NCBI GenBank assembly: GCA_003155495.1
Contig: PMDB01000072.1
Span: 1 to 48,857, forward strand
Origin: Ignavibacteriota bacterium
GTDB lineage: Bacteria > Bacteroidota > Ignavibacteria > UBA10030
DNA: 48,857 nucleotides
Direction of reading: 5' to 3'
Shown: positions 1 to 48,857 of the stretch, one piece after another
Position numbering within the stretch: the first letter of the stretch is position 1
Layout of the letters: each line of letters starts with the position of its first letter
Notes under the pieces: generated by a model
Database searches by the model: none
What the model was told of the DNA's origin: nothing
Seen by the model: the letters and a program-made list of their open reading frames with translations, nothing else
Program-made: the position numbers and the translations under genes

Positions 1-789
1 GTTGCGAAGTTTCGTGCTGCCCGCCGTCTCTGGGCGAAGATTATGAAAGAACGGTTTGGCGCAAAGAAAACAAAATCGATGATGATGCGTTTTCACACGC
101 AAACAGCAGGTTCTACTCTCACAGCCCAGCAAGCCGATAACAATATTGTGCGCGTAACCATTCAAACATTAGCGGCAGTGCTTGGCGGTACTCAAAGTTT
201 ACATACCAATTCACGCGACGAGGCGCTTGCGCTTCCGACGGAGGATTCTGTTCGCATCGCCTTGCGTACTCAGCAAATTGTTGCTCATGAAAGCGGTATA
301 ACTGATACAGTTGATCCGCTTGCTGGTTCTTATTATGTGGAAGCATTGACCGATCATATCGAAGGTGAGGCGATGGAATATATCAGAAAGATTGATGCAG
401 TCGGTGGAATGATCCCAGCCATCGAAGCCGGATATCCCCAGAGTGAAATTCAAAAGGCATCCTGTCGATCAACAAAAATGATAGAAGAGGGAAATCGTAT
501 CATCGTCGGTGTGAACAAATACCGCATTGAAGAGAAGGAGTTGGAAGGATTATTGAAGATAGATCGTTCAGTACAGGACGCGCAAATACAATCTCTTCGT
601 AAAATACGTACGGAACGAAATCAGACCGAGGTACATGCCAGATTAGCAGAACTAAAAAAGGCAGCAGAGGGAACAGACAACTTGATGTCTTTCGTATTAC
701 AAGCAGTACGAGCATATGCAAGTATTGGAGAAATTTGTAATACGCTTCGTTCAGTCTTTGGAGAATATCGGGAGCACAATACACTCTGA
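1..789 (+). CDS. mcmA: Methylmalonyl-CoA mutase large subunit, C-terminal part (5' end outside window)
   Basis: The reading frame is open from base 1, so only the last 262 residues are present. The enzyme interconverts methylmalonyl-CoA and succinyl-CoA using adenosylcobalamin in propionate metabolism. Family landmarks are the RAARRLW helix at the start, the TAGSTLTAQQ segment, GGTQSLHTNSRDEALALPTE and the TQQIVAHESG stretch of the catalytic barrel. The protein ends shortly after VFGEYRE and has no cobalamin-binding DxHxxG domain. This matches the two-polypeptide type in which a small B12-binding subunit is encoded separately; none is in the window. The methylmalonyl-CoA epimerase gene follows 78 bp downstream, which supports the pathway assignment. 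An isobutyryl-CoA-type mutase large subunit would look similar. Confidence 0.93.
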   Translation, partial: VAKFRAARRLWAKIMKERFGAKKTKSMMMRFHTQTAGSTLTAQQADNNIVRVTIQTLAAVLGGTQSLHTNSRDEALALPTEDSVRIALRTQQIVAHESGITDTVDPLAGSYYVEALTDHIEGEAMEYIRKIDAVGGMIPAIEAGYPQSEIQKASCRSTKMIEEGNRIIVGVNKYRIEEKELEGLLKIDRSVQDAQIQSLRKIRTERNQTEVHARLAELKKAAEGTDNLMSFVLQAVRAYASIGEICNTLRSVFGEYREHNTL

Positions 790-867
790 TAATTCACACT
801 GAACAGGTTCAAGATCTTTTCAAGGTTCCTTGTCTCATGTTTGGAAATTTATTGAGGAATTCTATAT

Positions 868-1284
868 ATGACCACTTCTCATATCGAGCATATCGGTATA
901 GCCGTTAAGAATCTTCAGGAATCAATACAATTATATGAACATATCTTAGGGGTGTCTTGCTATAATGTAGAAGAAATTCCTGATCAAAAAATCCGAACAG
1001 CATTTTTTCAAATCGGCCAAACAAAAATTGAATTAATGGAATCCAGGGATCCGGAAGGGCCTGTCAGTAAATTTATCAAAAGAAAAGGGGAAGGTGTTCA
1101 TCATATTGCATTTGCAGTGGAGAATCTTGCAGATGCTCTCGGGGAAGTTGAGGCAAAGGGGTTTCAACTCATCGATAAACATCCACGCCAAGGAGCGGAA
1201 GGGTTGAATATTGCTTTTCTTCATCCAAAATCCACCGGTGGTGTGCTACTAGAGTTGTGTGAGAACCCTTCAATAAAAAAATGA
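868..1284 (+). CDS. mce: Methylmalonyl-CoA epimerase
   Basis: 138 residues, the usual length for this VOC-fold metalloenzyme, which converts (S)- to (R)-methylmalonyl-CoA and so feeds the mutase encoded just upstream. The paired beta-alpha-beta-beta-beta modules are visible. Likely metal ligands are His8 (in HIGIAV), Glu55 (in IELME), His79 (in GVHHIAF) and Glu129 (in LLELCE). The start fits the family N-terminus, which begins a few residues before HIGIAV. The gene probably shares a transcript with the mutase gene. No clear terminator follows; the next 290 bases hold the trp leader region. Confidence 0.95.
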   Translation: MTTSHIEHIGIAVKNLQESIQLYEHILGVSCYNVEEIPDQKIRTAFFQIGQTKIELMESRDPEGPVSKFIKRKGEGVHHIAFAVENLADALGEVEAKGFQLIDKHPRQGAEGLNIAFLHPKSTGGVLLELCENPSIKK

Positions 1285-1342
1285 TTGGAACCTGTTTTCT
1301 TTAGTTGACTTTTTTTAAAAAAAAAGGTAACCTAATATCAGA

Positions 1343-1423
1343 ATGAGTAACGAGCTGCAATATTGTAATCAACAACAGGCTTGGTGGTGGCGATGGATGA
1401 AGTCCGCGCTTCCGCTGAGGTAG
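1343..1423 (+). CDS. Trp-rich attenuator leader peptide (trpL-like)
   Basis: A 26-codon ORF, too short for normal gene callers, ending at TAG 1421-1423. Codons 14-16 and 18 are TGG (1382-1390 and 1394-1396), giving the run AWWWRW. Four Trp codons of 26 is far above chance and is the signature of a ribosome-sensing leader. It sits about 155 bp upstream of a tryptophan synthase beta gene. The sequence just after the Trp codons can pair with the 5' arm of an intrinsic terminator. Upstream, TTGACT (1305-1310) lies 17 bp before a poor -10 match (1328-1333), so the transcript may begin only a few bases before the start codon. The peptide itself probably has no function beyond stalling. Confidence 0.8.
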   Translation: MSNELQYCNQQQAWWWRWMKSALPLR

Positions 1424-1466
1424 CTCATTTGCACTGATTACCCAAACAAAGGTGGAAACGCGGACT
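1401..1466 (+). promoter_or_regulatory. Antiterminator pairing of the trp attenuator
   Basis: Bases 1401-1413 (AGTCCGCG, C, TTCC) can pair with 1454-1466 (GGAA, A, CGCGGACT): 12 pairs around a single C/A mismatch. The downstream strand overlaps the 5' arm of the terminator (1451-1461), so the two structures exclude each other. The upstream strand starts 4 nt after the last Trp codon. A ribosome stalled on the Trp run would leave it free, giving readthrough. A ribosome that reaches the TAG at 1421 would cover it and allow the terminator to form. Confidence 0.75.
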
Positions 1467-1486
1467 GGAGCGTTCCTGCCTTTTTT
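1451..1486 (+). terminator. Intrinsic terminator of the trp attenuator
   Basis: GGTGGAAACGC (1451-1461) pairs with GCGTTCCTGCC (1470-1480): 10 of 11 positions pair, including two G-U wobbles and one A/C mismatch. The loop is 8 nt and is followed at once by six T (1481-1486). It lies 92 bp before the trpB start, inside the leader, so it acts as a conditional stop and not as the end of the previous operon. Confidence 0.8.
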
Positions 1487-1578
1487 CGTTTCATGCCGAA
1501 TCGGATAATCGCGGAAACCTCCGTTCACAAGTGTGATTCACCCAAATACTAATAACAAATAACCATACGGAGGTCATT

Positions 1579-2892
1579 ATGCCGCGCAAATTCATGCTCG
1601 AAGAGCAGGAAATCCCGACACACTATTATAACATCGCCGCTGATCTGGCTACACCACTGGATCCGCCGCTTCATCCCGGAACCAAGCAGCCGATTGGTCC
1701 GCAGGATTTAGCACCCATCTTCCCGATGGAATTAATTAAGCAGGAAGTGAGTTCCGAGCGCTTCATTGAAATTCCGGATGCAGTTCGAAATGCGTACGCA
1801 ACTTTTCGTCCATCACCGCTCATTCGAGCTCTTGACCTGGAACGGGCACTTGGAACACCTGCACAGATCTATTATAAATATGAAGGTGTCAGTCCGGCTG
1901 GAAGTCACAAGCTCAATACAGCACTCGCGCAGGCGTACTACAATAAACAGGCGGGCATCAAACGCATTGCTACGGAAACTGGAGCAGGACAATGGGGAAG
2001 TGCTTTGTCGCTGGCATGTAAGATGTTTGGTTTGCAATGCAAAGTGTACATGGTAAAAGTGAGCTATGAACAAAAACCATATCGCCGTTCGATGATTCAT
2101 ACGTGGGGAGCAGAAGTAGTTGCGAGCCCAAGTACGGATACAAAATCTGGCAGGGATGCTCTTGCAAAAAATCCAAATTCCACGGGCAGCCTCGGTCTTG
2201 CAATTAGCGAAGCAGTGGAAGATGCAGCCGGACGTGAAGACACCAATTACTCACTCGGCAGTGTATTAAACCATGTCCTATTGCATCAAACAGTTATCGG
2301 GTTGGAAGCAAAGAAACAGATGGAAAAGGCAGGTGTCTATCCGGATATAATTATCGGTTGTGTCGGCGGCGGTTCGAATTTCGGCGGCATTGTACTGCCA
2401 TTCATTAAAGATAAACTTGCAGGGAAAAAATTTCGGGCAATAGCAGTTGAACCCGCTTCTTGTCCGTCGCTCACAAAAGGCGAGTATCGGTACGATTTAG
2501 GCGATGTTGCGGGTATGGCACCCATGGTCAAGATGTATACCCTTGGCCATGATTTTATCCCGCCTTCAATTCATGCAGGAGGACTGAGATATCATGGAAT
2601 GTCTCCGATCATCAGTAAATTGTATCATGAAAAATTGATTGAAGCTCAGGCATATGATCAAATGGAAGTCTTCGAGGCGGGTGTGCTGTTTGCTCAGACA
2701 GAAGGAATTATTCCGGCACCGGAATCTTCCCACGCTATCAAATCTGCGATTGAAGAAGCGAAGAAAGCAAAGTTGGAAGGAACAAAGAAAATTATTCTCT
2801 TTAACTTAAGCGGTCATGGCCACTTCGATATGAGTGCCTATGATGCATATTTTGCCGGTAAACTTGGTCAGGGAAACGGGAACGGGAAATAG
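1579..2892 (+). CDS. trpB: TrpB2-type tryptophan synthase beta chain (PLP)
   Basis: 437 residues, the length of the TrpB2 branch, which is longer at the N-terminus than classical TrpB. The enzyme condenses indole with L-serine to give tryptophan. The PLP lysine is Lys111 in [16 protein letters not shown] (132-140) is the conserved catalytic loop and GGGSN (263-267) binds the cofactor phosphate. The C-terminal NLSGHGHFD segment is also typical. GGAGGT at 1569-1574, 4 nt before ATG, fixes the start. No trpA or other trp gene is adjacent, so the gene stands alone. The upstream attenuator with a Trp-rich leader argues that it is expressed for tryptophan supply, possibly by salvaging free indole, rather than for an unrelated PLP reaction. 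Confidence 0.93.
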
Positions 2893-2919
2893 AGAAACAG
2901 TAGAGGGAGTTATTTCAGA

Positions 2920-2950
2920 GGGGCGAATCATGCGATCCGCCCCTTTTTTT
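2920..2950 (+). terminator. Intrinsic terminator after trpB
   Basis: GGGGCG (2920-2925) pairs perfectly with CGCCCC (2938-2943). Three inner pairs beyond an A/C mismatch lengthen the stem, and seven T follow directly. Confidence 0.85.
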
Positions 2951-3025
2951 GTTCATACGCAGGAAGAAGGAATGGCAAAATAAAAGAATGTCAATCGTAT
3001 TCCCAAAAAATGTTTTTATTCTCTA

Positions 3026-3763
3026 TCACAACGGGAAATGATAATTGACCCCGAAACGAAGCGTGAAACCAGATAAGTCCAGTGAGAAATTAGGCCAGGT
3101 TTGACCGTCGACTGTTACTTTGTTCGCTTTGCTGAAGAGATATCCTGTTCCAGCCATTATTGACCAATTGTCTATGAGATAATATTGCGCGCCGATCATC
3201 AAACGATAAGCGCTCGTGGTGCCGATTCTATTAAAATTTCGTCCAGAGTAAAAGTAATTATCTATTACCTCTGTAGCTGTGATCGATCCAATGTCCATAC
3301 CACCAAAAAAGTAAAGTTCCGGAATCGATTCGAGTACCGTACTTGCCCTGAGAGACCCATAAAAGAATGTGCTGTTAACTTGATCACCCGGGGTTTCTAT
3401 CGTTGATACTTTTGTCGTAAAAAAAAACTCATATCCGATGCCGATTTGAAAATATTTGTTCATGACCCACCCACCCTCAGCGCCAAATACCATACAATTT
3501 GAAGATGGATGCGTTCCATCGGAGAGATGGAGTTGAATTTTCCAATCATTGAGAGAAGAAAAGAGTCCGCTTGTGTTGAACTGTACATAGAGACTGCTCT
3601 TCGAGCTTCCTTCTTGTTCATTCTGCGATAGAGTAGAAATGGAATCACTGATTATCTTGCCAGAATGTGCTGGATAATCAGAAGTCTCTTTCGGATCATG
3701 ACTCTCGGCAAAAGCAGTCCCGATAAAAAAGATGGGAATAAAATAATAGAGAAATCGGACCAT
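3026..3763 (-). CDS. Predicted outer-membrane beta-barrel protein
   Basis: 245 residues. The N-terminus (FLYYFIPIFFIGTAFA) is a signal peptide with an AFA-ES type cleavage site near residue 19. The mature part consists of alternating amphipathic strands rich in Tyr, Gly and Phe, and it ends FTLRFGVNYHFPL, a terminal aromatic strand typical of outer-membrane barrels of the OmpA/OmpW-like porin type. It starts 13 bp after the transketolase stop on the same strand, so the two genes are probably cotranscribed, although no functional link is evident. The ligand or transport role cannot be told from sequence. Confidence 0.7.
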   Translation of the reverse strand: MVRFLYYFIPIFFIGTAFAESHDPKETSDYPAHSGKIISDSISTLSQNEQEGSSKSSLYVQFNTSGLFSSLNDWKIQLHLSDGTHPSSNCMVFGAEGGWVMNKYFQIGIGYEFFFTTKVSTIETPGDQVNSTFFYGSLRASTVLESIPELYFFGGMDIGSITATEVIDNYFYSGRNFNRIGTTSAYRLMIGAQYYLIDNWSIMAGTGYLFSKANKVTVDGQTWPNFSLDLSGFTLRFGVNYHFPL

Positions 3764-3776
3764 CGTAAGATGTTTC

Positions 3777-5768
3777 TTAAGAAAGTATCTCCTTTGCCGT
3801 TTTCACCACGTTCTCTACGGTGAATCCGAAATGTTTAAAGATCGCATCCACAGGAGCGGAAGTGCCAAAAGAAGTCATACCGATGATCTTTCCATTGTCT
3901 CCAACATATTTTTCCCAACCCATTGGAACGAGAGCTTCAACAGCAATGCGTTTTTTCACGTTCGGCGGAAGAATAAAGTTGCGATACTCTTTCGATTGCC
4001 GCTCAAATAATTCCCATGAAGGCATACTGACCACGCGCACTTTGACACCTTCTTTAATCATCTGGTCGTATGCACCAAGTGCAAGCGAAACCTCAGAACC
4101 AGTACCGATAAGAATGAGATCGGGGGTGGAGGAGTTCTCGATAAGTATGTATGCACCTTTCATGAGATTCTCAGCAGAGGAATATTTCGCTCTATCGATG
4201 GTTGGCAGCTTCTGTCGCGTCAATAATAACGCAACAGGACCGTTGTTATATTCAATAGCAAACTTCCAAGCAGCAACTGTTTCATTTGCGTCGGCCGGAC
4301 GGATGGAAGTCATATTGGGAATGCAACGAAGTGCGGCAAGCTGTTCTACCGGTTCGTGTGTTGGACCATCTTCGCCCACGCCGATGCTGTCATGTGTGAA
4401 GACGTAAATCGGGCGGATACCCATAATACATGCCAATCGAATGGCAGGACGCATGTAATCCGAAAAGACGAAGAACGTTCCGCCGTAAGGAATAATACCA
4501 TCCGTGACCGCCATGCCATTCATTATAGCACCCATCGCATGCTCACGCACGCCATATCGCATATAGCGATTCCCATAACTCTTTGCCTGGAATTCACCCA
4601 TACTTTTTACACATGTATTATTTGAGGGAGCAAGATCGGCAGAACCGCCGATCATCGATGGTAGATATGGAGCAATGGCAGTCAATACTTTTCCGGATGC
4701 ATCGCGTGTCGCCATAGCTTCTGTAAATTTCGGTAATGCTTTCTTCCACTCTTCGCCAAAATTTCCACTGCGGATCTTTTCAAGCTTTGATGACAATTCC
4801 GAATACTTCTTTTTATATTCTTCAAATTTTGCATTCCACTTTGCTTCCTTTTTCTTTCCGGTTTCGATCGCTTTGCGGAATTGCTTCAATGCTTTTTCTG
4901 GGACATAGAATTGTTTTTCCGGATCCCAGCCATAAGCTTTTTTGGTTAATTTCACTTCTTCTTCGCCAAGCGGCGAACCATGCACTTCACAAGTGTCTTG
5001 TTTGTTCGGACTGCCGTAACCGATATGCGTTCGTACCATGATAATTGATGGTCGCCCGGTTTCTTTCTTCGCACGTCGAATTGCCTTATCGATCGCTTTG
5101 AGATCGTTGCCGTCTTTTACTTTCAATACCAGCCAGCCGTACGCTTCGAATCGTTTCCCACGATCTTCCGTAAATGCCAATTCGGTGGGACCATCGATAC
5201 TGATATGGTTGTCGTCATAAATATAAATCAGATTGCTTAACTTCAAATGTCCGGCGAGCGATGCGGCTTCTCCTGTGATGCCTTCCATTAAATCGCCGTC
5301 ACCGAGAGTTGCATAAATAGTATAATCGACAATTTTGAATCCTGGTTTATTATAGCGTGCGGCGAGATATTTTTGCGCGATCGCCATGCCCACGCCATTA
5401 GCAAATCCTTGTCCAAGCGGACCTGTGGTTACTTCCACACCGTCGGTGTGTTTGTATTCCGGATGACCCGGTGTCTTGCTGCCGAGTTGACGAAACTTCA
5501 TCAATTCTTCAAGTGGAAGATCATAACCGGTGAGATACAGAAGACTATAGAGGAGCATTGATCCATGTCCGCCTGAAAGGACAAAGCGATCGCGGTTATG
5601 CCAGTGCATGTTTGCCGGATTGTGGTTCAGGTGTTTCGTCCAAAGTAAATAGGCGGCCGGTGCCATACCCATTGGCATACCGGGATGACCCGATTTTGCT
5701 TTTTGGACACCGTCGATGGAAAGCGTGCGAATCGTATTAATGCATAATTGATCTAATGATGATGCCAT
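3777..5768 (-). CDS. tkt: Transketolase
   Basis: 663 residues, full length for the thiamine-diphosphate enzyme that moves two-carbon units in the pentose phosphate pathway. SGHPG (26-30) and GGHGS (66-70) carry substrate and cofactor histidines. TTGPLGQG (114-121) is typical, and GDGDLMEG (156-163) begins the ThDP/Mg2+ motif, which continues to DDNHISIDG. The pyrimidine-binding domain has [13 protein letters not shown] and the C-terminal domain is complete. The minus-strand start follows GGAGAG with 5 nt spacing, which supports this ATG. The barrel-protein gene lies immediately downstream. Confidence 0.97.
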
Positions 5769-5899
5769 TGTGTTCTCTCCGATGATTTTCTATTGTAAAT
5801 TGTGAAATAAGCGATTGTAAGATAGTGAAGCTTTGTAGAAATTCAAAGACGCAACCGTATACGACTGCCTTTTTTGAGGGAAATAAGAGCTCAAATTTA

Positions 5900-5927
5900 T
5901 TGCATTCGGTTTGCTTCCTACTATTAA
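5900..5927 (+). promoter_or_regulatory. Candidate promoter for the receiver gene
   Basis: TTGCAT (5900-5905) and TATTAA (5922-5927) are separated by 16 bp and lie 21 bp before the ATG at 5949, in the divergent region with tkt. This is a resemblance to the sigma-70 consensus only; Bacteroidota-type primary sigma factors can prefer other motifs. Confidence 0.3.
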
Positions 5928-5948
5928 CGAACCGAAAGGCGAATACTC

Positions 5949-6308
5949 ATGAAAAGTGGATCTCATATTCTCATTGTGGAAGATAATGCATCTTTCCGTG
6001 AATTAATTCGGGAAGTATTCGGATATCTTGGGTACCGCGTTTCAGAAGCGTCGAATGGCCTTGAAGGACTTGCGCTCATGGATTGTACTCCTATCAATCT
6101 TGCCATTGTTGATTTAGAAATGCCGCAGATGAATGGACTTGAGTTTACAAAACGCGTGAAAGAAAAGAATCCTCAATTTCCTGTGATTATGATGACAGCG
6201 TATGCAGATTTACACTCGCCGGCAGAAATTGCGAACGCCCATGTCGATGCTTTTCTCCAAAAACCTATGGGTGTAGATACGTTAATAAACATAGTGGAAC
6301 AACTGTAA
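5949..6308 (+). CDS. Single-domain response regulator (CheY-like receiver)
   Basis: 119 residues comprising one receiver domain and no output domain. Glu11-Asp12 (in VEDN) form the acidic pocket, Asp55 (in VDLEMP) is the phosphorylation site, Thr83 (in MMTAYAD) is the switch residue and Lys105 (in QKP) completes the site. A purine-rich AAAGGCG stretch precedes the ATG. No kinase is adjacent, so the partner is unknown. It could act by protein contact, as CheY does, or as a phosphorelay shuttle. Confidence 0.93.
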   Translation: MKSGSHILIVEDNASFRELIREVFGYLGYRVSEASNGLEGLALMDCTPINLAIVDLEMPQMNGLEFTKRVKEKNPQFPVIMMTAYADLHSPAEIANAHVDAFLQKPMGVDTLINIVEQL

Positions 6309-6548
6309 ATAGAAAAACGTAGGAATTTTCTGGAATCTTTTTAATTCTCTAAACGATTGGTTGTCAACTCTAAATTATTTTAACCGGAACAACTTGATCG
6401 TGTTAATCTCGATCCCTGCTCATAATGAACTGATACATCGTTTTTGCAAATGCGGTTACATTCCATGATTTTGTATGCCTGCCGGGTATCATACTGTACT
6501 TTTGATACCTTTATAAATAGAGCGCGATGAGGGGATACATTGGTTGAG

Positions 6549-6986
6549 CTACTCGGTTGCCTTTGCTGCCGGCTCAATGCGGAATGAGTGCGTAATTGTT
6601 GCGCTTGCCGCTAATTGAGCAGAAACCGAGCAATATTTTGTTTTTGAAAGATCAATCGCGCGTTCCACGTCATCTGCTCTAATGCCGTCCCCATAGAATA
6701 CATATTCTATATGTATCTCGGTAAATATTTTCGGATGTTCTTCGCGCTCGATTCCTTTTACATTACATTCGTATGCGACCACAGGAGAGCGTTTCTTTTT
6801 TAGAATCGGAATGACGTCCATCGATGTGCAGCCAGCAAGTGCCATGAGCATAAGTTCCTTAGGAGTTGAGCCGGCTTCGCTGCCCCCGACTTCATTTTTT
6901 GTATCCATGACGACCCAATGGTTGGAATTCGCTCTAGCGGCAAGTGTATTGCCCTTAATTTGTTTGAGGTGAATTTCTTTTGTCAT
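6549..6986 (-). CDS. OsmC/Ohr family protein (YhfA-like)
   Basis: 145 residues, the normal size for OsmC-fold thiol peroxidase-like proteins. The two conserved cysteines are present: Cys53 (in ALAGCTSMDV) and Cys119 (in KYCSVSA), with the GSTPKELMLMAL helix before the first. Such proteins reduce organic or sulfur-containing peroxides. The motif set is closer to the YhfA/OsmC group than to classical Ohr. The gene is last in an apparent four-gene minus-strand operon with two DUF2892-like membrane proteins and a zinc-finger-like protein (16 bp gap to the gene before it). That company suggests a role in redox or sulfane-sulfur handling, which is inference. Confidence 0.88.
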   Translation of the reverse strand: MTKEIHLKQIKGNTLAARANSNHWVVMDTKNEVGGSEAGSTPKELMLMALAGCTSMDVIPILKKKRSPVVAYECNVKGIEREEHPKIFTEIHIEYVFYGDGIRADDVERAIDLSKTKYCSVSAQLAASATITHSFRIEPAAKATE

Positions 6987-7002
6987 ATGCGGGTTTGTTT
7001 CT

Positions 7003-7242
7003 TTATGATGGTTCTTTGTTTTTTGATTTCATACGATTGATGCGGTATTGCAAAGAGAGCAGCAAGGGACACTGGCGGCCAAAATTGGTGAAGCCAAGGA
7101 ATAATGCAATGATAGATAAAGTTAGGAGTAGTTTACCAGCAGCTCTTTCAGCAATGAAAAGGAATAAAAGGACTCCGGACAAACCGAAAACCAGTTTTCG
7201 ATGAAAGGAAAGTTTATTCTGGCCTGTATGTTCTAGGATCAT
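7003..7242 (-). CDS. Small membrane protein, DUF2892/YgaP-TM-like
   Basis: 79 residues. Two hydrophobic helices (about 17-34 and 38-53) are followed by FGRQCPLLLSLQYRI, which echoes the CPLY segment that closes DUF2892 (YgaP-type transmembrane) proteins such as the neighbour at 7576-7791. The start codon overlaps the stop of the preceding gene (7239-7242), which implies translational coupling. It may be a diverged paralogue of the 7576-7791 protein. The family assignment is tentative. Confidence 0.6.
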   Translation of the reverse strand: MILEHTGQNKLSFHRKLVFGLSGVLLFLFIAERAAGKLLLTLSIIALFLGFTNFGRQCPLLLSLQYRINRMKSKNKEPS

Positions 7243-7517
7243 TTTTTTTTGTATAGTTCATGAAGCTGCATTTCCCATCTCAGGACTGTCCATAACGTTT
7301 TGTGCGATGTCATGCCCGGGCAAGAATCAGAAAGATGTCTATAAAGATAGACAACCTTTTTGAGACTGTCCAAATAGCACACACAGTTTGGATAATTTTC
7401 CAGGTGTTTTCTCATTTGCCGATAAGTTGCCAGATTCAACCTTGAATCAAGTTCTGTCCGTATGATGCTTAACACTTTGGAACAAGGCAAGATCGATGTT
7501 TTTTTGCGGATCGGCAT
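7239..7517 (-). CDS. Zinc-finger (zf-HC2, anti-sigma-like) small protein
   Basis: 92 residues. CSKVLSIIRTELDSRL at 12-27, then HLENYPNCVCYLDSL, follows the C-x25-H-L-x2-C-P-x-C plan of zf-HC2 domains found at the N-termini of anti-sigma factors. However, the first Cys of the CPxC pair is replaced by Tyr; a second Cys lies two residues after the remaining one. There is no membrane segment and no sigma factor gene beside it, so an anti-sigma role is not supported by context. Metal or redox sensing is possible. The stop overlaps the next gene's start by 4 bp. Confidence 0.6.
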   Translation of the reverse strand: MPIRKKTSILPCSKVLSIIRTELDSRLNLATYRQMRKHLENYPNCVCYLDSLKKVVYLYRHLSDSCPGMTSHKTLWTVLRWEMQLHELYKKK

Positions 7518-7575
7518 AACAGGTCGCCATGAAAATGTTGAAAGAGAGAGGATGTCATATCACCTCTCCCAAAAG

Positions 7576-7791
7576 TTATGCTTTTATTTTTTGATCTTTC
7601 TTTGTTGAAAGCTTTAATGGGATATAGAGCGGACAGACTCCGATAAAACTTGTTACTACAAAGACTACGGCAAGCAAACCAAGAACGACAGCTGCGGTTC
7701 CGCTCATTTGAGCGGTGAAATACAAAACGGCGATGCCGAGTGCGATGATGATGCGAAGAACACGGTCAAGAGAACCCATATTTTGTTTCAT
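7576..7791 (-). CDS. DUF2892 (YgaP-like transmembrane) protein
   Basis: 71 residues with the canonical family layout. An N-terminal MKQNMGSLDRVLRI segment precedes two membrane helices (about 13-29 and 32-50) and a FIGVCPLYIPL closing motif. In other bacteria the domain is often fused or adjacent to rhodanese or sulfur-transfer genes. GAGGAG lies 6-7 nt before the ATG. It is probably the first gene of the operon that continues with the zinc-finger-like, membrane and OsmC genes (58 bp to the next). Confidence 0.85.
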   Translation of the reverse strand: MKQNMGSLDRVLRIIIALGIAVLYFTAQMSGTAAVVLGLLAVVFVVTSFIGVCPLYIPLKLSTKKDQKIKA

Positions 7792-7911
7792 ACTACTCTC
7801 CTCAAATTAAAAGTGGTGAATGACTCTTCAAGGGATAGGATGCGCGCAATGGCAAAAGGATTCAGAGAAAAAGAGAACAGCTTACACTATGGATTGAGAT
7901 AGGATCTTGAA

Positions 7912-7939
7912 TAAAAAAGGTCGACGCATCATGTCGACC
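7912..7939 (-). terminator. Terminator after the small charged protein gene
   Basis: GGTCGAC (7919-7925) and GTCGACC (7933-7939) form a perfect 7-bp stem with a 7-nt loop. Read on the minus strand, the stem is followed by six T (complement of 7913-7918). Confidence 0.85.
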
Positions 7940-7970
7940 TGAAAAAATCCATAGGTAAAGTGGCTGTCAA

Positions 7971-8186
7971 TTAAACAAGTGGATCATCGCTGTCATCGAT
8001 GTGAATATCAAGGTCAATTTCATCAAGTGGAGTGATAGGGATTCCATCGGGGGCGATCAATGGTGGATCATTCGGTTTCTCTTGCTTCTTTTCTAACTGT
8101 CGCTGCCGCTTCTCTTCCTGCTTCTTCTGACGGGCAATCTCTTTCTTTCGTTTCTCAAATTTGTATGATGCTGGATTCTTTCCCAT
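7971..8186 (-). CDS. Small highly charged protein of unknown function
   Basis: 71 residues. A strongly basic helix-forming half (KFEKRKKEIARQKKQEEKRQ, about 9-28, then more Lys/Arg/Gln) is followed by an acidic tail (DEIDLDIHIDDSDD). The MGKNPASYKFEKRKKEIA opening resembles small conserved proteins seen in several phyla, but I know of no assigned function. A GAGAGGA ribosome site precedes the ATG and its own terminator follows, so this is a genuine single-gene unit. The charge split suggests RNA or ribosome binding, which is speculative. Confidence 0.75.
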   Translation of the reverse strand: MGKNPASYKFEKRKKEIARQKKQEEKRQRQLEKKQEKPNDPPLIAPDGIPITPLDEIDLDIHIDDSDDPLV

Positions 8187-8322
8187 GATTGATTCCTCTC
8201 AAATATAGAATATCACTGCCTGTTCAAGTTTTGTACAGTATATAGTATAACGTAATTATCTTTTTCTCGAAGTCAAAATAGTTTTTCTCAAACCATCAAA
8301 ATTTATATTGGTGTGAGGGAAT

Positions 8323-8352
8323 AAAAAAGCATCCCGCTCTTCACGAGATGCC
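8323..8352 (-). terminator. Terminator after ahcY
   Basis: GCATCCCG (8329-8336) pairs with CGAGATGC (8344-8351), 8 bp with one wobble and a 7-nt loop. On the minus strand the stem is followed by six T. It closes the metK-ahcY operon. Confidence 0.85.
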
Positions 8353-8395
8353 TTTACCGTATGTGTATTATCCAAAGAAAATAGTATAAAGGGCT

Positions 8396-9673
8396 TTACG
8401 TCCCGGCTGAATAATCATCAATGTATATTGCTTGCTCCTTTGTAAGCTTATCGATCTTGTAACCCATTGTTGTGAGCTTGACACCGGCGATTTCCTGATC
8501 CTGCTCTGCCGAAATATCGTACACCTTATTTTCCAACCGTTTTCCCTTTTTATGAAGTTCCACAATTCGGAGCTGCGACATGAACTGGTTGGCGAACGAC
8601 ATATCCATTACTTCCGACGGATGCCCTTCAGCGGCGGCAAGATTGACAAGGCGCCCTTTCGCAAGCAGAAAGATGCGATTACCATTCTTCAAAGTGTATT
8701 CTTCATTATCCTTTCGGACTTCGCGCGTACTCTTGGCGAGTTTCTCAAGATCGGGGATGTTAATCTCGCAATCATAATGTCCTGTATTACAGACGATCGC
8801 GCCATCTTTCATGGAATTGAAATGTCTCTTAATAATTATATCTTTCACTCCCGTTGCTGTGATGAAGATGTCGCCAATTTTTGCAGCATCATCCATTTTC
8901 ATTATACGATACCCTTCGAGTGTCGCCTTCAGAGCTGCTGTCGGCTTCACTTCGGTTATGACGACATTTGCACCGAGACCTTTCGCTCGCAATGCAACAC
9001 CTTTGCCGCAATGACCGAATCCCGCAACAACAATATTCTTGCCAGCCAAGAGAACACTTGTAGCTCGAAGAACACCATCGAGCGTTGATTGTCCTGTTCC
9101 GTACACATTGTCGAAGTCCCACTTTGTTTCTGCATCATTGACAGCGATGACAGGATATCGGAGCGCACCATCGTTCGCCATTGCACGCAAACGATGAACA
9201 CCGGTTGTCGTTTCTTCTGTGCCTCCGATAACAGTCGGAATCAATTCTTTATGTTTATTATGCACAGTGAAAATAAGATCGGCGCCGTCATCGAGCGTGA
9301 GGTTCGGTTTAAATTTCAATGTTTCTTCAATGCACCAGTAGAATTCTTTCACATTCATCCCGTGCCAAGCGAAAATGCTTACGCTCTCATCAGCAAGTGC
9401 CGCTGCGACATCGTCTTGTGTTGAAAGCGGATTGCAGCCGCTCCAACTCACTTCGGCTCCTGCTTGGACGAATGTTTTCACAAGCACTGCCGTCTCTTTT
9501 GTTACGTGCAGACATCCGGCAATTTTGTAGCCTTTAAACGGTTTTGTTTTGCAATATTTTTCCTGCAATGCCATGAGTACGGGCATACGTGATTCTGCCC
9601 ACTCGATACGAAGCTTGCCGGCTTTTGCAAGTGAAAGATCTTTTACTTTAAATTTTCCTGGCTTGTGGTCCAT
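8396..9673 (-). CDS. ahcY: S-adenosylhomocysteinase
   Basis: 425 residues. It hydrolyses S-adenosylhomocysteine to adenosine and homocysteine, completing the methylation cycle that starts with the metK product encoded 44 bp upstream. Lys184 and Asp188 are the substrate residues. The NAD-binding loop is GFGHCGKG (218-225), and the C-terminal GHPSEVMD motif is present. The protein is short and reads KWDFDNVYGTGQS where the common bacterial form has KSKFDNLYGC. It ends IDDYSAGT instead of the KPxxYRY tail. These are features of the archaeal/Thermotoga-like branch. A strong terminator follows. Confidence 0.97.
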   Translation of the reverse strand: MDHKPGKFKVKDLSLAKAGKLRIEWAESRMPVLMALQEKYCKTKPFKGYKIAGCLHVTKETAVLVKTFVQAGAEVSWSGCNPLSTQDDVAAALADESVSIFAWHGMNVKEFYWCIEETLKFKPNLTLDDGADLIFTVHNKHKELIPTVIGGTEETTTGVHRLRAMANDGALRYPVIAVNDAETKWDFDNVYGTGQSTLDGVLRATSVLLAGKNIVVAGFGHCGKGVALRAKGLGANVVITEVKPTAALKATLEGYRIMKMDDAAKIGDIFITATGVKDIIIKRHFNSMKDGAIVCNTGHYDCEINIPDLEKLAKSTREVRKDNEEYTLKNGNRIFLLAKGRLVNLAAAEGHPSEVMDMSFANQFMSQLRIVELHKKGKRLENKVYDISAEQDQEIAGVKLTTMGYKIDKLTKEQAIYIDDYSAGT

Positions 9674-9717
9674 ACTTTTTTTGTCTCTCCTGATACATGG
9701 TTTGTAATTTTAATTAT

Positions 9718-10863
9718 CTATTTTAATGCCTTCTGGAGTGTTTTTATCAAATCCAATTTTTCCCATGTGAATTCTTTCTCACTGCGGCCAAAGTGGCCGT
9801 ATGCTGCGGTCTTGCGATAGATCGGACGGCGCAGATCAAGCCGTTTAATGATACCGCGAGGCGTGAGATCAATTTCCTTCATCACAAAATCCGAGAGCTG
9901 TGCATCAGGAATGATGCCGGTGCCGAAGGTCTTGATTTGAATGGACACAGGTTCTACTACACCGATCGCATATGCTACTTGGATCTGACATTCGGTGGCA
10001 AGCTTTGCAGCGACAATATTCTTTGCAAGATGACGTGCCGCATATGCAGCACTGCGATCTACTTTCGTTGGGTCTTTACCGGAGAATGCGCCGCCGCCAT
10101 GTGGTGCGCGTCCGCCGTACGTATCGACAACAATCTTACGCCCGGTCAAACCGCTGTCACCATGAGGCCCGCCAACTTCAAATCTACCCGTAGGATTGAC
10201 GAAGTAGCGTGTTTTATTGTCAAGCATTCCAGATGGAATAACATTTCGTACGATCAACTCGATGACATCTTCTTTAATCTTTTTTTGTGTCACATCGGGA
10301 TCGTGCTGAGTGGAGACAACAATTGTATCAACGCGGACGGGTTTTCCGTCGCTGTCGTATTCGACTGTTACCTGCGACTTTGCATCTGGGCGAAGATAGG
10401 GCATCAAGTTGGGCTGTTTCTTTCGAACAGAAGCAAGTTGAAACACCAATTTGTGCGCGTACATAATTGGTGCGGGCATCAACTCGGGAGTCTCCGAAGA
10501 GGCGTATCCGAACATCATTCCTTGGTCGCCTGCGCCACCGGTATCCACACCCTGAGCAATGTCAGGCGACTGAGAATGGATAGAAGAGAGGACTGAGCAT
10601 GAATCGGCATCAAAACCGACTCCGGCTTTTGTATAACCGATATCGCGAATAACATTGCGGACGATCTCTTGGACTTCGATATATCCCTTGGTAGTGATTT
10701 CTCCGCCGACGAGTACCATACCGGTAGTAACGAATGTTTCGCATGCCACACGCGATGTTTTGTCTTGTAGAAGCAATGCGTCAAGAACTGCATCGGAAAT
10801 TTGGTCGCACACTTTGTCGGGATGTCCTTCGGATACCGATTCCGAAGTAAATAAGTTTCTCAT
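9718..10863 (-). CDS. metK: S-adenosylmethionine synthetase
   Basis: 381 residues, full length. It makes S-adenosylmethionine from ATP and methionine. The N-terminal [19 protein letters not shown] carries the ATP-phosphate His14. [10 protein letters not shown] and [17 protein letters not shown] are the signature metal- and phosphate-binding loops. ACGGAG lies 5-6 nt before the ATG. It is followed by ahcY, so SAM synthesis and SAH removal are coexpressed. I saw no SAM-riboswitch-like structure in the 88 bp upstream. Confidence 0.97.
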
Positions 10864-10951
10864 TGTTTCTCCGTACTAAGTTGATGATTCAGTAAATAAA
10901 ATTTATGTTCGATCGAAAAATTGATCTGGTTGGATTGCAATGGTAAGTTGA

Positions 10952-11926
10952 TCAGTAAAATTCCAATTCAGATGAATCACCGATATTAATTCGTTTATAA
11001 TTCCCACGGACGACAGCATTGCTGCCAATAATAGAATCTTCAATGAGCGAGTTGAGTACTGTTGCTCCCTCGCTAATGATAGAGTTGCGGACAATGGTAT
11101 TTTCCACTACTGCATTTTCAGCAATAGTGGCATGGGGTCCGATAATAGCATTGGAAACTTTTGCTTTTGTTGAGATAAAAGCAGGCGGTTGAATCAGGAC
11201 ACCTTTCAACGGCTGAGGCGGAGGTTGATGTTCCAGAAGATATCGGTTTGTGGAAAGCAACGTCTCCGGACTACCGCAGTCAAACCATCCTTCTATAGAG
11301 AACGTCTTCATCTTTTCACCGTGGTTGAGCATCATCTGAAGCGCATCAGTCAATTGGAATTCGCCTTTTGTACGTGTGTTGTTTTGAATCATTTCCTTCA
11401 AACAATCCACTAAGAGCTGTGGCTGTGTGATATAGTACAGGCCGACGAGAGCAAGGTTACTCTTCGGCACTTCCGGTTTCTCTACCAGTTGTGTTATCTG
11501 GCCGTCGGTTGTTTCGGCAACTCCAAACCGCCTCGGATCATCCACATGTTTAACACCAATTTGTGTTTGATCGTTCTTAATCATCGACTTCAGATCAACC
11601 TCAAAGATCGTATCGCCCAATATAATGAGAATTGGGCTGGTGGAGAATGTATGCCGGGAGATGTAGATGGCATGACCCAGACCAAGGCGCTCCTCCTGTT
11701 CCACGAAATCGACCTTAATCTTATAGTTCGCAAGCACATATTCTTTAATCATTTCACCGAGATATCCGATGATAATGGTAGCTTCGGTAAAGCCAGCCTC
11801 AATAATTTTATCGAGAATATGTCCGATGATCGGTTTACCGGCAACATTCAGGAGTACTTTCGGCACTGTGAATGTGTACGGGCGGAGCCGACTGCCTACA
11901 CCTGCAACGGGGATGATTGCTCTCAT
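10952..11926 (-). CDS. Sugar-1-phosphate nucleotidyltransferase with left-handed beta-helix tail
   Basis: 324 residues. The N-terminal Rossmann-like domain has the pyrophosphorylase signature GVGSRLRPYTFTVPKVLL (9-26) and a GEMIKEYV segment, with ILGDTIFE carrying a metal Asp and LVEKPEVPKS the sugar-binding strand. From about residue 240, isoleucine/valine-rich hexapeptide repeats (IIGPHATIAENAVVENTIV) form a left-handed beta-helix. This layout fits long-type glucose-1-phosphate thymidylyl- or uridylyltransferases and related NDP-sugar synthases. The exact nucleotide and sugar cannot be fixed. It may supply the glycan cluster at 27-32 kb. It lies 88 bp before metK on the same strand. Confidence 0.88.
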   Translation of the reverse strand: MRAIIPVAGVGSRLRPYTFTVPKVLLNVAGKPIIGHILDKIIEAGFTEATIIIGYLGEMIKEYVLANYKIKVDFVEQEERLGLGHAIYISRHTFSTSPILIILGDTIFEVDLKSMIKNDQTQIGVKHVDDPRRFGVAETTDGQITQLVEKPEVPKSNLALVGLYYITQPQLLVDCLKEMIQNNTRTKGEFQLTDALQMMLNHGEKMKTFSIEGWFDCGSPETLLSTNRYLLEHQPPPQPLKGVLIQPPAFISTKAKVSNAIIGPHATIAENAVVENTIVRNSIISEGATVLNSLIEDSIIGSNAVVRGNYKRINIGDSSELEFY

Positions 11927-12156
11927 ATTCCGGATTTGTTCTTGTTGATAAATTCCTTTAAAAAATACGGAAGAATCCCTTCACAAACAAACTCAATCAT
12001 TTTTTTTGGAAATTGAATATAAACAGTCTCCTTCCATTGAATTATTCTGAAAAACATGTAACTTATTAATAAAATGTATTGTTATGTTATAAACACATTT
12101 ATTCGATGTACCGAAATCTTTTCTTAGTCAGTCAATAATTAATTGGAGTATTTTTT

Positions 12157-13374
12157 ATGAATATCAGCAAGCTAGCGGCATCAATCGCTGAATCGCCAAC
12201 AGTAAAACTTAACGCTGAAGCTGCGAAGCTGCGTGCACAAGGTGAGGCAGTTGTTCACCTTGGGATCGGCGAACCAAAGAACAAGGCTCCTATTGGCGCA
12301 ATCTCGAGTGCCATCGAAAAATTGAACTCAGGCGAAATAAAGTATGTGCCGGCGTCGGACGGTATGCCTTCGCTGAAAAAAGCCATTGTTCAATATACAG
12401 AAAAGAATTACGGGAGAACTATAGATCCGGCAAATGTAATCGTCTCCGATGGTGCCAAGCATTCCATATTCAATGTGCTCTATGCTCTTATTAATCCGGG
12501 AAATCAAGTCATTGTCTTGGCTCCATATTGGGTGAGCTATCCGGAAATGGTCAAAATGGTCAACGGTGTACCTGTAATCGTCACACCAGCCGATGGAAGC
12601 TTTTATCCGAAACTATCGGAGATTGAAAAAGCACTTACTCCATCGACCCGTGCAATTATCGTCAATAGTCCGAACAATCCTTCCGGCGCCGTATTCTCGG
12701 ATGAGTTTGTCGGCCAGATTGTTGAATTCTGTGAACGAAAAAATATCTATCTCCTGATGGACGATATTTATCACAAACTTGTCTTCGATGGCAAAAAAAT
12801 AGCACCTGTTTATAACTTTACAAAAAAAGATATCGAATCGACCAATGTTATTGTGATTAACGGTATTTCAAAAACGTACGGCATGACGGGGTTTCGAGTG
12901 GGCTGGGTTGTTGCTAATCGAAAACTTGTCAAGGTTATGACAAATATTCAAGGACAAATTACAACTTGCAATTCACCGATCTGCCAGGTCGCTGCAGAAG
13001 CGGCACTGACAGGCGATCAGAGTTGTGTCGATACTTTGCTCGATACAATTGAGAAGAACCGAAATACAGTCATGCAGGAATTGCAGTCTATTCCAGGTGT
13101 GAAAATCATAAAACCACAAGGAACATTTTACTGTTTCCCTGATTTTAGTGCATTGAATAAAGATTCCATGGCAATGGCGGATTTTTTATTGAAGAAAGCT
13201 CTCGTGGTTACCATCCCGGGTAAAGAATTCGGTATGGAAGGCCATTTGCGCCTCAGTTATGCCGGTTCGGTCAGCGAGGTTGCAGACGGATTAGCGCGCA
13301 TCAAATGGGCTCTGGATCCGAATGCGCCGCGAGAGATCCAAATTGGTAATCGTAAAGTTGTCCGCGATTGGTAA
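12157..13374 (+). CDS. aspC: Aspartate aminotransferase (class I, I-gamma-like)
   Basis: 405 residues of fold-type I PLP aminotransferase. The Schiff-base lysine is Lys239 in NGISKTYGMTGFRVGW, Asn174 lies in SPNNPSG and Asp202/Tyr205 lie in MDDIYHK. The C-terminal HLRLSYAG holds the substrate-carboxylate Arg. It exchanges amino groups between aspartate and 2-oxoglutarate. TTGGAG lies about 10 nt before the ATG, after a very AT-rich divergent region. PEP carboxykinase follows 39 bp downstream, so the pair links aspartate/oxaloacetate to PEP. Exact substrate preference within class I is inferred from similarity of motifs. Confidence 0.9.
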   Translation: MNISKLAASIAESPTVKLNAEAAKLRAQGEAVVHLGIGEPKNKAPIGAISSAIEKLNSGEIKYVPASDGMPSLKKAIVQYTEKNYGRTIDPANVIVSDGAKHSIFNVLYALINPGNQVIVLAPYWVSYPEMVKMVNGVPVIVTPADGSFYPKLSEIEKALTPSTRAIIVNSPNNPSGAVFSDEFVGQIVEFCERKNIYLLMDDIYHKLVFDGKKIAPVYNFTKKDIESTNVIVINGISKTYGMTGFRVGWVVANRKLVKVMTNIQGQITTCNSPICQVAAEAALTGDQSCVDTLLDTIEKNRNTVMQELQSIPGVKIIKPQGTFYCFPDFSALNKDSMAMADFLLKKALVVTIPGKEFGMEGHLRLSYAGSVSEVADGLARIKWALDPNAPREIQIGNRKVVRDW

Positions 13375-13413
13375 GAAACCTTTATAGAAGATTTTTTGTT
13401 CTTTTATTAACTA

Positions 13414-15231
13414 ATGAATGGATTAATTATGAATGTCCCGGCATATGTCAAAAATGAAAAAGCAATTACCTGGATAAAAGATATTGCTGCATTAACAAAA
13501 CCAGACAATGTGTACTGGTGCGACGGTTCTCAAGCCGAAAATGATACTATGTATCAACAGCTTGTGAAGTCCGGATCATTCATAAAATTGAATGAGAAAA
13601 AACGTCCCAACAGCTACCTCGTCCGATCGGATGTGAGTGATGTAGCGCGCGTGGAAGATCGTACATTTATTTGCAGTGTAAAGAAGAGCGATGCGGGCCC
13701 GACAAATAATTGGGCTGATCCGCGGGAGATGAAAGTAACTTTGAATAAGTTATTCGACGGTTGCATGCGAGGACGCACTCTGTATGTTATCCCATTTAGC
13801 ATGGGGCCGCTTGGTTCTCATATCGCACACATCGGCATTGAGTTAACAGACTCACTGTATGTTGTTGTCAATATGCGAATTATGACTCGCATGGGAAAAG
13901 CTATTTGGGATGTGCTTGGCAGTGACGGCGATTTTGTGCCATGCGTTCATTCGGTTGGCGCACCATTGGCGCCAGGTCAGAAAGATGTTCCATGGCCGTG
14001 CAACAAAGAAAAATATATTGTTCACTACCCGGAAGAACATGCGATCTGGTCGTTTGGAAGCGGGTATGGTGGAAATGCTTTACTCGGGAAAAAATGTCTT
14101 GCACTTCGCATTGCCTCCACGATGGCGCGTGATCAAGGCTGGATGGCTGAACATATGCTCATTGTCGGGCTTGAATCTCCACAAGGACAAAAAACTTATG
14201 TTGCAGCTGCGTTTCCAAGCGCCTGCGGTAAAACCAACCTTGCCATGCTTATTCCTCCGGATGCTTTGAAAACATGGAAGGTCACGACAGTAGGCGATGA
14301 TATTGCATGGATTAAACCGGGAAAAGACGGCCAACTCTATGCCATTAATCCCGAAAACGGATATTTTGGAGTTGCGCCCGGTACTTCGGAAAAATCGAAC
14401 CCGAATGCCATGGTCACTATTAAAAAGAATTCTATCTTCACGAACGTTGCACTCACACCGGATGGCGATGTATGGTGGGAGGGTATGACGAAAACACCCC
14501 CTCCTCAATTGATTGATTGGACCGGACAACAATGGACTCCCGATTGCGGACGTAAAGCTGCTCATCCGAATGCACGGTTTACTACCCCGGCAAATCAATG
14601 TCCCTGTATCGATTCCGAGTGGGAGAATCCAAACGGTGTCCCGATAAAGGCATTTATCTTCGGCGGCCGCAGAAGTAATACAATGCCGTTAATCTGTCAA
14701 GCGGTGAATTGGGCGCATGGCGTTTATCTTGCTGCAACGATGGGCTCTGAGACAACAGCGGCAGCAGCGGGTAAGGTTGGGCAAGTACGCCGCGATCCGT
14801 TTGCAATGCTGCCATTCTGCGGCTACCATATGGCCGAGTACTTCGATCACTGGCTGACCATGGGCCGCCGCGTTGCTCATCCTCCGCGAATCTTTGGAGT
14901 GAACTGGTTCCGAGTCGATGAGAGCGGTAATTTTATCTGGCCGGGATATGGCGAGAATATGCGCGTGCTGAAATGGATCGTGGAACGCGTGAATGGATCT
15001 GCAAGAGGGTTTGAAAGTCCGCTTGGCTGGATGCCGCTCTATGAAGACATTGACTGGAATGGATTGGAATTTTCCCGGAAACAATTTGATGATTTGATGA
15101 AAGTGGATACGGAGTTGTGGAAAAAAGAAATCCAGCTCCATGAAGAGTTATTCATGAATCTTTACGACAAACTACCGAGAGAACTTAACTCTATTCGAGA
15201 ACTGCTGCTCTCCAGTCTTTTGCGCGGATAA
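13414..15231 (+). CDS. pckG: Phosphoenolpyruvate carboxykinase (GTP)
   Basis: 605 residues, the GTP-dependent family, which is unrelated in length and motifs to the ATP type. It converts oxaloacetate and GTP to PEP, CO2 and GDP. The kinase-1 loop FPSACGKTN holds the reactive Cys271 and Lys273 (positions 267-275). [11 protein letters not shown] and the C-terminal [19 protein letters not shown] nucleotide region are intact. ATG 13429, five codons in, is an equally possible start, since neither has a strong ribosome site. It lies downstream of aspC in the same direction, with a strong terminator after it. Confidence 0.96.
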
Positions 15232-15280
15232 ATAATTATGTAAAACAATTAAAATATCTTTTACTATTTTAGAATAGTGA

Positions 15281-15313
15281 AGCCGCTTTATCACAGTGAT
15301 GAAGCGGCTTTTG
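15281..15313 (+). terminator. Terminator after pckG
   Basis: AGCCGCTT (15281-15288) pairs with AAGCGGCT (15302-15309), and inside this T/G and ATCAC/GTGAT continue the helix almost to a 3-nt loop. A short T run follows (TTTTG). Confidence 0.85.
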
Positions 15314-15564
15314 TATTTATCTACTCTGTTCTCTTCCTTTTTTCTTGCCCTCATATCCAGAAACATGTATATTATAGAAGCAAAAATCTCAAATCTCTGA
15401 TTCGTACCATTGGGGGAATCGCCAATGACAGCTCTTGAGAAATCAAATGCAATATGAAGCACAAAGTCTATCTATCATCCTATTACGGACAAAATACAGA
15501 CTAAGTCTCCCGAAGGTGGCGAAGCCATACCATTGGTAGATGCCTTCGGCATATCTAATCACAT
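15314..15564 (+). other. Gene-free segment left of the cassette array
   Basis: About 250 bp with no convincing gene; a 16-codon ORF at 15454 is unsupported. The right part carries inverted repeats: CCCGAAGG near 15513 against CCTTCGGC near 15543, and ATGCC-TTC-GGCAT inside the latter. The segment ends at the GTTAGCG core where cassette 1 begins. It may contain an attI-like or degenerate attC site, but it lacks the CAGCTTA..CATCCGTTA block seen in the two clear attC sites. Confidence 0.4.
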
Positions 15565-15597
15565 GTTAGCGTGCCGCTGATAAGGGCAAGGAGTTCT

Positions 15598-16266
15598 ATG
15601 GACAGATCAGACGCAGATATGATTGTTGATTTTGCGAGGACTTACCAAGTTTGTCGAGAGTGTGGATTTGTCGATCGCGATCAAGGAAGACTCAAGGTAG
15701 GTTACAAATGTTCTGTTTGTGGTGTCCAGAGCGAAGGCGGCTTGATGTTCCTGGAACTCAATGTTCTTGTCCTCATTCGTCATATCTATGAGGCATACTA
15801 CTTTTCCGATACAGCAGTCGAAGAATCATACATGGCGGAACCAGAGGAATTCAAGGATCTGGCCGTCGTCGTTTTCTTCTGTATTCTTAAAGAAGTTCTC
15901 TTGGAAAGGTTTCTTTTAAACTTTATGCACGTACTGAATCTTCCTGAAGGAGTTATGACGAGAATGGAATCTGATAACGATTCCCACAGGCGCCGGCTAG
16001 AAAACCTATTTCCAAGTTTGACCGGTCAAAAGTGGAAAGATGTACTGTCAAAGCTCCCATCAAATGATCCAAAGAAGTACAATATCCTGGATGAGCTCCT
16101 CTTGCGTGCCACGAAGGCGAGAAACGAATTGCTCCACGAAGCCAATCACCACTCGATTACATCGAAGCTTGCAGAAGAGTGTTTTAATGCTATTCCGGTC
16201 TTACTCGATTGTTACAAGCATTTAAATAATATCTATGTTCACCCAGTAGTAAACGCGGCACGTTAA
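15598..16266 (+). CDS. Cassette 1: zinc-ribbon protein with HEPN-like domain
   Basis: 222 residues from the ATG at 15598. That start is chosen because AAGGAG sits 4 nt before it, although the frame extends back to a GTG at 15571. Cys19/Cys22 and Cys38/Cys41 form a CxxC-x15-CxxC zinc ribbon. The rest is alpha-helical and contains RNELLH (175-180), matching the RNxxxH motif of HEPN-fold ribonucleases, within LLLRATKARNELLHEAN. HEPN proteins often act in toxin-antitoxin or anti-phage systems. No antitoxin or nucleotidyltransferase partner is adjacent, so the activity is unproven. The stop codon lies inside the left end of attC1, the normal compact cassette layout. Confidence 0.75.
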   Translation: MDRSDADMIVDFARTYQVCRECGFVDRDQGRLKVGYKCSVCGVQSEGGLMFLELNVLVLIRHIYEAYYFSDTAVEESYMAEPEEFKDLAVVVFFCILKEVLLERFLLNFMHVLNLPEGVMTRMESDNDSHRRRLENLFPSLTGQKWKDVLSKLPSNDPKKYNILDELLLRATKARNELLHEANHHSITSKLAEECFNAIPVLLDCYKHLNNIYVHPVVNAAR

Positions 16267-16419
16267 CCAGGGCATCAAGCTGACCGGATGAGCGTTGGTA
16301 CGTTAAACATGGCGAGCATAGGTTTCGGTTCTTAATAATAAATTATTCAGCATGAACTTGTTTCGTTTGGTACATTTTGAAAGTTATCAGCGCGGCAGCT
16401 TAGCCGCCATCCGTTATAC
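16261..16419 (+). other. attC1 recombination site
   Basis: The inverse core CGTTAAC (16261-16267) overlaps the cassette 1 stop, and the core GTTATAC (16413-16419) starts cassette 2. Inner arms pair as AAGCTG (16276-16281) with CAGCTT (16396-16401), the usual L''/L' pair. Length is about 159 bp, at the long end for attC. The right end CAGCTTA..CGCCATCCGTTA is shared with attC2. Confidence 0.75.
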
Positions 16420-16473
16420 GGCATGCCTAAAAGCATTTTTTAATGCGCCTAAAAATATTTAAAGAATAGAGAT

Positions 16474-16548
16474 ATGAATACGCCAGTAATTAGACCACAT
16501 ATAAAGACAAGAAATACTGAGATTAGTGCATCGCAAAAACTTTTATAA
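16474..16548 (+). CDS. Possible 24-codon upstream ORF in cassette 2
   Basis: ATG 16474 to TAA 16546-16548. The stop shares its last A with the next ATG (TAATG), an arrangement compatible with translational coupling. It is only weakly supported: a purine-rich AGAGAT precedes it, there is no recognisable product, and an opposite-strand ORF overlaps the same bases. Confidence 0.25.
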   Translation: MNTPVIRPHIKTRNTEISASQKLL

Positions 16549-17243
16549 TGAGAATTAAAATGCAAACATATATCTTTATTTCTGCAAGCCTTAGCGCCTT
16601 GTTGCTCGCCATAGGTGCTTATATTTTCTTCTTCCATAAGACACCATCTATTTGGATATTTTTCTCTGGTATTGTTTTAGGTTTCCTTGCAGTAGCCCTT
16701 CATCTACAAGTAAAAGTATGGGATGAAGAACAAACTACATCTAAACAATCAATATCAACTGATACCACAAAAATAAAACAACCAAAAATTGAAAATCATT
16801 TAAGCGCTTCTGAAAAACCAATCGTAGAGATTTCAAACGCCATTATCACAAAGATTGATGGCTCTGCGGTGACAGTATTTATCACGTTTTCCAACATTGG
16901 TAAAACCACCGCTACAAATGTAAAGATCTCTTCAGGTGCAAAATTAAACTATTCCCGCAATGATATAGATTTTACTGTCCCATATAAAAATGAGAACATC
17001 TTATCTGACATACCCCCAGGCGCGGGGAAAACAATGTTCCACACATCTGATTTTACTCCTGTTCCGCTCAATGTTGTTATCCAAAACAAAGGAATGTACT
17101 TTTATATATATGGGAAAATTGTCTATGGGAACGAAGTCAATAAAGATAAATACCGTAAACATTTTTCGTTTTTCTATGATGCAGAATTTAAAAGATTTAT
17201 TGATGTTGTTAATGGTAAATATCCGCCTGATCTTTTAAAATAA
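16548..17243 (+). CDS. Cassette 2: membrane-anchored protein of unknown function
   Basis: 231 residues, or 227 if ATG 16560 is used; neither start has a good ribosome site. Two membrane helices (about 7-29 and 34-54) are followed by a polar linker and a beta-rich domain of about 140 residues. That domain reads like an Ig-like or fibronectin-like fold (VEISNAIITKIDGSAVTVF, then ITFSNIGKTTATNVKIS, with a PGAGKTMFHTSDF turn). The short loop between the helices places the large domain on the same side as the N-terminus, probably the cytoplasm. I do not recognise a family. Codon use is AT-richer than the flanking housekeeping genes. The gene lies between attC1 and attC2. Confidence 0.7.
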   Translation: MRIKMQTYIFISASLSALLLAIGAYIFFFHKTPSIWIFFSGIVLGFLAVALHLQVKVWDEEQTTSKQSISTDTTKIKQPKIENHLSASEKPIVEISNAIITKIDGSAVTVFITFSNIGKTTATNVKISSGAKLNYSRNDIDFTVPYKNENILSDIPPGAGKTMFHTSDFTPVPLNVVIQNKGMYFYIYGKIVYGNEVNKDKYRKHFSFFYDAEFKRFIDVVNGKYPPDLLK

Positions 17244-17338
17244 TTCAATTCTCTAAAACGATAATGAATATGAAGAAATCCAACTCAAGAAATAAAAATA
17301 TTATGGGGCGCAAAACAAAAAAATAAGACAGGCATGCC

Positions 17339-17535
17339 GTATAACCAGCGCATCAAGCTGACGCAATTAGCCGAGTACGTTAGTCATTGCAAATGGTGGG
17401 TTTGTATTTTTATTATTACCTTTTCAGTACCTCGTTGGTTTGGGTTTAATTAATTCGGTTATCAGCATGAACTAGTTTTGTTTTGTGTATTTTGAGAGTA
17501 TTCAGTGGCGCAGCTTATGCGCCATCCGTTAGGAC
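17339..17535 (+). other. attC2 recombination site
   Basis: This is the best-preserved site. The inverse core GTATAAC (17339-17345) mirrors the start of cassette 2. GCGCATCAAGCTG (17348-17360) pairs with CAGCTTATGCGC (17511-17522) perfectly except for one unpaired C, the extrahelical base expected in attC sites and used by integrases to choose the strand. The core GTTAGGAC (17528-17535) starts cassette 3. At about 196 bp it is long. Upstream, 17244-17338 is AT-rich with no gene. Confidence 0.82.
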
Positions 17536-17562
17536 GCAACACCATAAACCAAAGAGTGAACT

Positions 17563-18426
17563 ATGGCAATACAAGATTCTAAATTAGAAAAAGAACTTCC
17601 CACTTTGGAAGAATTCTTAATTAATTCGCCCCCAGGTTCGGAAGCAACCATTAAAGTATCTGCGTATGAATACAACACTCAATATCCTCCCCAAAAATGG
17701 CAAATCGCATTAGAAGAATTGCAATTATTTTGTAAGAACGAATCCTGTAAAGGTATTCGTTTCTTTGAACCCACGAAGGAAAAAATTTACCCCCAAGAAG
17801 GTAAAGGTGAATTGCTATTTCTATCTTATCAATGCAAAAATTGTGAAGACACTATCAAAATATATCCTATTTTATTTCATTTACAGGATAGCAATAAGGC
17901 AACGATTGTAAAGATCGGCGAATGGCCTTCGTTTGGAACACCGACTCCTACTAGGTTGCTTTCGTTAGTTGGAAGCGAAAAAGATTATTTTTTAAAAGGC
18001 AGGAGAGCAGAGAATCAAGGGCTTGGTATTGGCGCATTTGCATATTATAGACGTGTAGTCGAGAATCAAAAGAATCGAATATTTGATGAGATAATTAAAG
18101 TTGTTGAGTTAACGAAATCGGATACTAGTTTGGCTGATGCATTGAGAAATGCAAAAAATGAAACACAGTTTACAAAAGCCGTCGAATCATTAAAAGGCGG
18201 CATTCCTGATTCACTACTAATTGATGGTCACAACCCATTGACTTTGCTGCATAGTGCTTTAAGTGAAGGATTGCATGCGGAAAGTGATGAGGATTGTTTA
18301 GAATTTGCAAATACGATTCGCATTGTATTATCCGCATTCGCAGAGCGGATTGGTGAGATTCTGAAAGATCAATCAGAGTTGAAGCAAGCACTTTCAAAAC
18401 TGTTATCAAAGAAAACGAATTCCTAA
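17563..18426 (+). CDS. Cassette 3: Cys4 helical protein of unknown function
   Basis: 287 residues. Cys57/Cys62 and Cys91/Cys94 could bind one zinc. The C-terminal half is helical: RRAENQGLGIGAFAYYRRVV (147-166) and LLHSALSEGLHAESDEDCLE (228-247). These two blocks resemble a conserved arrangement in uncharacterised zinc-finger/HEPN-like (DUF4145-type) proteins, but the RxxxxH catalytic motif is not evident. No signal peptide or membrane helix is present. The start lies 34 bp after the attC2 core with an AAAGAG site close by. The function is unknown; a defence or stress role would fit cassette cargo but is a guess. Confidence 0.7.
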   Translation: MAIQDSKLEKELPTLEEFLINSPPGSEATIKVSAYEYNTQYPPQKWQIALEELQLFCKNESCKGIRFFEPTKEKIYPQEGKGELLFLSYQCKNCEDTIKIYPILFHLQDSNKATIVKIGEWPSFGTPTPTRLLSLVGSEKDYFLKGRRAENQGLGIGAFAYYRRVVENQKNRIFDEIIKVVELTKSDTSLADALRNAKNETQFTKAVESLKGGIPDSLLIDGHNPLTLLHSALSEGLHAESDEDCLEFANTIRIVLSAFAERIGEILKDQSELKQALSKLLSKKTNS

Positions 18427-18483
18427 ATAATCTTAATGAAATATGTTGCGCATCCCGATTTATCGGGAGCCGGTCCGTTAGAA
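18427..18483 (+). other. attC3, decayed recombination site
   Basis: The right boundary TCCGTTAGAAC (18474-18484) is kept and starts cassette 4. The expected inverse core (GTTGCGTCCTAAC, the mirror of cassette 3's start) is missing. Only GTTGCG (about 18445-18450) remains, plus a weak TCCTAAA at 18421. The centre is occupied by an unrelated palindrome (18453-18468). It is probably no longer a full recombination substrate on the left side. Confidence 0.5.
18453..18468. repeat. Short palindrome inside attC3
   Basis: TCCCGAT-TT-ATCGGGA: a perfect 7-bp inverted repeat with a 2-nt centre. It has the look of a dispersed intergenic palindrome, and it sits where attC3's inner arms should be. Confidence 0.6.
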
Positions 18484-18583
18484 CGCAAAGATATATTGCG
18501 TTGTTATTTGAGGTGTGCAAAATATTTAGTGAAAACAGAAACTACCCATCGTGGTCGGTAAACCATTTAAAACAGGAGCAAGA

Positions 18584-19249
18584 ATGAAAAACTCATTGAT
18601 CTTATTATTTCTCCTATCCTCTTTAGCTTTTTCTCAAACTCCGACAAAAGTTGTCAATACGATGTCATCACCCTCAGTGAAGGACTCCACTGTGCTGTCA
18701 GAAATAAAGAAAAGCTATTCAAGGCAGATCGGGGCCGCGTTTAAAATGCTGGAGCATGTAATTGATAATGCCAATGATACAACATGGACGGCAAGAATAA
18801 GTAACGTGCCGTTTTGGCAGATATGTTATCATGTTCTATGGTTTACTGATTTTTATTTTCACGCCAATCAAGCAACTTTTCAACCTCAAAGTTTTGACAT
18901 GAAAGATATTCATAATTATTGGGTCTATCCAGATTCTCAAATGGTTGAGAATCAAAAGCATCCGATTTCAAAAAGTACTATGAAAGCCTATTGCAAATAT
19001 GTAAGACAAAAAGCAAATCAATTCATTCAAAATATAAATGATACTTATTTTACAACTCCATCACCATTTGAGTGGCAAGGTTTTCCTAAAATTGATTTAG
19101 TGGATTACAATCTTCGTCATCTTCAACATCATGTTGGACAATTGGATATTGTATTACGAAGGGAACAAAATATTGGAAATCCTTGGATTATGTTTGATGA
19201 TTTATCGGAAACAACAATTCTTCCGGTAGACACTTCACCGACAAAGTAA
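18584..19249 (+). CDS. Cassette 4: exported DinB-superfamily protein
   Basis: 221 residues from ATG 18584. AGGAG (18574-18578) lies 5 nt upstream, and this start exposes a signal peptide (MKNSLILLFLLSSLAFSQ); the frame itself runs back to 18551. The mature part is a four-helix DinB-like fold. Candidate metal ligands are the His in ICYHVLWFTDFYF and the two His in LRHLQHHVGQLD, matching the three-His pattern of the family. DinB proteins include thiol transferases and many of unknown role, and most are cytoplasmic, so an exported one is uncommon. It ends about 60 bp before the attC4 inverse core. Confidence 0.78.
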   Translation: MKNSLILLFLLSSLAFSQTPTKVVNTMSSPSVKDSTVLSEIKKSYSRQIGAAFKMLEHVIDNANDTTWTARISNVPFWQICYHVLWFTDFYFHANQATFQPQSFDMKDIHNYWVYPDSQMVENQKHPISKSTMKAYCKYVRQKANQFIQNINDTYFTTPSPFEWQGFPKIDLVDYNLRHLQHHVGQLDIVLRREQNIGNPWIMFDDLSETTILPVDTSPTK

Positions 19250-19310
19250 AACTATAGTGAACAATAGCAGCATGTAGAATAATGGTTAATTAAATTTGTA
19301 AACGTTTGCA

Positions 19311-19431
19311 TTCTAACCAGACGCTCCCGACCAACCCGCCACAAAGCTTGGCGGGTAAACAAGACGGTGGGCAGGCAAGCTCGGCTTGTCCAAATAACTG
19401 AATCACAGCCGGAGGCCCAAGACTGTTAGTG
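19311..19431 (+). other. attC4, terminal site of the array (right half degenerate)
   Basis: The inverse core TTCTAAC (19311-19317), extended leftward to 19307, mirrors cassette 4's start in 10 of 11 positions. The right core would be GTTAGTG (19425-19431). Inner arms do not pair convincingly, and a palindrome (19334-19356) plus a CAAGC-TCG-GCTTG hairpin (about 19376-19388) fill the middle. The left half is well supported and the right half is weak. Confidence 0.55.
19334..19356. repeat. Palindromic repeat inside attC4
   Basis: ACCCGCC (19334-19340) and GGCGGGT (19350-19356) form a 7-bp stem around a loop that contains AAGCTT. It looks like a dispersed intergenic palindrome, comparable in placement to the one inside attC3. 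Confidence 0.55.
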
Positions 19432-19640
19432 CACGAAGTACTGTTCGGATTGTCATCTATAATATCCTTGGTCAATTGGTTAGCGAATTAGTCAACACAG
19501 AGCAGCAAGCTGGATATCATTCGATAGTCTGGAATGCAAATGTATTTTCGGGATTATACTTCTATAGACTTGAAGCAGTTTCGGCGGGAGACCCTCATAA
19601 GAGATTCATTGAGACGAAGAAGATGCTGCTGCTACGTTAG
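19428..19640 (+). pseudogene. Decapitated T9SS C-terminal sorting domain
   Basis: Translated in the frame ending at TAG 19638-19640, this encodes about 70 residues: ARSTVRIVIYNILGQLVSEL, then a WNANVFSGLYFYRLEA strand and a KKMLLLR end. These are the middle and end of a type IX secretion sorting domain like those at 36.7-36.9 kb and 40.0-40.3 kb. There is no start codon. The frame is closed by TAA 19395-19397, and homology begins right at the attC4 core. The domain's own NYPNPF opening and all of its passenger protein are missing. The parent gene was therefore truncated at the array boundary. The following 180 bp to 19820 hold no gene I can support. Confidence 0.8.
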
Positions 19641-19820
19641 TTGAATGGAGAAAACCGATCCCCCAAAGTTGCGTTGGCCATGAGATCATTGTTATTGGCG
19701 CTACGGTGAACTTTGGTGAGTGTCATCGAAGCACCATGAAACATTGCATTCTATTATATCGTATAGGAAATCGTATTCACATAGATCAATTCTTCCATAA
19801 CCATATGAGGAACAATTAAA

Positions 19821-20249
19821 ATGGAAAAGCATATTACACTCGTGGGAATCCTAAATATCGTATACCGCTCTCTGGCAATCATCGGAGCGCTTATTCTCTT
19901 TGCATTGGCTTTTGGATTTGGATATCTTATGGAATATATCTCGCGTTTCAACCACAACGAAATGTGTGAGATTCCTCCGGAAATGTTGAACGTCGTACCG
20001 ATCATCTTAACATGTGTGGGTGTTCTCATCATGATTTTTGCTATCGCAGGGATCATTGGTGCGGTTGGTGTGTTAAGGAAAAAGGAATGGGGACGGATTA
20101 CCTTGCTTATTGTATCATTCTTCAGTCTCCTCAGCATTCCGCTCGGCACTATTCTCGGAGTGTATAGCATTTGGGTTCTTTTGAACGACGAGACGATTCG
20201 TCTTTTTAATTCGGTTTCCAACATTCCGGTCAAGGAAACAGCAAAATAA
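19821..20249 (+). CDS. Small polytopic membrane protein
   Basis: 142 residues with four predicted membrane helices (about 5-33, 56-78, 80-88 extended, and 94-120). An external loop carries NHNEMCEIPPEM. A GAGG site lies 9 nt before the ATG. It resembles the short DUF-type proteins often found in Bacteroidota, but I cannot name a family. The next gene follows 18 bp downstream and may be cotranscribed. Confidence 0.7.
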   Translation: MEKHITLVGILNIVYRSLAIIGALILFALAFGFGYLMEYISRFNHNEMCEIPPEMLNVVPIILTCVGVLIMIFAIAGIIGAVGVLRKKEWGRITLLIVSFFSLLSIPLGTILGVYSIWVLLNDETIRLFNSVSNIPVKETAK

Positions 20250-20267
20250 TTACTGGATATTTCTTTT

Positions 20268-20567
20268 ATGAAAATTCTAGCACTAGAAAAAGAAGTTCCT
20301 GGTATAATCGATAACCGGTTCACTTCTGAAATCCTTCGCACGGAAGCTGCGCGGGCATGGGAATTGTATCAGGCAGGAATGATCCGCGAATTATATTTCC
20401 GCAGCGATCGTCAGGAAGCAGTACTCGTACTCGAATGTAAGGACGCCGAAGATGCTCGATCGGTGCTTGCAACGCTGCCGTTAGTTAAAGAAGGTCTGAT
20501 CACATTTGACATTATCCCGTTGACAGCATATCCGGGATTTGCCAGGCTTTTTGAGAAGAAGGAATAG
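20268..20567 (+). CDS. YciI/muconolactone-isomerase-like dimeric alpha-beta barrel protein
   Basis: 99 residues. The pattern MKILALEKEVPG, a helix with AARAWELYQAGMIRELYFR, VLVLECKDAEDA and a closing FDIIPLTAYPGFARLF is that of small ferredoxin-like-fold proteins annotated as YciI-like or muconolactone delta-isomerase-like. No catabolic genes are nearby, so the isomerase name should not be taken as an activity. It is the second gene after the membrane protein. Confidence 0.7.
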   Translation: MKILALEKEVPGIIDNRFTSEILRTEAARAWELYQAGMIRELYFRSDRQEAVLVLECKDAEDARSVLATLPLVKEGLITFDIIPLTAYPGFARLFEKKE

Positions 20568-20884
20568 CAAGGCTTCTAAAAATAGGAAAGAAAGTGGCGT
20601 TCATCAATTAATGTTACTTGATGCGTTAAAATATTCTTTTATCTATAGCCGCCGCTTCTGAATAATCAACCATATGTTTCGGGCCTACACCGTTCGATGT
20701 TGATTGAAAGATTTGTGTCTGAGAGAAGAGAACCTATACTTGGTTTGATCATTACTTGGTAATCCGGTGTGACTCTTCTGGAATATGGCGATGAAACAGC
20801 CAGCAGGATACTCCATACATGAGAAGAATGCAGATGCATTCCCCATATGTCGGCTGTTCTTCTTGATTGCAGCTGTTTTTCTTG
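20568..20884. other. Convergent intergenic region
   Basis: 317 bp between converging genes with no supported gene. GAATGCA-GA-TGCATTC (20826-20841) is a perfect 7-bp palindrome downstream of the response-regulator gene, but it has no T run and is at best a weak terminator. Confidence 0.4.
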
Positions 20885-21511
20885 TCAAGACGCTCCGGAT
20901 ACAAAATCCTTCGCACATTCCGGGCAGAGGCCATGGCTGAGTGTTGCATCGGAGTGTTCCAACAGATATTTTTCTAATTGATTCCAATATCCCTTGTCAT
21001 CTCGAATTTTTTTACAGGATGAACAGATGGGAATAAGCCCGCTGAGTTTTTTTACATTCGCGAGCGCTTCCTGGAGTTCGCGAATCAGTTTTTCCCGTTC
21101 TTTTTCTTCCCGCTTGCGTTCATGAATAAGATGCCATTCACGCAACGTGCGCTCCACTGTGCGAGGCATCGAGTCAAATGCTTCAGGGGATTTCACAACG
21201 TAATCCATCGCGCCCGATTTGAGCGCTTGAACGGCTAATTCTTCGCCGCCATGCGATGTAAGTATGACAATTGGGAAACGATCTTTGCACATCGGCACTA
21301 AAGCCACACCTTGTCCATCCGGTAAACCATTATCGACCAATGCTATATGAGGTGTACGATTTTCTATTTCTGTTCTGGCTTCACTCAGAGTCCGAGCGAC
21401 GATCACAGAATATTCTTCTGCCGAATCGGCAAAGGCACGACAGATCAACTCGGCGTGACCGGATTCGTCTTCCACAAGGAGAATATGCCGTTCAGAATTA
21501 TTCTTGGACAT
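20885..21511 (-). CDS. Response regulator with C-terminal Cys-rich module
   Basis: 208 residues from the ATG at 21511. That start is preferred because GAAAGG lies 9 nt upstream and the receiver begins at once; the frame extends to 21553 and overlaps the previous gene. The receiver has Glu14-Asp15, Asp60 (in VDNGLPDG) as phospho-acceptor, the TSHGG switch and the VKSPE lysine. A coiled coil (about 125-150) leads to LSGLIPICSSCKKIRDDKGY and, further on, HGLCPECAKDF. This module has two Cys pairs and is seen at the ends of many PAS/receiver signalling proteins; it is probably a metal-binding output or scaffold. It is the third gene of a phosphorelay operon. Confidence 0.85.
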   Translation of the reverse strand: MSKNNSERHILLVEDESGHAELICRAFADSAEEYSVIVARTLSEARTEIENRTPHIALVDNGLPDGQGVALVPMCKDRFPIVILTSHGGEELAVQALKSGAMDYVVKSPEAFDSMPRTVERTLREWHLIHERKREEKEREKLIRELQEALANVKKLSGLIPICSSCKKIRDDKGYWNQLEKYLLEHSDATLSHGLCPECAKDFVSGAS

Positions 21512-21531
21512 TCGCATCATCCTTTCTTTCT

Positions 21532-21972
21532 TCACCAAGGGCGTTTGTTCCATGCCAACCAGTAATAACCTAAATCGCGCAAGAGGCGCGAGAAGTTTTC
21601 AAAATTGACCGGCTTGGTTACATAGCTGTTTGCATGGTATTCATACGCTTGGGCCAAATCTTTTTCAGCATCGGATGTGGTAAGCACGACAATCGGAATC
21701 GCTTGCAGTGTCAAATCACTTTTTATTTGTTTAAGCACTTCCAGGCCGTCGATTCGAGGTAAACGCAAGTCTAACAGTATGAGATCTGGACGCGGATATT
21801 TCTTTTGATCGGAATATGTGCCTTGTTTATACACATAGTCGAGTGCAGCTTCACCGTCTTCGACATGATAAATATGGTTGGCAACCTGAAATTCTTCCAG
21901 ATTGCGTTTGACAAGTTCCGCATGATCGGGGTTGTCTTCTACCAGTAATATCGTCAATGGTTTGCCAATCAT
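21532..21972 (-). CDS. Rcp1-like response regulator
   Basis: 146 residues comprising a single receiver of the type that pairs with phytochrome-like and PAS kinases. It has Glu12-Asp13, Asp68 (in LLDLRLPRIDG), TTSDAEKD as the switch region and TKPVNFENF with the conserved lysine. The long 40-65 insertion (LDYVYKQGTYSDQKKYPRP) is characteristic of the Rcp1 group. Its ATG overlaps the kinase stop by 4 bp (21969-21972), so the two are translationally coupled and the kinase is almost certainly its donor. Confidence 0.93.
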   Translation of the reverse strand: MIGKPLTILLVEDNPDHAELVKRNLEEFQVANHIYHVEDGEAALDYVYKQGTYSDQKKYPRPDLILLDLRLPRIDGLEVLKQIKSDLTLQAIPIVVLTTSDAEKDLAQAYEYHANSYVTKPVNFENFSRLLRDLGYYWLAWNKRPW

Positions 21973-24287
21973 TGTTCATGATCCTTTCGCGCTATATGGT
22001 TTGAGGAGAGTGTAAAGCAGAACGTTGTACCAAAACCTTTGCCTTGTGATTCGACCCAGACTCTTCCGCCGTGAATTTCTACAATGCGGTGCACAAGAGC
22101 CAATCCGATACCGGTGCCGTGGGTGCCGGTATCAAGCTTGTTAAATAATCCGAACACCGTTTCGTGATAGCGTGGATCCACACCGATGCCATTGTCTTGA
22201 ACATAGATCACCTGTTCTTCATGATCTTTCCGTGTGCCGATTTCAATACGTGGATTCGGCTGGTTCCCCATAAACTTGACGGCATTTTCTATCAAGTTTT
22301 GCAGTACTTGTGCCAGACGCCGTTGATCACCATAGACCATCGGTAAATCTGGTTGAATGATTACTTCCACTTCATGTTCTGTAATCGTTCCGGCGAGCAG
22401 CCCCACAACTTCTTGTGTGAGTTCAACCAGATTCACATCCGATGGCGGGTTCATGGTGCGCCCAATGCGAGAAAGCTCCAGAAGATTCCCAAGGAGTCCT
22501 CCCATTTTATCAGCAGCGTCGGCAATCCTCCGCAGATCGCTTTCCAATCGTTGATATCGCCCAGCAATGACATCATGCAGCAGTGCGCCTGCAAATCCTT
22601 TAATTGTAATCAGCGGACTTTTCAAGTCATGCGATACCGTGTACGTAAAGCGTTCTAACTCTGCGTTCTTATCCTGCAATTGCTTTTGCTTTTGCCTGCG
22701 CTCGGTAATGTCTTCAAATACCGTTGCGAAAGTACCTTGCTTCGGCGAGACAACACCGATACGAAAGTGTCTTTCCAGCGGTAAAAAATATGTTTCGAAG
22801 GTATAGGGTTCTCCGGTGCGCGCTACGCGTTCGAATTCTTCAAAGTATGGCGGTGACGCTGTGCCATAGAGAACGCTCGCCAATAATCCTTTTGCTTTCT
22901 TATGGAGTAGGCCTGTATGCTTTTCGTATGACGGGTTAATATCGAGAATGCGATAATCAACCGCTTTGCCGTTCTCATCGTAGATCATTTCATGCAGTGC
23001 AACACCTTCTGTCAAATTCTCGAACAAGGTACGGAATTTATGTTCGTTATCGCTGAGATTGGCTAATAATTTTTCGCGCTCTTGCTGTGCCTTCATAAGG
23101 TCATTGATTCCGCGCGTGATCCCCACGAGCCCCACGATTTGACCACTGTCATCGCGCAACGGAACTTTTGTGGTCCACGTCCAGTTGGTCTGTCCGTCCT
23201 TCAATTGCCTGCTTTCAACGAGACCTATAATCGGCTCGCCCGATTCCATCAGTCGCTGTTCATCAATAAATGTCTTTCGGCCAAACTCTTCACCCCACAG
23301 GTCTGCATCAGTTTTTCCAACGATTTGACTCATATCGTCCACATTCAGGTCTCGCATTTCTTTACGATTCGTCCTTAGTAAACGACACTGCCGGTCTTTA
23401 AAGTAAATACTGTCCGGGATGTTGTCCATCAGTGCATCTAAAAAAGCTTTTTCATTTTTCAATGCTTCTTCTATTTTTTTGCGTTCCGTGATATCCCTGC
23501 TAACCCCGACAATACCGATAATCTTTCCGTGATTGTCTCTAATGGGAACCTTTGTGGTCAGATGCCAATTGAGTTTTCCCGTTTTCGCATCCAACACCTC
23601 TTCTTCATGATTCAAGAGCGCTTCACCTGTTTCAAAAACATTCCGTTCATCTGAAGTGAATTTCTTCGCAAGCAGCTCAGAAAAAAAATCAAACGAAGTC
23701 TTGCCCAATGCATCTTCTTGTTTCAATAAGCCTACCGATTGTAAGTGAGCCATATTATTGATGACATAACGACCCTTGTCGTCTTTGACATATATTTTGT
23801 CCGGTAAGTTGTCGATCAACGTACGGAGAAGATTTCGTTCCCCTGCCACCATTTCCTTCGTTCTTTTTCGCAGCAGTTCGGCAACTGATTGCCCGCTCGT
23901 ATCAGCAGAGAGATCGACACCGAAGAGAAGTGAACTTATTCTTAGCTCACTGAATCTTCCCGTTACCCACCCAATAATGCTGGCTATAATACCGCCGAAA
24001 ATAATAGAAACAAATTCCATGGAACCATACTGAAGAGCAAATCCGTGCAGAAGGAGGTTTACGAGACCAACAATCAATCCTGCCAACATTCCACCTCTTG
24101 CTCCCAAAACCCAAGCTGATAGAATCACCGGAACTAAGATGATGATACCTCCGGTTTCACCCATCTGTTGATGAATGCGAGAAAACATATAGACATATAA
24201 AACCAGCAGCAAAATCGCAAGAGTAACCAAAGCACCTTGAAGAATATAACCGCGTAGGCCGCCTTCTTGTTTAATATGTTCCGTCAT
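21969..24287 (-). CDS. Membrane PAS histidine kinase
   Basis: 772 residues. The N-terminal 115 residues contain about four membrane helices. Three PAS segments follow (roughly 150-270, 280-400 and 415-530), the first two with VPxRDxxGxIxGxVGxxRDI/GI ends that predict PAC motifs. The HisKA phospho-acceptor is His553 in TYTVSHDLKSPL. The ATPase domain has the N-box NLIENAVKF, DNGIGVDP and GTGIGLALVHRIVE. Autophosphorylation would feed the two receivers encoded downstream. The ligand is unknown, and no haem- or flavin-binding motif is obvious in the PAS domains. Confidence 0.94.
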   Translation of the reverse strand: MTEHIKQEGGLRGYILQGALVTLAILLLVLYVYMFSRIHQQMGETGGIIILVPVILSAWVLGARGGMLAGLIVGLVNLLLHGFALQYGSMEFVSIIFGGIIASIIGWVTGRFSELRISSLLFGVDLSADTSGQSVAELLRKRTKEMVAGERNLLRTLIDNLPDKIYVKDDKGRYVINNMAHLQSVGLLKQEDALGKTSFDFFSELLAKKFTSDERNVFETGEALLNHEEEVLDAKTGKLNWHLTTKVPIRDNHGKIIGIVGVSRDITERKKIEEALKNEKAFLDALMDNIPDSIYFKDRQCRLLRTNRKEMRDLNVDDMSQIVGKTDADLWGEEFGRKTFIDEQRLMESGEPIIGLVESRQLKDGQTNWTWTTKVPLRDDSGQIVGLVGITRGINDLMKAQQEREKLLANLSDNEHKFRTLFENLTEGVALHEMIYDENGKAVDYRILDINPSYEKHTGLLHKKAKGLLASVLYGTASPPYFEEFERVARTGEPYTFETYFLPLERHFRIGVVSPKQGTFATVFEDITERRQKQKQLQDKNAELERFTYTVSHDLKSPLITIKGFAGALLHDVIAGRYQRLESDLRRIADAADKMGGLLGNLLELSRIGRTMNPPSDVNLVELTQEVVGLLAGTITEHEVEVIIQPDLPMVYGDQRRLAQVLQNLIENAVKFMGNQPNPRIEIGTRKDHEEQVIYVQDNGIGVDPRYHETVFGLFNKLDTGTHGTGIGLALVHRIVEIHGGRVWVESQGKGFGTTFCFTLSSNHIARKDHEQ

Positions 24288-24342
24288 TCTCTTAAATCCT
24301 TTTTCACTTCCTGTTGCTTCTTCTCTTGCTTGTTGCTATGTA

Positions 24343-25221
24343 TCATGACAATTGCTTCGTTGCTTTCACCGTATTTCTCAGAAGCATTGCAATGGTCATG
24401 AGGCCAACACCGCCGGGAACAGGAGTGATAGCTTTTGCAATTTTCGATGCAGATTCAAAATGCACATCGCCAACAATTCGATATCCTTTCGGCAATGAAG
24501 AATCCTCCACGCGATTGATTCCGACATCGATAACGACAACACCTTCTTTCAACATTGCACCGGTAATGAATTCCGGTTTACCAATTGCGGCTATCAGAAT
24601 ATCCGCAGACTTGATGTAGGAGGTAAGATCAGAAGCACCTGTGTGCGCAACAGTGACAACTGCGTTCGCTCCGGATTGTTTCTGGAGAAGGATGTTCGCT
24701 ATCGGTTTACCCACAATATTACTCCGCCCAACAACAACAACATGTTTCCCAGCAGGATCATTTCCGCTGCGAACGAGTAATTCCTGTATTCCCGCCGGTG
24801 TACATGATTTAAAGGTATCCTGACCGATCACTAACTTTCCAATGTTCATCGGATGGAACCCATCGACATCTTTTCGCGGGTCGATTGCTCGGATTACTTC
24901 TTCCTCGCTGATATGTTTCGGCAGCGGCAGTTGGACGAGAAGTCCATGGATATTGGGATCGGCATTGAATTCAGCAATCCTCGCCAGCAATACATATTCC
25001 GGTGTATCCATCGGCATTCGTTCAGTAACCGAATAGATGCCTGCTTCTTCGCATGCTTTTCCCTTTGATCGGACATACGATTGTGAAGCGGGGTTTTCGC
25101 CCACAAGGATAAACGCTAATCCCGGAACAATCCCTTTCGTTGCGCGCATACGGACAACTTCTTGTTTCACCTCACGCTTGATATCTTCGGCAATTTTCTT
25201 TCCGTCAATAATTTCAGCCAT
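24343..25221 (-). CDS. folD: Methylenetetrahydrofolate dehydrogenase/cyclohydrolase
   Basis: 292 residues, the usual size. It interconverts 5,10-methylene- and 10-formyl-tetrahydrofolate, supplying C1 units for purine synthesis. SYVRSKGKACEEAGI contains the Tyr and Lys of the active site. Also present are LLVQLPLP, DPRKDVDGFHP, the NADP loop VVVGRSNIVGKP and the closing TPVPGGVGLMTIAMLL. It lies upstream of the kinase operon on the same strand with a 55 bp gap. purM, another purine gene, is about 7 kb away on the same strand. Confidence 0.97.
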   Translation of the reverse strand: MAEIIDGKKIAEDIKREVKQEVVRMRATKGIVPGLAFILVGENPASQSYVRSKGKACEEAGIYSVTERMPMDTPEYVLLARIAEFNADPNIHGLLVQLPLPKHISEEEVIRAIDPRKDVDGFHPMNIGKLVIGQDTFKSCTPAGIQELLVRSGNDPAGKHVVVVGRSNIVGKPIANILLQKQSGANAVVTVAHTGASDLTSYIKSADILIAAIGKPEFITGAMLKEGVVVIDVGINRVEDSSLPKGYRIVGDVHFESASKIAKAITPVPGGVGLMTIAMLLRNTVKATKQLS

Positions 25222-25327
25222 AATAATTTCTCCAATCCCGCCGATCGACCACAGATGAGAATTTCGCAGATAATGATTTGATACTATTCTCTGTCTGTTC
25301 TTTTTCTCTATGGAGGCTCGATTTGTT

Positions 25328-26176
25328 TCAGTTTATATGTTTCGTCTTTTCACAATCCATTGTAACAAACGGTACTCTCATAGCGAATCCTTGGTTTCTT
25401 TCGGCTCTACGATTCATCTTGTCTTCAATCTGCTGAAAAATCTCATCTTGAAGATCTGCCGGCACAATCTCCTTCCACGCTTCCATAAATGCTAATTTCA
25501 TAAAAAAATGATTGAACATCGATGTGCCGTCTGAAAATCGATACGTAAATTCATCTTCGTGAATTGCTCGGATCAGAAAACCTGCTGCATGCAGCACATC
25601 TTTGAACTCAGAGAGCGGCTTGCGCTTGGAATAAATATGAATGTCAATTTTTTCTTCACATTCCCGCAACCCGTGTTCCCTCAGCACTTCACGGAACACA
25701 TCGTACAATTCTATAAATGTGCGATTCGTATTGAATGTAAAAACAAGCTGAGCAGTTATTTTGGAAACACGATTGCATTCTGCCATTACGTTGGTCAAAT
25801 CCCGAACATTATTCAAGCCATTATTTGAAACAATCAGATCAAAAAAATTGTTTTCAAACGGCATTGTTTCAGCAACGCCTTCGATCAATTCAACATTCTG
25901 TACTTCAGAATATTTGAGCTTGAGCTGAGCACGTTCTATTCCGGTTTTTTCTGGATCGATGCCATAGACTTTCGATGAAGGACCGAGACGCATTGCAAGT
26001 TCCATAAGGGGAAAACCAAATCCAAAACCAATATCGAGTGCGCGTATATTTTTCTTATAACGCACAATATCCAATAGTTTTATACCAAATGGAGCAGACC
26101 AGAAAGGCAAATCATCGATAATGGATATACAGGCAGGATCGTTAAGATTATATTGAGCACGCAAATACTGTGTCAT
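25328..26176 (-). CDS. Class I SAM-dependent methyltransferase
   Basis: 282 residues. The SAM-binding motif I is ALDIGFGFGFPLMELA (about 46-61), followed by VYGIDPEKTGI and FDLIVSNNGLNNV (motif IV region). The C-terminal 120 residues are helical and probably form the substrate lid. The Methyltransf_11/25 type is clear but the substrate is not. It lies 45 bp after the YmdB-family gene on the same strand. Confidence 0.88.
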   Translation of the reverse strand: MTQYLRAQYNLNDPACISIIDDLPFWSAPFGIKLLDIVRYKKNIRALDIGFGFGFPLMELAMRLGPSSKVYGIDPEKTGIERAQLKLKYSEVQNVELIEGVAETMPFENNFFDLIVSNNGLNNVRDLTNVMAECNRVSKITAQLVFTFNTNRTFIELYDVFREVLREHGLRECEEKIDIHIYSKRKPLSEFKDVLHAAGFLIRAIHEDEFTYRFSDGTSMFNHFFMKLAFMEAWKEIVPADLQDEIFQQIEDKMNRRAERNQGFAMRVPFVTMDCEKTKHIN

Positions 26177-26221
26177 TGTACTTGTTTCATAGACCGTATT
26201 TTACTTCCATGTGAACACACA

Positions 26222-27019
26222 CTACTGAAAACTTGGGAAAATCACTTGTTCAATCTTTGTCGCTTTCCCCGTTTCAACATCCACCTGAATAGAGACTGCG
26301 CACATTCGCACATCATGTTCGGCCATTTCGAACTTGTATGGTGTCTGGAACATGAATCGACGAATTGCGATTTCCTTCTTCATTCCGATGACCGAATCGT
26401 ACGGTCCGCTCATTCCTACATCGGTAATATATGCAGTACCGTTTGGAAGAATCCGCGCATCGGATGTCGGTATATGCGTGTGTGTACCGACGATTGCGCT
26501 CACACGTCCATCAAGATGCCACGCAAGCGCCATTTTTTCCGCTGTCGCTTCGGCGTGCATATCGATCAGTACTACTTTCGTATCATTTGCTATCCTGCTC
26601 AAAGCCCAATCTGCCGCCTTGAACGGATCGTCGATCGTTTGCATGAACGTTCGCCCCTGTATATTTACGACGCCTACACGCCCCTTTTCTTTTAAATCGT
26701 AGACGACAAAACCACTGCCGGGATTTTCTTTCGGATAATTCAACGGACGTAGAATATTGCGTTCTTTTGAAAGCAGTGCTTTGGATTGCCATCGATCCCA
26801 CAAATGGTTGCCGGTGGTAATGACATGAACTCCCAATCCAAACAATGTTTTTGCATCTGCCTCATCAATCCCTTTCCCCTCAGTGACATTCTCGCCGTTG
26901 ACGACACAGAAATCGATTTCGTACTTTTGGATATACTGTTTAAGCAATGAAGAGATGAGTGTCATCCCCGGTTTGCCGTTAATATCGCCGACAAAGAAGA
27001 TGTTCAACGATTTCGCCAC
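26222..27019 (-). CDS. YmdB-family metallophosphoesterase (TIGR00282-like)
   Basis: 265 residues from a GTG start at 27019. AGAGAGG lies 5 nt upstream and the protein then begins AKSLNIFFVGDINGKPG, the family N-terminus; the ATG at 27079 would add 20 unrelated residues. Metal-binding motifs are GDINGK, VVNGENVTEGKGI, GNHLWDR, MHAEATAEK and GTHTHIPT. Characterised members hydrolyse 2',3'-cyclic nucleotides and influence biofilm and motility choices in Bacillus. It lies between a glycan gene and a methyltransferase gene on the same strand. Confidence 0.93.
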   Translation of the reverse strand: MAKSLNIFFVGDINGKPGMTLISSLLKQYIQKYEIDFCVVNGENVTEGKGIDEADAKTLFGLGVHVITTGNHLWDRWQSKALLSKERNILRPLNYPKENPGSGFVVYDLKEKGRVGVVNIQGRTFMQTIDDPFKAADWALSRIANDTKVVLIDMHAEATAEKMALAWHLDGRVSAIVGTHTHIPTSDARILPNGTAYITDVGMSGPYDSVIGMKKEIAIRRFMFQTPYKFEMAEHDVRMCAVSIQVDVETGKATKIEQVIFPSFQ

Positions 27020-27104
27020 TAAAACCTCTCTCTTGTGTAATGTGTGTAATGTTTGATCAATCTGCAGTGCAATATACAAAAAATGTCGGCAGATGAAAAG
27101 CAGC

Positions 27105-28142
27105 TTAAGCCAGTCCTAAAACATGTTCGTACACTTGCTTCGTCTTCTCTCCCACCTTGTTCCAGATAAATTCTTTTCTGATACGCTCACGTAACTCCGG
27201 ATCTTTCTCTTTTCCTAACGCCGATTGAATTCCTTTTACGATGTCTTCTACAGAGGTTGGATCAACATAGATGGCGTTGTTCCCGAAGTAATCTCGTGTT
27301 CCTCCAAACGGTGTAATAACGATCTTTGCACCGGCAAGCGCTGCCTCCAATGCGGCAATGCCCGGTGTTTCAAATTGTGACGGCAAGACAAACACATCAC
27401 ACGCACTGTATGCAGAAGCAAGCAGCATGGAATCATGCGGCAGCGTATCCACAATCAATAATCGCGGGTTGCGTTTAGCGCGTTCCAAACATGCTCTTCC
27501 CGAAGGCGTATCTTCAATGCGCCCAATAATTGCGGCGGGATGATCGATGTGCTCTAATGCTTCAATGAGACGTAAGACATTTTTACGCCCTGGACCAATA
27601 TGACCGACAGAGAGAATAAAGTTTTTTATCCTATACTCCCTCTCAAAAAGATTTGGTTCCGCATATGCGAATCGTTCTTCCACGCCATTTGGCACAACGG
27701 TGATTTTCTTTTGGGGAATATGAAAAGCTTTTTCAAATAAACGCGCCTCATCGGTCGTATTCGGCAGAAGCGCTTCCGCCCAATGGCACATCTCTGCTAT
27801 CAAACCATAATCTGTCCAGAAACCACGGAAAAAGCGGCTCATCAGTCTATCTACAGCAACGACATTTTGGACGACCTGTATGGAGCGGCGGGTAAAAAAC
27901 ACAGGCGAGATGACGATGGGAAGATTATGAACTTTGAAAGCACGCGCTACGTGGTAGGTTGCCATATTTGCGGTGAAGATGTGCACTAAATCAAATTCAT
28001 TCGGGTGAAATTCGCGCCAAGCGTCGAATAAGGTAACATGCACACCAAGATTTTCTAGTGCGCTTTTTGTTTGAAGAGTTTGTGTGAGCACGCCGCCGCG
28101 CATGACTGATGCTGCTTGATTTGTTACGAACAAAACGCGCAT
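27105..28142 (-). CDS. GT4-family glycosyltransferase (GT-B fold)
   Basis: 345 residues. The N-terminal domain has RVLFVTNQAASVMRGG and the acceptor-side Rossmann fold. The donor-binding half has PNGVEERF, ILSVGHIGPGRKN and the ETPGIAALEAALAGAKIV Ex7E motif followed by TPFGGTRDYF. It probably uses an NDP-sugar for surface polysaccharide synthesis. It follows the polysaccharide deacetylase gene by 9 bp and is the last of four tightly packed glycan genes. Confidence 0.9.
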   Translation of the reverse strand: MRVLFVTNQAASVMRGGVLTQTLQTKSALENLGVHVTLFDAWREFHPNEFDLVHIFTANMATYHVARAFKVHNLPIVISPVFFTRRSIQVVQNVVAVDRLMSRFFRGFWTDYGLIAEMCHWAEALLPNTTDEARLFEKAFHIPQKKITVVPNGVEERFAYAEPNLFEREYRIKNFILSVGHIGPGRKNVLRLIEALEHIDHPAAIIGRIEDTPSGRACLERAKRNPRLLIVDTLPHDSMLLASAYSACDVFVLPSQFETPGIAALEAALAGAKIVITPFGGTRDYFGNNAIYVDPTSVEDIVKGIQSALGKEKDPELRERIRKEFIWNKVGEKTKQVYEHVLGLA

Positions 28143-28151
28143 AGTGTTCCT

Positions 28152-29708
28152 CTAAATCTTTTTTCGTCGAACAAAATTTGTCACTGCATCAAGACCGCGC
28201 ACAAGTTTAACGCGATAATTCAATCGCCGCTCACGCAAATACTCGTCGGGCATCACCCATGGAGCCGGTTTCGAACCCCAGCGAATTGCCTCCAGCACTA
28301 TTTGTTTCGATGTTGGAATGATGGCTTCTGTTCCATCCGGCTGCGTGATACGCATATACAACGACCGATCTCGTTGACCTCCGCGCAGATATATATTTCC
28401 TTTTGTGTATCGAAATTCGGGAATAGATGCTGTCCGCGTCTTCCACCATCGCGCATACTCAATCATCGTCTTGATCGGCACACGATTTTGACGCATCTCC
28501 TGAAATAACCAATCCAGCACCGTATGATGCCCATCTTTTGGATGATGATAAAATATCATCGGCTCTCGCGTTGCAAGCCTTCGTTGAATCACACTATCAA
28601 AATAACGCATGATGCGGGTGTCGTTATATCCATGTCGTTTCAAACTGCCGATGCAAATTGGGTGAATCGGAACTTGAAGTGCGCCATGACCATGCTCGAG
28701 CCGGGACATAACGGGCACATCATCATAATCATACGAAAACTCTGATGAATATTCAAAGCCGCACTCAACAATTGCACGGCCGAGTTCTTCGTTCCACATA
28801 CCGAACGGCGCAGCAAATCCTTTCGCCTCAAGTTTAGCATGATGCAATATTGCCTGGGCTTTTCGTATGTTCTGAATATTCCGCTCATAATCCGGAAATG
28901 TTTGGTGCTCGTAACAATGTACGCCAATTTCTTGTTTATGCATTTCCTTAAAAAATTTTATCGACTTTTCTTGGCTTTTTGTATCAACAAACCATGTTGC
29001 GGAAATACCGTTCCGATGAATCGTAGAAGACAGATCTTCCATTTGCTCATCTGTTCCATAGTCTGTATCAATACGAAAACAGAAGATGGATCGTGCGCCG
29101 TTGGGAAAGTGCCATAGATGCACATAGGGCAGACCGCGGCGATGATGGAGGAATTCAAGACAGCATGAAACAAGCTCCCGGATTTCCCCTTTTGAAACAA
29201 GCGAGACTGTTTCAAACGGCAGCCGGCGCTCCGGTGAATAAAATGATTTAATCGCTGTGCGTCGATCAAACACCGATGAAGCCGGATCAAACGGAAGCGC
29301 AATGACAAAGTCTTTCGAACGTGTCCCGACATGAGCCCCCAAACTGCCCCGGTTCGTCTTTAAATCGTTGGCATTCCATGCTAGTTGACATTGTGCATAA
29401 ACATCGATAACACCGACCGAGTGAAAGGGCGAATCAATCGTCGGATAGAGATAGTTGACATTCATCGATTGAACAGTCGTTTGTCGGATTCGGGCGTACA
29501 CTTTGGCCGAGCAGAGCACAGCTCCGCCCAGTGCGAGGTACTGACGCAGCATTTCTGATTCGCGGTCGTTGATATCATCACTCACCACTGCGGCACTGAA
29601 TTCATCCGGAAGCAATGTATTTGTGACAACAACATGAGGAATGCCGATTTGCTGAAGCAGTAATTTCCATCCATCCCGTTCACCGAGTATTCCGATTTTT
29701 AGATGCAT
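28152..29708 (-). CDS. Polysaccharide deacetylase-family protein
   Basis: 518 residues from ATG 29708, which overlaps the flippase stop (TAATG); the frame could extend 23 codons further inside that gene. The N-terminal 190 residues look like a glutamine-amidotransferase-like/BPL_N domain (VVSDDINDRESEMLRQYLA). The NodB-like domain begins at FCFRIDTDYGTDEQ with the catalytic Asp pair. GVHCYEHQTFPDY supplies the metal His residues, and FYHHPKDGHHTVLDWL comes near the end. The family removes N-acetyl groups from polysaccharides. A C-terminal beta segment follows. There is no signal peptide, so it probably acts on cytoplasmic lipid-linked glycan or at the membrane. Confidence 0.85.
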   Translation of the reverse strand: MHLKIGILGERDGWKLLLQQIGIPHVVVTNTLLPDEFSAAVVSDDINDRESEMLRQYLALGGAVLCSAKVYARIRQTTVQSMNVNYLYPTIDSPFHSVGVIDVYAQCQLAWNANDLKTNRGSLGAHVGTRSKDFVIALPFDPASSVFDRRTAIKSFYSPERRLPFETVSLVSKGEIRELVSCCLEFLHHRRGLPYVHLWHFPNGARSIFCFRIDTDYGTDEQMEDLSSTIHRNGISATWFVDTKSQEKSIKFFKEMHKQEIGVHCYEHQTFPDYERNIQNIRKAQAILHHAKLEAKGFAAPFGMWNEELGRAIVECGFEYSSEFSYDYDDVPVMSRLEHGHGALQVPIHPICIGSLKRHGYNDTRIMRYFDSVIQRRLATREPMIFYHHPKDGHHTVLDWLFQEMRQNRVPIKTMIEYARWWKTRTASIPEFRYTKGNIYLRGGQRDRSLYMRITQPDGTEAIIPTSKQIVLEAIRWGSKPAPWVMPDEYLRERRLNYRVKLVRGLDAVTNFVRRKKI

Positions 29709-31096
29709 TAGAACCTCGCCATAAATGTTTTTACATCGTTCCATACAACTGCTCGGAGAAGAATTATGAACAAACAATAACTCCCCACTCCCACAAGAAG
29801 CGCCCAGAGGAATCCATATTGCTCAACAGAGGCAACACCGATAGCCATCAAGACAACAGAGAGAACTACACGCAATATTTTTTCCGGCGAAGGCACCGGC
29901 ACCAAGAGACGCAACGCACGGCCGATCAGAACAACACTCAATCCTTCGGCTGCTACTACGCCGAACGCCGCACCAATTGGACCAAACCAGAAAACACCGG
30001 CGCTTATAGCGAAGAAGTATGCAAGTGCTGTGATAACCATGATTTTCCCGTAAGACTTTTCACCGCCTGCTCCAATTAATCCGGAAGTGAATACCGTGTG
30101 CAGCATCGTTAAGAAAAAATACCAGATGAACACTTGCAATACAGATGCAGATACACCGTAGTCTGCTCCAAAGACAATCCGAATCAAGTCATCTGCGATC
30201 AACATCCCACCGACCGCAATAGGCAGACTGATAAGAAGAATCCATCGCATTGAATCACGCAGCAGTCCTTGGAATTTCTCGGGTGAGTCATGAAATTTAC
30301 GCGCCGATGCAGGGAGAAGCAGCAGCATGAGGATGCGGTCACCCATCATAACGAAGTACACTAATTTGCTCGCTGCACTATACACACCGACATCAGAAGA
30401 TGTTTTCAAGATTCCAAGCGCGAGAACCGGATAATTCATCATGAGCGTTGCAAGGATTACTCCAATTGCGAGCGGAGCAGATTGCTTGAATAAGTGCAGC
30501 GACGGTGTAAAGTGAAGGCGAACATTATGATATTTTTTTCGAAATTGAGCAAACAGAAGTGCCGATGCAGCGCATTCTCCGCATATACTTCCAACCGCAA
30601 CCCATAAGACATTGTCGGCCGTTCGCACAAAGATGAGAACGACGGCAAGATAGATAACCGATTGCACTATTCTCGCCGCACTGACGATTCCCATCGTCTC
30701 CTTTCCTTGGAAAAACCAGTCGACAAAAAAGATTTGAGGAAGGAGTGAAAACAAAAAGAGAATGATCAACCACGCAATTATTCTATTCTGAACTCCGGCT
30801 ATCACCGTAAGGACAATCACTGCAAGCACGAGAATTGTAGAGATCAATCTGCTGCCAATCACTTGTCCTACGAGTTCAAGTGACTCTCCCTGAGCAATTT
30901 TCTTCGTCCCAATCGTTGGAAAACCAGCCGCACTTAAAACCATGCCATATGCCAGCACCGCTAAGCCAAGATTGATGGCACCAAAATCTTCCTTCCCCAG
31001 TACTCGTGCAAGATAAGCCACAGAAATAAAACCTAACAGACGACGTGCGATATCCGCAGTAAAGAGTGAGAGAAGATTTTGAGAAAGCCGTTTCAT
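29708..31096 (-). CDS. Polysaccharide flippase (Wzx/MOP-type)
   Basis: 462 residues with about 12-14 membrane helices throughout. The opening LLSLFTADIARRLLGFISVAYLARVLGKEDFGAIN is the standard start of the MOP flippase family (part shown only as pattern: a helix, then LARVLG.EDFG). It would move lipid-linked oligosaccharide across the inner membrane. Its start overlaps the previous GT4 stop (31093-31096) and its stop overlaps the deacetylase start, so the four genes are coupled. Confidence 0.92.
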   Translation of the reverse strand: MKRLSQNLLSLFTADIARRLLGFISVAYLARVLGKEDFGAINLGLAVLAYGMVLSAAGFPTIGTKKIAQGESLELVGQVIGSRLISTILVLAVIVLTVIAGVQNRIIAWLIILFLFSLLPQIFFVDWFFQGKETMGIVSAARIVQSVIYLAVVLIFVRTADNVLWVAVGSICGECAASALLFAQFRKKYHNVRLHFTPSLHLFKQSAPLAIGVILATLMMNYPVLALGILKTSSDVGVYSAASKLVYFVMMGDRILMLLLLPASARKFHDSPEKFQGLLRDSMRWILLISLPIAVGGMLIADDLIRIVFGADYGVSASVLQVFIWYFFLTMLHTVFTSGLIGAGGEKSYGKIMVITALAYFFAISAGVFWFGPIGAAFGVVAAEGLSVVLIGRALRLLVPVPSPEKILRVVLSVVLMAIGVASVEQYGFLWALLVGVGSYCLFIILLRAVVWNDVKTFMARF

Positions 31097-32109
31097 CGAG
31101 ACAAGTGGTCTATTATCTGTGTCAGCTTTTTTTCGCGTGTTCTTTTATCAAATCTCCAAATAATTCGTTCTCGTGCAGCACGATACATTTTTTCTGGTAA
31201 TTGCAAAGCCTGCGTGAGCGCTAAGGTAAGAGCGTCCGCGTTGGGAGGAACGCACATTCCAATTTCTCCAAGAACTGACTTTGTTGCGCCAACATCTGTT
31301 GCGACAGGAATACAGCCGCAGAGCATTGCTTCACAAAGGACATTCGACATTCCCTCTTGCCGAGATGGTTGGCAATACACTTTTGCCCGCTGGTAATAAG
31401 GTAGTAAAAGCCTCCGATCCATCGGTGGAACTAACTCAACATTAGAAGGAGGATTGAAGAGAGCGATAATCTCTTTGGTCAAACCAATCATGGTGAATGA
31501 AATATGCGGCAACGAACGAGCAGTCTCAAATAGTATATCAATTCCTTTGACGCGAAATCGTATCTCATCATGGACTATTGCCACAGTTAAAACGTTGATG
31601 GCTTTATTCGATTCAGATATTTTCCAGAAGTCAACATCATATCCGGTTGGCACGATTTCGATATTCTTCCCATCATACTGAACAAGGTGACAAGCTTTTT
31701 CTGCAAGACTCTGATCGACAGCCATAATTTTATTTGCATGTTTCATTGCATATCGCACCAAGTGAGCTTTCCAGGGAACAAGCCAGATTCCATACTTCAG
31801 CTTTTCATCTTTAGCAACATCCACGCCGCCTATGACGAGCACAGAGCGTCTGCCTAAAAGTCGCATGAATGCTACCGCAACAAATGCGTACGTAGAAGCA
31901 AACCAACAAAAGGCAATATCCGATTTGAAACAAGAAAGAACGATCTTGAAAATGTGGGAGATCCCAGAACCAATCTGGACGTGTGTTCTGTAAAATCTTT
32001 TGAGCGTTTCAAGATCATCTTGAATGAAAGGAGTAGAAAAAGTAGATATAAAAGCTATTCTCAAGGACCTCTGTGTTTGCATGTTTTGGTGTTTCATCCG
32101 GAATGGCAA
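31093..32109 (-). CDS. GT4-family glycosyltransferase
   Basis: 338 residues, or about 334 if the next ATG (32097) is used. The donor-binding domain has IVPTGYDVDFW, VHDEIRFRVKGIDIL, QPSRQEGMSNVLCEAMLCGC (Ex7E) and IPVATDVGATKS. The acceptor domain has VIGGVDVA and KANKI-type segments. It is the first of four overlapping glycan genes. A DUF2721 protein gene ends 7 bp upstream. The sugar and linkage are unknown. Confidence 0.88.
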   Translation of the reverse strand: MPFRMKHQNMQTQRSLRIAFISTFSTPFIQDDLETLKRFYRTHVQIGSGISHIFKIVLSCFKSDIAFCWFASTYAFVAVAFMRLLGRRSVLVIGGVDVAKDEKLKYGIWLVPWKAHLVRYAMKHANKIMAVDQSLAEKACHLVQYDGKNIEIVPTGYDVDFWKISESNKAINVLTVAIVHDEIRFRVKGIDILFETARSLPHISFTMIGLTKEIIALFNPPSNVELVPPMDRRLLLPYYQRAKVYCQPSRQEGMSNVLCEAMLCGCIPVATDVGATKSVLGEIGMCVPPNADALTLALTQALQLPEKMYRAARERIIWRFDKRTREKKLTQIIDHLSR

Positions 32110-32116
32110 ATGTCAT

Positions 32117-32608
32117 TTATTCGTCCACCTGCACCTCAAACTTGACGATATTGTAACCTTTCATGGTATCGAGCACTCCAAAAATGACACCAATAAACAC
32201 GACGATCATTCCTAAAAGAAATGCGCCAAGAATAATGTATCGAAGCTGCAGAATCGATGCAAAAAAATCTATTCCAATACACAGCGATGTTGCGACGAAA
32301 AGGCCTACAGCAAGGAGGTAACAGAATACAGCGTTCCGAATCAATCGGGCACGAGTGAGAAGATCCGAAACCTGTCGTGCAATACTTTCAACCCGCTGAT
32401 TTTCTATAGGGTAAAATTCTCGTTGCGATGCGTTAAGCATGAGCTTGCGTTTTTCTTCCGTCAATGCACGGATACGGTTGAGAACGCTTGTAAACTTATT
32501 GCTGATACCAAGCAGCAGCAGGCCGCATGCATTAATCATGACGCCGGGCGCAAGAATCAGCTGGATAACTTGGATAACAGAGAGACTTTCTGAAAGATTG
32601 GGATTCAT
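32117..32608 (-). CDS. DUF2721 membrane protein
   Basis: 163 residues. It has the family pattern: an N-terminal helix (VIQVIQLILAPGVMINACGL), a polar middle with NRIRALTEEKRKLM and RARLIRNAV, then two more helices (about 93-114 and 121-147). The function is unknown. It lies between purM (21 bp) and the first glycan glycosyltransferase gene (7 bp) on one strand, so it is likely cotranscribed with them. Confidence 0.85.
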   Translation of the reverse strand: MNPNLSESLSVIQVIQLILAPGVMINACGLLLLGISNKFTSVLNRIRALTEEKRKLMLNASQREFYPIENQRVESIARQVSDLLTRARLIRNAVFCYLLAVGLFVATSLCIGIDFFASILQLRYIILGAFLLGMIVVFIGVIFGVLDTMKGYNIVKFEVQVDE

Positions 32609-32629
32609 AAATGTATGATCCTCAAGTTC

Positions 32630-33643
32630 TTAACGATAATCAAGTATGACTTCACCCATAATAAACGGTTTCTCGTTCTTCTTTTTCAATGCTGTTATGA
32701 TTGTATCGGTTTTCTTACGATCGACGATCAAAACTAAACCGACCCCAAGATTGAATGTGCGGCGCATATCTTTTTCCGGTACATCGCCGACATGCTGGAT
32801 AAGATCAAAAATAGCCGGACGATCCCATGAATCCCAATCCACACTGAGCCTGAATTTTTTCGGCACGACACGCATCGTGTTGCCTTCGATGCCGCCGCCG
32901 GTAATATGGGCAAGTCCATGAATACTGCGTGCAATAGATTGCTGAAGTAGAGGATGAAGAGACGGCTGGTAGGACCGGTGGACTGCAAGCAGCGCATCGC
33001 CGATTGTTTTATTCAATTTATCGATGTAAGTACTCAATGTGAACTTACTCAATAATGCTTGCCGGGCAAGCGAGTATCCGTTGGTGTGCAATCCAGTCGA
33101 TGGCAAACCGATAAGGACATCGCCTTTCTCTACTTTCTTACCGTCCAACAGTTTCGTTTCATCCACAACACCAACAATGGTGCCGGCAATGTCATAATCG
33201 TTCGTTTCGTACATTCCGGGCATTTCCGCAGTCTCGCCGCCAATGAGCGCGCATCCATTTTCTTTGCAGGCTTTCACAAATCCAAGGATGACTCGTTCAG
33301 CGACAAGTGGTGAGAGTTTTCCTGTGGCATAATAATCGAGGAAAAACAATGGTTTTGCGCCGCATACGAGGATATCGTTCACACAATGATTCACCAGGTC
33401 CTGTCCGACAGTATCGTGGCGATTCATTGCAATAGCGATTTTAAGTTTTGTGCCGACACCATCAACGCTTGAAACGAGAATCGGTTTTTTGTAGCCTTTG
33501 AAATTCGCACGATAGAACGCACCAAACATGCCGATATCGGCGAGAACATTTTTATTGAACGTGGTGCGAATAGGCTGTTTAATGCGGCGCACAAGATCTT
33601 CGCCCGCCTCGATATCAACACCGGAGTCTTTGTATGTTGTCAT
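32630..33643 (-). CDS. purM: Phosphoribosylformylglycinamidine cyclo-ligase
   Basis: 337 residues, full length. It makes aminoimidazole ribonucleotide in purine synthesis. YKDSGVDIEAG is the family start, and it continues with SSVDGVGTKLKIA, HCVNDILVCGAKPLFFLDY, GGETAEMPGMY, GLPSTGLHTNGYSLAR and HITGGGIEGN. It heads the minus-strand group that continues into DUF2721 and the glycan genes. The start has only a weak ribosome site. Confidence 0.97.
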   Translation of the reverse strand: MTTYKDSGVDIEAGEDLVRRIKQPIRTTFNKNVLADIGMFGAFYRANFKGYKKPILVSSVDGVGTKLKIAIAMNRHDTVGQDLVNHCVNDILVCGAKPLFFLDYYATGKLSPLVAERVILGFVKACKENGCALIGGETAEMPGMYETNDYDIAGTIVGVVDETKLLDGKKVEKGDVLIGLPSTGLHTNGYSLARQALLSKFTLSTYIDKLNKTIGDALLAVHRSYQPSLHPLLQQSIARSIHGLAHITGGGIEGNTMRVVPKKFRLSVDWDSWDRPAIFDLIQHVGDVPEKDMRRTFNLGVGLVLIVDRKKTDTIITALKKKNEKPFIMGEVILDYR

Positions 33644-33810
33644 GTGGGTTTCGCCATTTAAGATTTAGATTGGGATAAGATAGCTGATTTTTTAACGTTG
33701 AACAAGGAAAGAACGATTCTTCAAATAAAACGCGAATAGTTTTACTTGTTCTTTTTTTACAGCTTCCCTATATTGTAGAAAGATTATTATAATACTCATA
33801 GAGAGGGACA

Positions 33811-34104
33811 ATGATCAAAATTCGATTTCCCTTAGCAACAGTATTATCCTCAATTCTCACCCTGTATTGTTCATCAACAAAATCTCTTTCAGAGGCAGAA
33901 AAAGCCAATGTAGACCTACCGTTGCTGCATTTGCTTACCGGAAAACCTGTAGAGGAAAACCGTCGTGATATCTTAACACGGTCCGACGGAACAAAAGAGT
34001 ATTCAGTCATTGTTCAATCAGAACATCCAGAAGCTATTAACGCACGAGGGATCACCGTAAGCATTGTTTTTGGAGATGTCATCATAGTACATGTCACCCC
34101 CTAA
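33811..34104 (+). CDS. Stand-alone subtilase-propeptide-like (I9-type) protein, frame broken at C5 tract
   Basis: 97 residues as read. The N-terminal helix ending ILTLYCSS is a signal/lipoprotein-like segment. DGTKEYSVIVQSEHPEAINA, then RGI and VSIVFGDVIIVHVTP, align with the propeptide of the subtilase encoded 92 bp downstream (DGTIRYGAIVYTRDVETLRT, then MGI and NSILPEFVTAQLTP). After TP the frame stops (TAA 34102). In the next frame the homology goes on for about 28 more codons to TAA 34184-34186, so the natural product is probably about 125 residues. Such proteins can inhibit or help fold subtilisin-like proteases. AGAGAGGGA precedes the ATG closely. Confidence 0.72.
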   Translation: MIKIRFPLATVLSSILTLYCSSTKSLSEAEKANVDLPLLHLLTGKPVEENRRDILTRSDGTKEYSVIVQSEHPEAINARGITVSIVFGDVIIVHVTP

Positions 34105-34186
34105 AGAATTAAAAAATATCGTATCATTACCTCCAGTTCAGACTGTACGAACCGGATCAAGAAGAACTATCCAACAGCAGTATTAA
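34097..34186 (+). other. Out-of-frame 3' extension after CCC-TAA
   Basis: Removing one C from the C5 run (34097-34101), or a +1 shift on CCC before TAA, continues translation as PKELKNIVSLPPVQTVRTG and on to TAA 34184. This matches PSDMVRIVDLESVKFLGPG in the subtilase at the same alignment position. The extension ends 11 bp before the subtilase ATG. Confidence 0.6.
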
Positions 34187-34196
34187 AAAGGCTCCT

Positions 34197-36959
34197 ATGC
34201 CAACTTTGACACAACAAATCAGAACATCCATCCTCCTGTTGCTTATTGTGTATACTACCTTCGGTGCAGATATCACGGAAAAGCAAAGGTTAAAACTGCA
34301 TCCATTGTTTCGATCTTTAATAACAAAATCGTCGCAGCCATTGCTAAAGACTTCAAGCAGGTTAAATCGCATCGCATCAACAGTATCCACCGATGGCACT
34401 ATCCGTTATGGTGCCATTGTTTACACTCGCGATGTTGAAACGCTTCGCACTATGGGAATATATATCAATTCGATATTGCCAGAATTTGTCACTGCACAGC
34501 TCACGCCATCGGATATGGTGAGAATCGTTGATCTTGAAAGCGTGAAGTTCCTTGGTCCCGGCAAAGTGCATCATCCACTTCTCGATGTCAGTGTCCCCGA
34601 AACCGGCGCAGCACTTTTGCATTCAGGTTTTATCAATAACACTCCCTATAAAGGATCCGGAGCGATTGTCTTGATCTACGATACCGGCATTGACTGGAAA
34701 CATTTCGATTTCAGAAAAACGGATACAACAAAGTCACGAATTCTGTTTATTTGGGATCAAACTCTCACTGCGGGTGTTGGCGAATCCGCACCTTCTGGCT
34801 TTTCCTACGGTGTTGAGTACTCACAAACACAAATTGAAGGCGAATTGAGCGGATCCATGAGAGGTGTCGTTCGTGAGAAAGACATTAACGGACATGGAAC
34901 ACACGTAGCGAGTACCGCCGCGGGAAATGGCTATTCATTACCATCCAATAAATATATTGGAATGGCACCTGAAGCAGATATCATCATCGTGAAAGGTGGA
35001 GATGGTAATTTCTCATCAATCGGAGAGATCGATGGTCTGACGTATGCACAAAATAAAGCAGCGGCATTGGGGAAACCCATTGTTGTCAATATGAGTCTCG
35101 GAGGCCAACTAGGTTCGCATGACGGAACAGATGACAGTGAAGTTGCAGTGAACAGTTTTGTTCAGAACCCCGGGCGCGTGGTATGTATTGCAGCCGGTAA
35201 TGACGGAGACAATAATATCCATACCAACGGAAGTATAGCCAATGGTTCGCCTGCTGTTATAACAGTAACAGTGCCGACGTATACAGAAAATCCAGGAACA
35301 GCGAATGATGAGTTCATTCTCGATATCTGGCTACCCGACTCAAATGCAGTAGACTTGAAAGTGACATCACCAACGAACATGATATACTCTACTCCTGCAG
35401 ACTCGTCAATAGATGGACTGAACCGTCCAGATGGCACGATAGACACATGGAACCACATTGAAACTCAAAACCGGCACCGTCACCTCCAAGTATGGATTCA
35501 CGATGCAACTGCATCTGTTCCCAAATCCGGTACGTGGACAATCACGCTTATCACCACAGGCAGTTCGGTTACCTTTGACGGATGGATTGACAGCGACCTT
35601 GGCGGCTCTTTTGCAACTCTTCCAAACGGTAATACGAATAAGACAGTTGCCGTACCCGGCACCGCAAACGGTGCAATTACGATCGCTTCGTATGTAACAA
35701 AGTGGAGTTGGACGAGTTCAGATGGAAACAATTGGTGGTACGGCTCGCCAGACCAAACCGGCAATATCTCTACGTTCAGCAGTCTAGGACCGACAGCTGA
35801 TAACAGACAGAAACCAGACGTCGCTGCTCCTGGTCAAGGAATTGCTGCTGCATTCTCCAGCACTGATTTTAATGAATCGACATCGGACATTATTATTAAT
35901 AATAAATATCTCCTTATGCAGGGTACGAGCATGGCAACTCCTCATGTGACAGGAGGCGCAGCATTGCTGCTTGCTGCAAAACCATCATTGACCGCTGACC
36001 AAATCAAGAATTACTTGATGAGTACTACCCACACTGATGCCTTTACTTCAACTGTTTGGAATTCGTCTTGGGGATTCGGCAAGATGGACATCTATAAAGC
36101 TATGGCGAGTGCACTCGGTGCATCGGGAGCAAACCGTTCATTGCTTTCTTATTATAGTGATTCAATAGTTGGATACATATCCTTACCAAGTAGTAATCAA
36201 AAATTTGCTGAGCGTTTTACTCCAACGATCACCGGTAAACTTTCCAATGTCGCAATAACGTTAAACAGCGGAGCATCTGGAGTCATAGGGACTGGAAATC
36301 TGAAAGTTACAGCGACGCAGAGTGTTGCAGGAAGTATCGCCGGTATCCCCGGCACACAGATTGGTACCAGTGTTCTCGTTCCATTTAGTTCATTGAGCCC
36401 CGGAGTTGCCAATATGATCGATTTTTCGTCCGCAGACGTGTCAGTAACATCAGGAACAGATTTTCAGATCGTCTTGGAAACTACCAATAGCGATGACACC
36501 CTTCAACTCCTTCTCGATGATAATGCATCGTCGAACATAGACCGAACTTCGTCCTATCGGAATGGCAATAATGGAACTGGCTGGTACAATAGGGCCGATC
36601 CTAATTATGGATCTGGTAAACCACCGGATCACTATAATCTTCTTATCGCAGCGAATATTGCAGTCTCAATCGGACATAGTACTCCTGAATTGCCGACATC
36701 ATTTATACTTATGCAAAACTACCCCAATCCATTTAATCCGATAACAAAGATCACATATACAATTCCAACCGCGAGCAAAGTTACATTGAAGATATTTAAC
36801 CTGCTCGGACAACTCGTTGCGACTTTGGTTGATGAACAACAGGATGCAAATATCTATGTGAAGGAATTTGATGCATCCCTCTTGGCTTCCGGGACCTATT
36901 TCTATCAGATCAAAGCCGGAAATTTTCACTCCACAAAGAAAATGGTTCTGATAAAATAA
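34197..36959 (+). CDS. T9SS-exported subtilisin-family (S8) serine protease
   Basis: 920 residues. A signal peptide spans about 1-24 and an I9-like propeptide about 65-125. The catalytic domain has Asp162 (in IYDTGIDW), His233 (in NGHGTHVAS) and Ser578 (in GTSMATPHVTGG). A large insertion lies between the His and Ser blocks (about 355-480), partly a beta-sandwich. Residues about 660-820 form a domain shared with the metalloprotease at 37993-40293. The final 80 residues are a T9SS sorting domain (NYPNPFNPITKITYTIP, then KKMVLIK). It would be secreted through the outer membrane and attached to the surface or released. The propeptide-like protein is encoded directly upstream. Confidence 0.93.
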   Translation: MPTLTQQIRTSILLLLIVYTTFGADITEKQRLKLHPLFRSLITKSSQPLLKTSSRLNRIASTVSTDGTIRYGAIVYTRDVETLRTMGIYINSILPEFVTAQLTPSDMVRIVDLESVKFLGPGKVHHPLLDVSVPETGAALLHSGFINNTPYKGSGAIVLIYDTGIDWKHFDFRKTDTTKSRILFIWDQTLTAGVGESAPSGFSYGVEYSQTQIEGELSGSMRGVVREKDINGHGTHVASTAAGNGYSLPSNKYIGMAPEADIIIVKGGDGNFSSIGEIDGLTYAQNKAAALGKPIVVNMSLGGQLGSHDGTDDSEVAVNSFVQNPGRVVCIAAGNDGDNNIHTNGSIANGSPAVITVTVPTYTENPGTANDEFILDIWLPDSNAVDLKVTSPTNMIYSTPADSSIDGLNRPDGTIDTWNHIETQNRHRHLQVWIHDATASVPKSGTWTITLITTGSSVTFDGWIDSDLGGSFATLPNGNTNKTVAVPGTANGAITIASYVTKWSWTSSDGNNWWYGSPDQTGNISTFSSLGPTADNRQKPDVAAPGQGIAAAFSSTDFNESTSDIIINNKYLLMQGTSMATPHVTGGAALLLAAKPSLTADQIKNYLMSTTHTDAFTSTVWNSSWGFGKMDIYKAMASALGASGANRSLLSYYSDSIVGYISLPSSNQKFAERFTPTITGKLSNVAITLNSGASGVIGTGNLKVTATQSVAGSIAGIPGTQIGTSVLVPFSSLSPGVANMIDFSSADVSVTSGTDFQIVLETTNSDDTLQLLLDDNASSNIDRTSSYRNGNNGTGWYNRADPNYGSGKPPDHYNLLIAANIAVSIGHSTPELPTSFILMQNYPNPFNPITKITYTIPTASKVTLKIFNLLGQLVATLVDEQQDANIYVKEFDASLLASGTYFYQIKAGNFHSTKKMVLIK

Positions 36960-36980
36960 TAGGCGGTGTTGTTCATCCAA

Positions 36981-37018
36981 ACGAAAGCCCTGCCGCAGAA
37001 ATGCGATAGGGCTTTCGT
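36981..37018. repeat. GAAA-tetraloop hairpin repeat, copy 1
   Basis: ACGAAAGCCCT (36981-36991) pairs with AGGGCTTTCGT (37008-37018), 11 bp. Inside lies CGCA-GAAA-TGCG. A second copy with a compensating wobble lies at 40313-40346, also just after a T9SS protease gene. It could be a bidirectional terminator, but only short T runs follow. Confidence 0.7.
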
Positions 37019-37490
37019 GTCTCATCATCACAAGTTGACTAATGAGTTCCTCAAAGAAATCTAACTCTAGAGGTAAAAAAGCAAAAGCCAATTCGCCGTG
37101 ATGTCAGGACTTCCCTCCAGACATAAAATTGTTCCATTACCTGCTTATAGTATTGTTGACAGAGTCAATTGGCTGAAAAGCTTCTAAAACAAACACAAGG
37201 GAGACAATGATCCTCTATCGATCTGCTTTTACGATAGCTTCTTTTGCTCCTCCCGCCTTCGATATGTTTCAACATAGGCAGACTTATTAAGAATGATGGA
37301 GAAGGGAACCACTATAATAGAGTCTTCGTTCATATAAAGAGCGAAAATTTGATTGTTATGGTAAATCACAACTCGCAGAAGCAATAATTTGGTATATTTT
37401 CATGATACATCATGTGATGATTATTGAACCAGAATATAACTGTAACCATAGGAACGCTGTTATGATAGAAAAATCATAACAGGCAATAAA
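37019..37490. other. Long intergenic region between protease and lipoprotein genes
   Basis: 472 bp without a convincing gene. A 27-codon ORF (37207-37290) has AAGGGAG 3-4 nt before its ATG but no recognisable product. The right end carries the inverted repeat at 37457-37482. The minus-strand frame across 36.7-37.1 kb runs antisense to the protease end and is not supported. Confidence 0.45.
37457..37482 (+). promoter_or_regulatory. Perfect 10-bp inverted repeat before the lipoprotein gene
   Basis: CTGTTATGAT (37457-37466) and ATCATAACAG (37473-37482) flank AGAAAA, 8 bp before the ATG at 37491. It could be an operator or an RNA hairpin that controls access to the start codon. Confidence 0.45.
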
Positions 37491-37946
37491 ATGCTCATAT
37501 TGAAATTTCGGCAGGATACCTGTTCTCTGAAAATATCTTATGCTTTCTTCATAATGGTGTTTTTTTGTAATTTCAATATTTCTTGTTCTTCAAGCAAGAA
37601 AGAAACCCGTAGCGAACAAACCAATACTGCGAGTACACATCTATTGCCAACGACACAAGAGAAAACGGCAATCAAAGACAGCATACCTACAACGGCATTG
37701 CTGGACGTTGCCTCAGCCGTGAACGATTCTGTAACCGGAGTACTGTACGCTATAGGGAACGATCCGTTCATAAAACTTGGATTGCAGACTCCGGACGGAA
37801 AAATGTATATTTTAAAATGCACAAAAGAGATAGAATCAGATTTGCTTACCAAGCAAGGAAAGATTGTGACCATTTACTATAATGGCATAGAACAAATTCC
37901 AGAGGGTCAAGCTCTGAAGATTGTAAGTGTAGAATATTTACACTAA
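37491..37946 (+). CDS. Predicted lipoprotein of unknown function
   Basis: 151 residues. A hydrophobic segment ends NISC-SSSKK, giving a lipobox-like cysteine at residue 32, so the protein is probably a lipid-anchored periplasmic or surface protein. A Ser/Thr-rich linker (36-75) precedes a compact beta domain (about 78-150: VTGVLYAIGNDPFIKLGLQT, then KMYILKC and GKIVTIYYNGIEQ). That domain resembles small OB-like folds but no family is recognised. It lies 46 bp before the metalloprotease gene and is likely in the same unit. Confidence 0.7.
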   Translation: MLILKFRQDTCSLKISYAFFIMVFFCNFNISCSSSKKETRSEQTNTASTHLLPTTQEKTAIKDSIPTTALLDVASAVNDSVTGVLYAIGNDPFIKLGLQTPDGKMYILKCTKEIESDLLTKQGKIVTIYYNGIEQIPEGQALKIVSVEYLH

Positions 37947-37992
37947 CGCACAGTTAATTGATAATCATCCCACGTAGAGTAGAAAATATCAT

Positions 37993-40293
37993 ATGCAGCA
38001 TTATTTCGTTCGACAATTTATAGTTTTTATTTTGTGTTTCATGGTTTGCACGACACTACATGCACAACCCTCGGAAATAATAACAACAGAAAAGGGCTTC
38101 CCGCCGAACAGCTACCCGATTCACGGATCAGATCTGCTCTGGAAACAGGAACTTGAAGTACAAAAATATGTAGCAGAACATCCGGAAGCTCTCAGATCAA
38201 ACGCCTTACACAAAACCGCATGGTCGTTCACCGTAGGCTCTACCAAAGCATGGTATGCAGATAATTTGATTACCGGTTTAACCAGAGACAGGTACCAAGT
38301 ACCTTCGACCTGCCGTGCTGTAGGAACCAATTGCTACATTTTTGTTGAAAATGCAAGCTGGAACACTCGTGTAGATTCAGCAGCAGTTGATTCTATACTT
38401 TTATATTTTAATTCTAAAACTCCTGCGAATCCTTCCATGGGTATTTTTGCTACGGATACATCTGCGTTCGGTAATCCACCCAACGTTGATAACGATCCAA
38501 AAATAATCATCCTTCTTCTTGATATTAAAGATACTTACAGCGGCAGCGGTGGTTTTGTCGAAGGGTACTTTTCTTCATTTAATGAAGTTAATCCCTCGCA
38601 ACTCGGATATAGCACAAGCAATTTCGCAGAAATGTTTTATATCGATACAAATCCGCTTAACCTTAGAACATCAGGAGGATTAGAATCCGGAATTTCAACA
38701 CTCGCTCATGAATTCCAACATATGATTCATTTCATCCACGATCCTCACGAAATAACTTTTGTAAATGAAGGCTGCTCGGTACTTGCAGAAGTAAACTGCG
38801 GTTTCCCTATCTATGATCCGGCACTCTACGCAAATGAGCCAAATCACTATCTCCTTGACTGGCGCAGCGGTGACTTGACTCATGTGCTTAATGATTATTC
38901 AAGAGCGGCTCGATTTTTTGTTTATCTGCGCGATCAAGTAGGTATTGGAGTATTTAAAAAAATAGTTGCCAATACTCAACATGGAACTGCCGGGATTGAC
39001 AGCGGATTAGTTGCATACGGTTCGCCTTTAAGGTTCAATGAAATCCTGCAGGATTGGTTCATTGCAAATATCTTAGATGATAGATCTGTCGATTCATTAT
39101 ACGGCTACTCCTATCCAAAACTTCCAAAACCGGTAGAACAGTCCTTCTTCAATCCAAATATTGCACTCACAACCGACTCTGTACAGAATTATGCAGTACA
39201 GTATCTCGCCTTTAAAGCTGGCTCACAATTGAGCGCTACATTTACATCCAGCAATCCCGCTCTTATTATTAAGGCAGTTGAAATAGGCGCCTCCGAAAAA
39301 CTCGTACGTGATGTACCGAGAAATGTTAAGTTCACAGAGCCGTTGTTTGGTACTACATACTACGCAATTCATTTTGTTGTTATGAATACAAATCCTAATA
39401 CTCAAGCAATATATTCTTATACGGCATCCGGAACCGGCGGTATTACTCAGACAACTCTCTCCTATGCGGGCAGTGCACAAGGTGCTATTCTTATTCCAGG
39501 TCCAAATTCTAATCAAAAATTAGCTGAGAGATTTAGTCCTACCGTATCAGGACAGCTCTATTCTGTTTCTGTTAAGTTGAGTAATGGAGTAAACGCTATT
39601 CAAGGGAGCGGAAAACTTCGTGTCTCTGCCTGCCAAGATTCTTCCGGAAGCATTGGCGGTGTACCAGGAATACGTATTGGCACGAGCGTTGATGTACCAT
39701 TTAGTCAACTTATGAGCGATTCATGGAATGAAGTTAATATGCAAGGTGCAAACGTTCCAATTACCGCAAGAACTGATTTCCACATTGTAGTAGAAGTTGT
39801 TGGCACTGTTGGGGACACATTACAATTTTTATTAGACAATGGATCAGCTACACCAACGAGTACTCGCACATCATCTTATCGAACCGGGCTCAATGGTATT
39901 CGTTGGTATAATAGAGCAGATCCCAACTATGGTAGTGGTAAAGCAGTCTCGCATGAAAATCTTTTATTAACTGCATCTATTGCAGTGCCAACCGCTGTTA
40001 TCGAATCGGCGACTCAATCCAACGTCCCTCTACAATATGGATTGGAGCAAAACTATCCTAATCCCTTCAATCCCTCTACCACCATCAGGTTTCAAATGCC
40101 ATCGAAAGGATTTGTAACTTTAAGGATCTATGATATCGTCGGACGCGAAGTAGCCACGCTGGTAAATGGATTCCAGGAAGCCGGAACACATAATGTAAAG
40201 TTTGATGCATCAAACCTGCCAAGCGGTATCTATCTCTATCGTATCACGAGCGGCACATATGCAGAGACCAAGAAACTCGTGCTCATTAAATAA
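37993..40293 (+). CDS. T9SS-exported HExxH metalloprotease (M30-like)
   Basis: 766 residues with a signal peptide (about 1-24, ending TLHAQ). The zinc motif is HEFQH (239-243), followed by MIHF and then NEGCSVLAE with Glu259 as the likely third ligand. This spacing is that of hyicolysin-like (M30) gluzincins. Residues about 500-665 are the domain shared with the subtilase (NQKLAERFSPTVSGQL at its start, WYNRADPNYGSGK near its end). The T9SS sorting domain follows (NYPNPFNPSTTIRFQMP, then KKLVLIK). Cys in place of a usual residue within NEGCS is an oddity. It is probably an extracellular protein degrader acting beside the subtilase. Confidence 0.9.
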   Translation: MQHYFVRQFIVFILCFMVCTTLHAQPSEIITTEKGFPPNSYPIHGSDLLWKQELEVQKYVAEHPEALRSNALHKTAWSFTVGSTKAWYADNLITGLTRDRYQVPSTCRAVGTNCYIFVENASWNTRVDSAAVDSILLYFNSKTPANPSMGIFATDTSAFGNPPNVDNDPKIIILLLDIKDTYSGSGGFVEGYFSSFNEVNPSQLGYSTSNFAEMFYIDTNPLNLRTSGGLESGISTLAHEFQHMIHFIHDPHEITFVNEGCSVLAEVNCGFPIYDPALYANEPNHYLLDWRSGDLTHVLNDYSRAARFFVYLRDQVGIGVFKKIVANTQHGTAGIDSGLVAYGSPLRFNEILQDWFIANILDDRSVDSLYGYSYPKLPKPVEQSFFNPNIALTTDSVQNYAVQYLAFKAGSQLSATFTSSNPALIIKAVEIGASEKLVRDVPRNVKFTEPLFGTTYYAIHFVVMNTNPNTQAIYSYTASGTGGITQTTLSYAGSAQGAILIPGPNSNQKLAERFSPTVSGQLYSVSVKLSNGVNAIQGSGKLRVSACQDSSGSIGGVPGIRIGTSVDVPFSQLMSDSWNEVNMQGANVPITARTDFHIVVEVVGTVGDTLQFLLDNGSATPTSTRTSSYRTGLNGIRWYNRADPNYGSGKAVSHENLLLTASIAVPTAVIESATQSNVPLQYGLEQNYPNPFNPSTTIRFQMPSKGFVTLRIYDIVGREVATLVNGFQEAGTHNVKFDASNLPSGIYLYRITSGTYAETKKLVLIK

Positions 40294-40312
40294 ACTTACG
40301 AAATCCATCAAA

Positions 40313-40346
40313 GAAAGCCCTTTCGCGGAAATGCGTTAGGGCTTTC
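40313..40346. repeat. GAAA-tetraloop hairpin repeat, copy 2
   Basis: GAAAGCCCT (40313-40321) pairs with AGGGCTTTC (40338-40346), and CGCG-GAAA-TGCG sits inside. It has the same architecture and flanking sequence (TTTCGTGT) as the copy at 36981-37018. Confidence 0.7.
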
Positions 40347-40417
40347 GTGTTTCAGCGTGAGTTGCCATTCTTCGTTGGCTTCGTTATATTAAAACCAGTC
40401 AATTGCAGAAAATCGAT

Positions 40418-41089
40418 ATGAAATCCGTAACATTACGCGGCTCCGGCGAGCCGATTCTTGTTCAAAAAATCATCTGTCTTGGACAGAACTATGCCGAACA
40501 CGCGAAAGAAATGAAGCTTGATGTGCCGGCTTCACCTGTTTTTTTCCTCAAGCCTCCGAGTGCCATCATTCATCAGGGCGAGCAAATCGTACTCCCCTCT
40601 ATTTCAGCCAATGTTCAGCATGAAGTAGAGATGACCGTTCTCATCGGTGAAGGAGGAAAGAATATCCATCTATATTCCGCATTGAATCACGTGGCAGGGT
40701 ACGGTGTCGGCCTTGATATGACACTGCGAGACATTCAATTGGAAGCAAAAAACAAAGGACTTCCATGGTCGCTTGCAAAAGGATTTGATACTGCCGCTCC
40801 TCTTTCGGAATTTATCCCGACTGCACTTGTAGGCGACCCTCGAGCACTGAATATCCAATTGCATGTCAACGGGAAAATCCGGCAGTCTTCCAGTACGAAC
40901 AAACTCATTTTCTCCATCGATAAAATTATTGCATACATCTCTCAGTTCATCACACTCGAGAGAGGAGATGTCATTTATACCGGCACGCCGGAAGGAGTCT
41001 CTCGTGTTGATCATGGCGATACATTAGAAGCAGTCCTGCAGCATGTAGATGGACATGTTTTAACATCGTTATCGGTGAGTGTTCAGTAA
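40418..41089 (+). CDS. Fumarylacetoacetate hydrolase-family protein
   Basis: 223 residues from ATG 40418; a TTG at 40403 would add five unlikely residues. The metal ligands are Glu69 and Glu71 (in HEVEMTVLIG) and Asp100 (in GLDMTLRD). AKGFDTAAPLS and GDVIYTGTPEGV are the family's catalytic and closing motifs. Members act as acylpyruvase, oxaloacetate decarboxylase or ring-cleavage-product hydrolases. With PEP carboxykinase and aminotransferase in the genome an oxaloacetate role is possible, but the substrate is not fixed by sequence. Confidence 0.92.
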   Translation: MKSVTLRGSGEPILVQKIICLGQNYAEHAKEMKLDVPASPVFFLKPPSAIIHQGEQIVLPSISANVQHEVEMTVLIGEGGKNIHLYSALNHVAGYGVGLDMTLRDIQLEAKNKGLPWSLAKGFDTAAPLSEFIPTALVGDPRALNIQLHVNGKIRQSSSTNKLIFSIDKIIAYISQFITLERGDVIYTGTPEGVSRVDHGDTLEAVLQHVDGHVLTSLSVSVQ

Positions 41090-41174
41090 CAATGAAATTG
41101 AGAATTTGTAGAATGCTGATGACAGATTACGAAAAAAAGAGCTGACAGCTGAGTACAAATACCTGACACCTCAC

Positions 41175-41984
41175 GTGGCTAAAATCATCACCATAGCGAT
41201 CCCGAAAGGCGGCGTTGGAAAAACTACGACGGCAGTGAATCTTGCTGCAAGTTTCGCTGTCTTAGAAAAACGTGTACTGCTCATTGATACAGATCCGTTT
41301 GGTGCATGCAGTATGTCGCTTGGATTCACGCCGGAAAAGACTAAAGGCGGATTGTACGAAGTCTTCAGCTTTATCCATTCCATGGCACAGGTCATTCACC
41401 GGACAGACCTTGCATTCCTGGATTTTATTCCGACTAACATTACATCGCAGCAGGCAGAAGAGCGCATCATGCGCTTATCGGAAAATCGAACATTACTGAA
41501 GAACATCCTTCGCACAATTGTACCGCACTACGACTATATCATCATCGATACGCCGCCTTTCCTGCGCGGCCTTACAACAAATGCCCTTACATGTTCCGAT
41601 TCTGTACTCATACCGATTAAGTCGGGACATTTTTCACTCGAAGGGATTGAGAAGCTCTTTAAGTACTTCGATTGGATTCAAGAAGTGGCAAACAAAAACC
41701 TGCAAATTGAAGGCATCCTTCAGACGATGTACGAGCCGCATACAAAAGTCACAGAAATCACGGATCGTGAGCTGCAACTGCGATTCCGTAAATATCTTCT
41801 CAAAACCATTATTCCAAAAAATACGCATCTCACCGAAGCTTCCTTCTATGGTAAACCGGCGGTGCTCTTCAATGCCTCTTCGAAAGGGACACTGGCATAT
41901 TTGGACCTCGCGCGTGAATTGGCCGAACGGCACCGAACGGCGCAACCGCCTATCGTCCTCCCTTCAAATATTCAACTCGCATGA
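41175..41984 (+). CDS. ParA/MinD-family ATPase
   Basis: 269 residues from a GTG start. The deviant Walker A motif KGGVGKTT (11-18), the DTDPFGACS switch and the IIIDTPPFL Walker B strand define the family. Members position chromosomes, plasmids or large complexes on the nucleoid or membrane. No parB, parS repeat or minC/minE gene is adjacent, so the cargo is unknown and it is not obviously the chromosomal parAB pair. A C-terminal PP-rich tail (TAQPPIVLPSN) follows the domain. 207 bp without a supported gene separate it from the next CDS. Confidence 0.9.
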   Translation: MAKIITIAIPKGGVGKTTTAVNLAASFAVLEKRVLLIDTDPFGACSMSLGFTPEKTKGGLYEVFSFIHSMAQVIHRTDLAFLDFIPTNITSQQAEERIMRLSENRTLLKNILRTIVPHYDYIIIDTPPFLRGLTTNALTCSDSVLIPIKSGHFSLEGIEKLFKYFDWIQEVANKNLQIEGILQTMYEPHTKVTEITDRELQLRFRKYLLKTIIPKNTHLTEASFYGKPAVLFNASSKGTLAYLDLARELAERHRTAQPPIVLPSNIQLA

Positions 41985-42191
41985 ATTTCAGTGATAAAAC
42001 AAAGACCATAGCAACATTTCTGAAAGAGAATATATTTTAGAAACGTAATGGGCAAACGGAGGGATTGCCAATGGAAACAATCGACCCTATCCACTAAAAA
42101 CAATGGTAGAAAGAGCAGCCCACTAGAACCTCATTCCCACACCACCAAAGGATAGTAACCAGAAGAATATCTTTTCTTGAGAAATGCAAAA

Positions 42192-42980
42192 ATGAATTTA
42201 AAAGTTGGACTACAAGATTATACTACAGGAGTCAAACAACATAAAATCAGTTTTCAATGTGATTATAATCCGGATTCTCAAGAAGTTATTGTGTTCTTTC
42301 ATGGACTTGCATGTTCACGAGAATCATTTCGCAACGTATTTGACAAACAATATTTTCCAAATAAATCATTACTGTTAATAGATTTCGTCGGTTTTGGTAA
42401 ATCTTCAAAATTCGAAGAATTTTCTTACAGCATGGAAGATCAAGCTGATGTGGTGGAAGAACTACTCTCTGTTCTTCCACCATGGCAAATGCACATTGTT
42501 GCTCATAGTATGGGTGGAGCCGTCGCTTTACTATTTTCAAAAAAGACATTATCGCGAATTTGTTCATTTACTAATATCGAAGGGAATCTCATCAGTGAGG
42601 ATTGTGGTCTCTTAAGTCGTGGTATTGCCAGTGTCCTTTATAACGATTACAAAACTGGGATGTTCAATACACAACGAATTGAATCGAAAGGACATCACCA
42701 ATTACGCTTTGAGCAAACCAACCCGACCGCTGTTTATAAAAGCGCACTATCATTGATTCAATGGTCGGAGAGCGGTAAATTACTTGGAAAATTCAAAGCT
42801 CTCGCTTGTAAAAAGAGTTACTTTTGGGGTGAAGAAAACTTTAACATGCCAATTTTAAAGAAACTCGATTTTGTCAAAACATATATGATTCGCGATAGCG
42901 GCCATGGAATGATGACAGAGAATCCAAAAGAATTTTATATAAAACTTGTTGAGTTTATTGAATCAAAGATGGTCAGTTGA
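42192..42980 (+). CDS. Alpha/beta hydrolase
   Basis: 262 residues from ATG 42192; the longer frame from a TTG at 42177 is unlikely. The oxyanion-loop motif is FFHGLACSRESF (35-46) and the nucleophile elbow is AHSMGGA with Ser106. DSGHGMMTEN near the C-terminus holds the catalytic His. The substrate is unknown, and serine hydrolases of this plain type include esterases and C-C hydrolases. The gene is AT-richer than its neighbours. No operon partner is clear. Confidence 0.88.
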   Translation: MNLKVGLQDYTTGVKQHKISFQCDYNPDSQEVIVFFHGLACSRESFRNVFDKQYFPNKSLLLIDFVGFGKSSKFEEFSYSMEDQADVVEELLSVLPPWQMHIVAHSMGGAVALLFSKKTLSRICSFTNIEGNLISEDCGLLSRGIASVLYNDYKTGMFNTQRIESKGHHQLRFEQTNPTAVYKSALSLIQWSESGKLLGKFKALACKKSYFWGEENFNMPILKKLDFVKTYMIRDSGHGMMTENPKEFYIKLVEFIESKMVS

Positions 42981-43081
42981 AAATATTTAATATAAACTGA
43001 CACTTGCAGGTAATTTGCCTCTCACCGCTAAAGGCAGGGAAGGCATGGAACAATTGGCACCACGAGGAGAATGAAAAGAAA

Positions 43082-43473
43082 ATGAGGACAGTCGGTATTC
43101 TGATTCTTTTTTTTTGTCAACACCGTTTGCAAGCGGACAGGAACAAGATACAGTACCAGTAAAAGATACATCCGTGAACAAACTAAGAAATTTTAATTCG
43201 GGATATTTATTCGGGACGCCTTCGTTTTCTCTTCCCTTCTCACTGAGAATCATCCCTGAAAATGCTCCATATTACCTCAACCAATCACCGGTTGTTTCTT
43301 TGCAGTACAGCTCATGGAAATTACAACAGAATCTTAATCTTACACCTATCTGGAAACTTGAGCTGGCCAAGCAAGAAGAATATAAAACACTCTACACAAT
43401 TCTGGGGTCGATTGAAGCCGGCGGGGTTGCATATCTTACCTACCTCCACTTCAAGAAGTATGGCTTGAAATAG
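43082..43473 (+). CDS. Small exported protein, frame interrupted at a T9 tract in the signal peptide
   Basis: The uninterrupted frame is 43114-43473 (TTG start, 119 residues) and begins with the end of a signal peptide (STPFASGQEQD). The front of that signal peptide (MRTVGILILF) is encoded from ATG 43082 in another frame. The two join if the T run at 43107-43115 had ten T instead of nine. An AGGAG site lies at 43065-43069. The mature part (about 105 residues) has no recognised domain, and a hydrophobic C-terminal stretch (GGVAYLTYLHF) may be a membrane or barrel strand. Confidence 0.55.
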
Positions 43474-43477
43474 AAAA

Positions 43478-44101
43478 ATGAGTACAAAAAAATTCATCGC
43501 TGCGCAACTTCGAAAACCATCTGGCTTCTTCGGGCGGTTTATCACGGTGCGTTTTCTGAATCTTGTCAATGTGCCATTAAATAGATTGACGCTCGAGATT
43601 TTACAGCTCCAGCCCGACGATCATGTGCTTGAAATAGGTTTCGGCGGAGGAGATCTCATCGCCAGGATGGCTCGCATTGTGACGCATGGACATATAACGG
43701 GCGCCGATTTTTCTATTGATGCCATCGAAGTTTGCAGAAAACGCTTTGATACTTTGATGGATGTCGGGACAATCGAATTGCGGTGTGCCAGCGTTGAAGC
43801 ACTTCCATTTAATGCCGATACGTTTACAAAGGCCTGCACGGTAAATACAATTTACTTCTGGCCTGATCCCCTTGCAGCGTTGGGTCAAATACGCCGTGTT
43901 CTGAAACAAGAAGGTACATTACTGGTATGTTTCAGCCCTCGAGCCGTCATGGAGAAGCAAGAATTCACTCAGCATGGTTTTACATTGTTCGAACCGGAAG
44001 AAGTAAAATCTCTACTTTCAAAGGCAGGCTTTCGAGATGTACAACTTGTGTTCGGTCGGCATCGCTTTGGAGAATGTGTAGTAGCTAAAGGGATAAAGTA
44101 A
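43478..44101 (+). CDS. Class I SAM-dependent methyltransferase
   Basis: 207 residues. Motif I is VLEIGFGGGDLIARMA (about 50-65), followed by GADFSIDAIEVCRKRF, and FTKACTVNTIYFWPDPLAAL is the motif IV to post-IV region. The layout is UbiE/Methyltransf_11-like. It starts 4 bp after the small exported protein gene and is probably cotranscribed with it. The substrate is unknown. Confidence 0.88.
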   Translation: MSTKKFIAAQLRKPSGFFGRFITVRFLNLVNVPLNRLTLEILQLQPDDHVLEIGFGGGDLIARMARIVTHGHITGADFSIDAIEVCRKRFDTLMDVGTIELRCASVEALPFNADTFTKACTVNTIYFWPDPLAALGQIRRVLKQEGTLLVCFSPRAVMEKQEFTQHGFTLFEPEEVKSLLSKAGFRDVQLVFGRHRFGECVVAKGIK

Positions 44102-44155
44102 TACTCCTTATCTTCCCTCCTCGTTGATTTCATCCCCCTTTTTTCGTTAATTGAA

Positions 44156-44221
44156 ATGAATGTTATCTCTGTGGGCAGCGACAAGCAGCCCTTTTCTCTA
44201 TTTATATACAGAATCCGATGA
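44156..44221 (+). CDS. Possible 21-codon leader ORF overlapping the valS start
   Basis: ATG 44156 to TGA 44219-44221, overlapping the valS ATG by 3 bp. Codons 3 and 6 are Val (GTT, GTG), and a hairpin with a T run lies inside the ORF. There is too little to call it a valine-sensing leader; translational coupling alone would also explain the overlap. Confidence 0.3.
   Translation: MNVISVGSDKQPFSLFIYRIR
44173..44195 (+). terminator. Weak hairpin with T run before valS
   Basis: GGGC-A-GC (44173-44179) pairs with GC-A-GCCC (44185-44191) around a GACAA loop, followed by TTTT. It has six base pairs with one A/A mismatch. It could end the upstream methyltransferase transcript or attenuate valS. 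Confidence 0.35.
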
Positions 44222-46965
44222 GCATACAGGAACTTTCAAAAACATACAATCCGAAAGAAGTCGAAGATAAGTGGTATTCCTTCTGGGAATCGAACCGGCT
44301 ATTCCACGCAACTGTCAATAAAGACAAAACACCGTACACGGTTGTCATTCCCCCGCCGAATATTACCGGCATCCTCACCATGGGTCATGTGCTGAACAAC
44401 ACCCTGCAGGATATATTTGTCCGGTGGAAACGAATGCAGGGATTTGAAGCATGCTGGATTCCCGGCACCGACCATGCCGGCATCGCGACCCAGAACGCAG
44501 TTGAAAAATCTCTTGCAAATGAAGGCAAGCATCGCCGCGATCTCGGACGCGAAAAATTTATCGAACTCGTGTGGCAGTGGCGGGATAAATACGGCAGCAC
44601 TATCATACGGCAGCTCAGAAAACTCGGCGTCTCCTGTGATTGGGATCGCGAACGATTTACCATGGACGAAGGGTTGTCAAATGCAGTAAAGGAAGTCTTC
44701 ATCCGACTGTTCGAAAAAGGGCTTGTGTACCGCGGCAAGTACATTGTCAATTGGTGCCCGCAGCACCAGACCGCACTGAGCGATGACGAGGTCGATCACT
44801 CAGAGACAAATGGAAATCTCTATCATATTAAGTACCAGATTATCGGTTCAAGTGAATTCGCCGTTGTCGCTACCACGCGGCCGGAAACCATGCTCGGCGA
44901 CACAGCGCTCTGTGTGCATCCAAAAGATGAGCGATACAAGCACTTGATCGGGAAGACTGCGATTCTTCCGATCGTCGGGCGCATACTTCCCATCATCGCC
45001 GATGATTATATCGACCTGAGCTTCGGAACCGGTGTCATGAAAGTAACTCCGGCGCACGATACAAACGATTTCCTTCTCGGCCAGCGGCATGAACTTGAAC
45101 AATTAAACATCCTTGATGAAACCGGACATTTAAATGCGGCTGCACCAAAGCAATACGAAGGTATGGACCGGTTCGAATGCCGCAAGCAGCTTGTAAAAGA
45201 TTTGGAAGCACAAGGTTTCCTTGTAAAAGTTGAACCGTATGTGTACAATATCGGCAAGTGCTATCGTTGTCACACAATCATCGAGCCGTACCTATCCGAT
45301 CAGTGGTTTGTGAAGATGAAACCGCTTGCTGCACCGGCACTGCGTGTCGTGTATGAAGGCAAAATCCGTTTTCATCCAGATCGCTGGACGAAAGTATATG
45401 AACACTGGATGACAAACATCCGGGATTGGTGCATCTCTCGACAAATCTGGTGGGGGCATCGGATTCCCGTCTATTATACACCCGACGGTAACTACACCGC
45501 GGCGCGCAGTGAAGAAGAAGCGCGCAAGAAACTCGGTGTCGGCCCGGAAATCGCTATTCGCCAGGATGAGGATGTGCTCGATACGTGGTTCTCGTCGTGG
45601 CTCTGGCCATTCTCCACGCTGGGCTGGCCGGAGGACAATGCAGATTTGCATTACTTCAATCCGACCAGCACATTGGTCACGGCACCCGATATTATTTTCT
45701 TCTGGGTTGCACGCATGATCATGGCGAACATGGAATTCATGAAAGGTACACCGGGGCACGATGGTAAGCCGCGCAAAAAGGATGACGACCTGATTCCATT
45801 CAGTGATGTGTACTTCACGAGCATCATCCGTGATATGGAGGGGCGCAAAATGAGCAAGTCGCTCGGCAACTCCCCTGATCCGCTTGATGTTATTGAACAG
45901 TACGGCGCCGATGCATTGCGTTTTACGACTGCGTACCTTGCGCCGCTTGGTCAGGATGTACTGTTCTCCACAGAAAAATGTGAGATCGGCAGAAATTTTG
46001 CCAACAAGATTTGGAACGCAGGACGCTTCTTACTGATGAATAAGAACGAAATTCTTGGAGACGTAAATGTTTCGCTTGAGACACTCCCGGCAGAACACCT
46101 TGATCTTGCCGACCGCTGGATACTCTCGCGGCTCAATCAAGCAATCAAGGCGTTCAATACATCACTCAACGAATTTCATGTCAACGAAGCTACCAAGCTC
46201 ATCTACGATTTCATCTGGCATGATTTCTGTGATTGGTATGTAGAATTAGTCAAGACCCGTTTCTACGGCGACGAGCCGAAGGAAATAAAAGCGGTAATCG
46301 TCACACGCGCTCTCTGGATTTATGATCAAGCATTGCGCCTGCTGCATCCGGTGATGCCGTTTATTTCGGAAGAACTCTGGCAGCACCTCACCGATCGAAA
46401 AGGACAGTCCCTTGTGCGCGCTGAATTCCCCGTCGTCTACAAGCGTTACATTAACCAGACAATCGAAGACGAATTACATTTTGTCATCAAAGTCGTCGAA
46501 GCAGTTCGGAATATTCGCGGCGAGCTGAATGTTGCTCCTTCGAAGCAGATAGAAGTGCATATGCACCTCCATGGAGAAATGGACGAAAAATTCCCGGAAA
46601 GCACCGGCAATATACAAGGACTTCTCAATTATATAGATCGCCTGTGCCGTGCAAAGACGGTAACGACATGGGAGGGTGAATCAAAGAAGTTCGAACGCCC
46701 CAAAGCATCTGCAAGCGCAGTGGTCGATGGAACGGAAATCTTTATTCCGCTGGAAGGCATCATCGATCTCGATGCCGAACGGAAACGATTGGAAAAAGAA
46801 ATCGCGCGCCTGCAGGGATTGGTTGACGGTATCGAAAGAAAATTAGCAAATCCGAGCTTTGTGGACAAAGCACCGGAAGAAGTGGTTGAAAAGGAACGCG
46901 AGAAACAAAAGAATATTACGATGAATATGGAGAAGTTGAAAACGAATTTGGAACAGTTGAAATAA
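44218..46965 (+). CDS. valS: Valyl-tRNA synthetase
   Basis: 915 residues, full length. The class I HIGH motif lies in PPPNITGILTMGH (45-57), with Thr at its first position where His is common. The editing domain has TTRPETMLGDTA and the KMSKS loop is Lys544-Ser548 (in GRKMSKSLGNSPDP). The anticodon-binding domain and the C-terminal coiled coil that grips tRNA (about 835-915: LDAERKRLEKEIARLQGLV) are complete. No T-box element was seen upstream. The queuosine genes follow 46 bp downstream. Confidence 0.98.
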   Translation: MSIQELSKTYNPKEVEDKWYSFWESNRLFHATVNKDKTPYTVVIPPPNITGILTMGHVLNNTLQDIFVRWKRMQGFEACWIPGTDHAGIATQNAVEKSLANEGKHRRDLGREKFIELVWQWRDKYGSTIIRQLRKLGVSCDWDRERFTMDEGLSNAVKEVFIRLFEKGLVYRGKYIVNWCPQHQTALSDDEVDHSETNGNLYHIKYQIIGSSEFAVVATTRPETMLGDTALCVHPKDERYKHLIGKTAILPIVGRILPIIADDYIDLSFGTGVMKVTPAHDTNDFLLGQRHELEQLNILDETGHLNAAAPKQYEGMDRFECRKQLVKDLEAQGFLVKVEPYVYNIGKCYRCHTIIEPYLSDQWFVKMKPLAAPALRVVYEGKIRFHPDRWTKVYEHWMTNIRDWCISRQIWWGHRIPVYYTPDGNYTAARSEEEARKKLGVGPEIAIRQDEDVLDTWFSSWLWPFSTLGWPEDNADLHYFNPTSTLVTAPDIIFFWVARMIMANMEFMKGTPGHDGKPRKKDDDLIPFSDVYFTSIIRDMEGRKMSKSLGNSPDPLDVIEQYGADALRFTTAYLAPLGQDVLFSTEKCEIGRNFANKIWNAGRFLLMNKNEILGDVNVSLETLPAEHLDLADRWILSRLNQAIKAFNTSLNEFHVNEATKLIYDFIWHDFCDWYVELVKTRFYGDEPKEIKAVIVTRALWIYDQALRLLHPVMPFISEELWQHLTDRKGQSLVRAEFPVVYKRYINQTIEDELHFVIKVVEAVRNIRGELNVAPSKQIEVHMHLHGEMDEKFPESTGNIQGLLNYIDRLCRAKTVTTWEGESKKFERPKASASAVVDGTEIFIPLEGIIDLDAERKRLEKEIARLQGLVDGIERKLANPSFVDKAPEEVVEKEREKQKNITMNMEKLKTNLEQLK

Positions 46966-47011
46966 ATCTTTGATACGTATTACTGTTCAATTATCACTTA
47001 TTACTTGAACT

Positions 47012-47383
47012 ATGTATACAGTGACCATCGAAACAGAATTCTCCGCCGCGCACATTATCCGTGGATACAATGGTCCATGCTCCCGGCTTCATGGACATAA
47101 TTGGAAAGTAACGGTCGAAGCCAAGACCGATGTGCTCGATACGATCGGTATGAGCGTCGATTTCTATGTACTGCAGAAAAAGACCGAAGAGATAACGGCA
47201 AAATTCGACCACCGCGATATGAACGGCATTCCGCCGTTTGATAAAGAACTCAATCCAACATCGGAAAATATTGCACGGTACATTTATGACGAGCTGAAAA
47301 AACTATTGCCTCCGCAGATAAAACTTTCATTTGTAGCCATTGGTGAGACCGGACAGTATACAGCAAAATATTCAGAACAGTAA
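47012..47383 (+). CDS. queD: 6-carboxy-5,6,7,8-tetrahydropterin synthase
   Basis: 123 residues. Zinc ligands are His14 (in FSAAHIIRG), His27 and His29 (in RLHGHNW), and the catalytic Cys is Cys23. DHRDMNG and the C-terminal Glu in IGETG match the PTPS/QueD fold. It acts on dihydroneopterin triphosphate in the second step to preQ0. It is followed by queE, queF and queC, which fixes QueD rather than biopterin synthase. folE is not in the window. Confidence 0.95.
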   Translation: MYTVTIETEFSAAHIIRGYNGPCSRLHGHNWKVTVEAKTDVLDTIGMSVDFYVLQKKTEEITAKFDHRDMNGIPPFDKELNPTSENIARYIYDELKKLLPPQIKLSFVAIGETGQYTAKYSEQ

Positions 47384-47414
47384 TGCCGATCACTTTACAT
47401 ATTGCCCCCACTTC

Positions 47415-47468
47415 TCTCCTCACCTTGAGGGGAGAACATACATTATATCTTTCCCCCTCCGAGGGGAA
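47415..47468. repeat. Twin G/C-rich hairpins in the queD-queE gap
   Basis: TCTCCTC (47415-47421) pairs with the GAGGGGAGA block (47427-47435), and TTCCCC (47451-47456) pairs with GGGGAA (47463-47468). The CCCCTC-rich, GAGGGG-rich composition is unlike the neighbouring coding DNA and looks like a dispersed intergenic repeat. No long T run follows, so the operon may read through. Confidence 0.5.
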
Positions 47469-47492
47469 GATTATGAGGGGGGTATAACAATA

Positions 47493-48152
47493 ATGACAAC
47501 ACCGTCACAAGACACACTCATCATCAATGAAATCTTTTTCAGCATCCAAGGTGAATCGACACGCATTGGACGACCATGTGTCTTTGTCCGGTTGACGGCA
47601 TGTGATCTCCGGTGCAGTTGGTGCGATACAGCGTATGCTTTCGAGGAAGGCGCCGAATTGAACTTGAATGCTATTCTTCAAAAGGTGAAAGAATACGGAT
47701 GTAATCTTGTTGAAATCACCGGCGGCGAACCGCTGCTGCAGGAGAATGTTCATCCGTTGATGCGGCGTCTCTGCGAGGAAGCGTTTGAGGTCATGATTGA
47801 GACCGGTGGTCACCATGACATCAGCAAGATTGATCCGCGCGTAAAACGAGTTATGGACATTAAGTGTCCCGGCAGTAAGATGGAAAAGCGAAATCGATGG
47901 GAAAATATCGAAATGCTCAATGCTCATGATGAAGTAAAATTTGTCATTGCTGATCGTGTCGATTATGAATGGGCAAAACATGTCCTCCTGCAATATCAGT
48001 TGGATAAACGCTGCCCGGTTCTTATGTCGCCTGTGTTTGGTACATTAGAAAATCACACATTAGCAGAGTGGATCCTGCATGATCGTCTTCGTGTACAATT
48101 TCAACTGCAAATGCATAAATATATTTGGGATCCGACGGCAAGAGGAGTATAG
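47493..48152 (+). CDS. queE: 7-carboxy-7-deazaguanine synthase (radical SAM)
   Basis: 219 residues from ATG 47493; the open frame extends back into queD but without homology. [11 protein letters not shown] is the family start. CDLRCSWCD is the CxxxCxxC [4Fe-4S] motif in the spacing usual for Que[10 protein letters not shown] and [10 protein letters not shown] follow. It converts carboxytetrahydropterin to 7-carboxy-7-deazaguanine. It lies in the queDEFC operon. Confidence 0.95.
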
Positions 48153-48153
48153 C

Positions 48154-48522
48154 ATGAATCCAATTGATAAACTCGAAACGTTCGACAACAAATATCCGGG
48201 CCGTGATTATACTATTACGATCGTGAATCCGGAATTCACTTCCGTGTGCCCCAAAACAGGCCTGCCCGACTTCGGCACAATCACCATTCATTACATTCCG
48301 GCAAAGAAATGCATCGAATTGAAATCACTCAAATATTATTTTCTGGAATACCGTTCGATGGGAATTTTCTACGAGACAGTCACAAACAAAATTCTTGACG
48401 ATCTTGTCTCCGTGCTCCATCCAAAATGGATGGAAGTCGTGGGCGCGTTCACTGCACGCGGCGGTATTACTACTACGGTGAAAACCGTGCATTCACAAAA
48501 AGGAAAACACAAGAGTCGATGA
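48154..48522 (+). CDS. queF: NADPH-dependent preQ0 reductase
   Basis: 122 residues, the short unimodular type. Cys32 (in [13 protein letters not shown]) forms the thioimide and Asp39 is the proton donor. The [14 protein letters not shown] segment binds the nucleobase. It reduces 7-cyano-7-deazaguanine to preQ1. AGAGGAG lies 6 nt before ATG 48154, which decides the start against the longer frame from 48079. The stop overlaps the queC start (ATGA). Confidence 0.96.
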
Positions 48523-48857
48523 GCAAGCCCCGTGCAGTTGTTCTTGTGAGCGGAGGAATGGATAGCTGTGTTACCGCAGCCATTGCCCATCTTGAATACA
48601 ATCCAGCGTTTCTCCATATTAACTATGGCCAGCGAACCGAGCGGCGGGAATTGAAAGCCTTCCGGGCACTTGCCGATCATTTTGGTATCGGAAAACGTTT
48701 GATCGCCGAGCTCACACACCTGAACAAAATCGGCGGATCGAGCCTTACAGATAAAAATATCAGAATTACAAAAGCTGATCCGGAAATACTTTTTCAATCG
48801 GCGAAAAACGAGATCCCAACATCCTATGTCCCGTTTCGCAATGCGAATATTCTCTCT
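48519..48857 (+). CDS. queC: 7-cyano-7-deazaguanine synthase, N-terminal part (cut by window end)
   Basis: 113 codons are present and the frame is open at the window edge. [16 protein letters not shown] is the ATP-pyrophosphatase P-loop (SGGMDS) and [15 protein letters not shown] is the QueC signature after it. It converts carboxydeazaguanine plus ammonia to preQ0 at the cost of ATP. The start overlaps the queF stop by 4 bp, so the gene order is queD-queE-queF-queC. The C-terminal zinc cysteines lie beyond the window. Confidence 0.95.

Follow-up and report, generated by a model that had tools for sequence, protein, structure and literature searches.

An integrase-less cassette array that retains attI downstream of pckG, in an Ignavibacteriota genome with many attI-headed arrays and palindrome-bearing attC sites

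Downstream of pckG in a 48,857-nt stretch of DNA from an Ignavibacteriota bacterium (contig PMDB01000072.1, hereafter the window), we found a cassette array that is very probably the relic of a sedentary chromosomal integron, whose cassettes were once integrated at an attI site after pckG and whose local integrase gene, intI, has been lost. The array retains attI, a candidate promoter and four captured genes, while the integrase is gone. This agrees with the original prediction, made from the sequence alone, of four cassettes without an integrase and with all ORFs in the same direction: the window holds no integrase gene, and 4 of 4 ORFs lie on the + strand. An independent covariance model detects two attC sites (attC1 and attC2) without adjoining intI, which places the array among the CALINs, defined by at least two such sites. 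These integrase-less arrays are common, with 2961 counted, and have been proposed to be degraded integrons (PMC9024848). The window array is CALIN-like in its at least two attC sites, single cassette orientation and lack of a nearby intI, and differs in keeping attI and a promoter-like leader, as well as in belonging to a genome with many such loci. Complete integrons have previously been reported from this part of the tree, in Chlorobi and Ignavibacteriae (PMC9024848). Because degraded integrons, Ignavibacteriae integrons and intI loss have all been described, the window array alone is an ordinary CALIN member with its attI kept; what is unusual is the genome-wide multiplicity of attI and the confinement of palindromes to attC.

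The chromosomal left neighbor of the array is pckG (13414-15231, + strand), encoding a GTP-dependent PEP carboxykinase (Pfam PF00821, E 8e-169) and followed by a terminator at 15279-15311, found by a terminator scan. Next comes a candidate cassette promoter, Pc (TTGCCC-17-TATATT, 15345-15373, + strand), called solely from its match to the consensus; this leader occurs in six copies in the loci examined, five in the window's genome and one in a same-genus species (G002), and no intI was found in the loci carrying these copies. The attI site (15461-15568, + strand), recognized by its match to attI sites of related loci, reads GTCT, an insert, then ATCTAATCACATG^TTAG, with the crossover at G15565; the sequence GTCT..ATCTAATCACATG^TTAG (15500-15569) also heads other arrays of this genome and of its relatives. 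The insert is a 44-nt palindrome (15509-15552, no strand assigned), missing from the uninterrupted attI copies on contigs C55 and C90. The bounds first proposed for the array, 15565-19432, thus both needed correction: position 15565 belongs to attI, not to an attC, and there is no site at 19432, where the 5′ half of attC4 runs to about 19417 and is followed by a fragment of another gene.

To place this attI in a wider context, we searched for its 21-mer (18 defined bases, at most 2 mismatches) and found 10 copies in the window's genome and 1-8 per genome in five others of the genus; of 26 further genomes of the family, 2 had copies. As a control, the reversed 21-mer had no occurrence in 32 genomes. 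In a genome of another genus (G015), an intI lies about 100 nt away from one copy, and window-type attI sites stand beside intI fragments on C5 of the window's genome, on C15 of G005 and on C92 of G002. Intact intI loci carry a related yet distinct attI, ending TCTAATCATA^GTTA. The two attI types also occur in tandem on C29 of the window's genome (L060:1560-1620; ...TCTATTCACATG^TTAGGCTGCAATTTGCAGTCTAATCATAG^TTAG), as the orphan type and, about 30 nt on, the intact-intI type. These data bear on the idea that a trans-acting integrase placed the cassettes at a non-attI genomic site (attG), for which there is a precedent in Xanthomonas, where CALINs have been described at a distance from intI and integration at attG has been considered (PMC12444791). 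Since the site in the window comprises some 60-100 nt of conserved attI sequence together with a conserved leader, rather than a short chance site, and a similar attI beside an intI exists in G015, we consider this explanation very unlikely.

The same leader and attI are found downstream of pckG in G002, with a PckG protein 90% identical and a leader 85% identical over 179 nt, and none of the window's cassettes is present at that locus. Several attC sites of this G002 locus (C93, L098:4899-10227) have shrunk to 46-62 nt, consisting of R″-palindrome-R′ with most of the L boxes missing. No attI was detected in the sequence examined 3′ of pckG in G001 and G004 (1.9 kb in G004). At other loci, the genes upstream of the C5 attI are those of G001 C54, and the genes upstream of the C117 attI are those of G002 C92. 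Because flanking genes are common to the attI loci of different species while the cassettes differ, several attI loci are older than the species split, with the cassettes turned over later. Two orphan attI sites, on C55 and C90, lie beside a gene for a 342-aa secreted repeat-type protein (L062:5313-6338 and L111:6898-7923, 84% identical), and their leaders are 99% identical, as in a duplicated platform without intI.

The shared pckG-leader-attI order also addresses a possible assembly artifact, namely that the integron is complete and its intI sits on another contig. The genome is a draft in 119 contigs, and breakage of assemblies at attC repeats has been raised for CALIN counts (PMC9024848). 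Nevertheless, the left flank is continuous into pckG, the same order recurs in the assembly of the second species, and no intI scores over the cut-off genome-wide; this reading, already contradicted for the window, is therefore highly improbable, and we retain that of a relic integron.

We then assessed the attC sites. Given that our first covariance model contained the window sites and was thus circular, we rebuilt it from other species only, using 21 attC sites of three other same-genus species, nearly all in intact-integrase arrays, with the window sequence excluded. This model detected attC1 (16258-16419, + strand, 134 bits, E 3.4e-36) and attC2 (17336-17534, + strand, 127 bits, E 4.4e-34), both intact, while the third-best match in the window reached 7 bits (E 1.5). 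The sites predicted at 16261-16419 and 17339-17535, whose absence from covariance searches had been named as counting against an integron, are thus both present. The two are long near-repeats (74-83% alike), and the expectation of a poorly described attC lineage stands as regards long, mutually similar sites and is to be amended as regards the lineage, which is the genus's own attC family of about 150-190 bp. The other two sites, attC3 and attC4, have no significant match to the independent model (for attC3, none at E 0.01). Only the L′-palindrome-R′ half remains of attC3 (18444-18480, + strand), with an insert, TCCCGATTTATCGGGA, at 18453-18468 and 33 nt identical to the 3′ ends of seven other attC sites of the genome, and attC4 is a truncated 5′ half that carries a palindrome (19308-19417, + strand), 105 nt of it being 93% identical to an attC on C118 of the same genome.

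Canonical attC sites show pairing of R and L boxes and unpaired bases on the R″-L″ arm. The minimum-free-energy fold of the attC1 and attC2 bottom strands was no better than that of shuffled sequence (z 0.10 and -1.13), which probably reflects the long loop. As single-strand folding did not beat shuffles, we turned to covariation: the family stem has 22 pairs, with 96.8% of cells paired, and six pairs covary (23 compensatory cells vs. 4.3 in shuffles). The R″-L″ arm has two unpaired bases, in columns 19 (C) and 26 (A). The architecture of the family is therefore canonical. An Rfam scan of the array region gave no match even at E 1.

The 5′ start of an integron cassette is expected to be complementary to its own R″. 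In agreement with the mirroring originally reported, cassette starts are mirrored at their own 3′ ends in cassette 1 (12/13), cassette 2 (16/16, an exact 16-nt mirror of 16413-16428 with 17330-17345) and cassette 4 (12/13), whereas the attC of cassette 3 has lost its R″ half. Across 42 cassettes of this genome with inserted attC sites, 7.31 of 9 variable bases are mirrored, vs. 4.24 (sd 0.21) under random pairing, and the value in integrase-linked arrays of relatives is 8.26 of 9; this self-mirroring is far above chance. Cassette 1 (15566-16413, + strand, bounded by attI and the R′ of attC1; ORF 15598-16266) encodes a 222-aa protein with a zinc-ribbon-like N terminus, not assigned to a family. 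Beyond this N terminus, the protein carries an RNELLH motif (16120-16137), which we take to resemble the R-X4-H motif of HEPN domains, and for which family searches give no support. The proteins of cassette 2 (16414-17528, + strand; ORF 16560-17243, 227 aa) and cassette 3 (17529-18477, + strand; ORF 17563-18426, 287 aa) were likewise assigned to no family: family searches with the proteins of cassettes 1-3 returned weak matches alone, none of them trusted, and AlphaFold predictions of the proteins from cassettes 1 and 3, run without alignments, had a mean pLDDT of 41 and 44. Cassette 4 (18478-19313, + strand; ORF 18584-19249) encodes a DinB_2 domain (PF12867, E 3e-7).

While cassettes 1-3 are absent from the other loci examined, the DinB-like cassette 4 shares 89% DNA identity with the second cassette of an array at a different locus of another species (C39 of G001). 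Hence, the four genes are not all immobile, syntenic single-copy genes in relatives, the other finding named in advance as speaking against mobility, and cassette 4 indicates the movement of gene cassettes between arrays. To the right of attC4, the array ends with a 65-aa fragment of a type IX secretion sorting domain (19443-19640, + strand), 33-48% identical to the sorting domains at other array loci; as such domains are common in the cassettes of this genome, the fragment could represent the tail end of a further cassette, and their presence fits the Bacteroidota/Ignavibacteriota side of the tree.

A genome-wide search for intI and more attC sites, suggested as a check of the original prediction, yielded many attC sites and intI only as a fragment. 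The first covariance model, which included the window sites, gave 55 attC matches (E ≤1e-3) on 19 contigs, and the independent model recovers those matches in loci taken from these contigs. The integrase model TIGR02249 had no match above its cut-off in the window's genome, a 97% complete draft in 119 contigs, where it scores other tyrosine recombinases best, with no more than 86 bits vs. a cut-off of 265; an intI remnant with four stops lies beside an attI on C5. Given the state of this draft, we regard the absence of an intact intI as likely rather than proven. In contrast with the window's genome, matches over the cut-off occur in four of the genus's five other species (G001, G002 twice, G003 and G005) and in 10 of the 32 genomes of the family. 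Three same-genus species carry an intact intI (442-454 bits) beside arrays of the window's attC family, and the intI of G003 is slightly truncated (392 bits, without the first 35 positions). On C49 of G001, a second intI 3′ end (L016:6828-6932; 35 aa, 97% identical) lies just 3′ of the intact intI, as in a partial duplication.

The intact intI genes beside the same attC family, together with the attI that heads the window array, uphold the view that an integron integrase acted here or supplied the cassettes. Based on these data, we propose that the attI 3′ of pckG once received circular cassettes through the action of an integrase, that a promoter in the conserved leader probably drove their transcription, and that the local intI was subsequently lost. 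Two attC sites stay structurally sound, and the other two were broken by palindromic inserts and deletions. As the window's genome has at least 10 attI-type sites with many arrays, and sister species have kept intI intact, an integrase working from its own locus or in trans probably supplied the cassettes of these arrays. A similar history is known in Xanthomonas, where intI loss and additional CALINs at other loci have been described (PMC12444791). The Xanthomonas integron downstream of ilvD shares with ours an ancestral fixed position, lineage-wise loss of intI, species-specific cassettes and extra CALINs; it differs in having one intI position, as opposed to the at least 10 attI sites and palindrome-bearing attC sites of the window's genome (PMC12444791).

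The palindromes interrupt most attC sites of this genome. Among 37 well-delimited sites, 33 carry an R″-L″ insert (R″, TAACCAGGCGCT; L″, CAAGCTGAC) and 27 an L′-R′ insert, to be read as round figures of about 90% and 70%, respectively, since a few calls are loose or span assembly gaps. No true insert was found in 26 attC sites from integrase-linked arrays of relatives, the three flagged cases being explained by a duplication of R″, a gap in the assembly and a single-base variant. The R″-L″ inserts are 17-72 nt long and palindromic (mean z -2.8 vs. base-shuffled copies), and the two insertion points occupy equivalent positions in the opposite arms of the attC palindrome. Of the 21 exact copies of the 16-mer TCCCGATTTATCGGGA in the genome, 20 share one attC position and orientation and the remaining one lies elsewhere; CCCTCTAGAAAACAGAGGG has 12 exact copies, all 12 at the R″-L″ position. 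In G005, different palindromes (CGCCCGCC...GGCGGGC) occur at another fixed attC position, in the loop (L110:7940 and 9737; L101:5237), and are also found in attC sites of an integrase-linked array. On C30 of the window's genome (L195:2200-2640), two copies of GGTCGGGAGTTC-TCCCGAAGGGATTCCTTTGGAA-AAAATCTCCCCGCCCCGAC resemble the end of a tRNA gene into which a palindrome has been inserted.

Two origins can be considered for the inserts. They could be inherited parts of attC that spread with the cassettes rather than later insertions, in line with the recurrence of composite nested inserts in several cassettes and with the slightly greater likeness of the remaining attC sequence between sites of the same L′-R′ insert type (0.581 vs. 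0.548 for different types, p 0.01). Set against this, identical 16-nt inserts are found in attC sites whose cores are only about 57% identical, the R″-L″ insert type does not follow the core (0.568 vs. 0.556, p 0.155), and inserts of the two positions combine freely, so that inheritance appears to us a possible and rather doubtful origin. Since the inserts are identical and sharing an insert type hardly raises the likeness of the cores, the inserts seem to postdate the divergence of the attC sites, having either entered at a fixed target or been copied locally from site to site.

TnpA-REP, a Y1 transposase, cuts at CT beside its hairpin and moves REP palindromes (PMC8266576). The R″-L″, attI and main L′-R′ inserts directly follow CT (read on the bottom strand for L′-R′), and Y1_Tnp genes are present in all six genomes of the genus examined. 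Our inserts thus resemble the REP/TnpA-REP system (PMC8266576) in being short, multicopy palindromes preceded by CT in genomes with Y1_Tnp genes, and differ from it in that the two commonest inserts are nearly confined to attC and no transposase gene was found flanked by them; none of these inserts occurs in the flanks of the three Y1_Tnp loci of the window's genome (about 1.5 kb on each side). The CT match is a weak link to TnpA-REP. We tentatively suggest, as a scenario that is less probable than not, that a short palindromic element, perhaps moved by a REP-type Y1 transposase cutting at CT, targets the R/L-box junction of attC in either arm as well as attI, may recognize the hairpin in its single-stranded form, and would gradually silence the arrays of a genome that no longer has an integrase. 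Since recombination in other integrons is influenced by how the spacer between the R and L boxes is shaped (PMC2727003), the palindromic inserts probably impair the sites that carry them.

In the literature searched (open-licence papers), we found no report of genomes with multiple attI-headed arrays or of palindromes in attC. The usual picture of an integron combines a single integrase, a single attI and a single array. The genus described here keeps one or two integrases and several attI-headed arrays; therefore, the possibility that a single integrase acts in trans on many landing sites becomes testable. Tools for finding attC may overlook many of the palindrome-interrupted sites. Finally, the attC-confined palindromes show a way in which arrays may be silenced, and may bring to light an element whose targets are folded recombination sites.
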